Positions 1 to 64,000 of a stretch of 64,000 nucleotides of DNA are shown piece after piece. Source of the DNA: Nitrosopumilus sp. LS_AOA (GTDB lineage: Archaea > Thermoproteota > Nitrososphaeria > Nitrososphaerales > Nitrosopumilaceae); the NCBI GenBank assembly GCA_001543015.1, contig LFLC01000038.1:1-64000 (forward strand). Direction: 5' to 3'. The notes beneath the pieces are model-generated. The model had not been told where the DNA came from. It saw only the letters and a list, made by a program, of their open reading frames with translations, and made no database searches. A program made the translations under genes and the position numbers. Positions within the stretch are counted from its first letter, which is position 1; the number at the start of each line of letters is the position of its first letter.

Positions 1-3000
1 ATTTTGTAAGTTGTCTCAGAATCAACAAGGTCATTTGATGGGAATATAGATTCACCATTTACAGGAATATCTGAAAGAGGGGTAGAACTATTAACAAAAG
101 TCATATCTATAGTCTTCAAAATACTTTTGTCAAGGTGATGAACATATGCTAATGCAACAGTATCAGAATCTACTTGAACAAGAGAGTTATGAAATGACTT
201 ATTACTATGTATTAAACTAGCAACTTCTTTTATGGTCTTGCCATCAGCAGAGATAGTATATGTTGTGATGGATCCTTTAACGGTATTATCACCAGTATAG
301 GCTAATGCAACAGTGTTAGGGGCTATCTTAATTAGAGAATTATCATTTGCGTAATGTTTATCACTAAATAACAAATTGGCAACTTCTTTTATGGTCTTGC
401 CATCAGCTGATATTGTAAATGTTGTAATGTATCCCATCCAATCAGAACCAAATTTTGTCTGATGTGCCAGTGCAAAAGTATCAGAATCTACCTGAACAAG
501 AGAACCGTAATATGAAGCCACATCAAGATCTAAGCTAGTAACTTCTTTTATGGTCTTGCCATCAGCAGAGATTGTAAATGTTGTGAGATGCCCTAACCAA
601 TCAGAACCAAAACCTGTCTGATATGATAGTACAAAAGTATCAGAATCTACTTGAACAAGAGAGTTATCATATGAGTAACTTGTATCAATGTATTTTAAAC
701 TAGCAACTTCTTTTATGGTCTTGCCATCAGCAGAGATTGTAAATGTTGTGAGGATACCTTCACGGTTACTACCACCATATGCTAATGCATATGTATCAGA
801 GTCTATCTTGATAAAAGAATTATCAGCATTGTAGCGGTCATTATGTTTTAAGCTAGTAACTTCTTTTAGGGTCTTACCATCAGCTGAGATATTATATGTT
901 GTAATGATACCTTCATCAAGAAGTTTACCAGCAGTATACGCTAGTGCAACAGTGTCAGAATCTATCTGAACAAGAGAACCGAAATGTGAAGCCACATCAA
1001 GATCTAAGCTAGTAACTTCTTTTATGGTCTTGCCATCAGCAGGGATTGTAAATGTTGTAAGATGCCCTAACCAGCCACCAGTTGGTATCTGTGTCTGATA
1101 TGCTAATGCAAAAGTGTCAGAATCTACTCGTACAAGAGAGTTATAAAATGATCGTAAAGGATCGTGTTGTAAACGGGTAACTTCTATCAAAGTATTATGA
1201 AATAGAGGAGTTGCAGAAACTGGAGTTGTAAATGCACCTCTGCCTATAGAATTCTCAGCTGCTACTCGAAACTTGTAGGTTACATCATTTTCTAATTTAA
1301 CAATAACAGTACTAGTTACATTACTGATAGTTTTTGGTTCATGGTTTTTCCATTTGGTATCACTGCTTATCTGGTATTGGATTTTGTAATCAGTAATTGG
1401 TGAACCGCCGTTATCAGTAGGGGCAGTCCATGATAGAGAAACCTCAGAGTCACCAGGTGTTAATAATAGACTAGTTGGAGTATCAGGTACTCCAACAGTG
1501 ATTACAACTAGAACAGTTCTTGAAACTTGGGATGCCTTGTTTCCTGATTTATCAGATACATCATATGTAATCGTGTATGTTCCTACAGTACTAGTATCAA
1601 CAGGATTTACTGTAACTATACTACTAGTAATATCGCCATCAATGTTATCACGGGCTGTTGCTCCTGCATCATTATACGTTGAATCTTTATCAATTGTTAT
1701 AGGGTTATTGCCTAATAATGTGATTACAGGTTGAGTCGTATCAACTATTACACCAATTACATTAACGGTAACAGAGTCAACAACACTAGATACAATTCCA
1801 TTATCTACAACAAGTTCAAAGAATAGTAAGAGATCAGTTTGGGTAGTTGGTGCATCAAAAGTTGGTTGTGATGCAGTTAAGCTGCTCAATGAAACTGTAG
1901 AACCAAAAGTCTGAATCCACTTGTATGTTAGTGCTCTGTTTGCAGAATCAAAAGAAGAAGACCCATCAAGTGGAATGTTTGTATCAGCAGATCTTACTGT
2001 AAAATCCAATCCAGCATTGGCAGTTGGGGTGTAATCACTTTGTTGTAACATGTAGATAGACCCAGAGTTTCCTGAAAATTGGGTATCATCAGGAACACCA
2101 ACAAGTATCTTGTTGCCAATAGATGAAACAGACTCTCCAAACTTTTCACCGGTTACAGGGTTTGGGTTTGTGATATATGCAACTAGTGAACCAGTATTGT
2201 CAAACAAAGACACAGACCCTGCAGTAGTATACGTATCATAGCCATCTCGCGGAGTACCTACAACTATGTTACCATCAATTACAGATAGTGATGCGCCAAA
2301 ATTATCACTACTATTTGGATTTGTATTGTTTAGTTGTAATAATTTTTTTCCAGAAGATATGTCATGAACAAATACAGTACCAGCAGATATTCCTGCAGCA
2401 TTATCAAATAATGGAGCACCAATGATTACTGCAGTGTTATTGTAGGGTACTATTGAGCGTCCAAAGTTTGGATAATCATAATCATCGTTGGTTCCAATTG
2501 CTTTAGGATTTACAATCTTTGTAACTTGTTTGCCTGATGTATCATATACATACACAGCACCTACGGGAGCAAATTGTCCAACTAATTTTTCACTCTCAGC
2601 CCCAACTAGTATCTTTGTTCCATCAGGGGTAGCTGAAACTGCATAACCAAACTTTGCACCAGCCTTGTCATGATTAATTGTGTTTAGTAAAACACCTGCA
2701 GTGGAATACACATAGACGCTTCCAGCATTTGATGCAGTGGTATCATCTGATGGTGCACCAACTATCAGTTTGGTATCAGTAAGGAATACAGAGTATCCAA
2801 AGTTATCACCACTACCAGGTACAGGATTGTTTATTGTGTGTAATAATTTTTTTGAATAATCATAAAGGTATACTGCACCAGCATCTTTTGCAAGGGATTC
2901 TTCTTCGTATGCAGATATTGCAATTATACTATCATTTGCAGCAACTGACCATCCAAAGTATTCATTTGGTTTTGGTGTAGGATTATCTATGCTGTGAATT

Positions 3001-6000
3001 TTTGTTCCATCTGTTGCATTTAGAATGTAAATGCCACCAGCTCTGTCAATAGTTGTAGCCAAAATAGTTGGAGTTGTCTCATCAAAAAGATACGAGTATC
3101 CAGTAGAGTTGTTTACTGCAAGGATTAGAGGATCATTATTACTCCCAACTGAATCATTTGATGGAAGTAATTTACTAATGTCATTCCAATTAGGTGTGTT
3201 GACTCCATCATACTTTACTATTCTTGTAATATCAAAGAGTTTCTTACCAGTGTTCTCATCAATTATTTTTGCAGAATCAAGTGATTCAGATATTGTAATT
3301 GTTGGAGAAACAGTTGGAGTTACAGGTGTATTACCTATTGCATCATTTGATATTTCTGGATTAAAAAATGATTCACCATCTGAGCTAAGCTGGGTCACAT
3401 CTTTTTCAGGAGCGCCAACTATGATTACATCATTTGATGTAGTAATAACAGCACTTGTTATTGAATGACCAAACGCTCCCCCATTTGAGACATCAGGATA
3501 GGGGACAAGTGGAAGATTGGGAACTGGACCTATCAATACAGGATTTATGTTTATTCTAACTATAGAGCCTCTACTGTCTACTGTTCCATCATTTACTGTA
3601 AGCTTAAAGTCCAAAAGTGTACTTTGAGACACATCAGATGTAGTAAATGTTGGCTGTGATGTAGTAGTGCTAGATAGTTTCACAGATGGACCCAAAATTT
3701 GTTCCCACTTGTAGGTGATTGTATCGCCATCTGCATCTGAGCTTCCTGTTCCATTAAGTGTTACAGCAGTAAAAACTGGAGGATCAGTTCCATCATGTTC
3801 TACTACTGTTTGGTCAATACCAGCATCAGCTACTGGTGGAGTGTTTTTAGGATCAGGAGGTTTTGGAATATTGTTAATTGTTATTTTGACTAGATCAGGT
3901 TGACTTGATTCTGTTCCATCATGTACGAGTAGCTTGAATACAAAGTTTACAGGACCATTAACTTGCGGTGCAGTAAATTTTGGTTTTGGTGACTTTGAAG
4001 TAAAAAATGGATCTGTTGTAACATCAGGACCAGTTGTCTGAGTCCAAGCATATGTAAGTGAATCACCGTCTGCATCAGAACTGCTAGAGCCACTCAGTGT
4101 TACAAGCGACCCTTCATTGTATGGTGTGTCTGCTCCAGCATGTGCCACTGGTGCAGTGTTTTTAGGAGTACCTACATCTTTTACAGAAACTGATACAGTA
4201 TCAGTTCCACTCTGTAAGATATTATCTTTGACTGTAAGCTGAAATGTTAAAGTTTCAGTTGAAGATACTTTTGGTGCAATAAAGAAAGTTGATTGTGCTT
4301 TTGTTGAACCTCCAGGATATGAAGAGCCAGATAATTGTACAGAAGTTCCAGTAAGCTGTTTCCAAGTGTATCTCAATATGCTTTTTTCAGGATCTGTCCC
4401 AGTACCAGATAATATTACAATGGTATCTTCATCTGCTGTTTTGTCAGTTCCTGCATTGGCAGTTGGTGGTTTATTGGTGCTCGTAGCACCTACTGTAATG
4501 GTTCCCTGCATCCAAGGAGACACCAAGTCAAAATAGTTGTAGGTTCCGGCTTTGATGAATTTATGAGTAAAACCCAATCCTGTACCTATCGGTCCGCTGT
4601 TAAATGTACCATCAGTTCCAGAACTAGGATGACCGCTTGCAATTACAGTTGGACTGGATTTAGAGTTTGTAAAAGTTACAGAATCTCCAGTGCTAATTGA
4701 TAACACACTTGGAACAAAGCAGTTAGAACCACAAGCTGGAGTGCCATAGTTTGATGCCATTGTAACTGTTTTAGTGGCAGTTACCCCTGGTGATGAAGGA
4801 TTAGGAGTAGGAGAGTTTACACCAGGATCATTACTTCCAGAGGAATCAGTAGTTATTGGGGTATCAAGTACAATTATTCCATTTTCAATTAACCAAATCA
4901 ATGCGTTTGCATATGTAACATCATCTACATCTCCAATTACCCACAAATTTGCAACTTGTTTTATCCAAGATTTGATTTTGTTCTCACCCACAGTTACTCG
5001 TTTAGCATCTATGTTAAGATAATTTTCCTTAACCATGTATTTGATGTTGTTAAGATATACATTATCTGTAATTTTATCATCGTGCCACCAACCAGCTAGT
5101 GTTTTTAACCAAGGTGCAATAAAATTTATAAATGAACCATCAATTTCTGCTAAATTTAACTCTGCTTGAATTGATTCCCAAGGCGAATAAATTCGATATT
5201 GTATACTGTTAGGAGGGCAAGTTGGATCTTGTGTATTTGGAGGAATATCAGTAAAACACGTTACTCCTTGATGGAGACCATGAAATTCAACATCATTCTC
5301 ATTAGATATTGAAAATATTGGAGCACCACTGTCACCACCTGTACTAATATAATCAGCTACTACTTGATTTGTAAGAAATCCCCATGTTGGTGAAGTTATT
5401 GTTACGCCAGTAGATAACACCTGACCAGTTGTGTGAGTGACTACAGAATTATTAACAGTTTTGCCTTGTGTTCCACCAAGAATAATATTATCATTAACTT
5501 GGGAATCCCTTGTTCCTATAACATTATACGCTATCCCATTTGGATTGAATATTTTTTGTTCTGAAGAAATTCCATCTACTTCCTCAACAAATGCAGCGTC
5601 ACTAGCTCTTGATGCAGGAGTACCAGAAGAAGATGGATTTGTTATTACACTGCCCACAGTAATAGAGCCAGGAAAATTTTGATGTGGTTGATCTATATTT
5701 ACATTAGTAAGACCACCTGCACCATGTCCAGACATTATAAAACCGTATTTGCCATTATTTGTAATGGCAGGAAGTGTAAGAGAGCTTAGACTAGTTCCAC
5801 GACCTATTTCAATAGATCCCCACAGTGGATCACATCTTTCATCATCAGCATTACAAGCTTCTTCTATAACATATCCACGTTTTAAGACATATGGAATATC
5901 TGAACCAATAATGTCTTCTATCTGTATTGAAAGATCACCAATCTTTTGTGTCGTATCATAATCTATACCAATTATAATCTCATTTTTGTTTGAATCAACA

Positions 6001-6197
6001 AATGTAATAAAAATTGGAAGATCAGGTGTTTGATTAGATATTTGAGAAGAAGATTCGGATTGTTGTATTTCGGAAAGCCAAAATTGTATCAGTGTTTCAT
6101 GTGCATCATACAAGTCTTGGGTTGTTGATTCTTGTGAATATGCAGGAACCACTGAGATTAAAAGTAACAAAGGTAAAAATAGAATTATTTTTTTCAA
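1..6197 (-). CDS. Giant secreted multidomain surface protein (partial, runs off the left edge): signal peptide, S1/trypsin-like protease region (SGHG ... GGDSGAPIFS), degenerate cupredoxin-like domain, PKD-like domains, FG-GAP-like propeller, PKD/HYR-like Ig domain, Fn3, seven ~53-aa C-terminal repeats
   Basis: Translated by hand from TTG at 6197 (MKKIILFLPLLLLISVVPAYSQES...) to position 3 with no stop. Frame checked at 6197, ~3480, ~1500 and 3. Missing from the ORF track (TTG start and/or no stop inside the window). Confidence 0.88.
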   Translation of the reverse strand, partial: MKKIILFLPLLLLISVVPAYSQESTTQDLYDAHETLIQFWLSEIQQSESSSQISNQTPDLPIFITFVDSNKNEIIIGIDYDTTQKIGDLSIQIEDIIGSDIPYVLKRGYVIEEACNADDERCDPLWGSIEIGRGTSLSSLTLPAITNNGKYGFIMSGHGAGGLTNVNIDQPHQNFPGSITVGSVITNPSSSGTPASRASDAAFVEEVDGISSEQKIFNPNGIAYNVIGTRDSQVNDNIILGGTQGKTVNNSVVTHTTGQVLSTGVTITSPTWGFLTNQVVADYISTGGDSGAPIFSISNENDVEFHGLHQGVTCFTDIPPNTQDPTCPPNSIQYRIYSPWESIQAELNLAEIDGSFINFIAPWLKTLAGWWHDDKITDNVYLNNIKYMVKENYLNIDAKRVTVGENKIKSWIKQVANLWVIGDVDDVTYANALIWLIENGIIVLDTPITTDSSGSNDPGVNSPTPNPSSPGVTATKTVTMASNYGTPACGSNCFVPSVLSISTGDSVTFTNSKSSPTVIASGHPSSGTDGTFNSGPIGTGLGFTHKFIKAGTYNYFDLVSPWMQGTITVGATSTNKPPTANAGTDKTADEDTIVILSGTGTDPEKSILRYTWKQLTGTSVQLSGSSYPGGSTKAQSTFFIAPKVSSTETLTFQLTVKDNILQSGTDTVSVSVKDVGTPKNTAPVAHAGADTPYNEGSLVTLSGSSSSDADGDSLTYAWTQTTGPDVTTDPFFTSKSPKPKFTAPQVNGPVNFVFKLLVHDGTESSQPDLVKITINNIPKPPDPKNTPPVADAGIDQTVVEHDGTDPPVFTAVTLNGTGSSDADGDTITYKWEQILGPSVKLSSTTTSQPTFTTSDVSQSTLLDFKLTVNDGTVDSRGSIVRININPVLIGPVPNLPLVPYPDVSNGGAFGHSITSAVITTSNDVIIVGAPEKDVTQLSSDGESFFNPEISNDAIGNTPVTPTVSPTITISESLDSAKIIDENTGKKLFDITRIVKYDGVNTPNWNDISKLLPSNDSVGSNNDPLILAVNNSTGYSYLFDETTPTILATTIDRAGGIYILNATDGTKIHSIDNPTPKPNEYFGWSVAANDSIIAISAYEEESLAKDAGAVYLYDYSKKLLHTINNPVPGSGDNFGYSVFLTDTKLIVGAPSDDTTASNAGSVYVYSTAGVLLNTINHDKAGAKFGYAVSATPDGTKILVGAESEKLVGQFAPVGAVYVYDTSGKQVTKIVNPKAIGTNDDYDYPNFGRSIVPYNNTAVIIGAPLFDNAAGISAGTVFVHDISSGKKLLQLNNTNPNSSDNFGASLSVIDGNIVVGTPRDGYDTYTTAGSVSLFDNTGSLVAYITNPNPVTGEKFGESVSSIGNKILVGVPDDTQFSGNSGSIYMLQQSDYTPTANAGLDFTVRSADTNIPLDGSSSFDSANRALTYKWIQTFGSTVSLSSLTASQPTFDAPTTQTDLLLFFELVVDNGIVSSVVDSVTVNVIGVIVDTTQPVITLLGNNPITIDKDSTYNDAGATARDNIDGDITSSIVTVNPVDTSTVGTYTITYDVSDKSGNKASQVSRTVLVVITVGVPDTPTSLLLTPGDSEVSLSWTAPTDNGGSPITDYKIQYQISSDTKWKNHEPKTISNVTSTVIVKLENDVTYKFRVAAENSIGRGAFTTPVSATPLFHNTLIEVTRLQHDPLRSFYNSLVRVDSDTFALAYQTQIPTGGWLGHLTTFTIPADGKTIKEVTSLDLDVASHFGSLVQIDSDTVALAYTAGKLLDEGIITTYNISADGKTLKEVTSLKHNDRYNADNSFIKIDSDTYALAYGGSNREGILTTFTISADGKTIKEVASLKYIDTSYSYDNSLVQVDSDTFVLSYQTGFGSDWLGHLTTFTISADGKTIKEVTSLDLDVASYYGSLVQVDSDTFALAHQTKFGSDWMGYITTFTISADGKTIKEVANLLFSDKHYANDNSLIKIAPNTVALAYTGDNTVKGSITTYTISADGKTIKEVASLIHSNKSFHNSLVQVDSDTVALAYVHHLDKSILKTIDMTFVNSSTPLSDIPVNGESIFPSNDLVDSETTYK
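201..1220 (-). repeat. Tandem ~155-160 bp (~53 aa) coding repeats, consensus SLVQVDSDTFALAY..G.ITTFTISADGKTIKEVTSL
   Basis: The string 'acttcttttatggtcttgccatcagc' recurs at about 220, 381, 540, 704, 859 and 1010. Seven protein units counted, the last partly diverged; outer units extend slightly beyond these bounds. Confidence 0.85.
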
Positions 6198-7201
6198 TTT
6201 ACTACCTCAAAAGTAATTTCATACAGATATGAAACAGAAGTCAAGGATGAGATACAAGAATATTCTGAAATGGCAACTTCTTTCAAACCAATATCAAAAC
6301 TAAATTTAGTCTTCCCCTGGGACCAAAAAAAATCTTTAATTTCTTTATCTGTTTCAGAGTAATTTGTCAGAATTTTATCAGGGTGTCGAATATGTACTGA
6401 TTCTACGCCATCCAGTATTTTAAAAGATGCCTCTTCATTTAATTTGAAAGTAGATATTAAAGAATTTTCTTCGTTACACGTAATAGGATAAAGTAATCCA
6501 TAGTCTTCAATTGAAGAAGATTTGGTTATAATCGAGGTTCTTGGATCATTCCAATCAACAGGATCACGTCCTTGGATATCTTCAATACTATAAGTTTGAT
6601 CATTATTTAAAAATCCTTTAATATTACGATCAAATATCTCATCATTAAAAATAACATTATGAACAAGAAATGGTTTTTCTTGTTGGGTTATTTCTTCAGA
6701 AAAATTGTAAATGACATTATTATTTGCATCTATTTTATAATTCACAAAAACATTTCGTTCAAGATTTGAATTACGATTATCAAGATATTCACGATCTGAA
6801 AGTTCAATAAAAAACGGAGAACCTAAACCATGCCATCCAATTTGAGTATTATCAAATCTATCAATACTGCGTTCATAAATACATACAGGAAAACCAGTCG
6901 ATATATTAAAAAACAAAACTCGGTCTGCATTACATTTTATATCTTGAGGAGTGACACCATCATCGCGTATTTGACGTAGGGGAGCTTTGTATTGTTTATC
7001 TTCCTCTGCAAATATTAATTGGGTTGAGCCTAAAAGCATCACAAATGCAAGTGTAATTCCCAAAAGACTTTTTATTTTTTTGTTTTTTATTTTCTTATCA
7101 CCTCCTTTTTTATTATTTATCATGTTATGAAAATATGATTTAAAGGATACTGTTGATTTGTTTTCAAATTGGTTTTGCAGTTTATCTAACAACATTATCA
7201 A
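6194..7201 (-). CDS. Secreted protein of unknown function with signal peptide
   Basis: 335-aa ORF with hydrophobic segment SLLGITLAFVMLLGSTQLIFA. TTG start at 7201, possible alternative ATG at 7123. Stop overlaps the start of the downstream giant gene (TTGA). Confidence 0.75.
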   Translation of the reverse strand: MIMLLDKLQNQFENKSTVSFKSYFHNMINNKKGGDKKIKNKKIKSLLGITLAFVMLLGSTQLIFAEEDKQYKAPLRQIRDDGVTPQDIKCNADRVLFFNISTGFPVCIYERSIDRFDNTQIGWHGLGSPFFIELSDREYLDNRNSNLERNVFVNYKIDANNNVIYNFSEEITQQEKPFLVHNVIFNDEIFDRNIKGFLNNDQTYSIEDIQGRDPVDWNDPRTSIITKSSSIEDYGLLYPITCNEENSLISTFKLNEEASFKILDGVESVHIRHPDKILTNYSETDKEIKDFFWSQGKTKFSFDIGLKEVAISEYSCISSLTSVSYLYEITFEVVN

Positions 7202-7260
7202 AACTGATAATTTTTTACTTAAGGAGAACTCATCATAAAACGTATCATGATGAGTTTTAA
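7194..7260 (-). promoter_or_regulatory. Conserved promoter/leader element, copy A; contains inverted repeat CTCATCAT-N10-ATGATGAG
   Basis: About 87% identical, ungapped, to 12757..12823. Both copies end at an aligned TTG start codon. Confidence 0.7.
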
Positions 7261-7497
7261 TTAAAAACTAGATGCAAGATATACTTTTTGTCTAACTTGC
7301 TCTCCCCAATCTAATCGCGTAGTTTGTACTTTTCATTAGCAGGTTAGACGTTTTTTTCTAAAAAATATTAATTCATTTTTGTAACAAATTACGATGTAAC
7401 TATTAGCCACTTTATCAACATACAGTAATAATCAAATTCTCCAGAATGATCCAAATGAAAATTGTGCTCTAGGTAATACAGGCTTTGTTAGTTAAAT

Positions 7498-8400
7498 CTA
7501 TTTTTCTGCAACTACAATATAACGGACATATTCATCATTCAGAGAATTAAATACAAAAGAGTATTTTGCAGGACTTGCAGTTATGAATGGTGGAATATTT
7601 TCAGGTTCAGAACCAGTCTTAAATTCAAAATAAATCTCATAGTTTTCATCTTCTATCCCATCTAGACAGTCAACATCAAGTGAGATCTCCCACAATACTT
7701 TCTTTGTGTTATAATCTTGAATCTCCATATTATATCCTCTACAAGAATCTCCAAAATCTTTTATTATAATTTTAAAGTCGAACTCTTCTCCTACTTCATT
7801 AAAATACCACAAGTTTTCTGCTCCTATCTTAAATGAATATGGTGGTGTATTGACTATTCTAACTGGGGGTGGTTCACTTATTACAACTGGAAAGTCATCA
7901 GCTCGTCTTTCTTTAAAATCTTTAATTGAATCATAAATTACTTTATGAGAATATCCAAATTTCTCCATTTCACTTCTAATTATTTCTGCAATCTCACCTA
8001 ATGAGAATTTTCCATACTCTACTATTGTAGCTGGTCCATCAACTTCTGCTTCTTCTTCCATCATGTGCTTATATTCACCCAGATCTTCTTCAATTGTTTG
8101 TACAAAAATCTCAGGATGAGATATTAGAAAGTCATACGTTAGTGGAATAATTGGTTCTATCTTTAATTTTTCAACAAGAATCTCCCATCCTAATTTTTGT
8201 GCTGTTGTTTCTTTAACGCAAGCAAACTTGTAATTATCGCGCAATACTTGAACGTGTTCTGAATTATTGCATTCTGGAGCAAGTTCTTGTAATGTAGGAA
8301 GTACTGGTAGAGTAGAGAATCCCAAAGGAATTGATCCTGAAAATAGAATTACTGCAAATATTACAGCTAAAAATGTAAATTTATTTTTGTGATAAATCAT
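7498..8400 (-). CDS. Small secreted/membrane-anchored protein, second gene of the operon with the S-layer-like gene
   Basis: Start taken as MIYHKNKFTFLAVIFAVILFSGSIPLGFS (ATG 8400), which overlaps the upstream stop as ATGA. Confidence 0.75.
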   Translation of the reverse strand: MIYHKNKFTFLAVIFAVILFSGSIPLGFSTLPVLPTLQELAPECNNSEHVQVLRDNYKFACVKETTAQKLGWEILVEKLKIEPIIPLTYDFLISHPEIFVQTIEEDLGEYKHMMEEEAEVDGPATIVEYGKFSLGEIAEIIRSEMEKFGYSHKVIYDSIKDFKERRADDFPVVISEPPPVRIVNTPPYSFKIGAENLWYFNEVGEEFDFKIIIKDFGDSCRGYNMEIQDYNTKKVLWEISLDVDCLDGIEDENYEIYFEFKTGSEPENIPPFITASPAKYSFVFNSLNDEYVRYIVVAEK

Positions 8401-11400
8401 GATGCAGGTGTCATAGATACTGGAGTTGTAGATACCTGAATCAAACCATTCATCCAAGGATGCACCATACAGAAATAATTAATGTCACCAACAGTGTCTG
8501 GATAAAACTCAAAAGAATTTCCAGTCATTAACAATCCAGTATCAAATTCGCCAGTTGGTCCGTCTATAGCTGTTCCTGCCGAAAATGTATGTGCTGCTGA
8601 ATCTGTATTTGAGAATATTATTTTTCCACCAAGATCAACTGTTGCGATTCCTGGAACATAGCATCCGTATTTAATATTCACACAATCATCAGTGGAGCTA
8701 CCAGAACCTGTATCTGGTGTAATTGTAATTGTTTCAGCATTTGGAACTACTGTATTTGTGAATGCTCCTCTACCAATTTCATTAACTGCTGCAACCCTAA
8801 ATTTGTACTGTTCACCATTTGTTAGTCCTGTTATCACAGATGTAATTGAATTTGATTTACCATCAGAGAATGTGGTGAAAGGCAAAGTGGAATTCTTGTA
8901 TCGTATGATATAATCAATAATAGGTGAACCACCATCATCAGTAGGGGCACTCCATGATAAAGTGGCATTAGTGTTACCAACAACTATGAGGTTAGTTGGA
9001 GAGTTTGGAATAGTCATAGTAGGTGTTGCAGTTATTTTATTAACATTACCAGTACCAATCAAATTTTTGGCATATACCTTAAACTGGTATTTTATACCAT
9101 TCTCAAGTCCGGTTATAACAAATGTGGATGATGATGCATTAAGAGTAAATCTAGTGTATGAGTCATCTGTGATCTTTTTGTATCGTATAACATAATCAGT
9201 AATTGGGTAACCACCATCATCAGTAGGGGCACTCCATGATAAAGTAACTTTACCATTGCCCGGTATTGCTAAAAGATTAGTTGGACTCTCAGAAACAGTC
9301 GCATTTAATGAAAAATTTGCAATATTAATAGTATTTCCATATTGAGCAGTTACAGTATACTTTCCAATGGAACTCCAATGATTTCCAGCAGTAATAATTT
9401 GTTCTAAAAATAAACCCATCGCATTTGGATAAATTTCACCTATTTTGACAACATTGTCATAGGGATCTTGAATTAGATATGTTACTGGGAGTTGTAATGA
9501 GTTGAATGTAGAAATGGTTTGTTGTTTACCATTATCAGATCCAACAACAATATTTGTTGAAATACTAGGATGTAAAACAGCTGGATTATCTACGGATTCC
9601 CAGAAAAATGCAGTTGCAGTATAATTACCATTGTGAGTTGGAATCCATGATAATGCTGGAGTAAATGATTGACCACGTGATAATGAACCGGTAATCCATG
9701 TTAGTGAATCCAATACACGGTTATCATCTTGAATCTGTATCAAGTATGCAAATGATTGTTCTTTATCCAGACTATTTACCAAGTCAGTGCTGATTTGTAC
9801 CTGTTGACCAACTTTAACAATATCTAAACTGTTACCAAATGCATTAACGAGTTTCAAGTTAGATGGGGTGAGATTCCAAACAGTATCAATTGTACCAGGC
9901 AATCCAGTACCGTTGAGAGTTATCACATCACGAAGATGTGCATCATTAATTTCAATATTAAGGGTAGTTGGTAAAATTTTAATTCCAGATATTCTTGCTG
10001 CATCACTGACTTCAATGACTTCACCTGATGCATCTCTAAAGTCAACATAGTTGACGTCAATATCATGGCCTGTAGATGATTCAGGAGTTGCTGAATCGGT
10101 TCTACACCAGTTATTTGGAATTTGGAAATCTCCTGTGAATATACCGGTTGTTTGTCCTGTTTCAACTAGAATAAATCCAGTTGCACCAAGTCCAGAATCA
10201 GTTGCTGCTGCACCAGTTGTGGTACAGGATCCTTGGGAGGTTGTCCATCTTATGTCATCAATTGTGACATCTAATAGTCTACCAAGTTGATCACCATTAC
10301 TCAATGCGATAGAGAAACCACCAGAGGTGGCGTTTCCGGTACCAACTGCATCTTGGTTTTGATCTTCAATAGCAGTCACTACTGTATAGAGATCTAAGAG
10401 ATGTGAATCCGTGTTAAGATCCAAATCTTCAAGTGTAATTGTTACAGTATCTGTAATCTCATAGTTACTTTTATCAAATGATACAAAACCAGAATGACTT
10501 GGGGCGTCTTCTTGATCAGTAATCGGTGTGGATATACCATCCGCACCCAAGTCAAGATAAGTAACTCGTGGCGCATCTTCATCAGTTAAATTTTCAATGA
10601 CGATGAAACTTGGGTCATCATCAATAGTATTCAACATTGTATATGTCGTAGGATCCAAAATATTGATCTGATTAATCATTTTGTATTCCAAACTACCTAC
10701 AAAGATTCCTGTGTCATCACCAGTTTCTTCTAACTCAAATCGAATAATTTGATTAGAAATTCTATCACTAGAAGAAATACCATCATTTAGAAACCCAAAG
10801 GAAAAAAAGTCAGTAACTATAGGTAACACAGTATTTGCAAGTATTAGTGATGGACCACCACCAGTATTAATCGTAAAAATATACTGAACCTTTGATGATT
10901 TATTCATTGCAAAAATATCATCACCTGTAGCATTTGCAATATCTACAAGATCCTGTATTCTAGTAATATTACTTGCAAGTCTTGCAGTATTTGTTCCATC
11001 AGTAATGTCTACATCAAAGGAATTGATTGTAACACCCAAACTATTTTGAATGGAACCAATATCAAAATTAAGCAAGTTAAATCCTTTAAAGTTTGGACCA
11101 GGTTGGTTTATTGATTGGTATAAATCTGCAAATGTATTATTTAGTGTTAAAACAAGTGTATCTTTGTTTTGGAAAGAAATATCAGAACTGGTTGTAAGCA
11201 TTGCACGATCACTGAATTTTTGTACTTTAACATTTAATGAACTGCCAGCAAGTTGTGCTGTATTTAATGATTTTAGAGTAAATGGATTTCCAGTTTGCAA
11301 AGAGGGAATCAATTCAACGGTTGGATCATCTAAATCTAGATCCTCATCGACTTTACTGTTCTGGTTGAGATCTTTATCAGTTAAGACTACAGGAATCTCT

Positions 11401-12764
11401 TCACCAGAGTTCCATTCATCATCAATTGGTTGTATGTCAATAGTACCAAAATCAAATCCTACAAGAACTGTAACGGGTGATTCATTGTAATCAATAGTTG
11501 CAGATGTACCTCTTTTGGCATCACTTGTAATTAAGAGAACAGATTCATCGGATTCATCATATGTCCCAAAGATTCCACTGTTTGGTCCCATTTCAGTAAT
11601 TGTAACTGGTTGAGAATTGATACCCAAACCTACTGCAGTGTCAGATGTTGCACACGTTGATGCATCTTGAGGCATACTACAAGTAATTACAGTGTCTAAA
11701 GTATCTCGTATAGTAACAACATTAGTACCAACGCTTTGTTGATCAACATTTAGTATTAAGACACCATTATCTTCAACCATCATATTTGGTAAATTATTAG
11801 AAATATCTATAATTCCATTTGCAACAGCTGCGCCTGCTTCTGCACCATTTTCATCAAAGACTTGATAGTTTGTAGTCAATCCATCTGTAGAGTTTGTTCC
11901 AAACGTCCAAGAATCTTCGTCTGTTGGATCAATGTTTAACCAAAGATCTGTTATTGTAACGTGAACTTGTGCATCATGAGGATATATTGCTCTATCTAAA
12001 TCTGCTCTGACAAATTGATCAACAGTATCAAAAGTTAATGTGGTTGATTGAACACCACCACCTTTGTTATAATCTATGCTAACATTGCCTGTTGGGTTTA
12101 ATTGGTAAAGTTGAATGAAAGGCCAAACATCAGTATCACTAATACCAATTTGACCAATAGAATCACCAGGTAATACAGTATTTGGATCAATTGATTCTCG
12201 AACCACATTCATTGCACCAGTGACACTTTGAGGATCAGCAATGCATTGAGATGTTATGCGAGAACCAGTAGAAGTACCATTTTGACCTAAACCAGGTGCA
12301 CTAATAGGAATTGCAATACCTGCAGTATCAGAAACATCAACACCAATTGTGGTATTTGTATCAGTACCAGGTGCACAAAGTGTACCAAAGTCTAATCCCT
12401 GACCAATTATACCACTAGATGCAGCAGTATAATCTGCAATTGATGCTTGAGTTTTATCTGCAAAGTAACCATACCAGTTACCATCTACACCTTGAACCAT
12501 TCTCAGGATCTTTCCATTTATTGTAACGTCGGGTTCACCTTGTGATTTATCTGTATTGCCAACATAACTATCAATTACAACTACTTCAATGACCTGAGGT
12601 CCGGACATATAGTTATCAAACTGTGAGTTTTCAGCAGATACAAAGAGATTAGCATTGGCTGCATGTGCATAATCAATAAAATTATCTACTGAAAAAAAAG
12701 TGGATGAGAATAATAAAACTAAAGTGAAAACCACAAATGTGTATCTATTAATCACTATTATCAA
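8397..12764 (-). CDS. Large surface protein: S-layer-like N-terminal region, two Fn3 domains, C-terminal type-1 copper (cupredoxin/plastocyanin-like) domain
   Basis: ORF 8397..12806; start revised to TTG 12764 from alignment of the conserved leader. Fn3 motifs SPTNLLAIPGNGKVTLSWSAPTDDGGYPITDYVIRYKK and SPTNLIVVGNTNATLSWSAPTDDGGSPIIDY. Copper-ligand pattern SAAHTF ... YFCMVHPWM. Confidence 0.8.
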   Translation of the reverse strand: MIIVINRYTFVVFTLVLLFSSTFFSVDNFIDYAHAANANLFVSAENSQFDNYMSGPQVIEVVVIDSYVGNTDKSQGEPDVTINGKILRMVQGVDGNWYGYFADKTQASIADYTAASSGIIGQGLDFGTLCAPGTDTNTTIGVDVSDTAGIAIPISAPGLGQNGTSTGSRITSQCIADPQSVTGAMNVVRESIDPNTVLPGDSIGQIGISDTDVWPFIQLYQLNPTGNVSIDYNKGGGVQSTTLTFDTVDQFVRADLDRAIYPHDAQVHVTITDLWLNIDPTDEDSWTFGTNSTDGLTTNYQVFDENGAEAGAAVANGIIDISNNLPNMMVEDNGVLILNVDQQSVGTNVVTIRDTLDTVITCSMPQDASTCATSDTAVGLGINSQPVTITEMGPNSGIFGTYDESDESVLLITSDAKRGTSATIDYNESPVTVLVGFDFGTIDIQPIDDEWNSGEEIPVVLTDKDLNQNSKVDEDLDLDDPTVELIPSLQTGNPFTLKSLNTAQLAGSSLNVKVQKFSDRAMLTTSSDISFQNKDTLVLTLNNTFADLYQSINQPGPNFKGFNLLNFDIGSIQNSLGVTINSFDVDITDGTNTARLASNITRIQDLVDIANATGDDIFAMNKSSKVQYIFTINTGGGPSLILANTVLPIVTDFFSFGFLNDGISSSDRISNQIIRFELEETGDDTGIFVGSLEYKMINQINILDPTTYTMLNTIDDDPSFIVIENLTDEDAPRVTYLDLGADGISTPITDQEDAPSHSGFVSFDKSNYEITDTVTITLEDLDLNTDSHLLDLYTVVTAIEDQNQDAVGTGNATSGGFSIALSNGDQLGRLLDVTIDDIRWTTSQGSCTTTGAAATDSGLGATGFILVETGQTTGIFTGDFQIPNNWCRTDSATPESSTGHDIDVNYVDFRDASGEVIEVSDAARISGIKILPTTLNIEINDAHLRDVITLNGTGLPGTIDTVWNLTPSNLKLVNAFGNSLDIVKVGQQVQISTDLVNSLDKEQSFAYLIQIQDDNRVLDSLTWITGSLSRGQSFTPALSWIPTHNGNYTATAFFWESVDNPAVLHPSISTNIVVGSDNGKQQTISTFNSLQLPVTYLIQDPYDNVVKIGEIYPNAMGLFLEQIITAGNHWSSIGKYTVTAQYGNTINIANFSLNATVSESPTNLLAIPGNGKVTLSWSAPTDDGGYPITDYVIRYKKITDDSYTRFTLNASSSTFVITGLENGIKYQFKVYAKNLIGTGNVNKITATPTMTIPNSPTNLIVVGNTNATLSWSAPTDDGGSPIIDYIIRYKNSTLPFTTFSDGKSNSITSVITGLTNGEQYKFRVAAVNEIGRGAFTNTVVPNAETITITPDTGSGSSTDDCVNIKYGCYVPGIATVDLGGKIIFSNTDSAAHTFSAGTAIDGPTGEFDTGLLMTGNSFEFYPDTVGDINYFCMVHPWMNGLIQVSTTPVSMTPAS

Positions 12765-12823
12765 AAACGATAATTGTTTACTTAAGGAAACCTCATCATA
12801 AAACATATCAGGATAAGTTTTAC
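12757..12823 (-). promoter_or_regulatory. Conserved promoter/leader element, copy B
   Basis: Aligns with 7194..7260. A second motif, gtttgtacttt, lies at 12884 here and 7322 in copy A, 61-62 bp from each element. Confidence 0.7.
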
Positions 12824-13059
12824 TTTAATAAAAAAATCACAACAAAAATATCAACTACAATTTGTCACAGTGAAAAAATTCTGGTTTGTACTTTATCGTT
12901 GGCAAATTTAGATTATCTAGTGTAGTTGTATCTCAAAAAGATTTACTTGAAAGACAATTAAAAAATAAGTTAGAAACCCAGCTTCTTGTTTGGAAAACAT
13001 TTTAGGTCATCAAATGATCTTTGTGTTTTAGTTCAAGACTCCAATTTTTACAATAGAAA

Positions 13060-13335
13060 CTATTTCTGATATTTGATTGCAATTGCCCTCCATTGCTTTA
13101 CTTTCTCTAATGCCATAGAAAGTGATTGAACTGGTTCTTGTAGTTCATCCATAGTTTTTTCCACCCTAGTAAAGTCAGAACTGGTCAAATATGACTTCAT
13201 TTTCGGATATAATTTCATTCTAGCCTCAGAACTTTGCTTAAAATAGACTAATTTCAGGCTCTTGTGACTCATTAGTGATTCTGCAAAATCAGATTGTCCT
13301 GCAGTAGTAATGTGAGTCTTGAAGCATTTTTGAGA
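13060..13335 (-). pseudogene. Tyrosine recombinase/integrase C-terminal remnant
   Basis: Frame reads FESQKCFKTHITTAGQSDFAESLMSHKSLKLVYFKQSSEARMKLYPKMKSYLTSSDFTRVEKTMDEL..., resembling RKxFxT..(L)MGHKS...YF. Stop just upstream of FESQ; the position expected for catalytic Arg is Gln (CAA). Confidence 0.55.
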
Positions 13336-13568
13336 TTCGAATTATTACAATCCAGGATACTAACTTGTCTTAGAAAAAGTTCCTTGATTACTTACCTTCA
13401 ATATTAAAATAAAATTTTTAAAAAAATTAATTTTCTTTATAAAGAAAAGTAGGGAGTGTTGAACTGATCTGACAAAACCCGATGGGAGCATTTCGTATTT
13501 AATAAGTAATTTTATTTAATTGGAAAATTTTCGAAGAATTTATGAATGTCACATAATAATTCAAACAA

Positions 13569-14645
13569 TTGACTATATCAAAAGAATATCTTGAAAAATC
13601 AAAAATAAAATTACCAATCATATCTTTTGTAATTGCATTAATTGGTTCAACGCTGTCTATGTGGGGTGCAAGTTGGGATATTACATCACATTTACTTAGA
13701 ATACCTGAGACATTTTTCACAGCATCTCATGGTATTTTGTATTTAGGTGTGGGAATATGTCTAATCAGTGCAGTCTTAGGTTTAGTGTTATTTCTAAGCA
13801 AAAAAGAGATTAGAGAAAAATCTTTTGGCCTAGGTATCAAACTCATTATTTTTGGGGCAGTATTACAAATAATCGCAGGTCCGGGAGATTTTTTCTGGCA
13901 TGAATTATTTGGAATTGATGGTTTACTCAGTCCAACTCACATTACACTAGCTTTAGGAATAATGATTGTTACAATTGGGGCAGTAATTGGATTTGCCAGA
14001 ATACATTTTCATCTAACTGAGAAAAGTAAATTTCTAGTTTACATTTTACCCACATCCTTTGGAATTTTATGGTTCAGTGTTATGTGGTTTGTATTTTTCT
14101 TTGTGTTACCAATTTCAGATGGAGATACACATAATTTTAATCCCAATCCAAATGTCGCAATAATTCTAAGTTTCATCTTTATTCCATTTGTGTTTTCTCT
14201 CGTATTTTGGTCTGCATTTAAAACTCTCAGACGGTTTGGGGCAGCTAGTATGGCAATGTTTGTGTTTGTTATAATGAATATAACATCAAACATACTTACT
14301 TCTGAAAATCTGTTTTTTTATCTACCATGGTTTATCATCCCCATAATCAGTACAATAATTGCAGAATATGTTCTTAGTAACAAAAACAATTCCAAAGTAC
14401 TTCAAAAATATTCAGATAAAATTTCAGGGGCAATATTAGGTTCAATGTTTTTCATGTTTTGTTTTCCCATGTTAGCGATGACTTTTTTAGAACCTTATTT
14501 GTTTAATGATGTTTTTTCATATGATGTTTTGCCAAATTCAGCAGAAACAATATCACAGATATGGATGATGACAATTATTCCAGGAGCTATCTCAGGAGTA
14601 TTTGGAATGGTATTTGCTTCTAAATGGCTAAAATTTCAATCTTAA
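13569..14645 (+). CDS. Polytopic membrane protein of unknown function
   Basis: 358 aa, many hydrophobic segments; TTG start. Confidence 0.75.
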   Translation: MTISKEYLEKSKIKLPIISFVIALIGSTLSMWGASWDITSHLLRIPETFFTASHGILYLGVGICLISAVLGLVLFLSKKEIREKSFGLGIKLIIFGAVLQIIAGPGDFFWHELFGIDGLLSPTHITLALGIMIVTIGAVIGFARIHFHLTEKSKFLVYILPTSFGILWFSVMWFVFFFVLPISDGDTHNFNPNPNVAIILSFIFIPFVFSLVFWSAFKTLRRFGAASMAMFVFVIMNITSNILTSENLFFYLPWFIIPIISTIIAEYVLSNKNNSKVLQKYSDKISGAILGSMFFMFCFPMLAMTFLEPYLFNDVFSYDVLPNSAETISQIWMMTIIPGAISGVFGMVFASKWLKFQS

Positions 14646-14670
14646 ATAACAAAATTATTAAGAAATACTA

Positions 14671-15327
14671 TTGGGCCTAAGAGAAATTGAACTCAAAGAG
14701 GAGTATCGTTCAGATAGAGATGACATTGTTGCAGAATTTTTCTTCCCATGTCTTGGACATTGTATAGAATATGACAGATGTGTAGATTTGTTATCCATTC
14801 AAACATTAGCAACAATTGCCATGGCATTTGATAATTTTGCAGGAGGTAAAGCAAAACTTCGAATGATTACAGGTCACAGATTTAAAACAGCAGACTTGAA
14901 TCTATTTACAAAATTATTTTCAGAAAAATATACTAAAAAATTTGATGGGAAATTTATTAAAAATACAAAAATTCAGAAACTACAAAACTTTGTAAACAAT
15001 GGACAAATTGAGTTAAAAATTGCAATTCCTAATTCAGAACTAGTAGCAAATTCATTTTCAGAAAGAATTGGGATATTTAGAGATGAAGAAAATCAAGTAG
15101 TAGCATTTACTGGAACATCAAAGGAATCATTTTCTACCCAAACACGGGATTTTGAATCAGTGGATGTTTTTACTTCATGGAATGATAAATCAAGAGTTGA
15201 AAGAAAGATGAAAGATTTTGAAGAGTTATGGGAGAATAAAACAAAGTATATCGAAGTTTGTGATTTTATGTTTGCAGAAAAAAATAATCTTTTAAAGTAT
15301 TCGTCAGATTGGATTTCACAAGACTAA
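14671..15327 (+). CDS. Stand-alone phospholipase D-like domain resembling the N-terminal region of PLD/SF2-helicase proteins
   Basis: LREIELKEEYRSDRDDIVAEFFFPCLGHCIEYD...KLRMITGHRFKTADLNLF...FEELWENKTKYIEVCDF; no helicase motifs follow. Confidence 0.5.
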   Translation: MGLREIELKEEYRSDRDDIVAEFFFPCLGHCIEYDRCVDLLSIQTLATIAMAFDNFAGGKAKLRMITGHRFKTADLNLFTKLFSEKYTKKFDGKFIKNTKIQKLQNFVNNGQIELKIAIPNSELVANSFSERIGIFRDEENQVVAFTGTSKESFSTQTRDFESVDVFTSWNDKSRVERKMKDFEELWENKTKYIEVCDFMFAEKNNLLKYSSDWISQD

Positions 15328-15923
15328 AGGTCAAATGATTCATCTACTCTAGATTTATTTTCATAGAAATTCATCTTGTTAATTTTATAATAAATAATTT
15401 CACCACGACGTTCAATTACTGCAATGATTGGTTCTTTGCCCATTTGAGTTATTTCTTGAATCTTTTTTTGTAGAATTCCTATCTTTTCTTGTTGTCCTTC
15501 ATTAAGACCAAAAATTAGAAATTTTGCCCCTTTTTCACCAAAATGGCCTCGCTCATATACTCTAAAATCAGAACCAAATCCAAAACCATCTTTTACAACA
15601 TAACCGCGATTACGAAGATCTCGATAAATCAAAAACTTTGTTAAAACTTCAGAACTAGTTTTTTGGCAAAGACTCATGAAAGAGTCAAAATCAAAATGTT
15701 TTTTTCCTTTTTTTAGAATCAATTTTTTAGTATATAACAAATATAGAGTTTCAAATTCTTGAAGAAATAATTTTTTATTTTCTATTTCCCCATATCCCTT
15801 TTGCTCTAATTCGTGAATCATGGTTTTATCAGTGATACAGGTTTGATCGGAAATTAATTGTCCATGTACTAGAGGAGTCTCATCCATGATGTAAAGAAAA
15901 TCAAGGAATTTCCATATAAGCAT
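15324..15923 (-). CDS. endA: tRNA-splicing endonuclease (EndA family)
   Basis: YRDLRNRGYVVKDGFGFGSDFRVYERG...GKEPIIAVIERRGEIIYYKI resembles the EndA catalytic fold. Confidence 0.8.
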   Translation of the reverse strand: MLIWKFLDFLYIMDETPLVHGQLISDQTCITDKTMIHELEQKGYGEIENKKLFLQEFETLYLLYTKKLILKKGKKHFDFDSFMSLCQKTSSEVLTKFLIYRDLRNRGYVVKDGFGFGSDFRVYERGHFGEKGAKFLIFGLNEGQQEKIGILQKKIQEITQMGKEPIIAVIERRGEIIYYKINKMNFYENKSRVDESFDL

Positions 15924-15984
15924 TAGATAGGAAAAATAATCATCGTCTAACCGTTAAAATATGGGCATTTTAGTTTGAGATATC

Positions 15985-16494
15985 ATGCATGGTGCCAATT
16001 ATAGAGCTGGAAGAGGACAAGTATTCACCAGAAAAAAATACATCAAAGGTAAACCACAAATAAAAATTGCAAAATTTCAAGGTGGTAAAAGAGGCACATA
16101 CCAATATTGCGTTCAATTACTAATGAATGAAAAAATTCAGATTAGACATATGGCCATTGAATCAACAAGATTAGCTGCAAACAAAACACTAGAAAAAACA
16201 ACAGGGGAAACAGGCTATTATACAAGACTTAGAATTTATCCACATAATTTACTTAGAGAAAACAAACAAATTGCAACAGCAGGTGCAGATAGGATTTCAG
16301 AAGGAATGAGAAGAGCATGGGGTAAGGCTACTAGTTTAGGTGCTAGAGTAAAACAAGGTCAATGCATCATGGAATTATACGTAAACGGTGAGGAGCATTT
16401 AGCTGCAGCAAAAAAAGCACTTCACGGTTCATGTGTAAAATTACCAGGTACACCAACAATCAAAGTAATAGAGTGGAATAAATCATCACCATAA
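15985..16494 (+). CDS. rpl10e: 50S ribosomal protein L10e (uL16)
   Basis: MHGANYRAGRGQVFTRKKYIKGKPQIKIAKFQGGK... Confidence 0.93.
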   Translation: MHGANYRAGRGQVFTRKKYIKGKPQIKIAKFQGGKRGTYQYCVQLLMNEKIQIRHMAIESTRLAANKTLEKTTGETGYYTRLRIYPHNLLRENKQIATAGADRISEGMRRAWGKATSLGARVKQGQCIMELYVNGEEHLAAAKKALHGSCVKLPGTPTIKVIEWNKSSP

Positions 16495-16749
16495 ATGTTC
16501 TAAATCAGATTTCTTTTTTTGAATAAATTTTAAAAATTCTTCAAATTCATCTTTTGTGGGTTCACGATTTAGGATTCTTTTTGATTGATAATAAAATGAA
16601 TTGTAAATTCGTCCAACAGTAATTCCCAAAGCAAATGATTTTGAATCATCAATTGATGAAAGTGACTTTATCAGTTGTTTAATTTCATCTTTGTTTGAAA
16701 TGGTTTCTTGAATTTTTTGATCTATTTTCTTTAGTAGAGATTCATCCAT
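16486..16749 (-). CDS. Conserved hypothetical protein (87 aa)
   Basis: Complete ORF between L10e and the tRNA, charged helical composition. Confidence 0.6.
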   Translation of the reverse strand: MDESLLKKIDQKIQETISNKDEIKQLIKSLSSIDDSKSFALGITVGRIYNSFYYQSKRILNREPTKDEFEEFLKFIQKKKSDLEHLW

Positions 16750-16812
16750 ACTATACCATCTTTAAAATAGTTAAAAACAGTTTAATATCCAAAATCAATT
16801 TGTAGGATTGTT

Positions 16813-16888
16813 GCAGTTATAGTACAGTCTGGTAGTACTCGTGCTTGCCAAGTACGTGACCCGGGTTCAAATCCCGGTAACTGCACCA
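16813..16888 (+). tRNA. tRNA-Gly(GCC), CCA encoded
   Basis: GCAGTTA ... CTTGCCAAG ... GGGTTCAAATCCC ... TAACTGC-A-CCA; acceptor, anticodon and T arms pair. Confidence 0.95.
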
Positions 16889-16889
16889 T

Positions 16890-17321
16890 TTATTCTTGAT
16901 TTTTTGGAACTAGAGCATTTTTTATGATATCCAATGCATCCTGTGCTTTTTCAGGACGAGGTAATTGAATCATGAATACGTTGTCTTTCCCATAATTTGA
17001 TTTAGGAGAAGAAAGCGCAATCATGGATGTTTTTGCAAGGGATTCAAAAAAGCCAATATCAGTTTTAGCGTTTATGATGAATTTTTCAACTATTTCGTCT
17101 TTAGAAAAAGTCAAAACTACTTCAACAAAGACATTCCCTAATCCATCTTGTAAAATATTCAAATCAGTGTTAATGGATAAAGACTTTCCAGCGATTTTTG
17201 ATAATGTTTCATCATATTTTTTCTCTTCAATTATAATACATGGAGTTTCTTTACCATCAAAATCAAAAGTAGTAATTCCATCATGAACTTGCTCTAACAA
17301 ATTATTTAATTCATCAATCAT
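16890..17321 (-). CDS. Conserved hypothetical protein
   Basis: 143-aa ORF overlapping the antiporter stop; same strand. Confidence 0.7.
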   Translation of the reverse strand: MIDELNNLLEQVHDGITTFDFDGKETPCIIIEEKKYDETLSKIAGKSLSINTDLNILQDGLGNVFVEVVLTFSKDEIVEKFIINAKTDIGFFESLAKTSMIALSSPKSNYGKDNVFMIQLPRPEKAQDALDIIKNALVPKNQE

Positions 17322-18657
17322 TTTCTTTATCCTCCAAAACAGGAATTATTTTATCGCCAGCTTTTACTAAAAATGGAGAAATAAACGCAGTAACTATGGC
17401 AATTATTCCAACTAGAGGGAATAAAAATGAACTTACAGCACCGATGTCAACTCCAACCTTTATAATTACAATTGAGAATTCACCTCTTGGTGCAGCTAGT
17501 GTGAATGCTGAACGAAGTGCCTTACCTCGTTTTTGTCTAAATATTGCATTACCAATCAAATTAGCACCAAACTTCATACCAATTGCAACTGCAATCAAAG
17601 CAATTGCTATGAAAATATAATTTTCAAGTTGAGAGACATCCATCAATGCACCAACTGAAATAAAGAAGATAGCTACAAACATGTCTTTAATCGGGCTTGC
17701 AAGAAGTTTTGCAACTTCAGCTGATTTTGATTCAGCAACTAACACTCCAGCAAGAAATGCTCCAATTGCGACTGATAATCCCACAATATTTGCAAGAAGA
17801 GCATATCCAAAACAAAGGCCAAGAACACTGAGTAATAAAATTTCACGATTTTCTGCAGCAGCTACTCTATCAATTAATGGTGGAATAACACGAGTTCCAA
17901 TAGTAAATGTTCCAACAATTAAAGTAGTTGCTACTAAAACTATTATAGCAATTGATTCTATTGCTACAGAGCCAACTAAGGCAATAGATTGTAATGATGA
18001 GATCAAAATAACTGCTATAATGTCCTCTACAATTAAAATACCAAGAATAAGAATAGATGATTCTTTTTTGATTCTTCCAGTTTCCTCTAAAATTTTAACA
18101 ATTATTGCAGTACTTGAAATAGAAAGTGCCGCTGCAATAAACAATGCATCCATAAATTGTAATCCGAGTGCAGTGGCAGTGTAAAACAACACACCCAATG
18201 TTGAAAATAATCCTATAGTTCCAACACCAACTGCTACACGCCCAATACTTTTAATTTTCGCATACGGGAATTCAATACCAATTACAAAAAGAAGTAAGAT
18301 AACACCAATTTCTGCAAAAAGATTTAGTGCAGAAATATCAGATAAGATTCCCACGCCTTCAAACGCACCAACAGATTGTGCACCTTTAGGTAAAATCCAG
18401 GACCATATTGGTGAAAGTGGTCCAAGCAACATTCCTGCAAAAAGATATCCAATGATTAGGGGTTGTCTTATTTTAAAAAATGCTAATGTGATTATTGCTC
18501 CAATAATCATGATAAAAGCTAAATCAGTAATGAAACTGGTGTGAGGGAGTTCAGGTGTTATTTGTTCAATTAAAGTATTAACAGTATTATCTAAAGAATT
18601 TTGAATTTCATCAGCATTTATCTGAAGTAAAATATTTTGCATGTATTCAGTTATCAA
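17314..18657 (-). CDS. Kef-type/CPA2 cation:proton antiporter
   Basis: ~12 TM; LFAEIGVILLLFVIGIEFPY, AALSISSTAIIVKIL, AIGAFLAGVLVAES. Confidence 0.9.
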   Translation of the reverse strand: MITEYMQNILLQINADEIQNSLDNTVNTLIEQITPELPHTSFITDLAFIMIIGAIITLAFFKIRQPLIIGYLFAGMLLGPLSPIWSWILPKGAQSVGAFEGVGILSDISALNLFAEIGVILLLFVIGIEFPYAKIKSIGRVAVGVGTIGLFSTLGVLFYTATALGLQFMDALFIAAALSISSTAIIVKILEETGRIKKESSILILGILIVEDIIAVILISSLQSIALVGSVAIESIAIIVLVATTLIVGTFTIGTRVIPPLIDRVAAAENREILLLSVLGLCFGYALLANIVGLSVAIGAFLAGVLVAESKSAEVAKLLASPIKDMFVAIFFISVGALMDVSQLENYIFIAIALIAVAIGMKFGANLIGNAIFRQKRGKALRSAFTLAAPRGEFSIVIIKVGVDIGAVSSFLFPLVGIIAIVTAFISPFLVKAGDKIIPVLEDKEND

Positions 18658-18878
18658 ATTTGTTTAAAAATAGTTACGGATTAAAATTTCAAAAATAAAA
18701 TGGATTGAAAAAAATTTTTACTGTAGGCTCAAATAATTTTTAAAATCTTTAACCTCTTTATGCCCAGAAATTATTATTCCAGTGTAGAATGATGATTAGG
18801 TCAACTGATGAAAATGAAGAGATATGACCTGGGGTATCTGACTGCACAATTGGTTACATCATAATTACCTAATTATTA

Positions 18879-18903
18879 ATAGTACGGTACCATACCGTAC
18901 TAT
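18879..18903. promoter_or_regulatory. Perfect 25-bp palindrome ATAGTACGGTA-CCA-TACCGTACTAT (11-bp arms, 3-nt spacer)
   Basis: Read directly; ends one base before ATG at 18904. Confidence 0.8.
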
Positions 18904-19011
18904 ATGATTCAATGTGAATATTGTACAAGGGGTTTTATCGAAACACACAATGGTTTGGCTGAAAAAACCTTTCATGAGTTACTTCACGAACCAACTGTTG
19001 TAAACAAATAA
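18904..19011 (+). CDS. Candidate 35-aa CxxC/His microprotein MIQCEYCTRGFIETHNGLAEKTFHELLHEPTVVNK
   Basis: Complete ATG-TAA ORF below the track cutoff, directly after the palindrome; C-x2-C plus HELLH. Confidence 0.55.
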   Translation: MIQCEYCTRGFIETHNGLAEKTFHELLHEPTVVNK

Positions 19012-19072
19012 CTCATTACATTTTTTATTTTACACCCAACTTTTTTATCATTAAATTATTAATTATATTCAC

Positions 19073-20572
19073 ATGACTGCCAAAGTTACCAAAAAGAAAG
19101 TAACCAAAAAAATAGTGAAAAAAGAACCCACACCATCAGCAGTATTAAAAAAAGTTGCTTCAGTTTCAGACTCGAATAAAGCATTACAAAAAGAGATCAA
19201 AGTCATGACCAAAATATTTGGTGAAAATCAAAAAGTCCTAGTATCTATGAAAGGTATGATCGATACACTCTCATCAACTCTAGAGCACATTCAAAAACAA
19301 TCAAAGCAAATTAACATTATCGAAGATGATACTCAAAAACTGTATGCAGGATTAAATCAAGTTAGAGCACAATCAAATCTAGTTGATAAAATTAATAATC
19401 AAACTATCAAATTACAAGAAGAAATTTCAACAATACAAAAAGATTCAAAATCTCAAGACATATCCCAACAAGTAGAAGATAGTGTCAATTCTATCAAAAA
19501 TAATTCTCAGATGATAATTAAGATTGCTCAAAGAATTGATGAGGTAAGAGATGATCTACGAAAGGTTTCTGGAAAAGCAGATTCATTTGTGGAGATTGGT
19601 TCTGAAATGGAGAAATTAAAAAGTAGTATAGAAGAGATGGCAGGAAAAACTGCACAATTAGATACAGGAGCTCAAATTATTGAAAGCCTCAAACAAGAAT
19701 TAGGGAAAATTACTGATGGAGTTTCTGATTCATCAAATCTTGGTTCAGAACTTGATGCAATCAAAGTTGCCATTGATGCAATCTCATCTAAAGCATCAAA
19801 AATTGATTCATTAGGAGGAGTAATTGATGGACTAAAGCAACAGTTTGAAACAATTTCTGCAAAGGCTAGTTCAGCTGACAATTTGAGCCTAGAGTCAATC
19901 AAAGACATGTCAGGAAAGATAGATAAAATTGAGACTGAGATTGGTGCATTATCACATAGAGCAGACTCTACTGCATTTGTTGGAGAGGGGCTCAAATCAG
20001 TTCAAGAAGAAGTTGCTAGTTTCAAACAAAATGTATTTGATAAAACAAATAATATCGAGCAAAAAATTACTTCAGTTTCAGAAATTCTAAAAAGACAAGA
20101 TGCATCAGTTATTGAATTTCATAAAAAATCTGATAAATTATTTGAAGAGATGCAATCAATCAAGAATGTTACAAGTAAAGCATCAAGTGATTCATCAAAT
20201 GAGATGATGGTATTACTAAAGCTATCAGAATATCAATCAAACATCAGAATGAATTCAGAGTCAAAGTATGGAAATAGTAAAGATCTTGAAAAAATGGGAA
20301 CAATGACTGCAGATATTGTTAATTTATTTGATAGAGTTTCAATTGAGTCAGGAGAAAATATTCCACTTCCTCATGAAGTAAGACTGTGGGCAGTAAGTAA
20401 AATTTTAGATTGTGCAGACAAATGGGAAATTAGATTCAGCGATGTCTATTCAATTTTAACAAATGCGATTGGGCGAGACATGCTAAAAGAATCAATAAGA
20501 ATTCAGCAAGTACGAGACATTTATGGAATAAGAGCAGTTGATGAAATTAGAAATGATCTAAATATTTCCTAA
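19073..20572 (+). CDS. Long coiled-coil protein with Lys-rich N-terminus and globular C-terminal domain
   Basis: 499-aa ORF; heptad-like sequence over ~330 residues. Confidence 0.8.
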   Translation: MTAKVTKKKVTKKIVKKEPTPSAVLKKVASVSDSNKALQKEIKVMTKIFGENQKVLVSMKGMIDTLSSTLEHIQKQSKQINIIEDDTQKLYAGLNQVRAQSNLVDKINNQTIKLQEEISTIQKDSKSQDISQQVEDSVNSIKNNSQMIIKIAQRIDEVRDDLRKVSGKADSFVEIGSEMEKLKSSIEEMAGKTAQLDTGAQIIESLKQELGKITDGVSDSSNLGSELDAIKVAIDAISSKASKIDSLGGVIDGLKQQFETISAKASSADNLSLESIKDMSGKIDKIETEIGALSHRADSTAFVGEGLKSVQEEVASFKQNVFDKTNNIEQKITSVSEILKRQDASVIEFHKKSDKLFEEMQSIKNVTSKASSDSSNEMMVLLKLSEYQSNIRMNSESKYGNSKDLEKMGTMTADIVNLFDRVSIESGENIPLPHEVRLWAVSKILDCADKWEIRFSDVYSILTNAIGRDMLKESIRIQQVRDIYGIRAVDEIRNDLNIS

Positions 20573-21264
20573 ATACCAATTTCATCTATTTTCTGGAGTT
20601 GTTCTTTCTTTCTTTTCAATAAAGTAATGATTCCAATTACTACTGCAACCCAAACTACACTCATCATCATGTTTTCAGGACTGACATACATGTATGGAGT
20701 TGAATCCATTACATTTGTTTTCAATAATTCTGCCCTATCATTGATATCCAACATTCCCGTATGAAATGCAGAATTATCTTTTGAAATGGATGAGATTTCA
20801 TTAACACTGGTAATCATGGTGTCAATATTATTTTGAATTCTGAGGAAATTTGTAGATTCTGTACTAAATATCCAAACAGGGTTTTTAGCAATCAATTTAC
20901 CGTTTGCATCAAATGTATCAGGAATATTCACCATTACAATATCCAAATCAGTTTGAATTGCTACTAAATGATCACGAATTACATTAGGATCTGAAGAAGA
21001 GACAATTCCATCAAGATTTCCTCGAATTCTATCAAGAGGGTAAATGTCAGTATTGTAACCAGAAATTGCCATGTAACCACCAAATACAATTATCGCAAAA
21101 ATTCCAAGCATTGCAAGTTTGTAAATATTATTAGACATTGTTGTTTTACCACCATTGTTCTGAGTTACATTATTTGAAGTTAATCTTGATTTTGCAGTGA
21201 CTATTATGATACCTACTATTGCAATTGCCAATACAACCATTGCAAGTGAATCAAATTCGGGCAT
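20569..21264 (-). CDS. Membrane protein: N-terminal PEFG-CTERM-like segment fused to a copy of the adjacent glycosyltransferase's C-terminal domain
   Basis: MPEFDSLAMVVLAIAIVGIIIVTAKSRL, then NNIYKLAMLG...LKRKKEQL nearly identical to the C-terminus of 21321..23405. Start taken at ATG 21264 (ORF opens at 21300). Confidence 0.75.
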   Translation of the reverse strand: MPEFDSLAMVVLAIAIVGIIIVTAKSRLTSNNVTQNNGGKTTMSNNIYKLAMLGIFAIIVFGGYMAISGYNTDIYPLDRIRGNLDGIVSSSDPNVIRDHLVAIQTDLDIVMVNIPDTFDANGKLIAKNPVWIFSTESTNFLRIQNNIDTMITSVNEISSISKDNSAFHTGMLDINDRAELLKTNVMDSTPYMYVSPENMMMSVVWVAVVIGIITLLKRKKEQLQKIDEIGI

Positions 21265-21320
21265 CAGAGAAATTACTCGTAAAGACACATAAAAATTCAC
21301 TGAAATTTCCAGAGAAAGAA

Positions 21321-23405
21321 CTAGACTGTTTCTAAAGCAATATTGGGCGATAAATCAGATTTTTTGAGTTGTGCTCTCTTTCTTTTCAATACAGCAAAGA
21401 TTCCAATAATTGCTGCAACCCAAACTACACTCATCACCATATTTGCGGGACTGATGTACATGTATTGTGTTGCATCCATAATATTGATTTTTAATGAAAT
21501 TGATCTATCATTGATATCTAACATTGCTGTATGATATGCAGGGTTGTCTTTTGGAATGGATGAGATTTCATTAACACTGATAATCATAGTATCAATATTA
21601 TTTTGAATTCTAAGAAAGTTTGTAGATTCTGTACTAAATATCCAAACAGGGTTTTTGGCAATCAATTTACCATCTGCATCAATTGTTTCAGGAATATTCA
21701 CCATTACAACATCCAAATCAGTTTGAATGGATACTAAATGATCTCGAATAATATTAGGATCTGAAGAACCTACAATTCCATCAAGATTTCCTCGAATTCT
21801 ATCAAGAGGGTAAATCTCAGTATTGTAACCAGAAATTGCCATGTAACCACCAAAGATAATTATCGCAGCAATTCCAAGCATTGCAAGTTTGTAAACATTA
21901 TTTGCAGTTTTCTCTTTTTTTGTGAGAGGTACAGCATTTTTGGATTTTTTACTTCTAAATCGTGTATGAGATATACTCAGGTATGCAATAAAGAAAAAGC
22001 CAATAGTTTGTAATGCAATAATTGGTACAAAAATTGGATTATTTGAAAATATTGCAATAAAGATTCCCATAATACCATATACACCAAAAAAGATCTCAAG
22101 AAGGGTAGTTTGTGTAAATGGTAAGTTGTAGGCCTTGTCTTTCCAATCATCATCTTTTGAAATTAAACCATATTTTGGAGTCCGAAGAAATTCATTTTTC
22201 TTTCCAAGAACGGCATCAAAGACTGCAACAGTATTATTTACAGACATTCCCGCATTGTAAATTAACAATGCAGGCATTATCTTCATTTTTGATTTCCAAG
22301 ATTTTCCATACATACTTTGCATAATCAGTATGTATGCACCAGGTCCCATTGCAAGATATGTTGCAAGAGTAATTACAGGAAGGAAACTTACTACGTAAAG
22401 ATTTACTTGTCCTGCTAACAAAATGGGTAATGTCAAAAATTGAATCAGTATCAAAGGAAAAACAATGTGACGAGTTAATTGAATAAATGCCTGAATTTTT
22501 GCTTCAATTGCAACTTTACGTTTTACAACAATATCAAAAAGTAATTTTGTTGCACATTGAATAGAACCTTTTGCCCAACGATATTGTTGTCTTTTAGCAC
22601 CATTCATCTGAGCAGGTAGTTCTGCATCAACTACAATATCAGGTAAGAAAACACATTTCCATCCTTTCATTTGTGCCCTATAACTCAAATCAAGATCTTC
22701 AACTAGTGTTGCAGTATGCCAGCCTCCAGCATCTTCAATACAATCTCGTCTCCAAATTCCAGCAGTGCCATTAAAATTCATAAAAAGATGAGAATTACTC
22801 TTGGCTTTTTGTTCAATTAGAAAATGGAAATCAAGACTTAGTGCTTGAACTTGAGTAATGGTGGAATAGTTTTCATTTACATGCCCCCAACGACATTGAA
22901 TTAAGCCAATGTTTGATTTTGCAAAATGTGGAATTGCTTGTTTGAGAAACGATGTAGGTGGAATAAAGTCAGCATCAAAGATTGCAACATATTCAGAAGT
23001 GGTGATTTCCATTGCATATTTGAGAGCGCCTGCCTTGTACCCTTTTCTTGTGCCCCTACGAATATGTTCAATTGCAAACCCCTGTTTTTTATAATCATTA
23101 ACTACATTTTCAAGTAATTGTACGGTGTCATCATCAGAGTCATCTAATACCATAATGTTTAGTTGTTCTTTTGGATAATCCAAATTACAAACTGCATCAA
23201 CTAGTCTCTTTGCAACATATTTTTCATTATAAATTGGAAGTTGTATTGTAACTGACGGGGTTCCCAAATCAGCAGTAGGTAAAATATTTTTTCTTCGTCT
23301 AGAAAGAAATGCCAAATAGTAAAAATTTACAGTGTAAGCAGAAATAATTATAGCTGATAAAATAAACAGATCAAAAATTAACTGAGTAAATGGATTTGCT
23401 GACAT
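21321..23405 (-). CDS. GT2-family membrane glycosyltransferase (cellulose synthase-like) with C-terminal two-TM domain
   Basis: VTIQLPIYNE, VLDDSDDDT, FDADF, VEDLDLSYR, QQYRWAKGS. Confidence 0.92.
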   Translation of the reverse strand: MSANPFTQLIFDLFILSAIIISAYTVNFYYLAFLSRRRKNILPTADLGTPSVTIQLPIYNEKYVAKRLVDAVCNLDYPKEQLNIMVLDDSDDDTVQLLENVVNDYKKQGFAIEHIRRGTRKGYKAGALKYAMEITTSEYVAIFDADFIPPTSFLKQAIPHFAKSNIGLIQCRWGHVNENYSTITQVQALSLDFHFLIEQKAKSNSHLFMNFNGTAGIWRRDCIEDAGGWHTATLVEDLDLSYRAQMKGWKCVFLPDIVVDAELPAQMNGAKRQQYRWAKGSIQCATKLLFDIVVKRKVAIEAKIQAFIQLTRHIVFPLILIQFLTLPILLAGQVNLYVVSFLPVITLATYLAMGPGAYILIMQSMYGKSWKSKMKIMPALLIYNAGMSVNNTVAVFDAVLGKKNEFLRTPKYGLISKDDDWKDKAYNLPFTQTTLLEIFFGVYGIMGIFIAIFSNNPIFVPIIALQTIGFFFIAYLSISHTRFRSKKSKNAVPLTKKEKTANNVYKLAMLGIAAIIIFGGYMAISGYNTEIYPLDRIRGNLDGIVGSSDPNIIRDHLVSIQTDLDVVMVNIPETIDADGKLIAKNPVWIFSTESTNFLRIQNNIDTMIISVNEISSIPKDNPAYHTAMLDINDRSISLKINIMDATQYMYISPANMVMSVVWVAAIIGIFAVLKRKRAQLKKSDLSPNIALETV

Positions 23406-23457
23406 GACCCGTGTTTCAAAATCACCAATTGCTATTTATACATGTAAGAGATTTGAA

Positions 23458-24405
23458 TTATTTCATTTCATAGATTTTGATTGCTTGTGGTGGACAAACG
23501 CCTTCACATGCAAGACAGAAAATACAATCAGGTTCTTTTGACATCAATGGTTTCTTTTCAGATGCAGGATTTCCGGGAGTATCAAACCACTCGTATACAC
23601 CAACAGGGCATGCTTCAAGACAGCCACCATCAGCAATACAAATATCATAATCCACTGAAACAAATTCGCCCCAAACACCCATAATTCCATTTGAAGTACC
23701 TTTTCGGCCCCAAGTTTTGATAGTATGTTCTGGTGCATCATATGAAGTAGATTTTTTCATTTTTGATTTGTATTCAACATCAATTGGGCCAGGTTTTGCA
23801 CCATCAGGAATTTCAAATTCACCATCATCTTCTTCGGCATCATCATCAGTTGCCTCAATTGCTTTGGGTTTTGCTCCAAGAACAATTTTAGCTAAAGGAG
23901 TAAGTTCTTCTAGTTTTTGCATAGCTGCAACTTCTGAAATTTTTTCAGATTTTACTAAATGTGAAATCATCTTGTCTGCTAATATCGTATTACGCAAAAT
24001 TGTATCAATAACCATTTTTGCAAAATGGTCTGCTTTCTTTCTATAATCTACAACCCAGTTTGGATCACCGAATTTTTCAATTGGAAAAACTTGATAAATA
24101 ATATCAACTACTTCACCTGAAACAATTTCTACTGTAACTGATAATTCTACTTCTTCGTATCCTTTAGCATCCGGATCTTTCATGTTTTGTTCCATCCAAC
24201 GATATGTTGCGTAAATTCTATCAGCATACATGTCCATCTCAAATGTTTTTTTGAGACCGTCATGGACGGATTGTAATTCCTTTAATTCTTCTAGTTTAAT
24301 TGGTAATCTGTATAATCCAAGTTTGTATCCATGTAATGGATAAACACCACGTTTTGCAGTTTTATCCTCCATTGACCAAACTCGATCTTTTAGAAGTAAG
24401 GACAT
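23458..24405 (-). CDS. Ferredoxin-domain protein: conserved N-terminal domain, acidic linker, 2x[4Fe-4S]-type C-terminus
   Basis: CIADGGCLEACPVGVYEW...CIFCLACEGVCPPQAIKIYEMK. Confidence 0.88.
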   Translation of the reverse strand: MSLLLKDRVWSMEDKTAKRGVYPLHGYKLGLYRLPIKLEELKELQSVHDGLKKTFEMDMYADRIYATYRWMEQNMKDPDAKGYEEVELSVTVEIVSGEVVDIIYQVFPIEKFGDPNWVVDYRKKADHFAKMVIDTILRNTILADKMISHLVKSEKISEVAAMQKLEELTPLAKIVLGAKPKAIEATDDDAEEDDGEFEIPDGAKPGPIDVEYKSKMKKSTSYDAPEHTIKTWGRKGTSNGIMGVWGEFVSVDYDICIADGGCLEACPVGVYEWFDTPGNPASEKKPLMSKEPDCIFCLACEGVCPPQAIKIYEMK

Positions 24406-24442
24406 CTGTTATTTTTAGTTCAAATTAAGTTAAAAATGTTTG

Positions 24443-24754
24443 TCAGTCACCATCATCAGGACATGTGAGTTCACGCAGTTTAGTGTATTTTTCCTCCAAA
24501 GCCTCTGCATGTATTATCACTTGAGATAATTCAAAGGAGTCTTTTGAAAAATACCAACGAATAACAACCCAATGTCCAATTCCATCCATATCATGGATCA
24601 TTCCCTTATCTGCTTGAACATTTAGTGTTTCATCAATGGATGTCTCTTTAATTTCAAGACCTCGTTTTGTGTTGTCTTCTAAAATTAAATCAGTCTTGCC
24701 ATCTTTGATAAAATAAAATGAGCCTTTCTGTAGTACGGGTAAATCTAAAAGCAA
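24443..24754 (-). CDS. Conserved hypothetical protein
   Basis: 103-aa ORF, co-directional with rhodanese. Confidence 0.65.
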   Translation of the reverse strand: MLLDLPVLQKGSFYFIKDGKTDLILEDNTKRGLEIKETSIDETLNVQADKGMIHDMDGIGHWVVIRWYFSKDSFELSQVIIHAEALEEKYTKLRELTCPDDGD

Positions 24755-24755
24755 T

Positions 24756-25601
24756 TTATTTTTCCACAGGGTTGCCTATCATGTTTCCCCATTCAGTCCA
24801 GGAACCATCATAGTTTCGAACCCTAGGATATCCCAGTAAATATTTTAGGACAAACCAGCTATGTGAAGATCTTTCACCAATTCTACAATAACAGATTACA
24901 TCTTTATCAGGAGTAACACCTTTTGGTTCATAATTTTGTTTTAATTCATCAACAGCTTTGAAAGTACCATCAGCATCATTAACTGCAGTAGCCCAGGGAA
25001 TATTATTTGCATCAGGAATATGTCCACCTCTTTGTGCATGCTCCATTGGATACTCAGGAGGTGCTGTAATCTGACCAGTGAATTCTGCAGGAGATCTCAC
25101 ATCAACTAATACAGAATCTTCTTTTCCTAATGAACGACTTACATCAAACAAGTATGCTCTTAATCCCTCATCAGGTGGTTGTGCAATATAATTTACAGAT
25201 GAAAATTGTGGTTCATCAGTGGTGTAATCTTTACTTTCTAATTCCCATTTTTTTCTACCGCCATTCATTATCTTTAGATTTTCATGTCCATAGATTTTAA
25301 AAACCCAAAAAACAAATGCTGCAAACCAATTGTTAAAGTCACCATAAAGAATAACTTCAGTATCTGCAGTAATTCCATTTTTAATCATTAATGCTTCAAA
25401 TTCTTTTTTTGAAATAATATCTCGAGTTACTGGATCATTGATGTCACGTTTCCACCAAATCAAACTAGCACCTTTAATGTGACCTTTTTGATATCCATTA
25501 ACTGGATCATAATCAACTTCTACTAATTTTCTATTTTCGTTTGGAGGATTTTGTGATATCCATTCAGTGTCTACTAAAACTTCAGGATGTGCGTAACTCA
25601 T
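24756..25601 (-). CDS. Thiosulfate sulfurtransferase (tandem rhodanese)
   Basis: MSYAHPEVLVDTEWISQNP..., active-site loop CYCRIGERSSHSW; start revised from 25661. Confidence 0.9.
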   Translation of the reverse strand: MSYAHPEVLVDTEWISQNPPNENRKLVEVDYDPVNGYQKGHIKGASLIWWKRDINDPVTRDIISKKEFEALMIKNGITADTEVILYGDFNNWFAAFVFWVFKIYGHENLKIMNGGRKKWELESKDYTTDEPQFSSVNYIAQPPDEGLRAYLFDVSRSLGKEDSVLVDVRSPAEFTGQITAPPEYPMEHAQRGGHIPDANNIPWATAVNDADGTFKAVDELKQNYEPKGVTPDKDVICYCRIGERSSHSWFVLKYLLGYPRVRNYDGSWTEWGNMIGNPVEK

Positions 25602-25691
25602 TATTTGTACAAATTTTCTGGCATACTTAATTGTTTTTCCTAGTATCATTAAAAATATCATTTTTATGTAAAAAGAATTCAGAAGAGCTGC

Positions 25692-26507
25692 TTGAAATTA
25701 CAAAAAGTTGCAGTGGTAAGTAAAGTAGGATCTAAAGAATCAGAAAAAGCTGTAAAAGATGTTGCAAAAAAGCTATTAGCAAAAAAATCAACAGTATACA
25801 CAATTACATCAAGTGATATAGAGGGTACAAAAAAAATTGAAACCCTAGAAGAATTAAAAAAAATTAAACTGGATCTTGTAATTTCACTAGGTGGGGATGG
25901 AACAACACTTCGAGTGTTTAGGAATTTAGATAACGAAGTACCAATTTTGACGATAAATGTAGGTGGGAATAGAGGAATTTTATCTGAAATTACAATTGAT
26001 GAGATTGGCAATGCAATTGACCAAATTTTAAAAGGTAAATTTTTCTTAGATAAAAGAATCAGAGTGGTTGCATCTTGTGGAGGAAAAGAATTTCCGCCAG
26101 CGCTAAATGAAATTTATATCAATAGAACAAATTTGACTAGAACTTCTGAGATCAATATTAAATTCCAAAACGATACAGTAAAACAAAAAATGGATGGAGT
26201 AATTATTGCAACACCTAGCGGTTCAACTGGACATTCATTTTCATTAGGTGGTCCAATTTTACATGAGAGTTTAGATGTTCTAATTATTACTCCAGTAGCC
26301 CCAGTATACAGATTAGAATCAATTGTAGTTCCAGATGAAAAAATTGAAATCACAAGTTCGCATGATTGCAATATTGTAATGGATGCACAAGTTGTAAAAT
26401 CTGCAGGGTACGGGGAACCAATTATTATTAAAAAATACAAAAAACCAGCAGTCTTTATTAGATTAAAAAAACGAGGACTGCGACAATTGAGTAAACTTGG
26501 ATTTTAA
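25692..26507 (+). CDS. nadK: NAD kinase
   Basis: SLGGDGTTLRVFRN, NVGGNRGILSEI, TPSGSTGHSFSLGGPI. Confidence 0.92.
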   Translation: MKLQKVAVVSKVGSKESEKAVKDVAKKLLAKKSTVYTITSSDIEGTKKIETLEELKKIKLDLVISLGGDGTTLRVFRNLDNEVPILTINVGGNRGILSEITIDEIGNAIDQILKGKFFLDKRIRVVASCGGKEFPPALNEIYINRTNLTRTSEINIKFQNDTVKQKMDGVIIATPSGSTGHSFSLGGPILHESLDVLIITPVAPVYRLESIVVPDEKIEITSSHDCNIVMDAQVVKSAGYGEPIIIKKYKKPAVFIRLKKRGLRQLSKLGF

Positions 26508-26976
26508 AATTTTAGATGCTAGTGCATTTTATGCAGGAGTACCATTTAGATCATCGGATATCTGGTACACCACATCACTAGTATTTGATGAAATAAAACA
26601 CATAAAGAAAAATCATGACGCATTGGGAATACTACTTGAAACACATAGATTAAAAATTCGTGAGCCAGACAAAAAAGGAATTAATGAAGCTACACAAGCA
26701 GCAAAAAAGACAGGAGATTACCCACAACTATCAAAACAAGACATCTCAATTCTTGCATTGTGTATTGAAAATGAAGGGGAGATAGTTACAGATGATTTTG
26801 CAATATCAAATGTTGCAAAAAATTTAGGACTAACCATAACACCAATTATGACTAGTGGGATCAAAGATGTAGGAAGGTGGATTCATTATTGTCCAGGTTG
26901 TAAAACTAATCATCCTAATGGTGTTGAATGTCCAATTTGTGGAACTCCACTAAAAAGAAAATTAATCAAAGATTGA
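26497..26976 (+). CDS. nob1: Endoribonuclease Nob1 (PIN domain + zinc ribbon)
   Basis: KILDASAFYAG ... IVTDDFAISNVA ... CPGCKTNHPNGVECPICGTPL. Confidence 0.88.
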   Translation: MDFKILDASAFYAGVPFRSSDIWYTTSLVFDEIKHIKKNHDALGILLETHRLKIREPDKKGINEATQAAKKTGDYPQLSKQDISILALCIENEGEIVTDDFAISNVAKNLGLTITPIMTSGIKDVGRWIHYCPGCKTNHPNGVECPICGTPLKRKLIKD

Positions 26977-26990
26977 TGGAATTATTCCCA

Positions 26991-27674
26991 TTAATCATGT
27001 AATGTTTTTTGATTTGTTTTTTTGAGAAGTTTGTTTTTAGTCTCTAGTACTTTTTTTATTTTCTTTGCTCGTGCTTCACCCAAACCTTCAACCTTTGATA
27101 GCTCTGATGTTGTTGCAGTAAAAACTCTCAGAGGTGTTCCAAATTTTTCAAGCATTCGTACTGCAAATTTTCCTCCAACACCAGGTAAGCTGCACAATGT
27201 TGTGAGTTGTTGTTTTTCTAAATCAGATGATTTTTTTATTTTTTTCAGAAATGGTCCTTTAGGAATATCTTTTCTAGAGCACATTGAGACTAGTAATTTT
27301 GCAGTATGTGATGCACTAGGTGTTGGAATTACTGGAATTTTAAAATCAATTACAACCGTTGAGAGAGCACCATAAAAAATTAGAGGGTTGTCAGTAATTT
27401 CTTCAATCTCATCTACATTTCCCTCCATCAGAATAATTGGATGCTCAAAATTTTCCTTAAGTCTTGAACATTGATCAAATAGTCTTCCATCAAAAACTGA
27501 AGCCAACAAATCACGAATACTTTTCCGCTCAATGACTGTTTCAGGGGCTACAATATAATCTCCAATTGGTAAAGTTTTCATCTCAACATTGAGTCCAACA
27601 GATTTTAAAAGATTAGGGATTCCACTTTTTTGTTCTCTATCATCTACAATTATTCTGAGATTTTCTAATTTCAC
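26991..27674 (-). CDS. XPF/ERCC4-type nuclease with HhH domain
   Basis: IIVDDREQKSGIPNLL, VIERKSIRDLLASVFDGRLFDQ, LPGVGGKFAVRMLEKFGTP. Confidence 0.9.
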   Translation of the reverse strand: MKLENLRIIVDDREQKSGIPNLLKSVGLNVEMKTLPIGDYIVAPETVIERKSIRDLLASVFDGRLFDQCSRLKENFEHPIILMEGNVDEIEEITDNPLIFYGALSTVVIDFKIPVIPTPSASHTAKLLVSMCSRKDIPKGPFLKKIKKSSDLEKQQLTTLCSLPGVGGKFAVRMLEKFGTPLRVFTATTSELSKVEGLGEARAKKIKKVLETKNKLLKKTNQKTLHD

Positions 27675-27726
27675 AATTGTTCATGTAAAGAATTGTTAAT
27701 ATCTTGTATGAAATTTAGGGTGAAGG

Positions 27727-28125
27727 TTATTTTCTAGGATTGTCTTCTGCAGGAGGTGTTGCTCCAGGAGGTGTATTACCACCTTTCATCATTTCAGTAA
27801 TTTTTGCTTCTTGTTCTTTGAGTGATTCTTTAACACGTATTTCTTGTTTACCTAAAACAGTTGAGCGGGTTTTTGCTAATTCGATTTTCTCTTCCAACTC
27901 ATCAATTGATTCTTTTTTTGTTGATTTTATCAAAACAGTGCCTGCTTGTTTAAACACAGCATCATTATCACCAATTTTCTTTAATTCATCAAGGGCTTTT
28001 GTTGTTTCAGCCTTTTCAATCTCTAAATGCTGTTTTTGAGTCATAATTGATTGAAGATTCTGTTGTGATTGTTGTAGTTTCATTATTTGTTCTTGAAGCC
28101 ATGGTGGCATTTGTGGTGATGACAT
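27727..28125 (-). CDS. pfdB: Prefoldin subunit beta
   Basis: PPWLQEQIMKLQQSQQNLQSIMTQKQHLE...VFKQAGTVLIKS. Confidence 0.88.
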   Translation of the reverse strand: MSSPQMPPWLQEQIMKLQQSQQNLQSIMTQKQHLEIEKAETTKALDELKKIGDNDAVFKQAGTVLIKSTKKESIDELEEKIELAKTRSTVLGKQEIRVKESLKEQEAKITEMMKGGNTPPGATPPAEDNPRK

Positions 28126-28315
28126 TGTTTCTCAAAAATTGTTTTTCATTATATCTTTACCGATGTATACCAATATCACATTAAATTACACTCAAAACCA
28201 ATAGATGTTATAAAATATTCCAGGTTTAAGAGTGATTTCAATAATTTTAAAAATTTATTCTAGATTCATAGAACATACTTTAAGTTTATACCATCAATTT
28301 CAAAAAAATTTCAAT

Positions 28316-28459
28316 ATGAGTAAACGAATTACAATAATACTAGATGATGATCTTGATAAAAAACTCAGATTACTACAAGCAAAATACATTTCATCAAAAA
28401 AGATTTCATGCGGTTATTCCAAAATAGTAAATGATACATTACGTAAAGACGTTAAATGA
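28316..28459 (+). CDS. Small ribbon-helix-helix-like protein (47 aa)
   Basis: MSKRITIILDDDLDKKLRLLQAKYISSKKISCGYSKIVNDTLRKDVK; start revised from 28232. Confidence 0.6.
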   Translation: MSKRITIILDDDLDKKLRLLQAKYISSKKISCGYSKIVNDTLRKDVK

Positions 28460-28478
28460 TTTCATCGAAATAGGGTTT

Positions 28479-28607
28479 TTAAGGAAATTCAAAGACTTTT
28501 GATGCTATGAGGATTTCAGTGATAACTATTAGTGGAATTCCAAAAACCAGCACAGTGCGGACTAGTCCTAATTCTTTTTCTTGCTGCGGTTTTTTGATTT
28601 GATTCAA
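28479..28607 (-). CDS. Candidate 42-aa single-TM microprotein
   Basis: MNQIKKPQQEKELGLVRTVLVFGIPLIVITEILIASKVFEFP (TTG start); below track cutoff. Confidence 0.45.
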   Translation of the reverse strand: MNQIKKPQQEKELGLVRTVLVFGIPLIVITEILIASKVFEFP

Positions 28608-28713
28608 CTAGATTTCTAATGATTCATTAAAAATTATTAGAAGTTTGTGATGTTAATTAGAACACACAGAGCATAAACTTGGAAAAAACTTGCTAGAGGA
28701 TTTTATTTCTAGA

Positions 28714-28959
28714 TTATTCCTTTACTGACTCTATTGTATCATGACTTGCTTGAATAAGTCGAAGTGTGGAATTTAGATTTGCCCTCAAATGTGCCAAATG
28801 ATTTGATTCAACAGAGATTGTAAGTTTCTCATTAAATTTTATTTCAGTCTTTACAGGATTTTCGGGATAAAACTTGTTGTCAGTATTTACAGAATCAAAA
28901 ATTGCTTTAGTCTTATCTTGTGCATCAACTGTAATGTCTGCACTAAAGTTTAATGTCAT
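28714..28959 (-). CDS. KEOPS complex subunit Pcc1-like
   Basis: MTLNFSADITVDAQDKTKAIFDSVNTDNKF...LRANLNSTLRLIQASHDTIES; position after L37Ae in the exosome operon. Confidence 0.75.
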   Translation of the reverse strand: MTLNFSADITVDAQDKTKAIFDSVNTDNKFYPENPVKTEIKFNEKLTISVESNHLAHLRANLNSTLRLIQASHDTIESVKE

Positions 28960-29155
28960 ATGCAGTTCCAGCCACTTTATAGCTGCATTTTTTGCAAGAC
29001 CAAATTCCAACAGCGTCTCGTCCAAATGATTTTGAACCACATTCAGGACATGCTCTTTTTTCTTTTAGTTGAAAATGAATTTTTGTATATTGTTTTCTTA
29101 GTTTAATTCCATATCGAGCACCTAATCCCTTTAGTGCTTTTTTTGCTTTTGCCAT
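28943..29155 (-). CDS. rpl37ae: 50S ribosomal protein L37Ae (eL43)
   Basis: LGARYGIKLRKQ...CPECGSKSFGRDAVGIWSCKKC. Confidence 0.92.
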   Translation of the reverse strand: MAKAKKALKGLGARYGIKLRKQYTKIHFQLKEKRACPECGSKSFGRDAVGIWSCKKCSYKVAGTAYDIKL

Positions 29156-29156
29156 T

Positions 29157-29975
29157 TTACTGAACTCCTTCTTGTGCTGCTTTTAATTTTTCTCTAATTT
29201 GTTTACCGACTCTAATTGAAGTTTCACCACATTGAACCATTTCATCCAAAGTAAATCCATCAGAGCCACCTTTTTGTAAAGCACAAATATTTCCATCAGA
29301 ATCGGTAGTAATTGTAACTCTAGCATCCATACTATCCCATTCATCACCATTTGGATCAACTACAATATGATTTCCAATCTTTCCCATAGTTACAGATACT
29401 GGAATTGTTGTAGTGGGTAATTTGGATTCTTCGCCATCAACAATTGTTACTTTATCATCAACCATAGTCCATTTTGGAGATTTTGATGTAAGTAATGCAG
29501 CAGTAGCAGCATATGAGCATGCATCAAAGAGATTTCCATCATAATCAATTACCACAATATCGGCAAATACACCAACTACAGATTTGTCTTTTTCAATAAC
29601 TAATTGTGATACATCAACCATATGACTTTCTCTAATTCCTCTATCAACAACTCTTGCCAATTCAATAACAGGAGCTTGTGGTGGTCCAGTTTCAACAGTA
29701 GGATGTGAAAGTGGTAATAGTTCAGCAGTACACATAAAGATGCCTTTGTCACCCACATCTGGGAAAGGTTTGTCTGGTTGGATTTTTACTCCACATAAAA
29801 CTTCGGTATCACCAAGTCTGACTTTTGCCGAACCGTTTGCTTTAGGAATTGCGTTAACTTCAATTACGATTTCTCTTGGCTCATCTAATGCTCTGCCATC
29901 AATTCTTTTTCCTTGTTCTAATAATTCAAGAATTTGTGTTCTCTTTAGTTCATCTAAAACAGTTTTTGATGCCAT
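29157..29975 (-). CDS. rrp42: Exosome complex subunit Rrp42
   Basis: RNase PH fold, follows Rrp41 and lacks the catalytic RNase PH signature. Confidence 0.92.
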   Translation of the reverse strand: MASKTVLDELKRTQILELLEQGKRIDGRALDEPREIVIEVNAIPKANGSAKVRLGDTEVLCGVKIQPDKPFPDVGDKGIFMCTAELLPLSHPTVETGPPQAPVIELARVVDRGIRESHMVDVSQLVIEKDKSVVGVFADIVVIDYDGNLFDACSYAATAALLTSKSPKWTMVDDKVTIVDGEESKLPTTTIPVSVTMGKIGNHIVVDPNGDEWDSMDARVTITTDSDGNICALQKGGSDGFTLDEMVQCGETSIRVGKQIREKLKAAQEGVQ

Positions 29976-29979
29976 TTAT

Positions 29980-30714
29980 TTAATCTCCTTTCTTTCCAAA
30001 GTATTTGTCATTGAGTGCTTGCTTTTGAATTTCATAAACTAGTTTGCATCCCTCGACTCCAACTGTAACACATTTCTTATATTCTTCTGAAGTCAAAACA
30101 CCATCCAATTGTAGTAATGTAATTTTTTTAAGATTTGGCATGTAACCTACTGGCATATCTGCTTGGCCTGCTTGATCCTCTTCATTATTAACATCAAGGA
30201 TTATTGTATCTGCAACTTTACCTGAAGCAATTGCTGCAACCATATCTCGCATTGGAATTCCAGCATCTGCTAGTGCGACTGATGCTGCAGAAAGGGCAGC
30301 ACAACGAGTACCGCCGTCTGCTTGTAATACTTCAATAAATACATCAACTGCAGTTCTTGGGAATTTCTCTAACATTACTGCAGGTTCTAAAGCTTCTTTG
30401 ATTACTTTGGATATTTCAATTTCTCTTCTTGAAGGTGCTGGTCTTTTTCTTTCATCAACTGAGAATGGTTCCATATGATATCTAACTCTTAAAATTCCTG
30501 TATCAGTATTTGACATGTGTTTTGGATGAACATCGCGTGGTCCAAAAACTCCAACCAGTATTTTGTTATCACCAAATTCGATATATGCAGAACCATCAGC
30601 ATTCTTTAGTCCACCGGCTCTAATCATGATTTTTCGTGGTTCGTCTATTTTACGACCATCACAACGAATACCATTCTCGTCCAATAGGACCATTGTTGCG
30701 TCTCTTCCGCCCAT
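29980..30714 (-). CDS. rrp41: Exosome complex exonuclease Rrp41
   Basis: GIRCDGRKIDEPRKI ... VLQADGGTRCAALSAASVALADAGIP. Confidence 0.93.
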   Translation of the reverse strand: MGGRDATMVLLDENGIRCDGRKIDEPRKIMIRAGGLKNADGSAYIEFGDNKILVGVFGPRDVHPKHMSNTDTGILRVRYHMEPFSVDERKRPAPSRREIEISKVIKEALEPAVMLEKFPRTAVDVFIEVLQADGGTRCAALSAASVALADAGIPMRDMVAAIASGKVADTIILDVNNEEDQAGQADMPVGYMPNLKKITLLQLDGVLTSEEYKKCVTVGVEGCKLVYEIQKQALNDKYFGKKGD

Positions 30715-31394
30715 TATGATTCACTCTTTTTATCTAACATTTCTTTCACTTGATCAGTCAAATTAGCAACATGTGCTTTTTCATTAACCATTTCAATGGC
30801 TATTTTTGCCTTTAATAATCCCTCGGGAGTATCACAGGAAACTACAACCCAGCCGTTTTGTCCAATTGTTACTGCAGCATTAGTTGCCTGCTCTATCATC
30901 TGAATCATACTACCTCTTTTTCCAATTAATCGTGGAACTTTACTTGGAGATATTGCAATTAGTATTCCTGAATCAATTTTACCCAAATCTCTATCAGAAA
31001 TGGTAACTAGTGGATCTCTAGTTCTATCAAAATTAGCAATTCTTGCAGCAACTAGGTCCCCAGTCTTTAATTTGGTTGCTAGTTCATCTGCATGTGCTGA
31101 GAAATCTCGTCCAAACACATCTTGTGCAGGTAAAAATCCCACATAGCAGGAATTAATATCTAATTCCCAAGATAGTGATGTATGAGAATTGACTTTGGCT
31201 ATCACCAAGTCATCGATTTTTGGAATGTATTTTCCAGTTAATGGTATTACTTTAACAGAATCATCATAAATTTCAGAAATTCCAACAGCTGTTGCAATAA
31301 TTTTTTCGCCTACAAGCATCACATTTTGTTCAGGTCGAAATGGTCCAGTTGTAATTACATCGCCAGGAATAACGTATTTTCTCTTATCTACCAT
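30714..31394 (-). CDS. rrp4: Exosome RNA-binding subunit Rrp4
   Basis: S1/KH architecture, VIPGDVI...PRLIGKRGSMIQMI. Confidence 0.92.
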   Translation of the reverse strand: MVDKRKYVIPGDVITTGPFRPEQNVMLVGEKIIATAVGISEIYDDSVKVIPLTGKYIPKIDDLVIAKVNSHTSLSWELDINSCYVGFLPAQDVFGRDFSAHADELATKLKTGDLVAARIANFDRTRDPLVTISDRDLGKIDSGILIAISPSKVPRLIGKRGSMIQMIEQATNAAVTIGQNGWVVVSCDTPEGLLKAKIAIEMVNEKAHVANLTDQVKEMLDKKSES

Positions 31395-32089
31395 TACTTC
31401 ATAACCTCAACTGAAGCAGAGCCCTTAGTTATAGAACCTAATCTGTCGATCACGTTTGGCCTTGCTGCAGCGGGTATTTCAAGTATTGCTTTTAGAGAAC
31501 CATTATTTTGCCATTCCTCTTTTTTTAGAGTTCCTACCGATTTTAAAACAGCGTAGGATTGAGATGCATATTGTGCAGGAATTATTATTTCCAAATCCAT
31601 GTTCTCGGATTTTAGTGCAATAATTGAACGAAGTTTTTCAACAATGTCTTTTACTTGTTCATCCACACTTTTTTGTGGATCAACTGAAACTCGGCCATCC
31701 TTCATTGCTAGCTCAACTCGTAGAGGAGGATGAGGTAAGTGAGTTCTTGGATCAACGTAGGTCTTTACAATAAACTCTACAATTTGTTTTTTCTTATCAT
31801 CAATCATTTTTCGTCTTTGGTCAGTTGTTAAATTGAGATCACCTTTTTGCATGATAATTTTTGCAATCTCAGTTAAGTCTTCAGTCTTGAAGGCTTTGAG
31901 TAGTTTTTCAGCAGATGGTTTTGTGCCCTTTCCAGAATCAGTGTAAATTTCCTCAGATACTAGAATTGATGAAATATCTTTTTTCTTTCCCAGCTTGTAT
32001 TCTAGGGCTGGATCAGGTTTTACCATAATTTCAAATTTTTCGCCTTCAAACGAGAATCTTGCTACTGTAACATCAACCATATCTAACAT
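31394..32089 (-). CDS. sbds: Ribosome maturation protein SBDS
   Basis: VTVARFSFEGEKFEIMV...DLTTDQRRKMIDDKKKQIVEFI-type sequence; exosome operon context. Confidence 0.92.
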   Translation of the reverse strand: MLDMVDVTVARFSFEGEKFEIMVKPDPALEYKLGKKKDISSILVSEEIYTDSGKGTKPSAEKLLKAFKTEDLTEIAKIIMQKGDLNLTTDQRRKMIDDKKKQIVEFIVKTYVDPRTHLPHPPLRVELAMKDGRVSVDPQKSVDEQVKDIVEKLRSIIALKSENMDLEIIIPAQYASQSYAVLKSVGTLKKEEWQNNGSLKAILEIPAAARPNVIDRLGSITKGSASVEVMK

Positions 32090-32140
32090 TTATGGGATAA
32101 TTTGGTATTTATCTATACATAAAACCAGCTAGATATTTAT

Positions 32141-32806
32141 GTGGACTTTGAAGATTTTGTTCAAGATTTGTCATCCTTAGATATTATTAGCCAAACTGAT
32201 AAAAAAATGTCTGTAAAACTAAAAGGTGTTACATTACAATACGCCAATGCCCTAAGACGTGTATGTCTTAATGGAGTTCCAGTTTTTGCAATTGATACAG
32301 TAGATATAATTCATAATTCCTCAGTACTAGCAGATGAGGGAATTGCACACAGATTAGGACTAATTCCAATTACAACTGACTTGTCAAGATTTAACGAACC
32401 ATCAAAATGTGATTGTCACAGTGAAACAGGTTGTACAAACTGTAAAGTAATGTTTGTTTTAGATGCTGGCGAATCAAATGAAACTAGAACCATATATTCA
32501 AGCGATCTAGCATCAGAAGATGAATCAATTAAACCAATTTCAGGTAAAATTCCCATAGTCCAATTAGCACCAGGTCAAAGTATCAAGATGGAGTGCTATG
32601 CAAGACTAGGACGTGGAACAGACCACGCAAAATGGAATTCATCAAATATTGCAACTTTAACAGATACTGACAAAGAAGGAGAAAGTACACTTACAGTAGA
32701 ATCAACTGGTGCATTAAAACCAGAACAAATCATTCTCTCAGGAATTGATGAGGTTAATACCAAATTAATTGACTTTAAAGAAATGATTAATCAAATTAAA
32801 GATTAA
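32141..32806 (+). CDS. rpoD: DNA-directed RNA polymerase subunit D (Rpo3)
   Basis: YANALRRVCLNGVPVFAIDTVDI..., followed by L18e-L13-S9. Confidence 0.92.
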   Translation: MDFEDFVQDLSSLDIISQTDKKMSVKLKGVTLQYANALRRVCLNGVPVFAIDTVDIIHNSSVLADEGIAHRLGLIPITTDLSRFNEPSKCDCHSETGCTNCKVMFVLDAGESNETRTIYSSDLASEDESIKPISGKIPIVQLAPGQSIKMECYARLGRGTDHAKWNSSNIATLTDTDKEGESTLTVESTGALKPEQIILSGIDEVNTKLIDFKEMINQIKD

Positions 32807-32851
32807 TTCAAGCATACACATTATATTTGGGTTTTAAATCGGATTATTCAC

Positions 32852-33199
32852 ATGACTAGTCAAGTCGTTATACGTATGGCAAAAGAACTGAAAAGTGCAT
32901 CAACTAAAAATGATGCTCCAATTTGGGCAAAACTAGCAGAATATGCCCTAAAACCATCAATTGCAAGACGAGACATTAACTTGAATAGAATTGCACAACT
33001 AACTAAAGAAAACGATACAGTAGTCTTTCCAGGTAAAGTTCTCGGAACTGGTGATGTCGGTCATAAAATTACATTATACTCTTTCTCAATTTCTGATTCT
33101 GCAGCAGGTAAAATTTTAGAAAAAGGTGGAAAACTAATCAGTCATACAAAACTAATTGAGCAAAACCCAACAGGTAAAGGAGTAGTATTCCTTGGCTAA
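32852..33199 (+). CDS. rpl18e: 50S ribosomal protein L18e
   Basis: IWAKLAEYALKPSIARRDINLNRIAQLT... Confidence 0.9.
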   Translation: MTSQVVIRMAKELKSASTKNDAPIWAKLAEYALKPSIARRDINLNRIAQLTKENDTVVFPGKVLGTGDVGHKITLYSFSISDSAAGKILEKGGKLISHTKLIEQNPTGKGVVFLG

Positions 33200-33689
33200 T
33201 GGAAGAATTAACAAATCCATTCGAACATCTAAACAAGAGACAGTAGTCAGAACAGATAGACCAATTGTAGTTGATGCAACAAACCATATCGCAGGAAGAT
33301 TGTCATCACACGTTGCAAAATTGTTAATTCAGGGAAATAGAGTTACACTAGTAAATTGTGAAAAAATTATGTACAGTGGAACTAGAGATAACCTCATCAA
33401 TGAATACAAAGCATTTTTAGAAATTAACAGTATTATTCATCCAAAACACGGACCAGTCCATTACAGAAGACCAGATACAATCATTTCAAAAATGATTAGA
33501 GGTATGTTACCTTTTGAGGGAAAACCATCAGGTATTGCAGCATTCAAAAGACTTAGAGCATACATTGGATCACCAAAAGAATTAAAATCACTTGAAAAAA
33601 TTCAATTTGAGAAAGCATTGATTAGAAAACCATCATCAAACTATACTACAATGGCTGCATTATGCAGAGTAATAGGGTGGACTGAATGA
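33192..33689 (+). CDS. rpl13: 50S ribosomal protein L13 (uL13)
   Basis: VVDATNHIAGRLSSHVAKLLIQGN...HYRRPDTIISKMIRGMLP. Confidence 0.92.
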   Translation: MANGRINKSIRTSKQETVVRTDRPIVVDATNHIAGRLSSHVAKLLIQGNRVTLVNCEKIMYSGTRDNLINEYKAFLEINSIIHPKHGPVHYRRPDTIISKMIRGMLPFEGKPSGIAAFKRLRAYIGSPKELKSLEKIQFEKALIRKPSSNYTTMAALCRVIGWTE

Positions 33690-34135
33690 CAACTCCAAAA
33701 ACTGAAATTTATTTTGCAACTAGAAAAAGAGCTAGTGCACATATTTACATTACAAAAGGTAAAGGCAAAATTAGAATCAACAACGTTCCAGTTGAAATGA
33801 TTCCACAAGAAACTGCACGTGAAGTAATTCTAGCACCAATAGAAATTTCAGGTGATTTAAGAGAGAAAATTGATATTTCTGTCAGAGTTAGAGGGGGAGG
33901 TTTTATGGGACAAGCCAGTGCAATTGCAACTGGAATCTCAAGAGCACTTACTGGATGGACTAAATCCAAGAAAGAACCAAAAGACCATCCATTCCCAAAA
34001 TCTACTAGAGACGATCTCAGAAAACGAATTACTGATTTTGATAAATATCTAATCAGTGGCGATGCCAGACAAAAAGAACCAAAGAAATTTGGCGGACCTG
34101 GTGCAAGAAGAAGAAAGCAGAAATCATACCGTTAG
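33686..34135 (+). CDS. rps9: 30S ribosomal protein S9 (uS9)
   Basis: Ends GARRRKQKSYR. Confidence 0.92.
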   Translation: MTTPKTEIYFATRKRASAHIYITKGKGKIRINNVPVEMIPQETAREVILAPIEISGDLREKIDISVRVRGGGFMGQASAIATGISRALTGWTKSKKEPKDHPFPKSTRDDLRKRITDFDKYLISGDARQKEPKKFGGPGARRRKQKSYR

Positions 34136-34138
34136 ACT

Positions 34139-34855
34139 GTGAAGGCCATAATTTTAGCAGGCGGTAAAGGAACTAGAGGTAAACCATACACCGAATTCTT
34201 TCCCAAAGCAATGTCGCCAATTGATGACAAGCCATTAATTGATTATGTAGTAAAATATCTAAAATCATTTAATTTCATTAAAGAGGTCATCATAGTTTCT
34301 GATTTTAATGGATTAGGAGGACAAATCAAGAATTATTTTGGAAATCAAAAAAATATTTCATTTGTTCAAGATTCACAAAGTGGTACAGGTGGTGATTTAC
34401 TTCACATTGAGAAAAATCTCAAAGGAGAATCAGAATTTTTGTTGTGGTTTGTAGATAATCTGTGTGCAGTAGATATTAAAAAAATGAGGGCTATTTTCAA
34501 AGAAAAGAAAAGCTCTGCAACTATAGCAACTAGAACAAAAAGGAAAGAGGAAACAGGATTTGCAATAGTTGAAAATGGAATTATCAAAGAATTCAAAGAA
34601 AAACCAATTATGAAATTACAACTATCTGAATGCCTCGGGATTTACATGCTAGGACCAGACATCATTAAAAGAATAAAGAAATTAAAGAAAAAAGAAATAA
34701 ACTTGTCATTTGATATTTTACAGCAATTATCTAAAGAGGGAAAAATTAGTGCCTTTGATGTAGGTGATTCAGAATGGATTGATGCAGAATCCCCAATGGT
34801 ATTAGAGAGAAATCAAAAAACAGTAAAAAAGATCATAAAACAGATGGGATTGTAG
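34139..34855 (+). CDS. Sugar-phosphate nucleotidyltransferase
   Basis: MKAIILAGGKGTRGKPYTEFFPKAMSPIDDKPLIDYVV. Confidence 0.88.
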   Translation: MKAIILAGGKGTRGKPYTEFFPKAMSPIDDKPLIDYVVKYLKSFNFIKEVIIVSDFNGLGGQIKNYFGNQKNISFVQDSQSGTGGDLLHIEKNLKGESEFLLWFVDNLCAVDIKKMRAIFKEKKSSATIATRTKRKEETGFAIVENGIIKEFKEKPIMKLQLSECLGIYMLGPDIIKRIKKLKKKEINLSFDILQQLSKEGKISAFDVGDSEWIDAESPMVLERNQKTVKKIIKQMGL

Positions 34856-35417
34856 AGTTTTTCTCAAATTCTGTAATTTTATCTTCTAATTGAAAAGTTT
34901 GAGCAATATCATCAAGACCCTCTAAGAGAATTTTTTTCTTGTGAAAATTAATTTCAAAAGGAATTTCTTTAGAATTAGTTTTGATTATTTGTTTTTCCAA
35001 ATCTACATGAATTGGTGTAGTTTCTTGCTGAAGGAATTCAACAATCTTTTGATCCAAAGAGATTGGAAGTAATCCATTTTTGAAACAATTACTAAAGAAG
35101 ATATCAGCAAAGGATGGTGCAATTACTACAGAAAATCCATAGTCTTGCAAGGCCCATACTGCATGCTCTCTACTTGAACCACACCCAAAATTATCGCCTG
35201 TAATCAAAATTTTTGAGCCTTGATATTTTGAATCATTTAATACAAAATCAGTTTTTGGATTCTCGTTTTCATCAAATCTCCAATTAAAAAATAGAAACTT
35301 TCCAAATCCTGATTTTTGAACTAATTTTAAAAATTGTTTTGGAACTATCTGATCAGTATCAACATTTACCATATCAAGTGGAGTCACTATACTTGCTACA
35401 TTATGAAATGGCTCCAT
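34833..35417 (-). CDS. leuD: 3-isopropylmalate dehydratase small subunit, bacterial type
   Basis: VDTDQIVPKQFL...[17 protein letters not shown]. Confidence 0.9.
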   Translation of the reverse strand: MEPFHNVASIVTPLDMVNVDTDQIVPKQFLKLVQKSGFGKFLFFNWRFDENENPKTDFVLNDSKYQGSKILITGDNFGCGSSREHAVWALQDYGFSVVIAPSFADIFFSNCFKNGLLPISLDQKIVEFLQQETTPIHVDLEKQIIKTNSKEIPFEINFHKKKILLEGLDDIAQTFQLEDKITEFEKNSTIPSVL

Positions 35418-35418
35418 C

Positions 35419-36834
35419 TTAATTCAACTCCAACTCTCGAACATCAACAAAGTGACCATTAATTGCAGCAGCTGCAGCCATCACAGGACTAACTAGATGA
35501 GTTCGTCCCCCATTTCCCTGACGTCCCTCAAAATTTCTATTTGATGTACTAGCACATCGATCACCAGGAGATAAAATATCAGGATTCATTCCAAGACACA
35601 TACTGCATCCAGATTCCCTCCATTCAAAATTAGCATCAATGAAAATTTTATCAAGACCCAATTCTTCTGCTTGTTTTTTTACCATTTGAGAACCAGGAAC
35701 TACCATGGCCTGGACTTCAGATGATACTTTATTCCCTTGAATTACTTTTGATGCTTCAATGAGATCATCTAGTCTGGCATTGGTGCATGAACCAATAAAG
35801 ACTCTATTAATTTTGATATCCATAATTGATGTTCCAGATTTCAAATCCATATACTCTAGTGCTTTTTCAGCACCCTTTTTTTGATTGGTATCACCTTTAG
35901 AATATTCATCAGGGGATGGAACTGATTCAGTAACATCGCAAGTCATTCCAGGATTAGTTCCCCAACTCACTTGTGGTGCAATATCATCAATGTGTAAAGT
36001 AAATTCTTTTTCAAATTTTGCATCACTATCTGTGTGAAGTGTATCCCTCCAAGTATCAACTAGAGATTCATAATTTTTTGGAGTAAACTCCCTACCTCGA
36101 AGATAATCAAATGTTTTCTCATCAGGGGCAATCAATCCAGCACGAGCTCCTGCCTCAATTGACATGTTGCAAATAGTCATCCTCTGCTCCATGGATAAAT
36201 CAGTAATTCCTTCTCCACGATATTCAATTACAGTGCCATTCCCACCACCAGTCCCAATATTTTTGATAATTGATAGTATGATATCTTTAGCAGTTACGGC
36301 ATGGGGATTTTTTCTTTTTCCCTTAACTTTAATCTCAAAGGGTTTTGGTTTTTCTAGCCACATAGTTTGAGATGCCAAAACATGCTCAACATCACTAGTC
36401 CCAATACCTAAAGCCAAAGCACCAAATGCTCCATGAGTAGATGTGTGACTATCACCGCAAACAATAGTTGCCCCAGGTAAAGTAATACCCAACTGAGGAC
36501 CAATTACATGAACTATTCCCTGATTAGGACTATCCATACCAAATAGAGTAATTCCAAAATCTTTACAGTTTTTTTCCAGAGTTTTGATTTGGATTGATGA
36601 TGTTTGATCTAAGATTGGTAGTGAGCGGTCAGTTGTTGGAACGTTATGATCCATTGTAGCAATAGTTAGATCAGGTCGTCTTACTTTACGATTATTCATA
36701 CGCAATCCATCAAAAGCTTGTGGAGATGTTACTTCGTGAATTAGATGTCTATCAATGTAAATTAATGATGGTTCATTTTGTGTTTCTTCAACAATATGAG
36801 AATCCCAGATTTTTTCAAAAAGAGTTTGTCCCAT
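35419..36834 (-). CDS. leuC: 3-isopropylmalate dehydratase large subunit, bacterial type
   Basis: [15 protein letters not shown]...[17 protein letters not shown]...[11 protein letters not shown]; start revised from 36879. Confidence 0.92.
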
Positions 36835-36835
36835 G

Positions 36836-37327
36836 TTAATCCAAGTCTGGCTTGTATTTGAAAAGACCACCGGCAGCAATTATCTTTCCAATAATTTCTG
36901 AGAATGGTTTCATTTTGTATGTTTGATTTTTTGTATTATTTTTAATCTCATTTGCTGAAACATCAATTTCTATTTCATCACCTTCAGCAATTCCATCATA
37001 TGCATCCTGATCAATCTCAATTGGTAACAAAAATGCGCCATCAACTGCATTTCTATAAAAAATTCGGGCAAAAGATAATGCCAAAACAGCTTTTATCCCA
37101 CAATGAGATAATGCAATAGGTGCATGTTCTCTACTGGAGCCACATCCAAAATTTTTCCCAGACAAAATAAAATCACCTTCCTTTACTTTGGAATGAAAAT
37201 CAGGATCTAATCCCTCCATTGCATGAGTTGCAAGTTCTGCATAATCGTGAATTTTTAGATATTGGCCTGGAATGATTACATCAGTATCAATATTGTCTCG
37301 AGCATATTTTATGATGTTTCCTTTCAT
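36836..37327 (-). CDS. Aconitase-superfamily small subunit, archaeal LeuD type
   Basis: [14 protein letters not shown]...[17 protein letters not shown]. Confidence 0.88.
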
Positions 37328-38601
37328 TACAAGTCCCTCGGATCAGTAATTTTTCCAGTAACAGCTGATGCGGCTGCAACCATTGGAGATGAGAGATAGG
37401 TTTGTGATTCAATGTGACCCATCCTACCTGGGAAATTTCTATTAGTTGTACTAATGCAGATTTCATCTTTTGCCAAAACTCCCATGTGTGCACCACAGCA
37501 GGCACCACATGTAGGTGGTCCAACTGTTGCACCAGCATCTAGGAAAATTTTCAATAAACCATTCTCCATGGCTTTCTGATAAATTGAAATTGCTGCAGGT
37601 AAAATTTCAGTTCTAATCTTTACTTTTCGTCCCTTTAGAATTTTAGCTGCTGCCTCTAAATCCTCATATTTTGCACCAGTGCATGAGCCGATATAGGATT
37701 TATCTAATTCAACATTTGGTGCTTCTCGAACTATAGTAATATTATCAGGAGAAAATGGTTTTGCCACAATTGGTTCCATCTCTGAACTTTCATATTCAAA
37801 TATTTTGGCGTACTCGGAATCAGTATCTCCTTTAATCATCGGTACATTAGTTGCTCCTCTGCTTGAAAGATAGTCAACTACTTTTTGATCTGGTTCAACT
37901 ATACCATTCTTGGCACCAGCCTCTGTAGTCATGTTACATAATGTCAATCTACTCTCAACTGACATCTCATCAATACAACTTCCTCCAAACTGCATGGTTC
38001 TATATGCTCCACCATCGTTTCCAATATCACCAATAATTTTTAGAATCACATCTTTGGCCATTACATGATCGGGTAATTTTCCATTTATCTTAAAATAAAT
38101 CGTTTCAGGAACCTTGAACCAAATTCGTCCATTTAACAATACGTATGCAATATCAGTATGTCCTAATCCACATGCAAATGCACCTAATGCTCCTGTAGTG
38201 TTTGTATGAGAATCACCACCAACATAAACATCACCTGGCATCACCAATGCTTCTTCATGAGATAGAGTATGGCAAATGCCGTATTGACCCATCCCATACT
38301 TGAAGTGTTTTTCAATTCCATATTTTTTTGTGAATTTAGATAATTGTACAATATTTTCAGCTGATATTTTTTCTGCTGAAGGAACAAAATGATCTTCTGC
38401 TACCCAAACTTTGGTAGGATCCCATAACTTGTCAACTGAAATTCCTTGTTTTTTTAATTTATCAAATACTTTGATTACGCCAGGGCCTGATACATCATGC
38501 ATCATTACCTTGTCAACATTTGCAAAGATTACATCATCAGGGGAAACAGATGATTTTCCAGATGCACGTGCGAGAATCTTCTCAACAATATTCATAATCA
38601 A
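37327..38601 (-). CDS. Aconitase-superfamily large subunit, archaeal LeuC type
   Basis: GGDSHTNTTGALGAFACGLGHTD...SCTGAKYEDLEAAAKIL...PTCGACCGAHMG. Confidence 0.9.
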   Translation of the reverse strand: MIMNIVEKILARASGKSSVSPDDVIFANVDKVMMHDVSGPGVIKVFDKLKKQGISVDKLWDPTKVWVAEDHFVPSAEKISAENIVQLSKFTKKYGIEKHFKYGMGQYGICHTLSHEEALVMPGDVYVGGDSHTNTTGALGAFACGLGHTDIAYVLLNGRIWFKVPETIYFKINGKLPDHVMAKDVILKIIGDIGNDGGAYRTMQFGGSCIDEMSVESRLTLCNMTTEAGAKNGIVEPDQKVVDYLSSRGATNVPMIKGDTDSEYAKIFEYESSEMEPIVAKPFSPDNITIVREAPNVELDKSYIGSCTGAKYEDLEAAAKILKGRKVKIRTEILPAAISIYQKAMENGLLKIFLDAGATVGPPTCGACCGAHMGVLAKDEICISTTNRNFPGRMGHIESQTYLSSPMVAAASAVTGKITDPRDL

Positions 38602-38668
38602 AAAAGCTATTCCTATAGATTAAAAGCTTTACAGAACAATAAAAAAGAAAAACAATTCTCATAATACT

Positions 38669-39451
38669 ATGTCATTAACTGTTTTACCTCTCCTATCAAA
38701 GAGAATGGAGGGAGAATTTGATGTTTTTAAGATATTATTTGAGACATTAGAAAAAAACAATGAAAAATTACAGGAAGGAGATGTGATTGTAATATCTACA
38801 AAATTCATATCAAATTCACAGGGCAGAATCATGGATTTGCCCAGTGTAAAGCCATCAGTGATGGGTAAAGAGATTTCAGAAACATATCAGCTAAAACCGC
38901 AAATTGCCGAAATTATCATCAGAGAATCAGACAAGATTTTTGGTGGAATTGGAGGATTTGTAATTACTTCATCAGATAATATTATGGCACCAAATGCAGG
39001 AATTGACAAATCAAATGCAAAAAAAGATAAAATAATTTTGTATCCTACAAATCCATATCTTGTTGCAGAACAGATTCGTAGAAAAATTTTCTTAAAGATG
39101 CTAATTCATGTAGGAATTATTCTAGTAGATAGCAGGCTAATGCCTGCAAGAATTGGAACATCAGGTGTGGCAATTGCATGTGCAGGAATTGAACCAGTAT
39201 TAGATATGAGATCAAAAAAAGATCTTGATGGCAATCCACTAAAAGTGACATTTCAAGCAGTTGTGGATAATCTTGCAACAATTGCTAATCACAAAATGGG
39301 GGAGGGTGCAGAATCAAAACCATTTTCAATAGTTAGAGATTCTGGTGCAAAACTAACTGATAGAAAAATCAGTCCATCAGAGATGGCAATATCTCCAGAT
39401 CAATGTGTATACGTTAGAGGATTATCAAGTCCACCAAATACTACGAAGTAA
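38669..39451 (+). CDS. cofE: Coenzyme F420-0:L-glutamate ligase
   Basis: EGDVIVISTKFISNSQGRI...ITSSDNIMAPNAGID... Confidence 0.88.
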   Translation: MSLTVLPLLSKRMEGEFDVFKILFETLEKNNEKLQEGDVIVISTKFISNSQGRIMDLPSVKPSVMGKEISETYQLKPQIAEIIIRESDKIFGGIGGFVITSSDNIMAPNAGIDKSNAKKDKIILYPTNPYLVAEQIRRKIFLKMLIHVGIILVDSRLMPARIGTSGVAIACAGIEPVLDMRSKKDLDGNPLKVTFQAVVDNLATIANHKMGEGAESKPFSIVRDSGAKLTDRKISPSEMAISPDQCVYVRGLSSPPNTTK

Positions 39452-39481
39452 AACTGGTTTTGCTTTAAATATAGGAATTCA

Positions 39482-40048
39482 GTGAAAAAAAATATGGAGT
39501 ACGTCACCAAATATCCAAAAACTATTTCATTTCTTGATGGATTAAAACACAAAATTGATGTTGATAGTAAAAATGGGGTAGAGCAACTCCACATTGTTGT
39601 AAAGAAAAGTTTTGATGAATTGATGAAAATGTTCGTAGAAGAAGGATTCACTAAAGTAAAATTTGAACATAAACAACCAGACCAAATCGGAAGTGGGATA
39701 AATCTAAAATTAAGAAAACCATGGGAGATGCATATTAGAATGGTTGATTTGAAAAAGGGATTAATTGGAATTCATGCAGAAGTCGAAGTCTCAAGGGATT
39801 ATTTACAGCATCTTTTCTCTCAAAGAACTCCAGTAGTTTATGAGGTTGAAGAAATTCTAAAAAAATATCATGTAGAGTATAATGTTTGGCACAATAAATT
39901 AAAACAAAACGTTACAGAGATTTTAGATAATTACAAAGTCAAATTAGCAACACCTGGAATTCCAGTAATTGCATGGAAACCAATGTTATATGTGATTGTA
40001 ACTATAGTGTTTCTTTATGGCTGGAAATTTTTTGATACTATCTATTAG
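39482..40048 (+). CDS. Conserved hypothetical, C-terminal TM
   Basis: 188-aa ORF ending PMLYVIVTIVFLYGWKFFDTIY. Confidence 0.7.
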   Translation: MKKNMEYVTKYPKTISFLDGLKHKIDVDSKNGVEQLHIVVKKSFDELMKMFVEEGFTKVKFEHKQPDQIGSGINLKLRKPWEMHIRMVDLKKGLIGIHAEVEVSRDYLQHLFSQRTPVVYEVEEILKKYHVEYNVWHNKLKQNVTEILDNYKVKLATPGIPVIAWKPMLYVIVTIVFLYGWKFFDTIY

Positions 40049-40049
40049 A

Positions 40050-40376
40050 CTAAACACCAAGTGTTTCAGCTTTTGTCAAATCCAAAAATACCTTATCACC
40101 AACTGAGAGACCCATGTCTTTGTATTCATGCATCTCAAGTTTTAATTGAGTAACAGAACCTTGTGCACCCATTCCGCCCATTCCACCCATCATCTTGTTT
40201 AGATCCTTCATCATATCATTCATGTTTGAGAATCCCATAACTTTTGGTGTCCCAAATGCTGGTTGTGGATTTTGAGTTCCCTCTTTTAGATCTTTTATTG
40301 AGGATAATGAAATTACGACATATGGTGCCCCATCAGGTGCAGAATCGATACTTTTTACCACATATTCTTTCTTCAT
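40050..40376 (-). CDS. Conserved hypothetical protein
   Basis: 108-aa ORF with Met/Gly-rich central segment. Confidence 0.7.
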   Translation of the reverse strand: MKKEYVVKSIDSAPDGAPYVVISLSSIKDLKEGTQNPQPAFGTPKVMGFSNMNDMMKDLNKMMGGMGGMGAQGSVTQLKLEMHEYKDMGLSVGDKVFLDLTKAETLGV

Positions 40377-40475
40377 GGTGATGGTAGAAACTATAGCAAT
40401 ATAATTTTAAGGTGAATTTATCATAAATTGGCTCTAGATTGAAGATTTAATTACAATTTTTGAGATTTAGAGTCA

Positions 40476-41009
40476 ATGTCTGAATCTATCAAGGCCACAT
40501 TACAATATTATGGAATTTCACCATGGGAGATTGAAGTACTGTATGGATTTCTAAACTCTCATTTTACAATTATTCAAGATGAGATTGAATCAAATGATGA
40601 GACCTTTGTGAGTTACTTGGAACTAAAAATTCCACTCACATTTAATGAAGAATTTTTTCAGTGGTTTGATTTTAAGCGTTGGGAAAAAGTCAAATCAGTT
40701 TTCAAGGAAATGAAGAGAAGACGAGGAAGTAGCAATGCATTAAAAATTAAAATCAATTTTTCTGGAATTCCAAAAATTATTTTCATCGTAGATATTGTGG
40801 ATAGGCAGAAATTCAATAATGCGATTGAGAAAATTGATTCAGTGTTAGAATTATTACAATATCATCTAGATCCTCAAAAAACACCAACAGGAATTTCAGA
40901 GATTATCTACAAATTTGATGCAACAACAGTTAGATGGCGTCTAAATACAGCAACATCTGAAAATAAAAAATACGTTTTCAGAAATGAGTTATGGGATGAG
41001 GTTATTTGA
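40476..41009 (+). CDS. Conserved hypothetical protein
   Basis: 177-aa complete ORF. Confidence 0.7.
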   Translation: MSESIKATLQYYGISPWEIEVLYGFLNSHFTIIQDEIESNDETFVSYLELKIPLTFNEEFFQWFDFKRWEKVKSVFKEMKRRRGSSNALKIKINFSGIPKIIFIVDIVDRQKFNNAIEKIDSVLELLQYHLDPQKTPTGISEIIYKFDATTVRWRLNTATSENKKYVFRNELWDEVI

Positions 41010-41541
41010 GATCTTTTTGTAATGGTTCAAGTAATCCATGAAGTTCTTTGTATTTTGATTCGATAAAACTCAAAGCCTCATCAAGTTTCTTTGATTTTCC
41101 ATACTTGTAACGAATTAGTTCACGATGATGCCAAAACGTTACATCATCACCTGCCGAGATTGTAGTAAAATAATCAGTTCCCTTCAAATTATCTGGAATG
41201 GTAACATCATGAGGAAATAGCATATCGACAATAAACCATTCATCACCATCAGGATAATCAGAACCAGTTTCAATATCAAAGAAAATATGTAATAAATCAG
41301 ATTGCATAAGACCATCATCATTTATTGTAGGATGTCTCACAGGAGATTTTTTAAAATCAAGACCAACTAATTCTGGCTCAAAGAAACCTTTGAGAATAGA
41401 TTTTCTAAAAATTTTATTTGCTTCAGGAATGTTCAAACGCAAAATAATATTCCATAAAACTTGCCTATAACTTTTAGTTTCTAAGAAAAAAATGCTATTT
41501 TTGGGCTCAAATAGCATTTCTGTTTTGTCTAAAATAATCAT
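41002..41541 (-). CDS. Conserved hypothetical protein
   Basis: 179-aa complete ORF, convergent with 40476..41009. Confidence 0.7.
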   Translation of the reverse strand: MIILDKTEMLFEPKNSIFFLETKSYRQVLWNIILRLNIPEANKIFRKSILKGFFEPELVGLDFKKSPVRHPTINDDGLMQSDLLHIFFDIETGSDYPDGDEWFIVDMLFPHDVTIPDNLKGTDYFTTISAGDDVTFWHHRELIRYKYGKSKKLDEALSFIESKYKELHGLLEPLQKDLK

Positions 41542-41577
41542 GCATACCAGTATATTCCATTTTTGCGTAGAAAATTA

Positions 41578-41688
41578 ATGCCAACTTGGAATTGTAATAA
41601 TTGCAATATGCCAATGACATTACTTGATAAAGTTCCAAACATATCATGTCCAAATTGCGGTAAAAAGATGATTGAAATTTTAGATTAA
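41578..41688 (+). CDS. 36-aa zinc-ribbon-like microprotein MPTWNCNNCNMPMTLLDKVPNISCPNCGKKMIEILD
   Basis: Complete ATG-TAA ORF with two CxxC motifs; below track cutoff. Confidence 0.6.
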   Translation: MPTWNCNNCNMPMTLLDKVPNISCPNCGKKMIEILD

Positions 41689-41733
41689 TTTCACAAAATT
41701 TATCCAGTAATTAGTAAATGAAATAATAGTATT

Positions 41734-41850
41734 CTAACAATCACAATTACTAGTATTGCCTCTACGTGGACGGCATATTTTACAATCTAGAAGGCATTTA
41801 TCTTCAGGGCAATAACCGCAGAACTGTTTCTTTTTTGTTGGGTTATTCAA
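41734..41850 (-). CDS. 38-aa Cys-rich microprotein MNNPTKKKQFCGYCPEDKCLLDCKICRPRRGNTSNCDC
   Basis: Complete ORF (TTG start; upstream GTG/TTG also in frame), seven Cys; antisense to track ORF 41766..41972. Confidence 0.55.
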   Translation of the reverse strand: MNNPTKKKQFCGYCPEDKCLLDCKICRPRRGNTSNCDC

Positions 41851-42003
41851 TATTTTTCTATACACATCCAAGTTACAAAAAGATTATCCTAGATTCTATA
41901 CATTTCAGGCTTAACTGTTTATTGATAATTAACTTGATAAAGAATAAAATAAAAATCAAAAAATTTCATTGAAATTTATATACACATATGGATTGGTGAG
42001 AAT

Positions 42004-42531
42004 ATGAAAGTTGTTGTAATTTCGGGCAGTCCAAGAAAAAATGGTAATACTCAGATTTTAATGAAATATGTTTATGAATATGCAAAATCAAAAAATGCAG
42101 ATACAAAATTGATCAATTTGTCAGATGGTCAAATTGAGTGCTATAGAGGATATGAAGATGAATACAATGAAGCAACAAAGAATGCTGCAAATGACATTAC
42201 AGAAGCTGATGTATGGTTAATTGGAACTCCAATTTACAATTCATTTTTTAGTTCAGCACTAAAAAATTTGTTTGAATATATCAATTATAAAAAAACTGAA
42301 GGAAAGGTTGCAGGAATGACAATTTTAGCTGCAGGGCAAATTGGATTTACTGATGTCCAAACACTACTCACCCAACTATTATCATATTTTAGAGTAATAA
42401 CAAATCCAAAAGCTGTTTTTCTAACTACAGAAGATATTGCAGATAATGCAATTTCAAATGAAGATGCTCAAAATAGACTAAAGGCAATGGTTGATGAAAC
42501 ACTAGAATTAGCCTCAAAATTACAAAAATAG
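42004..42531 (+). CDS. NAD(P)H-dependent FMN reductase / flavodoxin-like protein
   Basis: VVISGSPRKNGNTQILM...IGTPIYNSFFSSALKNLFEYI. Confidence 0.88.
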   Translation: MKVVVISGSPRKNGNTQILMKYVYEYAKSKNADTKLINLSDGQIECYRGYEDEYNEATKNAANDITEADVWLIGTPIYNSFFSSALKNLFEYINYKKTEGKVAGMTILAAGQIGFTDVQTLLTQLLSYFRVITNPKAVFLTTEDIADNAISNEDAQNRLKAMVDETLELASKLQK

Positions 42532-42532
42532 A

Positions 42533-43495
42533 TTAGACTTCAAGTGAATCTAAAATTTTTGAAATATCAGTATTAGAATATCCATTTTTAGAAATATTTT
42601 GTTTTGCTGGAGGATTATCCAAATAATTTGGAATGTGGTCTTGTATTCGAACTGTATAGGGGGTAGTTATTTCATTTTTGTAAAAGACGCCAATTGGAAT
42701 TTTGTTTCCCCACTCAAGTGATTTGATTAGTGCTTGAGATAGTTTCTCATTTACTTCAACTTCAGAATCATAATGGACTACTGGTTCAAATCCATGCTCC
42801 TCTAATTTGTAAATTCTTGAATGTCTTTTTTGGGCCTCATCCATCAAATCAGCTCCTGCATACCAATCTCTAGTGTTAAGATCATTGTATGTAGGACATG
42901 GTTGCAATACATCTAAAAATGATAATCCAGGATGTTTGACTGCTTGAATTATCAGAGATTTGAGATGTTTAATATCATAAGAATAACCACGTGCTACAAA
43001 TGTAAAACCACTTGCAATTGCTAATCCAATTGGATTTACATTTGAGTTGGTATTTGGTGATGGAAGAGATTTTGTTTTTTCTCCTAATTTCAAAGTAGGA
43101 GAAGCTTGTCCTTTAGTTAATCCATAAACACCATTATCAAAAATTATGTAAGTCATGTCTATATTTCGTCTACCTGCTGCAACAAAATGACCGGCACCAA
43201 TTCCTAAACCATCACCATCACCACCTGCAGCAAGAACAGTCATCTCAGGATTTGCAATCTTTGCTCCTTGTGCAAATGTTAAAACTCGTCCATGTAATGT
43301 GTGAACACCATATGTGTTGATAAAGTGAGATGTCTTTCCAGAACAACCAATTCCAGAAAATATGGCAGTCTTGTCTCGTTGCAATCCCATATCAGCTAAC
43401 GCCATTTGGATGGCATTGACTATTCCAAAATCCCCACAACCAGGACACCAATCATTATGGACGTCTGTTTTGAATTCAGCAGGTTTAAGCGCCAT
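42533..43495 (-). CDS. korB: 2-oxoacid:ferredoxin oxidoreductase beta subunit
   Basis: [14 protein letters not shown]...[12 protein letters not shown]...[17 protein letters not shown]. Confidence 0.92.
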
Positions 43496-45395
43496 GCATT
43501 AAAATCTCCCGTTTGTTTGCTTTATTTTGTACAATTCTTTTTAGTGAATCATACACTTCAGTACTAGTCATTGCACGTCCAGTGTATTTTAAAATAAAAT
43601 AATCAATATCACGTCCAACATTTTGTTTGAATAATTTTGCTAATTGTCCTGACTGATTTGCCTCAACATCAATTATTGTTTTAGCATCTTTGAGTAATGA
43701 TGTCACATAATCAGCTGGGAATGGATGCATCAATTTCATTTGAACTAATCCAATTAAGATTCCTTCTTTTTTTAGCATATCTATTGCATCAAGTAATGGT
43801 CCCATTGTAGAACCCCATGAAATTATAGTAAAATCCTCAATACCAAAAGAAACTGCTTGTTGTTCCTTAGGAATTCGCTCAAGAATCAAATCCATTCTAG
43901 ACATTCTCTTATCCATCATTTTTACACGTAAAACTGGATCTTCTGTTATGTGTCCTTTCTCATCTGATTCATCTCCAGTATTCCAAAAGATTCCATTATC
44001 AATTCCCAATCTTGAACGTGGAGATATTCCATCATCAGTAAATTCAAATCTTCTATATCCATCTTCAACTTTTTCTAATAGTTTGCCCCTATCAATTGAA
44101 ATCTTTTCTGGTTCAAATCTTGGACATGTAATTACAGAACTTGCATGAAATTTATCCATCATGTGAATTACTGGGACCTGAAAAGTATCAGCATAATTAA
44201 AGCAATTTCCAGTATCATAGAAACTCTCCTCAATTTCTCCTGATGCATAAACAATTTTTGGAAAATCTCCAGCTCCGGCATACACTGAAAATAAAAGATC
44301 ATCTTGTCCATGTCTTGTTGGAAGTCCAGTTGATGGTCCACTTCTTTGATAAGCAGTAATTACTATAGGTACTTCATTAATTCCTGCCCAGGCCAGCATC
44401 TCAGTCATTAGTGCAAATCCGGGTCCTGAGGTACAAGTGGCAGAACGTGTTCCAGTTAGAGCACCACCAATAGTCATTCCAATTGCACAAATTTCATCTT
44501 CTGTTTGAATAACTGCAGTAGACCCGGGTCTATCATCAATGATTTCTAAAATCTCATTTGATTCAAGATATACGGATTCATCAGATGCAGGAGTAATTGG
44601 ATAGTATGGTTGGAATCTACAACCAGCTGCCATTTTTCCTAATGCTGTTCCCTCAAATCCCTGAATCAAAATAGTTCTAGGTTCTTTTTGTGTTCCAGGT
44701 AAAGTGTAATCAAAGTTTTCAAATTTGACAGTAGCGTAATTGTATGAATATGTTGCAGTTATTTGATTGATTTTTGCAATCTCTGGTTTCTTTGCAAAGA
44801 TAGTTCCTATTGTTTTTTGTAAAGAATCAGGCGGCATTCTTACTAATCCTAAAGATAATGATACTCCAATTACATTGAACATTCTAATCAATCCTTTAAG
44901 GCGAGGATTTTCAGTTTCTTCAGATAAGGTTAGTAAAATAGATTTGAATGATACAGGGTAGAGTATAACACCTTTCTCTTTTGCAATATCTAAAACACCA
45001 CCAACAGTAAATGGTTTATTTTTTGATTCTAATTCTTTGTGTAGTCTTTCTTTGAATGGTGCATCAAGGGTATGAACTGCATCTGTGGTTATCTTTTCAA
45101 TATCTGAATCATAGATCATTCCACCACCTGAAATTACTTCATCATAATGGCGAAAAATTGTTTCAGCATCAAAGGATACCATTAAATTAACATCATTAAC
45201 ATTTGAGTGAATTTTTTTATCAGCAATTCGTACTGTAAAGTAGCTATGTTCACCTTTGATGTTTGAATAAAATTCTCTTTTTCCAAATACCTGATATCCC
45301 ATTTCAGCACAAACACGTGAGAAAATATTGGCACCAGATTCCACTCCACTGCCTTGTGGACCACCGATTAGCCATGTAAAATCAACTGGACTCAC
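43485..45395 (-). CDS. korA: 2-oxoacid:ferredoxin oxidoreductase, fused gamma-alpha subunit
   Basis: [23 protein letters not shown]...[13 protein letters not shown]...[13 protein letters not shown]. Confidence 0.92.
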
Positions 45396-45444
45396 AACAT
45401 ATCACCTACGTATTGAATAATAATAATCTGTTTTACCAAAATGA

Positions 45445-45591
45445 TCAACCTCCAGTAGCTGCATCAAACAAAGCACATTTGCAATCATCACGTTCCCCAC
45501 AATAAGGGCAAACACAACCACATTTTTCAATAGAATTTCCACATTCTACACAAATTGCAAATTCCTCTTCTTCTTCAACTTTGGAAGACAT
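45445..45591 (-). CDS. 48-aa Cys-rich microprotein MSSKVEEEEEFAICVECGNSIEKCGCVCPYCGERDDCKCALFDAATGG
   Basis: Complete ATG-TGA ORF with eight Cys, immediately upstream of korA on the same strand; below track cutoff. Confidence 0.65.
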   Translation of the reverse strand: MSSKVEEEEEFAICVECGNSIEKCGCVCPYCGERDDCKCALFDAATGG

Positions 45592-45644
45592 CTAAATAGA
45601 CTAAAAAGAAATCGTATAAATGGTTTAGCTGATTTTTAGAAATA

Positions 45645-46616
45645 ATGCAAAAAAAAAGAGTGTTTCTTACTAGAACACTTCACGAGTTTGCATTAAAAGA
45701 GTTGAGGAAAAAATATCAGATAGAAATTCATTCAGGAAAAATTCCCATTCCCAAAAATATATTGAAAAATAAAATTAAAACAATTGATGGACTGATTTGT
45801 TTCCCATATGACAAAATTGATAAAAAAATGATGGACTTGGCAGCAAATCTCAAAGTGATTAGTACGTATAGTGTAGGTTTTGATCATATTGACATTAGTC
45901 ATGCAATAAAGAAGAAAATTCGTGTAGGATATACTCCCGAAGTTTTAACTGATGCAACTGCCAATTTGGCATTTACATTAATTCTAGATGTAATGCGAAG
46001 AGTTTCTGAAGGAGATAAAATTATTCGGAGTGGGAAATGGAGGCAAATTTACGGGGCATACGATTATGTCGGAATTGATCTTCAAGGAAAAACTTTGGGG
46101 ATATTAGGATTAGGAAGAATAGGAAGTACACTTGCTAAAAGAGTAAAAGCATTTGATATGAAAATAATATATCATAACAGAAAACGTGTTTCAAAATCTA
46201 AAGAAAAAGCACTTGGCATAAAATATGTCTCACAAGAAAAATTATTTACGCAAAGTGATATCATTTCAATTCACGTACCCCACACAGAGCAGACTGATGC
46301 ACTATTTGATTCAAAAGTGTTCAAAAAAATGAAAAAATCAGCATTTCTAATTAATACTGCACGTGGAAAGATTATCAAAGAAAAAGATCTAGTTTCAGCA
46401 CTAAAGAAAAAAACTATTGCAGGTGCTGGACTAGATGTGTTTGAATCAGAGCCCATAGGAAAAAATCATCCGTTGATTAAAATCTCAAATGTAGTACTAG
46501 CACCACACATTGGAAGTTCCACAAAAGAGACAAGAGAGCAGATGGCAAGAATCACTGTAAAGAATTTGAATTTAGGGTTGAGTGGGAAAAAGCCAATTTA
46601 TTCAGTTGGGTATTAG
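45645..46616 (+). CDS. D-isomer-specific 2-hydroxyacid dehydrogenase
   Basis: GKTLGILGLGRIGSTLAKR...INTARGKIIKEKDL...LAPHIGSSTKETRE. Confidence 0.92.
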   Translation: MQKKRVFLTRTLHEFALKELRKKYQIEIHSGKIPIPKNILKNKIKTIDGLICFPYDKIDKKMMDLAANLKVISTYSVGFDHIDISHAIKKKIRVGYTPEVLTDATANLAFTLILDVMRRVSEGDKIIRSGKWRQIYGAYDYVGIDLQGKTLGILGLGRIGSTLAKRVKAFDMKIIYHNRKRVSKSKEKALGIKYVSQEKLFTQSDIISIHVPHTEQTDALFDSKVFKKMKKSAFLINTARGKIIKEKDLVSALKKKTIAGAGLDVFESEPIGKNHPLIKISNVVLAPHIGSSTKETREQMARITVKNLNLGLSGKKPIYSVGY

Positions 46617-46814
46617 AGAATCACTGAATTTAGGCATAATTTCTCAAATAATCTCATGATATTTTTTATTGAAAAAACTCCAGTTTTTATAGATACGGTG
46701 TAAAGTAGTAGTAGATTGAAAAAATTCAAACATACGAATGAAGAATTAGAATTAGCTAAACTACAAACTGAAAAAGAAAAGAAGAAAAAAACAGAATTAG
46801 ATTAATATTTTCTC

Positions 46815-46842
46815 CTTGTCTTTTTCAGACAAGTTTTTTTTT
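46815..46842. terminator. Hairpin plus T-tract: CTTGTCT-TTTTC-AGACAAG-T9
   Basis: Perfect 7-bp stem followed by nine T, between convergent genes. Confidence 0.6.
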
Positions 46843-46847
46843 AAAAA

Positions 46848-47213
46848 TTAAATTTTTGAAGAATATTTTTGGTCTAGTGTGTCATAGATTTTTTTTCTTT
46901 CAGGAATCAGTAGCATGTCTTCATCATACATTTTTGTAAAAAATGCGGCTAAAATACGAGTTCCATCTGAATCAAAAAATCGCACACTAAAACTAATTTT
47001 CTCGGGTTTTTGTTCCTGTACAAATTTGGCCGATTTTATCTTCTCTGAATCAATATGCATGTGTGCAGGACCGTCATTATCACCAACTGTAATCCACTTT
47101 TCTTTTTGTTTTATGCTAAGAGGGCTTCTAATTTCACTGATTGCTGCCCCGTTTTTTACAATAAACAGAATATGTTCAATTTTGACTAGATCAGATAATA
47201 ATTCAAAAAACAA
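46848..47213 (-). CDS. Conserved hypothetical protein
   Basis: 121-aa ORF. Confidence 0.65.
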   Translation of the reverse strand: MFFELLSDLVKIEHILFIVKNGAAISEIRSPLSIKQKEKWITVGDNDGPAHMHIDSEKIKSAKFVQEQKPEKISFSVRFFDSDGTRILAAFFTKMYDEDMLLIPERKKIYDTLDQKYSSKI

Positions 47214-47253
47214 TAATCATTCTAAAAATCTAAAATATTTCAATTTTTGGGTA

Positions 47254-47523
47254 TTATTTCAGGTCAATTTGAATAAAATCATCAGCATCTCCATGTGCAC
47301 ATGCAGTTCCAACTGTTTTGACTAGTGAAAAATTAATCTTACCAGCATGAATTTTTCCCTCATTTTGAAGAAATCCAACCTTACCTGATACTATTTGTTT
47401 ATGACGTCCACAAGTGACTCCTACCATGTATTCGTCTTTGTCATCAACAATTGATACAATAAACTCTGGTGGATTCACACATTGTTTTCCCTCTTTCATA
47501 ACTGAGCATCTATCAGGAAGCAT
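47254..47523 (-). CDS. Conserved hypothetical protein (89 aa)
   Basis: Complete ORF with four Cys. Confidence 0.65.
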   Translation of the reverse strand: MLPDRCSVMKEGKQCVNPPEFIVSIVDDKDEYMVGVTCGRHKQIVSGKVGFLQNEGKIHAGKINFSLVKTVGTACAHGDADDFIQIDLK

Positions 47524-47549
47524 ATTGAAATTTCATTTGTTATTAGATA

Positions 47550-48848
47550 TTAAGCTTGATTGAGGACACTATCAAAACTCCAGATTGACTTTATTGATTT
47601 TTGCTTGTAATCCAAATATCCTTTTTCTTGAAGTTTTTGAACAATAAAGGCAGAATATGCAGGAGCTCCAGTTGCTCCAGGGGAATTATAATTAATTATG
47701 TTAAAGGAATGTTCATTTTCAAGTTCCAATACATCTGACAAGAATTTACCTTGAGGAGTAATTACTGGAGAGCGAATTCCAGAGGTTCCTTTCTTTGAGA
47801 AAAATTCTGGTTTAATTTTTGGAATAAACTTTTGGATGCGATTAATCATGGCAGTTTTTGAAATAGAACTAAGCCATTCTTTTGATATTAGTGATAAAAA
47901 TTCAGAATCAAAAAGTAATTTTTTTGCGTTACCAGATAGTACGTCTTTGAATTTAGAAATTGATGTTCCAATATCTCCAATGTATCCTTCATATGTTTCA
48001 GGGCTCGGGACTGGAACTGCATTGGGCCCAACTTCTGTTTTACCATCTGCTTTTTTTATCCAGTGAGGATCAAGGAATGGATAACCTTTGAATTCTGCAA
48101 CAGAGTAGATAGTAGTTTTTACAAGATCACTATACTGAGGATCTGCAACCCAATACTCACCTCTAAAATGAATATCAGAATATTCTGTTGCCAATCCAAA
48201 CATTTGCGCAATATCTAATGAATTACCACCTGCACAATTTATCACAAAGTCAGCTGTAACATTTGCATCATCATCAAAAATTATTGTAGAGTCATTTTGA
48301 TTTTTTTTAATTTCTTTAACATTTTTTCCAAAAATAAAATTAGTCCCCAAGATATTTGATTCTTTTTTGATTTCATTTGTAAATGCACCATAATCAGTAG
48401 ATACCTCTCGTTTAGAATAAATTGCTGAATGACATTTAACATTGGGTTCCATAAGTGAGACTTGTTTTGCATCTAAGAGATCCAAATCTTGTGATGGAAT
48501 TCCATTTTCAGCACCCCAGTCCATATACTCCTCAAGACTTTTGTGTTGATTCTCATTAATTGCAATCTCTAGTACTCCAGTTTTTACCCAGGGGACATTT
48601 GCTTTTTTTGCTAATGACTCCCACATATCATATGAGATTAAAGCTGATTTTGCTAGAACCTTTTTTGTTTTAGGGTTTAGGTAAAAAGGAGAATGCACTA
48701 CTGCAGTATTTCTACTGCTTGCATGCATTGCAACATTTGATTCCTTTTCAATCACACATAGATTCACATCATAAAGAGATGAAAGCCAATAAGAAATACT
48801 AGTACCCAAAATACCGCCACCAATGATGGCAATATCATATTTTGACAT
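47550..48848 (-). CDS. FAD-dependent oxidoreductase, L-2-hydroxyglutarate oxidase-like
   Basis: YDIAIIGGGILGTSISYWLS...VIEKESNVAMHASSRNTAVVHS. Confidence 0.88.
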   Translation of the reverse strand: MSKYDIAIIGGGILGTSISYWLSSLYDVNLCVIEKESNVAMHASSRNTAVVHSPFYLNPKTKKVLAKSALISYDMWESLAKKANVPWVKTGVLEIAINENQHKSLEEYMDWGAENGIPSQDLDLLDAKQVSLMEPNVKCHSAIYSKREVSTDYGAFTNEIKKESNILGTNFIFGKNVKEIKKNQNDSTIIFDDDANVTADFVINCAGGNSLDIAQMFGLATEYSDIHFRGEYWVADPQYSDLVKTTIYSVAEFKGYPFLDPHWIKKADGKTEVGPNAVPVPSPETYEGYIGDIGTSISKFKDVLSGNAKKLLFDSEFLSLISKEWLSSISKTAMINRIQKFIPKIKPEFFSKKGTSGIRSPVITPQGKFLSDVLELENEHSFNIINYNSPGATGAPAYSAFIVQKLQEKGYLDYKQKSIKSIWSFDSVLNQA

Positions 48849-49050
48849 AATCCAATTACAGAATCAATACATTAATTGATTCTGAATGTTTTAATGAAAA
48901 GAAATGAGAAATTTAATCCAAATGGGCACAAATTTAATGAAATTATTGATAGACTGTTACTAAACAGTGCAATTTTGAACTTAAAAATGAAAAATTACAA
49001 AATGCGTCGGTATTTATAGTAAAAAAATCAAAATTTGTTAGGTAATATTT

Positions 49051-49965
49051 ATGGTTTTAGAAGTAGTTAATGCTGATAGTGTCTGTAGGCGTTGTGGAAA
49101 AAAATCAATGCTAACAGATAATGTTACAGGTGAAAGATTTTGTGGAAAATGCGGTTTTGTAATTTCTGAAACAACACAAGACACAGGTCCTGAATGGAGA
49201 TCATTTTCTAAAGAAGGAGGAGCAGACCCAACTAGAACAGGTGCTCCAACTACACTTGCAATGCATGACAGAGGATTGGCAACTATCATCAATCCAATGA
49301 ACAGAGACGCTTCAGGAAAACCACTTACATCAGCTATGAAAAGTACAATTGAAAGACTTCGAACATGGGATAGTAGAAGTAAAGTAAACGCATCTTCTGA
49401 TAAAAATCTCAGACAAGCATTAAGTCAGTTGGCAACACTAAAAGACAAATTATCACTTAATGATGCAGTTATTGAAAAAGCATCATACATTTACAGAAAG
49501 GCACTGGAGAAAGGACTAGTTAGAGGTCGCTCCATTTCAGCATTAATTGCTGCAGCACTATATGCAGCATGTAGAGATACAGAAACTCCAAGAACACTCA
49601 AAGATGTTGCAGATGCAGGAAACATAAAGAAAAAAGATATTTCAAGATGTTATAGAATTTTACATAAAGAACTAGATCTTAAAATGCCAGTAGTTAATCC
49701 AATTCAATGTATTGCGAGAATTGCAAGTAAACTTGGTATCAGTGAAAAAACAAAACGTTATGCTGCCAAAGTACTACAGATTGCTCAAGAACATGAAGAA
49801 TCAGCAGGAAAAGATCCAATGGGACTAGCTGCTGCAGCACTTTACCTATCATGTGTAAAAAACAATGAAGACATGACTCAAAGAGATATTGCAGAGGCCT
49901 CAAATGTAACTGAAGTAACAATTAGAAATAGATACAAGGGTTTAAGATTGGACCAGGACGAGTAA
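49051..49965 (+). CDS. tfb: Transcription initiation factor TFB (TFIIB)
   Basis: Zn ribbon CRRCGKKSMLTDNVTGERFCGKCG plus two cyclin-like repeats. Confidence 0.94.
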   Translation: MVLEVVNADSVCRRCGKKSMLTDNVTGERFCGKCGFVISETTQDTGPEWRSFSKEGGADPTRTGAPTTLAMHDRGLATIINPMNRDASGKPLTSAMKSTIERLRTWDSRSKVNASSDKNLRQALSQLATLKDKLSLNDAVIEKASYIYRKALEKGLVRGRSISALIAAALYAACRDTETPRTLKDVADAGNIKKKDISRCYRILHKELDLKMPVVNPIQCIARIASKLGISEKTKRYAAKVLQIAQEHEESAGKDPMGLAAAALYLSCVKNNEDMTQRDIAEASNVTEVTIRNRYKGLRLDQDE

Positions 49966-49973
49966 ATATAGAA

Positions 49974-50534
49974 ATGGCACAAACAAAACCAATAATTGCA
50001 ATTGTAAACGTTGTAGCTTCTGCAACAATTAATCAAAAATTAGACCTTTTAGATATTACAAAAAAATTCCCAGATGTTGAATATCATCCAGAACAGTTCC
50101 CAGGTGCAGTTTTCAGACTAAAAGAGCCTAGAACTGCAACCCTACTCTTTGGTTCAGGAAAAATGGTATGCACAGGTGCCAAATCAGAGAAAATATCAAT
50201 TAAAGCAGTAAACACTGTTGTTCAAAAACTAAGAAAAGGTAAAATCAAAATTAAAAACGATCCCATAGTTACAATACAAAATATTGTTTCATCAATTAAT
50301 CTCGGAGGCAAAGTTAACTTGGAGGAAGCAGCAAGATCACTTCCTAGAAGTATGTATGAACCAGAACAATTCCCAGGATTAATTCACAGAATGCTTGATC
50401 CAAAAACAGTAATTCTAATTTTTGCATCAGGCAAACTAGTTTGTGTTGGTGCCAAAGTAGAAGAAGAAATTCATCGTTCAGTAAATCAAATTCATGCTTT
50501 GCTTGAAGAAAAAGATTTAATGGTTTATGAATAA
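49974..50534 (+). CDS. tbp: TATA-box-binding protein
   Basis: Two direct repeats (EYHPEQFPGAVFRLKEPRTATLLFGSGKMVCTGAKSE / MYEPEQFPGLIHRMLDPKTVILIFASGKLVCVGAKVE). Confidence 0.94.
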   Translation: MAQTKPIIAIVNVVASATINQKLDLLDITKKFPDVEYHPEQFPGAVFRLKEPRTATLLFGSGKMVCTGAKSEKISIKAVNTVVQKLRKGKIKIKNDPIVTIQNIVSSINLGGKVNLEEAARSLPRSMYEPEQFPGLIHRMLDPKTVILIFASGKLVCVGAKVEEEIHRSVNQIHALLEEKDLMVYE

Positions 50535-50633
50535 AACGTAAAAAAAATTATTTATTCAGTACTTGTTTGATTTCAAAAAATTATCATGGCGGTCTAACAT
50601 ATATCCAAAACGCATACTTGCTACAGGTAGAAT

Positions 50634-50771
50634 TTAAGGAAATGCAGTTCCAACTTGTAACAAAATTTCTTCTTCACCAAAAGATGGATGACATCGAATA
50701 GTACTACGGTTTAGGTGATCCGAATATTTGTAATATCCTGCAAACGTACATTTCTCACCAGTTTTGGGCAT
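50634..50771 (-). CDS. 45-aa microprotein MPKTGEKCTFAGYYKYSDHLNRSTIRCHPSFGEEEILLQVGTAFP
   Basis: Complete ATG-TAA ORF with Cys and CH motif; below track cutoff. Confidence 0.5.
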   Translation of the reverse strand: MPKTGEKCTFAGYYKYSDHLNRSTIRCHPSFGEEEILLQVGTAFP

Positions 50772-50831
50772 TGAATAATTTTGGAATATAATAGAATAAA
50801 AAAACATAGTTTAGATTTTTTAGAAATAAAA

Positions 50832-50933
50832 TGGCGCCGGGAGGGAGATTCGAACTCCCGTTCCCTTGCGAGAACGTGCTTTATGGTTTAACAATTTCCA
50901 GGCACGCGCCCTACCAGGCTAGGCGACCCCGGC
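50832..50933 (-). tRNA. tRNA-Ser(GGA) with ~15-nt intron at canonical position 37/38 (50881..50895)
   Basis: Acceptor GCCGGGG/TCCCGGC, long variable arm GTTCTC-GCAA-GGGAAC, T arm GGGAGTTCGAATCTCCC, CCA encoded. Anticodon stem CGTGC/GCACG encloses 22 nt instead of 7. Confidence 0.9.
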
Positions 50934-51002
50934 ACAAGTCTTGCGACAAAAATTCTTTGTAAAATCTGATTATAAATTGTATTATTTTAGAATCAAAAAA
51001 AA

Positions 51003-51449
51003 CTATTTCCAAATCGTAACAGTAGTTGATCTTTCAACAATATTTCCCTCTTTATCCACACCATTTACAGAAATTTTGTAGAGACCCTCTAAAACAGGAC
51101 TTCCATCATTTTTAATTTGGTCCCATGAAAAAATAATCTCATCTTCTGGTTCTAGTTCAGATACCACTTGAGCAGTAATTGGAGAATACATCAAAATTCC
51201 AGAGAGTCCAGTAATTTTCAGACCATATGATGCATCAGAAAAAACCAAAGTAGTAGTTCCAGAATTAATAATTTGAAGTTTCATATCTTCACCTTTTTTA
51301 AAATCAATTTTTTCAGTAACAATAGATACAGAATTGCCTTCAACAAAAATCAGTTGATCGGTATTTTTTACATCAAGTAGAAATATTCCAAATGCAAGAG
51401 CTGAAACTAAACCAACTCCAATAAAGATTATAAGACTTTTTGATAACAA
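51003..51449 (-). CDS. Secreted/membrane-anchored protein, Ig-like beta-rich
   Basis: N-terminal TM SLIIFIGVGLVSALAFGIFLL. Confidence 0.7.
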   Translation of the reverse strand: MLSKSLIIFIGVGLVSALAFGIFLLDVKNTDQLIFVEGNSVSIVTEKIDFKKGEDMKLQIINSGTTTLVFSDASYGLKITGLSGILMYSPITAQVVSELEPEDEIIFSWDQIKNDGSPVLEGLYKISVNGVDKEGNIVERSTTVTIWK

Positions 51450-51458
51450 TTTCGAAAA

Positions 51459-52475
51459 TTAATTTCCAGTGGGTTTGTCTTTTGGAGAAGTAGGTTTGGT
51501 TCTCCATTTTTTAGGATACGTGTTTGGGGCCATGATAATTCTTTTTGTTTCAAATGCGTATCCCTTTGTGGCATCACGAATTTCTTCTTCAGACATAGTA
51601 GCTGTAGCCAAAGCAACAACTTCTCCTTTTTGTGTATAAACACCAACAATATCACCACTTTTCAGATTTTGGGAAATTCTTAAAATACCAGGAATTGCAA
51701 GTTGGGCACCATGACACAGGGCATCAACTGCAGAATCACGAATCACCACAGATTTTAATTCACTAAATGCATACTCTACAGGTTTGATCATACCCATTAA
51801 TCTACTGGCATCTTTAGTCTCCTCCCATATTGCAAAAGCATTTGCTAGTTCATGCATAGTAACAAGACCATCAGTTTCACGGAATTGATCAACTCTAGTT
51901 CGTCTTAATTCAATCATTGTAGCTCCTGGTCCAAGAATTTCACCAATATCATAATACAATTTTCTAATGTATGTTCCTGATTCACATAAAATTCGAGTTA
52001 AAAGTAATCGCTCTTTTTGCTCCAATACTTCAAATTCATAGATATGTCTAGAACGTGTTTGTCTTACTACTGCAGAACGTTGTGGAGGTTTTTGGAAAAT
52101 TTCACCTCTAAACATTTCAATTATTTCATTTAATTTTTCTTTTGATGGAAGTGAATGGATTCGTCCCAATGCATGGTATTCTTTAGGACCCAAAAGTAAA
52201 ATGCCTAATGCTTTTGTTGCCTCACCCAATCCTAAAGGTAAAACTCCAGAAACTTGGGGATCTAATGTTCCACTATGGCCAATTTTTGGAAGTTTCAAAA
52301 TTCTTTTGGCCCAAGCTACTGTTTCATGACTGGTTGGTCCTGGGGGTTTATCCAAAATTATGATTCCGTAATTTAGTAATTGTTCAATGCTTCGTTTATC
52401 ATAATATGTCCCATACGCATCATCAGTAAAATCTTGATCAACTTCAACTAAATTTTCTAGTTGTTTGAGTGTCAA
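51459..52475 (-). CDS. cbf5: tRNA/rRNA pseudouridine synthase Cbf5 (dyskerin homologue)
   Basis: GIIILDKPPGPTSHETVAWAKRIL...GHSGTLDPQVSGVLPL plus PUA domain. Confidence 0.93.
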   Translation of the reverse strand: MTLKQLENLVEVDQDFTDDAYGTYYDKRSIEQLLNYGIIILDKPPGPTSHETVAWAKRILKLPKIGHSGTLDPQVSGVLPLGLGEATKALGILLLGPKEYHALGRIHSLPSKEKLNEIIEMFRGEIFQKPPQRSAVVRQTRSRHIYEFEVLEQKERLLLTRILCESGTYIRKLYYDIGEILGPGATMIELRRTRVDQFRETDGLVTMHELANAFAIWEETKDASRLMGMIKPVEYAFSELKSVVIRDSAVDALCHGAQLAIPGILRISQNLKSGDIVGVYTQKGEVVALATATMSEEEIRDATKGYAFETKRIIMAPNTYPKKWRTKPTSPKDKPTGN

Positions 52476-53032
52476 AGTAATTTCCTCACAGTTTCAGTTG
52501 TAACATCAATTACTTGTGTTGCAGAGAGATTATCAGTATTAATTATAACATCAAAAACTGATTTATCATCACCAAAATCAAAATTATACAATTTTTTGTA
52601 TAATGCTTTATTCTTATCAAATCGTTTTTTTGTTATCTCAAAGGCATCTTCAGAACTCATATTGTCACGATTTTGCATTCTTTTTGAACTACTTATACGA
52701 GAACCCTCAAGCCAAATTTTAATTCCATCTTTGACTAGCCAAGGTAGTGTATAACTGGTAATTACCATACTTCCCTGATTAAATAACTCAGATAATTTTT
52801 CATCTAATTTTTTATCAAATTCTGGATTCTTTTCACGTTGATTTAGAAATTTCATTCCATCTTCTGTATCCCACCAATCATCACCACCAGAATTAAAGCC
52901 GTGTTCTTTTGCCATCTCTTTTAGAACATCGCCACCACTAAGATATTTTAAATCAAATTCTTTTGCTAGTCCTTTAGCAACAGTTGTTTTTCCTACGGCA
53001 GGAGGACCAGATATAACAATTGATTTCGTCAA
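52472..53032 (-). CDS. cmk: Cytidylate kinase
   Basis: SIVISGPPAVGKTTVAKGLAKEFDLKYLSGGDVLKEMA. Confidence 0.9.
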   Translation of the reverse strand: MTKSIVISGPPAVGKTTVAKGLAKEFDLKYLSGGDVLKEMAKEHGFNSGGDDWWDTEDGMKFLNQREKNPEFDKKLDEKLSELFNQGSMVITSYTLPWLVKDGIKIWLEGSRISSSKRMQNRDNMSSEDAFEITKKRFDKNKALYKKLYNFDFGDDKSVFDVIINTDNLSATQVIDVTTETVRKLL

Positions 53033-53661
53033 CTGAGATCCATGGATGTTTTGGTCAGTTTCATAATCATTCCACTAAACGCAATTGATGAGAGGAAATA
53101 CCATGCCCATAGAAACAATCCATTTTCTCTACCAAAACAAACATGTTCAGGATCTAATGCCTGTACGGCATTACATGTTAATTGAAACATGTCTCCAGGA
53201 ATCACATTTAGCGGTATTGGGGAGATAGCTACAGTGTATGTGAATAATTGTGGTAACACAAGATAAAATATCAAAATCAATGGAACAAAAGTAATCATCA
53301 TAGGCCTCATATTCATCTGCATCATCTCCATGGACATTTTGTTCATGTATGATGATTTTTTGTTTAGTTCAGCTGTTCTTGCTACATCCTTAGAACGCAT
53401 TGCAGACATTCTTTCTTTTTGCCATGCTCGAGTTTCTTTCATGATTCGTTTTAGTTTAGTTGAATCAACCATTTTCTTTCTTACAGCAGAGTTGAAGATA
53501 TTTAGCATAATTCCAAATCCTGTAACTGCAAACATTGATGCAATTAGTCCTTTGACAATTGGATCATCACTACCCAAAACCATTCTTCCCTCACCTCCAA
53601 GAAATTCAGGGAGTTGTAGAAATATCGAATCAATTAAGAGTAATACAGAGTTTATTTCCAT
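53029..53661 (-). CDS. EMC3/TMCO1 (DUF106) family membrane protein
   Basis: TM pattern, charged coiled-coil, position between Adk and Cmk downstream of secY. Confidence 0.85.
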   Translation of the reverse strand: MEINSVLLLIDSIFLQLPEFLGGEGRMVLGSDDPIVKGLIASMFAVTGFGIMLNIFNSAVRKKMVDSTKLKRIMKETRAWQKERMSAMRSKDVARTAELNKKSSYMNKMSMEMMQMNMRPMMITFVPLILIFYLVLPQLFTYTVAISPIPLNVIPGDMFQLTCNAVQALDPEHVCFGRENGLFLWAWYFLSSIAFSGMIMKLTKTSMDLS

Positions 53662-53666
53662 TTTTT

Positions 53667-54254
53667 TTACAGTCCTAGCGCAGAAATTATCTTATCTGCT
53701 GCTTCATCAATCTTTCCCTCGTCGTTAAGAATGTGTCTAACAGGTGTGCCAGTGATCACTGCACATGCTGAAATCATACCTGTTTGATATTCTAGTTCTT
53801 TTCTAATGTTAATTAATGTGATATTATCCCTATTGCGAGTTTCATCTTGCATACGTCTGTTGTAAATTTCCTCAGGCTTTGCTGCCACTGAAATAAAGTT
53901 TGATGGTTTGATTATTTTTAAAACATATTCAGGTAATCCTGGATAATATCCTTCAGTAGATGTGATAAATGCATGAGTATCAATGATTACAATAGCTTCA
54001 GTTAGTGTAGCAATTTTTTCAGCAGCAATTTTTTGAAGATTTTGTTGTTCAGATATAGGTAGTTTTCTCAAACCATCCCTGTCTTGCAAACCATTCTCTT
54101 TTGCAATATCAAACATCAATGTTCCATAACTAATTACTTTAACTTGGATATTCTTACTTTTTAGAATATCAACAATCATTGTGAGTAGACTAGTTTTTCC
54201 AACACCAGGTATTCCTACCAATACGATTTTCTTATTTTCTGCCAAGTAAAGCAC
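53667..54254 (-). CDS. adkA: Archaeal adenylate kinase
   Basis: KIVLVGIPGVGKTSLLTMIVDIL... Confidence 0.9.
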   Translation of the reverse strand: MLYLAENKKIVLVGIPGVGKTSLLTMIVDILKSKNIQVKVISYGTLMFDIAKENGLQDRDGLRKLPISEQQNLQKIAAEKIATLTEAIVIIDTHAFITSTEGYYPGLPEYVLKIIKPSNFISVAAKPEEIYNRRMQDETRNRDNITLINIRKELEYQTGMISACAVITGTPVRHILNDEGKIDEAADKIISALGL

Positions 54255-55662
54255 CCAATCGTGGCATTACAACTTCTACTTGCTCTCTAACTAGTTGTGT
54301 GTAATAGTTGATGAGAATATCTACCATAAGTAAAATTCCAATTCCAGAACCAAACACTCCAAGTACATCAGATACACCAGCCAATAGACCCAATATCATT
54401 GAGCCAAGAATTGTAACTGATGGAATGTACTTGTTCAATAATGCTTCAACAGGTTTGTTTGATCTTCTAAATCCAGGAATTTGTACATCTGCATCAAGTA
54501 AGTTCTGAGCTGCACTCTTTGGAGATAATCCACCAAGCTCAACCCACAATCTACCAAATACAACAACAATTCCAATCATAAACAAAACATAGCCAACTGC
54601 TCGACCCGGATCTAATGCTGCAACATCAAGACCTCTTGGAGGGGTGATGTAGTAGATGATACCGCCAATTGGGGTGTTTGGACTAGTCGGATCAAATTGC
54701 GCTATAAAATTCATAAAGAAATTATTGTTCCGCGGGTTCATGTTCGCCCAAAGCATCTGGAACATAAAGACAGCATTTGCAGTAAGTGCTGAGGCTAAGA
54801 TAACAGGAATGTTTGAGACATACATCAATTTGATAGGATAAACTGCATTAAATCCTCGATACTTTGTTGAGACAATTGGAATTTCAATTTTCATTCCTTG
54901 TGTAAATACCAAGATTAGTAAAATTCCTCCAGTAAGACACAGTCCAAAGATACTCGGGAGTTGATTCGAACGGAATAAAATATTCGAAATATCGCCACCA
55001 CCAATTGACTGTACAATGTATGGGATAATACCAATCATGCCACCATCACCCGCAGGTAACGGACTAAACATACTCCAGAGAATTTGTTGAGCAACTCCTG
55101 CCATAATGAACAAACTAATTCCACTACCAAGACCCCAACCTTTCTGAATCAACTCATCTAAGAACATGATAATAATTGACGCCGCCATCAGCTGCCCTAT
55201 CATCACATACAAAAAGTTAGGATCAGATACACCAGGTCCATAAACTGCAGTAGCATATACGATTGATTCTGCTACAATTACAATGTAGGTAACTAGTTTT
55301 GTTGCAGTCTGGAAAATTCCTCGCTCTTCTGGTTTTTTGAAATCAAATTTAAGAATATCAGAACCTCTAAGCAATTGCATCAAGAGTCCAGCAGTTACAA
55401 TCGGCCCAATTCCTAATTCAACAAGGGTTCCTTGTTGGGATGCAAAAATAACTCTAGCAAAGGCTAGGAAATCAAATTGTGGTGCTGTAGCACCAAATAA
55501 CGGGGTCTGCCCCATAACCATGTAGATGAGTAATGCAACACTGCACCACAGCAATCTAGTTTGAAGTGAAATTTTCTTTTTTGGTTTTGGAACTTGAGGA
55601 AGATAAGGCTCTACTTTGAAAACGATTTTTCGAATAAATGCAGTAATACTACCCTCAGCCAT
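54232..55662 (-). CDS. secY: Preprotein translocase subunit SecY
   Basis: 10-TM protein, LVELGIGPIVTAGLLMQLL; follows L15. Confidence 0.93.
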   Translation of the reverse strand: MAEGSITAFIRKIVFKVEPYLPQVPKPKKKISLQTRLLWCSVALLIYMVMGQTPLFGATAPQFDFLAFARVIFASQQGTLVELGIGPIVTAGLLMQLLRGSDILKFDFKKPEERGIFQTATKLVTYIVIVAESIVYATAVYGPGVSDPNFLYVMIGQLMAASIIIMFLDELIQKGWGLGSGISLFIMAGVAQQILWSMFSPLPAGDGGMIGIIPYIVQSIGGGDISNILFRSNQLPSIFGLCLTGGILLILVFTQGMKIEIPIVSTKYRGFNAVYPIKLMYVSNIPVILASALTANAVFMFQMLWANMNPRNNNFFMNFIAQFDPTSPNTPIGGIIYYITPPRGLDVAALDPGRAVGYVLFMIGIVVVFGRLWVELGGLSPKSAAQNLLDADVQIPGFRRSNKPVEALLNKYIPSVTILGSMILGLLAGVSDVLGVFGSGIGILLMVDILINYYTQLVREQVEVVMPRLGALLGRK

Positions 55663-56080
55663 TGTCAGTCAACACTTCTCCCCCAACAGCTTTTAGTTTT
55701 TCTTCAGCAGATGCTGTGAATTTTTTTATTTTGACGGAATAGGGGTTTGTAATTTTTCCGCCACCAAGGAGTTTCTCATATCCTGCACTTTCAAGATCAA
55801 TGATTTTCTTTCCTCCTTCTTCTTTTCCGAACTTTGTGAATAAATCATCTAGGTCTCTAATACTAGTCCATTTTTTTGTAATATTTGGGTGAGGTGTTTT
55901 AGCGGCAACATGACCATAATGATCTGGGTCTTCTTTTAGCATACTACTGTAATGATGTTTCTGAAAACCAGTTTGTCCAAGACCACCTTTATGACCACTT
56001 GCACGGTGCTGAGCTACTTGGCCCCATCCCATGTGTCGTCCGCCTCTAAGTCGTCTTGTTTTTTTTAATCTAGTTGCCAT
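55655..56080 (-). CDS. rpl15: 50S ribosomal protein L15 (uL15)
   Basis: RLRGGRHMGWGQVAQHRASGHKGG. Confidence 0.92.
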   Translation of the reverse strand: MATRLKKTRRLRGGRHMGWGQVAQHRASGHKGGLGQTGFQKHHYSSMLKEDPDHYGHVAAKTPHPNITKKWTSIRDLDDLFTKFGKEEGGKKIIDLESAGYEKLLGGGKITNPYSVKIKKFTASAEEKLKAVGGEVLTDNG

Positions 56081-56081
56081 G

Positions 56082-56558
56082 TTAAATCATTCTCCTTACA
56101 ATAGTGTCAAGTTCTTTATTTTTTCCAAGCATTCCTTTTTGTCCATACAATTTCTTGGTACTTCTTTTGAATCCGTGTACGGGTGGTGCTAATGCAAACC
56201 AAGGTTTTAGTGGTTTTAATTTTGATAGTGTTGCTTTTCCTTCAGCCAATGCAGTTCCTAATTCTGCAGTACTTGCAAATCCTAGTTCTTTAATATCATC
56301 AGCAGTTACTTTTTGATAACCACCTTTTCTTGCTTTCTTTTCAACTAGTTCTTGTGCTAGTGATGCATCAATTTCAATCCAAGAAACATAGTGTTGTACT
56401 TTTTTTAGCATTCCTAAAACATTATCTTTAGCAGGTAAAATTGTTGCACGATATTTTTTTTCTAATTTCATCAACATCATTGTATGAGTTGCCCAGTAAG
56501 GACAGTCAGCTTGACCTTTAATTCGAACTACAAGGATTGCATTTGTCATTTTTATCAA
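56082..56558 (-). CDS. rpl30: 50S ribosomal protein L30 (uL30)
   Basis: AILVVRIKGQADCPYWATHTMMLMKL... Confidence 0.9.
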   Translation of the reverse strand: MIKMTNAILVVRIKGQADCPYWATHTMMLMKLEKKYRATILPAKDNVLGMLKKVQHYVSWIEIDASLAQELVEKKARKGGYQKVTADDIKELGFASTAELGTALAEGKATLSKLKPLKPWFALAPPVHGFKRSTKKLYGQKGMLGKNKELDTIVRRMI

Positions 56559-57277
56559 CCTTGACTAAATGTCTGTCTCAGACAATCCAATACGGCTTTA
56601 GAAGTTGAACTCATTGTAGGAGTAGAGCCTTTAGCAGTAGTCCATGCGTCTTTAAGACCAGCTAATTCCAATAATCGTTTAATTTTACCACCTGCAACAA
56701 GACCTAATCCTCTAGGTGCAGGAATAATTTCAATTGTAACACTTCCACCTTTTCCCTTTACCTTGAATGGGACTGAATGGTTTTGATCACATCTACATTC
56801 CCAACTGCCACATCCTAGTTTGATAGGACTAACATTAAGGAATGCTTGACTAGTTGCTTTTTCAATTGCAATTCTCATTTGTTTTGATTTACCTCTACCA
56901 ATTCCCAAATAACCATTTTCATTTCCTGCTGCAACGATTGCTTTGAATCTAGTTGATTGACCGTTTGAAGTCATTTTTTGAATAATACCAACATCAACTA
57001 CTTCACTTTTTAAATCTGGAAGTAATTTTTTAATAATTCCTGCTTCTTGAATTCTTAATCCTAATTCTAATATTTCCTCAATTGATGTAATTTCTCCTGC
57101 ATCTACTTTTTTACCCAAGCTAGTTTTTGGGACCCAAACCTCTTCTACTGGTTCTCTTCGTGGTCTTCTTGGTTTATCACCAACACCGCCTGGTGGACCT
57201 CGTCCATAAATTACTGGTCTTCCTCTAGGACCTCCTTGTCCTGATGGTTTTGATTGTGGTTTTGATGCTTGACTCAA
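56555..57277 (-). CDS. rps5: 30S ribosomal protein S5 (uS5)
   Basis: TRFKAIVAAGNENGYLGIGRGKSKQMRIAIEKA. Confidence 0.92.
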   Translation of the reverse strand: MSQASKPQSKPSGQGGPRGRPVIYGRGPPGGVGDKPRRPRREPVEEVWVPKTSLGKKVDAGEITSIEEILELGLRIQEAGIIKKLLPDLKSEVVDVGIIQKMTSNGQSTRFKAIVAAGNENGYLGIGRGKSKQMRIAIEKATSQAFLNVSPIKLGCGSWECRCDQNHSVPFKVKGKGGSVTIEIIPAPRGLGLVAGGKIKRLLELAGLKDAWTTAKGSTPTMSSTSKAVLDCLRQTFSQG

Positions 57278-57278
57278 T

Positions 57279-57761
57279 TTACTTTACCTCGCCATCAATA
57301 GTTGATTTCATTTTTGAAACGTCATTTTTTACTGTTAGATGTTTACCATTAATTCTGTCTTCAGGTGGAAATGTGTCCTCACTTGCTGGAACTTTTAATC
57401 CTGCATCAATAATTCCTTTGAGTGCTGCAGCCATTCTTTGTGTGTATCTTTTAGTGCCAGTGTAAAGAATTGCATTTTTTGCACCTTTACTAATTGCTTT
57501 TTTTCCTGCCAAATATCCAGTTAGATATGCTGCAGGTACACTTTTTCTTGAACCCTTCCATCCTTTCTCAATTAGGTATCTAGAGTGAGCAGATGAGATA
57601 ACTTTGTCTCCAGTCATGCCAGGTGTTAAAATTTGGACTTGGGTGTTTTGATTAGAAATGGTAACTGTGATAAAATCGCGCTTGCCAATTAACATGGTTC
57701 CACGTTTTCTATAATTGGTCTTCTCCTCTCGTAATCTACGCAATATTTTAGAATAGGCCAT
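57279..57761 (-). CDS. rpl18: 50S ribosomal protein L18 (uL18)
   Basis: RRLREEKTNYRKRGTMLIGKRDFITVTISNQNTQVQ. Confidence 0.92.
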   Translation of the reverse strand: MAYSKILRRLREEKTNYRKRGTMLIGKRDFITVTISNQNTQVQILTPGMTGDKVISSAHSRYLIEKGWKGSRKSVPAAYLTGYLAGKKAISKGAKNAILYTGTKRYTQRMAAALKGIIDAGLKVPASEDTFPPEDRINGKHLTVKNDVSKMKSTIDGEVK

Positions 57762-57797
57762 ATATGAAAAACGATTTTGAAATTGCTCTTATAACTG

Positions 57798-58712
57798 TTA
57801 AGCGTGAATCAGAGAAACTAGCAAAGCTTTCTGAGTATGTAAACGATTTTCTGCCTCATCCCAAACAACAGATTGAACTCCATCAATTACATCTGATGTT
57901 ACTTCTTGTCCTCGCTTTGCAGGAAGACAATGCATAAAGATCGCATCCTTTTTTGCAGCACTCATTAATTTTGAATTAACCTGATATTTTGGTAGGAATT
58001 TTTTCATTCGTTTTGGATCTACATTATGAATTGATGAAAAAGTGTCAGAAACTACAACGTCTGCATTTTTTACTGCAACAAATGGATCGGTAGTTAGTTC
58101 AACTGCAGTTGATTTCTTTGCTTGCTTTACTACAGTCTTATTTGGTTCAAATCCTTTAGGGGTAGCAATAGAGATTTTGACTCCAGATAATGCAGCACCA
58201 TATATCATTGAATTACAAACATTATTCCCATCACCAATCCATGCAATTTTTAGACCCTTGAATTTTTTCTTCTTTTCTTTGATAGTCATAAAGTCTGCTA
58301 ATATTTGACAAGGATGAAAAGTATCAGATAGTCCATTAATCACGGGAACTGTTGAATGCTCAGATAGTTTTTCAAGTAATGTATGATCATAAACACGTGC
58401 CATGATACAGTTAGTGTATCGTGACAGAGTCTTTGCAGTATCCTCAATTGATTCACCACGAGATAGTTGCATGTCATCTGAAGACAAGTTAATTGCATGT
58501 CCACCTAGTTGGAACATTCCAATCTCAAAACTAACACGAGTTCGAGTTGATGGTTTTTGGAAAATCATAGTTAATGTTTTATTTTTTAAAACAGGTTTGT
58601 TGTCCTTACCTTTGAGTTGTTTTTTTAGTTTAATTGATTCATCAATTAATCCTAAAAATTCCTTTGGGGTTAATTCCGCTAAAGTGAGTAAATTTTTTGT
58701 TTTTAATTTCAT
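57798..58712 (-). CDS. argF: Ornithine carbamoyltransferase
   Basis: [13 protein letters not shown]...[14 protein letters not shown]...[11 protein letters not shown]. Confidence 0.93.
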
Positions 58713-60049
58713 TTCTTAAAGAACCCGAACCTTCCTTTCTTTTTAGATTTTTCTTCTTTATCATGTTTTTGTACATCATCATCCTCGGAATCATCGACTG
58801 TAGGTTTTGATTCACCAGGGTTTGGTTTTCCGTTTTTAATCCACTCACGAATTTTTTTGCCAAGCTTGATTGCGTCGTCATCGTTTTCTGGTGGAGGTAC
58901 AGAAAATAGTTCTGAATAAGTTGTAATTTCATTATCATTAATTCCATGGAAAGGATCATCGCTAGAAGTTTCTGAAGTTGGTTCAGGTGTTGGTTCAGGT
59001 TCTGGTGTTGGTTCAGGTTCTGGTGTTGGTTCAGGTTCTGGTGTTGGTTCAGGTTCTGGAGTTGGTTCAGATGTTGGTTCTGGAGTTGGTTCTGGAGTTG
59101 GTTCTGGAGTTGGTTCTGATTCCTTCTTTAATTCAACATCATCTAATGAACCAAAAACAGTTTCAAGGAAAGAGTCCTTATCAAAGGGTTTTAGATCAGG
59201 GTATTCTTGACCAACTCCAAGATAAAGAATTGGAGTAGATGTAACTTGGACAATAGATAACGCAGCACCACCACGTGCATCAGCATCACTCTTAGTCAAA
59301 ATAGAAGCATCAAAATCCACATACTTGAAGAATTCACGGGCTTGATTGACAGTATCATTTCCAGCTAAAGAGTCACCTACAAAAATTTTCATATCAGGCT
59401 TTACTACTTTGGTAATTTTTTCAATTTGTTGCATCAAGTTTTCACTTGTTTGCATTCTTCCAGCAGTATCAATTAGCACACAATCTGTTTTGTGTGATTT
59501 TGCATACAAAACAGCATCTCGAGCAACAGCTGCTGGATCTGAATTATAATTTTGGGCTACAAGTTTTAGATTTAGTCGCTTAGTGTGCTCACGTAGTTGC
59601 TCAATTGCACCAGCTCTAAAGGTATCAGCTGCTGCAACAACAATAGAATATTTTGCTTGTTGTAACAGATATGCCATTTTAGCTAGAGATGTGGTTTTTC
59701 CAGTTCCATTAATTCCCACAAATAGTATCAAGAAAGGTTGGTTCTGTTTCTTTTTTTCATTAATTTTTTCAAACAGATCATATGTTCCCGCATTATCAAA
59801 CAATGCAGAGATGTAAGAAATCAAATTATCTTTAACAAATTTTTCAATAGTATGTTTGTCAACTTTTGCTCCAATCAATTTTTCTTTAAGATTTACTTTA
59901 ATCCCGTCAATTACTTCAGTAGCGACATCTGATTCCATTAATGAGAGTTCTAATTGAAATAGAATGTCTTCAATGTCTTTTTCTTTAAGTTCTTTTTCTC
60001 CAAAACTTTTCGCTGCATTAGAAAATGCATTACGAAGATTATCAAACAT
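58709..60049 (-). CDS. ftsY: Signal recognition particle receptor FtsY with unusual acidic/Pro-rich C-terminal extension
   Basis: NG domain: [55 protein letters not shown]; then ([12 protein letters not shown])n and [13 protein letters not shown] tail. Confidence 0.93.
58976..59122 (-). repeat. In-frame 18-bp/12-bp tandem repeat encoding PEPTPE units in FtsY
   Basis: Repeated ggtgttggttcaggttct, then ggagttggttct. Confidence 0.9.
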
Positions 60050-60052
60050 GGT

Positions 60053-60493
60053 TTATCCTGAAGTTGGGGGTGGGTTTGGTGGTTGTTGCATTGATTGCAT
60101 CATTTGATTGATTTGAGCTTTTCCTTGTTCAAGTCGTTGTGATGCATCTTGTTTTTTTACAGCAGTATCTTGCAAAGCAACCTCAATTTCTTTAATTCGT
60201 GCCTCAAGATAGTTTATTGCTGAAGGAAAATCTTTCTCCACTGCAATTCCTGCACCTATATTCATAACAATTTTTTGATTTGATGAAATTTTTGTTGGAA
60301 TGTATGTTCCCATTCCAATTGGAACTAGAGTTTCAGATTCAGGTTTTAGACTAAGTGATTTAATGGATTCAATAGCTGCTGTAGTCTCCCTCAAAATATT
60401 TAGAAATGTTCCTTCTCTTTGAGATAAATCAGAAAAATATGTTTCAAGCATTTGCATTTGCTGCATTAATTGCTCGGCCTGTTCTTCACTCAT
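60053..60493 (-). CDS. pfdA: Prefoldin subunit alpha
   Basis: LVPIGMGTYIPTKISSNQKIVMNIGAGIAVEKDFPSAINYLE. Confidence 0.9.
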   Translation of the reverse strand: MSEEQAEQLMQQMQMLETYFSDLSQREGTFLNILRETTAAIESIKSLSLKPESETLVPIGMGTYIPTKISSNQKIVMNIGAGIAVEKDFPSAINYLEARIKEIEVALQDTAVKKQDASQRLEQGKAQINQMMQSMQQPPNPPPTSG

Positions 60494-60587
60494 TTACAAC
60501 AAACCATTCCCAGATGGTTATAAATTCACTCATAGAATGACAGGAAAAAATCAAAAAATAGAATAAATAAAAAATAGAGATTGAAAT

Positions 60588-61208
60588 CTATTTTGCTTTT
60601 GAGAATCTAGATTCTACTTCATCCCAATTAACTACATTCCACCATGCTGCAATGTAGACTGGTCTTTTGTTTTGATAGTTGAGATAGTATGCATGTTCCC
60701 AAACATCACAACCTAACAATGGAACTAATCCTTCTGTTCTTGGACTAGTTTGATTTGGCATTGATTTGTACTCAACCTTTCCTGAAGAAGGATTGTATAC
60801 TAACCATCCCCAACCACTGCCTTGAATTACGGCTGTAGTAGATGTGAATTTCTCTTTAAAGTCAGAGAAGCTTCCAAATGAATCATTAATTGCATCAGCA
60901 ATTGATCCTCCAGGTTCTCCGCCTCCGTTTGCTTTCATGTTATTCCAAAATAACCTGTGGTTATCAAAACCACCACCATTGAAATTAACTGCACCTCTTT
61001 TGTCCTCTGGAACTGATTTGATATCAGATAAAATTTCAAGAATATCTTTATCTTGAATTTCAGCAGGACATCCTTCAAGAGCTGCATTTAGTTTGTCAGT
61101 GTATGCTTGATGATGTTTTGTGTGATGAATCTCCATTGTTTTTGCATCAATGTGAGGTTCTAATGCATCATATGCATATGGCATTTCAGGAAGAGTGTAT
61201 TTTCCCAT
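60588..61208 (-). CDS. sod: Fe/Mn superoxide dismutase
   Basis: [38 protein letters not shown]...[16 protein letters not shown]; start revised from 61232. Confidence 0.93.
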
Positions 61209-61216
61209 GACAAATT

Positions 61217-63307
61217 TTGTTAATTTATTCAATTTATTGCTTTAGTAAGCAATTCATTTTTACTGTTAATTTATCTAGAAAATTTGTGAGATCATTAGTA
61301 ATTTTTTCATTAATTCTGATTATTTGTGCAAGTCTCATTTTCTCTCAACTACAAAATGAAAATATAATTCGAACATATTTAGATAAAAGTATTCCATACA
61401 TTGGAACTGAAATTCCAAGAATAGATGGAATTGATGGAACAGGAATTAAAATTGCAGTAATTGATACAGGAGTTGATTTCAACCATCCAGATTTGTTTGG
61501 ATGGATAGATGGCAAAGTGATTGGAGGGTATAATTTTATTCAGGAAGGAGAGCCACCTCTAGATAAGAATGGTCACGGCACTCAAGTTGCAGGTGTAATT
61601 GCTGCAGATGGGCAAGTCAAAGGTGTTGCACATAAAGCAAAAATTCTCGCATACAAAGTATCAGAAGATGGTGAAGGTGTATCATCAGAATTAATCACAA
61701 AGGCAATAAACAAAGCAATGGAGGATGGTGCAGATATTATCAATATTAGTTTAGGATTAAACAAAACAAATGCAAAGATTGAGCGAGCAATAACTCATGC
61801 AGTAGAAAATGGAATGTTTGTAGTAGTTGCTGCAGGAAATGATGGACCAGATTTTAAAACCATTGGCAGTCCTGGAATGAATTTAGGAGCAGTTACAGTT
61901 GGTGCAACATACAACAATCTAACATCAAGTCTAGTTGCAACATTAGAAGTAGATGAGAAATCATATACAGTAATTCCAATGGTTGGAACTACAAAAATTG
62001 ATGGACCAATATCTGAGAAAATAATTGTTGCAGGTCATGGGAAAATTAGTGATTTAGAAGGACTAGATGTTAGAGGTGTAATAGTAATTGTTGAGAGGGG
62101 AAGTGATGTTGAAGGAGAATTACTATACTTTTCAATTAAAGAAGAAAACGTAGCTAATGCAGGGGCAAAAGCTCTAATTGTGTATAATAATATTTCAGGA
62201 ATATTTTTGGGGGAGTTAATTCATGAATTTATCAGACCAGATTACAAACCACAAATTCCAGTAGTATCAATGGATAGAGAAGAAGGACTAGAAGTTATCA
62301 AATCAATTCAAAATGGCAACAAGGCAAATATGCATTTGTTTTACAATCCAGATTTTGTGACACACTTTAGTTCACGGGGACCTGTTTCACCATTTTACAT
62401 AAAACCTGATCTAGTGGCACCAGGTGCATACATCAATACAACACAAAGTGGTGCTGGGTATAATTTTACTAGTGGAACAAGTTATGCTGCCCCTCATGTT
62501 AGCGGTGCTGCAGCATTATTACTTCAAAAAAATCCTGACCTTCTCAATTATGAGTTAAGATCACTATTACTCACAACAACTGAGCCTGTATCTGATGCAT
62601 ATGGACAAGCATTCTCTATTTCAGAAGCTGGATCAGGTAGACTAGATATTGGAAATGCGTTTGGGGCAAACCTAATCATCATGCCACCAAATTTTGTTGC
62701 AAGTGTGTCACTAGATGATACAATGATTCAACAAAATTTTGAATTAAAATTACTTGCTGGAACTATGGATGGAATAAAAATTAATTTTGATGGCCCAGAA
62801 TTTATTGACTTTTCACATGTTATTGATGGAAACACTTTACAAATTACAATGAATATTTCAGGAGAAGATTTTGGGGACCATGAAGGAAAATTAATCATCA
62901 ATCATCAAAGTACAAAATACACAATTCCATATCTATTACACTACACTCAAGGTTCAGTTTCTGTAAATCAGCAAGACCAGAAACTTTTCTTTGAGATTAA
63001 TCATCCACAAGAATGGAGTTTTGCAAAAATTTCGGTGATTAATAGCAAAGATGGTAAGGTGGATACTACAACAATAAAGCCTGACAAAAATTCATCAATT
63101 AAAATTTATGAAAATTCATTATATTGGATTGATGCTAAAATCAGAGTCAATGGAACAACATTTGATGCATTTAACACAATTCAAATCACCACACTAGATA
63201 AGAATCCAAATAGATTTGAAATTATAGATATTCCAGAAAAGCAGATTGGAATTATTGCAGGAATTGTTATTCTTGTAGGTGTGATTGGATTAATTAAAAG
63301 ACGATAA
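61217..63307 (+). CDS. Subtilisin-like (S8) serine protease with PA domain and C-terminal TM anchor
   Basis: [15 protein letters not shown] (Asp), [13 protein letters not shown] (His), [17 protein letters not shown] (Ser), C-terminal [22 protein letters not shown] 61285 may be the true start. Confidence 0.92.
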
Positions 63308-63309
63308 AT

Positions 63310-64000
63310 CTATTGAGGGCTATTTGGGCCTGCTTGAATTATATCTGCTGAAACATTTTCGAATTTCTTGAAATTTTCAACAAACATTTTGGCAAGTGTT
63401 TTTGCAGATTCAGTGTACGAGTCCTGATTGCTCCAAGTATTTTTTGGATCTAAAATCTCTGATGGAACCCCATCAACTTCAGTTGGAATATCTAAATTGA
63501 AAATATCATCATGTCTGTATTTTGCATCATCTAGTGCTCCAGTAAGTGCTGCAGTGACCATTGCTCTACTGTACTTTATTTTGATTCTCTGACCAATGCC
63601 GTATGCACCACCAGACCATCCAGTGTTGACAAGGTATACTATGGTATTGTGCTGATTAATTTTTTCTCCTAGTAATTTTGCATATACTGAGGCAGATCTA
63701 GGCATGAATGGTGCTCCAAAGCATTGAGAGAAGACAGACTTTGGTTCTTTGATTCCTCGTTCTGTTCCTGCAAGTTTACTTGTGTATCCTGACATAAAGT
63801 GGTACATTGCACCCTGTTTAGTTAATCTAGAAACGGGTGGTAAAACTCCCAATGCATCTGCAGTTAAAAATACAATGACTTTAGGATTTCCACCAATACT
63901 TGGAATCACAGCTCCTGGAATAAATTCAAGTGGGTATCCAACGCGAGTATTTTCAGTTAGTGTGTTATCATCATAGTCTGGAACATTATCTTTTAGTACA
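63310..64000 (-). CDS. pckA: Phosphoenolpyruvate carboxykinase (ATP), partial (5' end beyond window)
   Basis: ENTRVGYPLEFIPGAVIPSIGGNPKVIVFLTADALGVLPPVSRLTKQGAMYHFMSGYTSKLAGTERG; frame open to the edge. Confidence 0.93.
   Translation of the reverse strand, partial: VLKDNVPDYDDNTLTENTRVGYPLEFIPGAVIPSIGGNPKVIVFLTADALGVLPPVSRLTKQGAMYHFMSGYTSKLAGTERGIKEPKSVFSQCFGAPFMPRSASVYAKLLGEKINQHNTIVYLVNTGWSGGAYGIGQRIKIKYSRAMVTAALTGALDDAKYRHDDIFNLDIPTEVDGVPSEILDPKNTWSNQDSYTESAKTLAKMFVENFKKFENVSADIIQAGPNSPQ

Follow-up and report, generated by a model that had tools for sequence, protein, structure and literature searches.

A short, nearly symmetric element lies ahead of the start codon of a 35-residue microprotein gene, in the interval that follows the TATA box. 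We consider it reasonably likely that this element is an operator serving a small regulon, with an autoregulated winged-helix protein as the probable repressor. This model is built on the observed conservation of the element, the set of genes that it precedes and the geometry of the site; the element was found in a 64,000-nucleotide stretch of Nitrosopumilus sp. LS_AOA DNA (the window), and recurs at the same genes across genera of its family of ammonia-oxidising archaea (Nitrosopumilaceae).

The inverted repeat and the promoter of the microprotein gene

The inverted repeat ATAGTACGGTACCATACCGTACTAT occupies positions 18879-18903 (no strand assigned) and is directly adjoined by the ATG of a 35-residue open reading frame, which begins at 18904. 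Reading the sequence alone, this had been described as a perfect 25-bp palindrome abutting the ATG; the dyad does abut the ATG, but it is not perfect: two arms of 11 bp flank a 3-nt spacer that is not symmetric (ATAGTACGGTA-CCA-TACCGTACTAT), so that the repeat and its own reverse complement differ by 3 mismatches. By itself the dyad is marginal and barely above chance, since the window was found to hold a single inverted repeat whose arms reach 11 bp or more with a loop of up to 5 nt, against 0.55 expected from first-order Markov sequence modelled on it. The family consensus GTACSGTAYNRTACSGTA occurs only once in the window, and none of 100 shuffles contained a match with up to 2 mismatches. 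It is conservation, rather than the statistics of the dyad, that is decisive for the reality of the element: palindrome and ORF proved to be conserved jointly across the family, the point on which the sequence-only reading had staked its proposal.

Three conserved blocks were identified upstream of the ATG when 90 distinct microprotein promoters were compared: a dyad GGTNAY-N6-RTNACC (here GGTTACATCATAATTACC, 18852-18869, no strand assigned, positions -52 to -35, upstream of the TATA box), a TATA-like TTAATA (18876-18881, plus strand, positions -28 to -23), conserved across genera, and the operator core GTACSGTAYNRTACSGTA (here GTACGGTACCATACCGTA, 18882-18899, no strand assigned, positions -22 to -5), which is defined by its conservation and by its recurrence before other genes. 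These blocks persist in genera in which the sequence further upstream is unrelated, and in nearly all genera GTACSGTAYNRTACSGTA lies between TTAATA and the microprotein ATG. The core contains two TACSGTA units (18883-18889 and 18893-18899), 10 bp apart from centre to centre. A repeated unit exists, as had been supposed, but it is TACSGTA, at a spacing of 10-11 bp, and not the half-site TAGTACGGTA that had been put forward.

From the position of TTAATA we infer that the microprotein mRNA starts at or near the ATG, and is therefore leaderless, with the element placed between the TATA box and the transcription start. A protein bound to the element, which fills this gap, would block the transcription machinery and so repress the gene. 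The repeated unit TACSGTA is itself two-fold symmetric, and its two copies are separated by roughly one turn of the helix, so that two dimers could well be accommodated on the same face of the DNA.

Arms of 11 bp with a 3-nt loop beside the ATG could also be those of a hairpin formed by the 5' end of the mRNA to control translation from the adjoining ATG, and we considered this explanation. We rejected it as extremely unlikely. The two S positions are found as G/C, C/C, C/G and G/G, with no strict covariation between the arms, and some relatives have broken arms and retain the TAC repeats, which shows that pairing is not under selection; moreover, judged from the TATA box, transcription is predicted to begin downstream of the element, and before trpE (see below) the element is far from the coding start. 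The palindrome would accordingly act as a transcriptional operator and not as an RNA signal.

The upstream GGTNAY-N6-RTNACC dyad is kept in most of the 90 promoters and is a possible activator site, at which an activator may bind; in a genome-wide search for a regulon of its own it was not enriched over the reversed control. At one locus (L057, reverse strand), several tandem copies of this dyad, about 20 bp apart, lie upstream of the microprotein start.

Further features were observed in the neighbourhood. Positions 18785-18843 (plus strand) contain a box C/D sRNA-like gene, with a C box TGATGA (18790-18795), a D' box CTGA (18805-18808), a C' box TGAAGA (18815-18820) and a D box CTGA (18838-18841). 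Its guide, GACCTGGGGTAT, is kept within the genus, and other genera have lost or altered it; its match to the Rfam family sR9 is below the gathering score (E 0.05), and an exact 12-nt target was found in the genome at its own locus only. On the other side, two adjacent genes on the minus strand (20569-21300 and 21321-23405) encode C-terminal stretches that are nearly identical (LAMLGI-AAI--FGGYMAISGYNT-IYPLDRIRGNLDGIV...), pointing to a partial tandem duplication beside a glycosyltransferase-like domain.

The CCHH microprotein

The ORF at 18904-19011 (plus strand), already recognized from the sequence, is a real gene. Its presence extends to 222 of the 251 family genomes (127 of the 132 better ones) and to 22 of 22 genera, usually as one copy per genome, and its median dN/dS over 2055 pairs is 0.075; in a set of 61 relatives, a match was found in 32, every one of them within the own genus. 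Outside the family, a profile search of 32 genomes from other families of the order returned nothing convincing (best E 0.096), and no curated family matched the microprotein above its cut-off.

Seven residues are invariant in 28 diverse members (Met1, Cys4, Cys7, Phe11, Gly17, His24 and His28), so that, besides the four candidate metal ligands (Cys4, Cys7, His24 and His28), little else is strictly kept. This pattern supports the suggestion of a small metal-binding protein, and metal binding by the microprotein is likely, the metal probably being zinc. In the same 28 members the ligand spacing is C-x2-C-x16-H-x3-H, which does not fit the classical C2H2 finger (C-x2-4-C-x12-H-x3-5-H), and in fact the Pfam zf-C2H2 models match the microprotein weakly. 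Neither does it follow a CPxCG-like pattern, since the CxxC pair has no proline after the first cysteine or glycine after the second, and the other pair is HxxxH. When the microprotein was modelled by itself with AlphaFold2 (AF2), the outcome was one helix of low quality (pLDDT 58), which has no part in our argument.

Recurrence of the element before other genes

In the genome of LS_AOA itself, the element also precedes radA (Pfam Rad51), trpE (Pfam Chorismate_bind) and a gene for a 118-residue winged-helix protein, so that it looks like a switch by which a few genes are controlled, and not like a peculiarity of one. A search of 22 genomes of 14 genera returned 69 forward and 66 reverse matches, against 7 and 4 in the reversed control; forward and reverse matches are largely the same places, because the pattern is nearly symmetric. 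The sites that were retrieved gave repeatedly the same four genes (microprotein, radA, trpE and winged-helix), always beside a TATA-like element, and all four were seen with the element in G007, G160, G031, G083, G256, G022 and G240. At the winged-helix gene, the site was intact or degenerate in 20 of 20 further genomes inspected, with a spacer of 3 or 4 nt, from which it follows that the conserved unit is TACSGTA, in two copies 10 or 11 bp apart. None of 18 genomes from other families contained the element, and it was also missing from one genus, g41.

In radA and in the winged-helix gene the site generally overlaps the start codon by one base, its final A serving as the first base of the ATG. 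In trpE, the site comes directly after TATAAAGG, 60-185 nt ahead of the coding start. By eye, we noticed in one operator-to-trpE leader (L103:1500-1620) a 20-residue upstream ORF, MPEKSIISNKSWSGVIFLSL, with one tryptophan.

Given that the element always comes directly after a TATA box, it could be a special core-promoter element, read by basal factors such as one of several TFB/TBP variants, instead of an operator. We hold this to be improbable, since the element is found at very few genes in each genome, and its two-fold symmetry, together with a distance from the TATA box that differs by several bp between genes, fits a site for a dimer and not a fixed core element. The operator reading, which had been proposed from the sequence, is borne out by the position between TATA box and predicted start, by conservation throughout the family and by the same placement in the radA, trpE and winged-helix promoters; a symmetric site so placed and common to several promoters is what is looked for in a repressor operator. 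We thus regard it as well supported that the element serves as operator for a small regulon found across the family, and the small, probably zinc-binding microprotein would be made under the control of the TACSGTA operator, together with RadA, TrpE and the winged-helix protein (115-121 residues across genera). For the proposal that the microprotein may be a metal or redox sensor we found no evidence, and radA, trpE and a winged-helix gene do not look like a metal-specific regulon.

The candidate binder

The winged-helix protein is present in almost every genus of the family, and none was found in the genomes of other families that were searched. Its matches to HTH_45, DUF7347, Sso10a and AspA are in keeping with a winged helix, but all are weak and below the curated cut-offs. 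It is encoded by the only likely regulator gene that we found to carry the site family-wide, and a regulator gene that carries the operator of its own regulon is the usual sign of autoregulation; the winged-helix gene is therefore likely to be autoregulated. We propose that the winged-helix protein is the most likely binder of the element, and that it probably represses its own gene and the others of the regulon. A viral origin was also considered and rejected, as we found no phage record, and the winged-helix protein showed no relative among viruses.

Another protein could bind the operator, such as the product of a 128-residue gene or a regulator that escaped detection. The winged-helix protein was not detected in G066 (genus g23), where radA and the microprotein gene nevertheless keep degenerate sites, which makes another or a diverged binder possible; the 128-residue gene, of unknown family, has its own site, with one mismatch, in LS_AOA and in G007. 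We regard a different binder as unlikely, because the winged-helix gene is the sole likely regulator with the site across the family, and protein and site are both missing from the genomes of other families that were searched. The 128-residue protein (L107:1102-1488, minus strand; L163) contains two cysteine pairs near its C-terminal end and could be a regulator.

The microprotein itself, with its finger-like CCHH set and its gene directly behind the site, might bind the palindrome and repress its own gene. This seems very improbable, as 35 residues with one finger offer little for the specific recognition of 18 bp, and other genes are also under the site. Returning to repression by the winged-helix protein, we may speculate, with considerable doubt, that this repressor ties together, family-wide, homologous recombination (radA), tryptophan synthesis (trpE) and the nearly universal microprotein, and that the latter acts back on it as a metal- or stress-responsive partner.

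Comparison with known systems

One known kind of archaeal repressor operator is placed between the TATA box and the transcription start. The element described here resembles such operators, with a dyad between the TATA box and the predicted start, a small set of genes and a likely autoregulated winged-helix gene among its targets. To our knowledge, no such operator has this sequence, the paired TACSGTA units or this gene set (radA, trpE, winged-helix and microprotein), and our full-text literature searches found no earlier description in the papers that they covered. In methanogens, TrpY controls trpE through TGTACA boxes. A GTAC-centred site in control of trpE would be common to both systems, but the element and the gene set, which here includes radA, are different.

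Among proteins of known structure in the PDB, the best sequence match of the winged-helix family profile is AspA, at an E-value of only 0.048. AspA, from the Sulfolobus plasmid pNOB8, forms winged-helix dimers and recognizes a palindrome of 23 bp located before its own gene; it serves in plasmid segregation and spreads along the DNA (PMC5120986). The likeness would lie in the winged helix and in a palindrome before the own gene, to which binding is here predicted.

Brz and the CPxCG-related zinc-finger proteins are very small archaeal proteins with two metal-ligand pairs, and Brz affects the transcription of neighbouring genes (PMC2253796, PMC10716476, PMC11241148). The microprotein is similar to these in its tiny size, archaeal origin and two candidate ligand pairs; it differs in its ligand spacing, in its length of 35 residues and in being restricted so far to one family.

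Significance

We know of few regulons in ammonia-oxidising archaea for which a defined site and a candidate regulator are available. For the whole family, the present analysis offers a precisely defined operator that can be tested, a repressor that is likely to be autoregulated, and a set of four targets. A nearly universal protein of 35 residues is among them, and such genes may be missed by gene calling based on length. Because radA belongs to the proposed regulon, a possible connection with the control of recombination or DNA damage can be tested directly.
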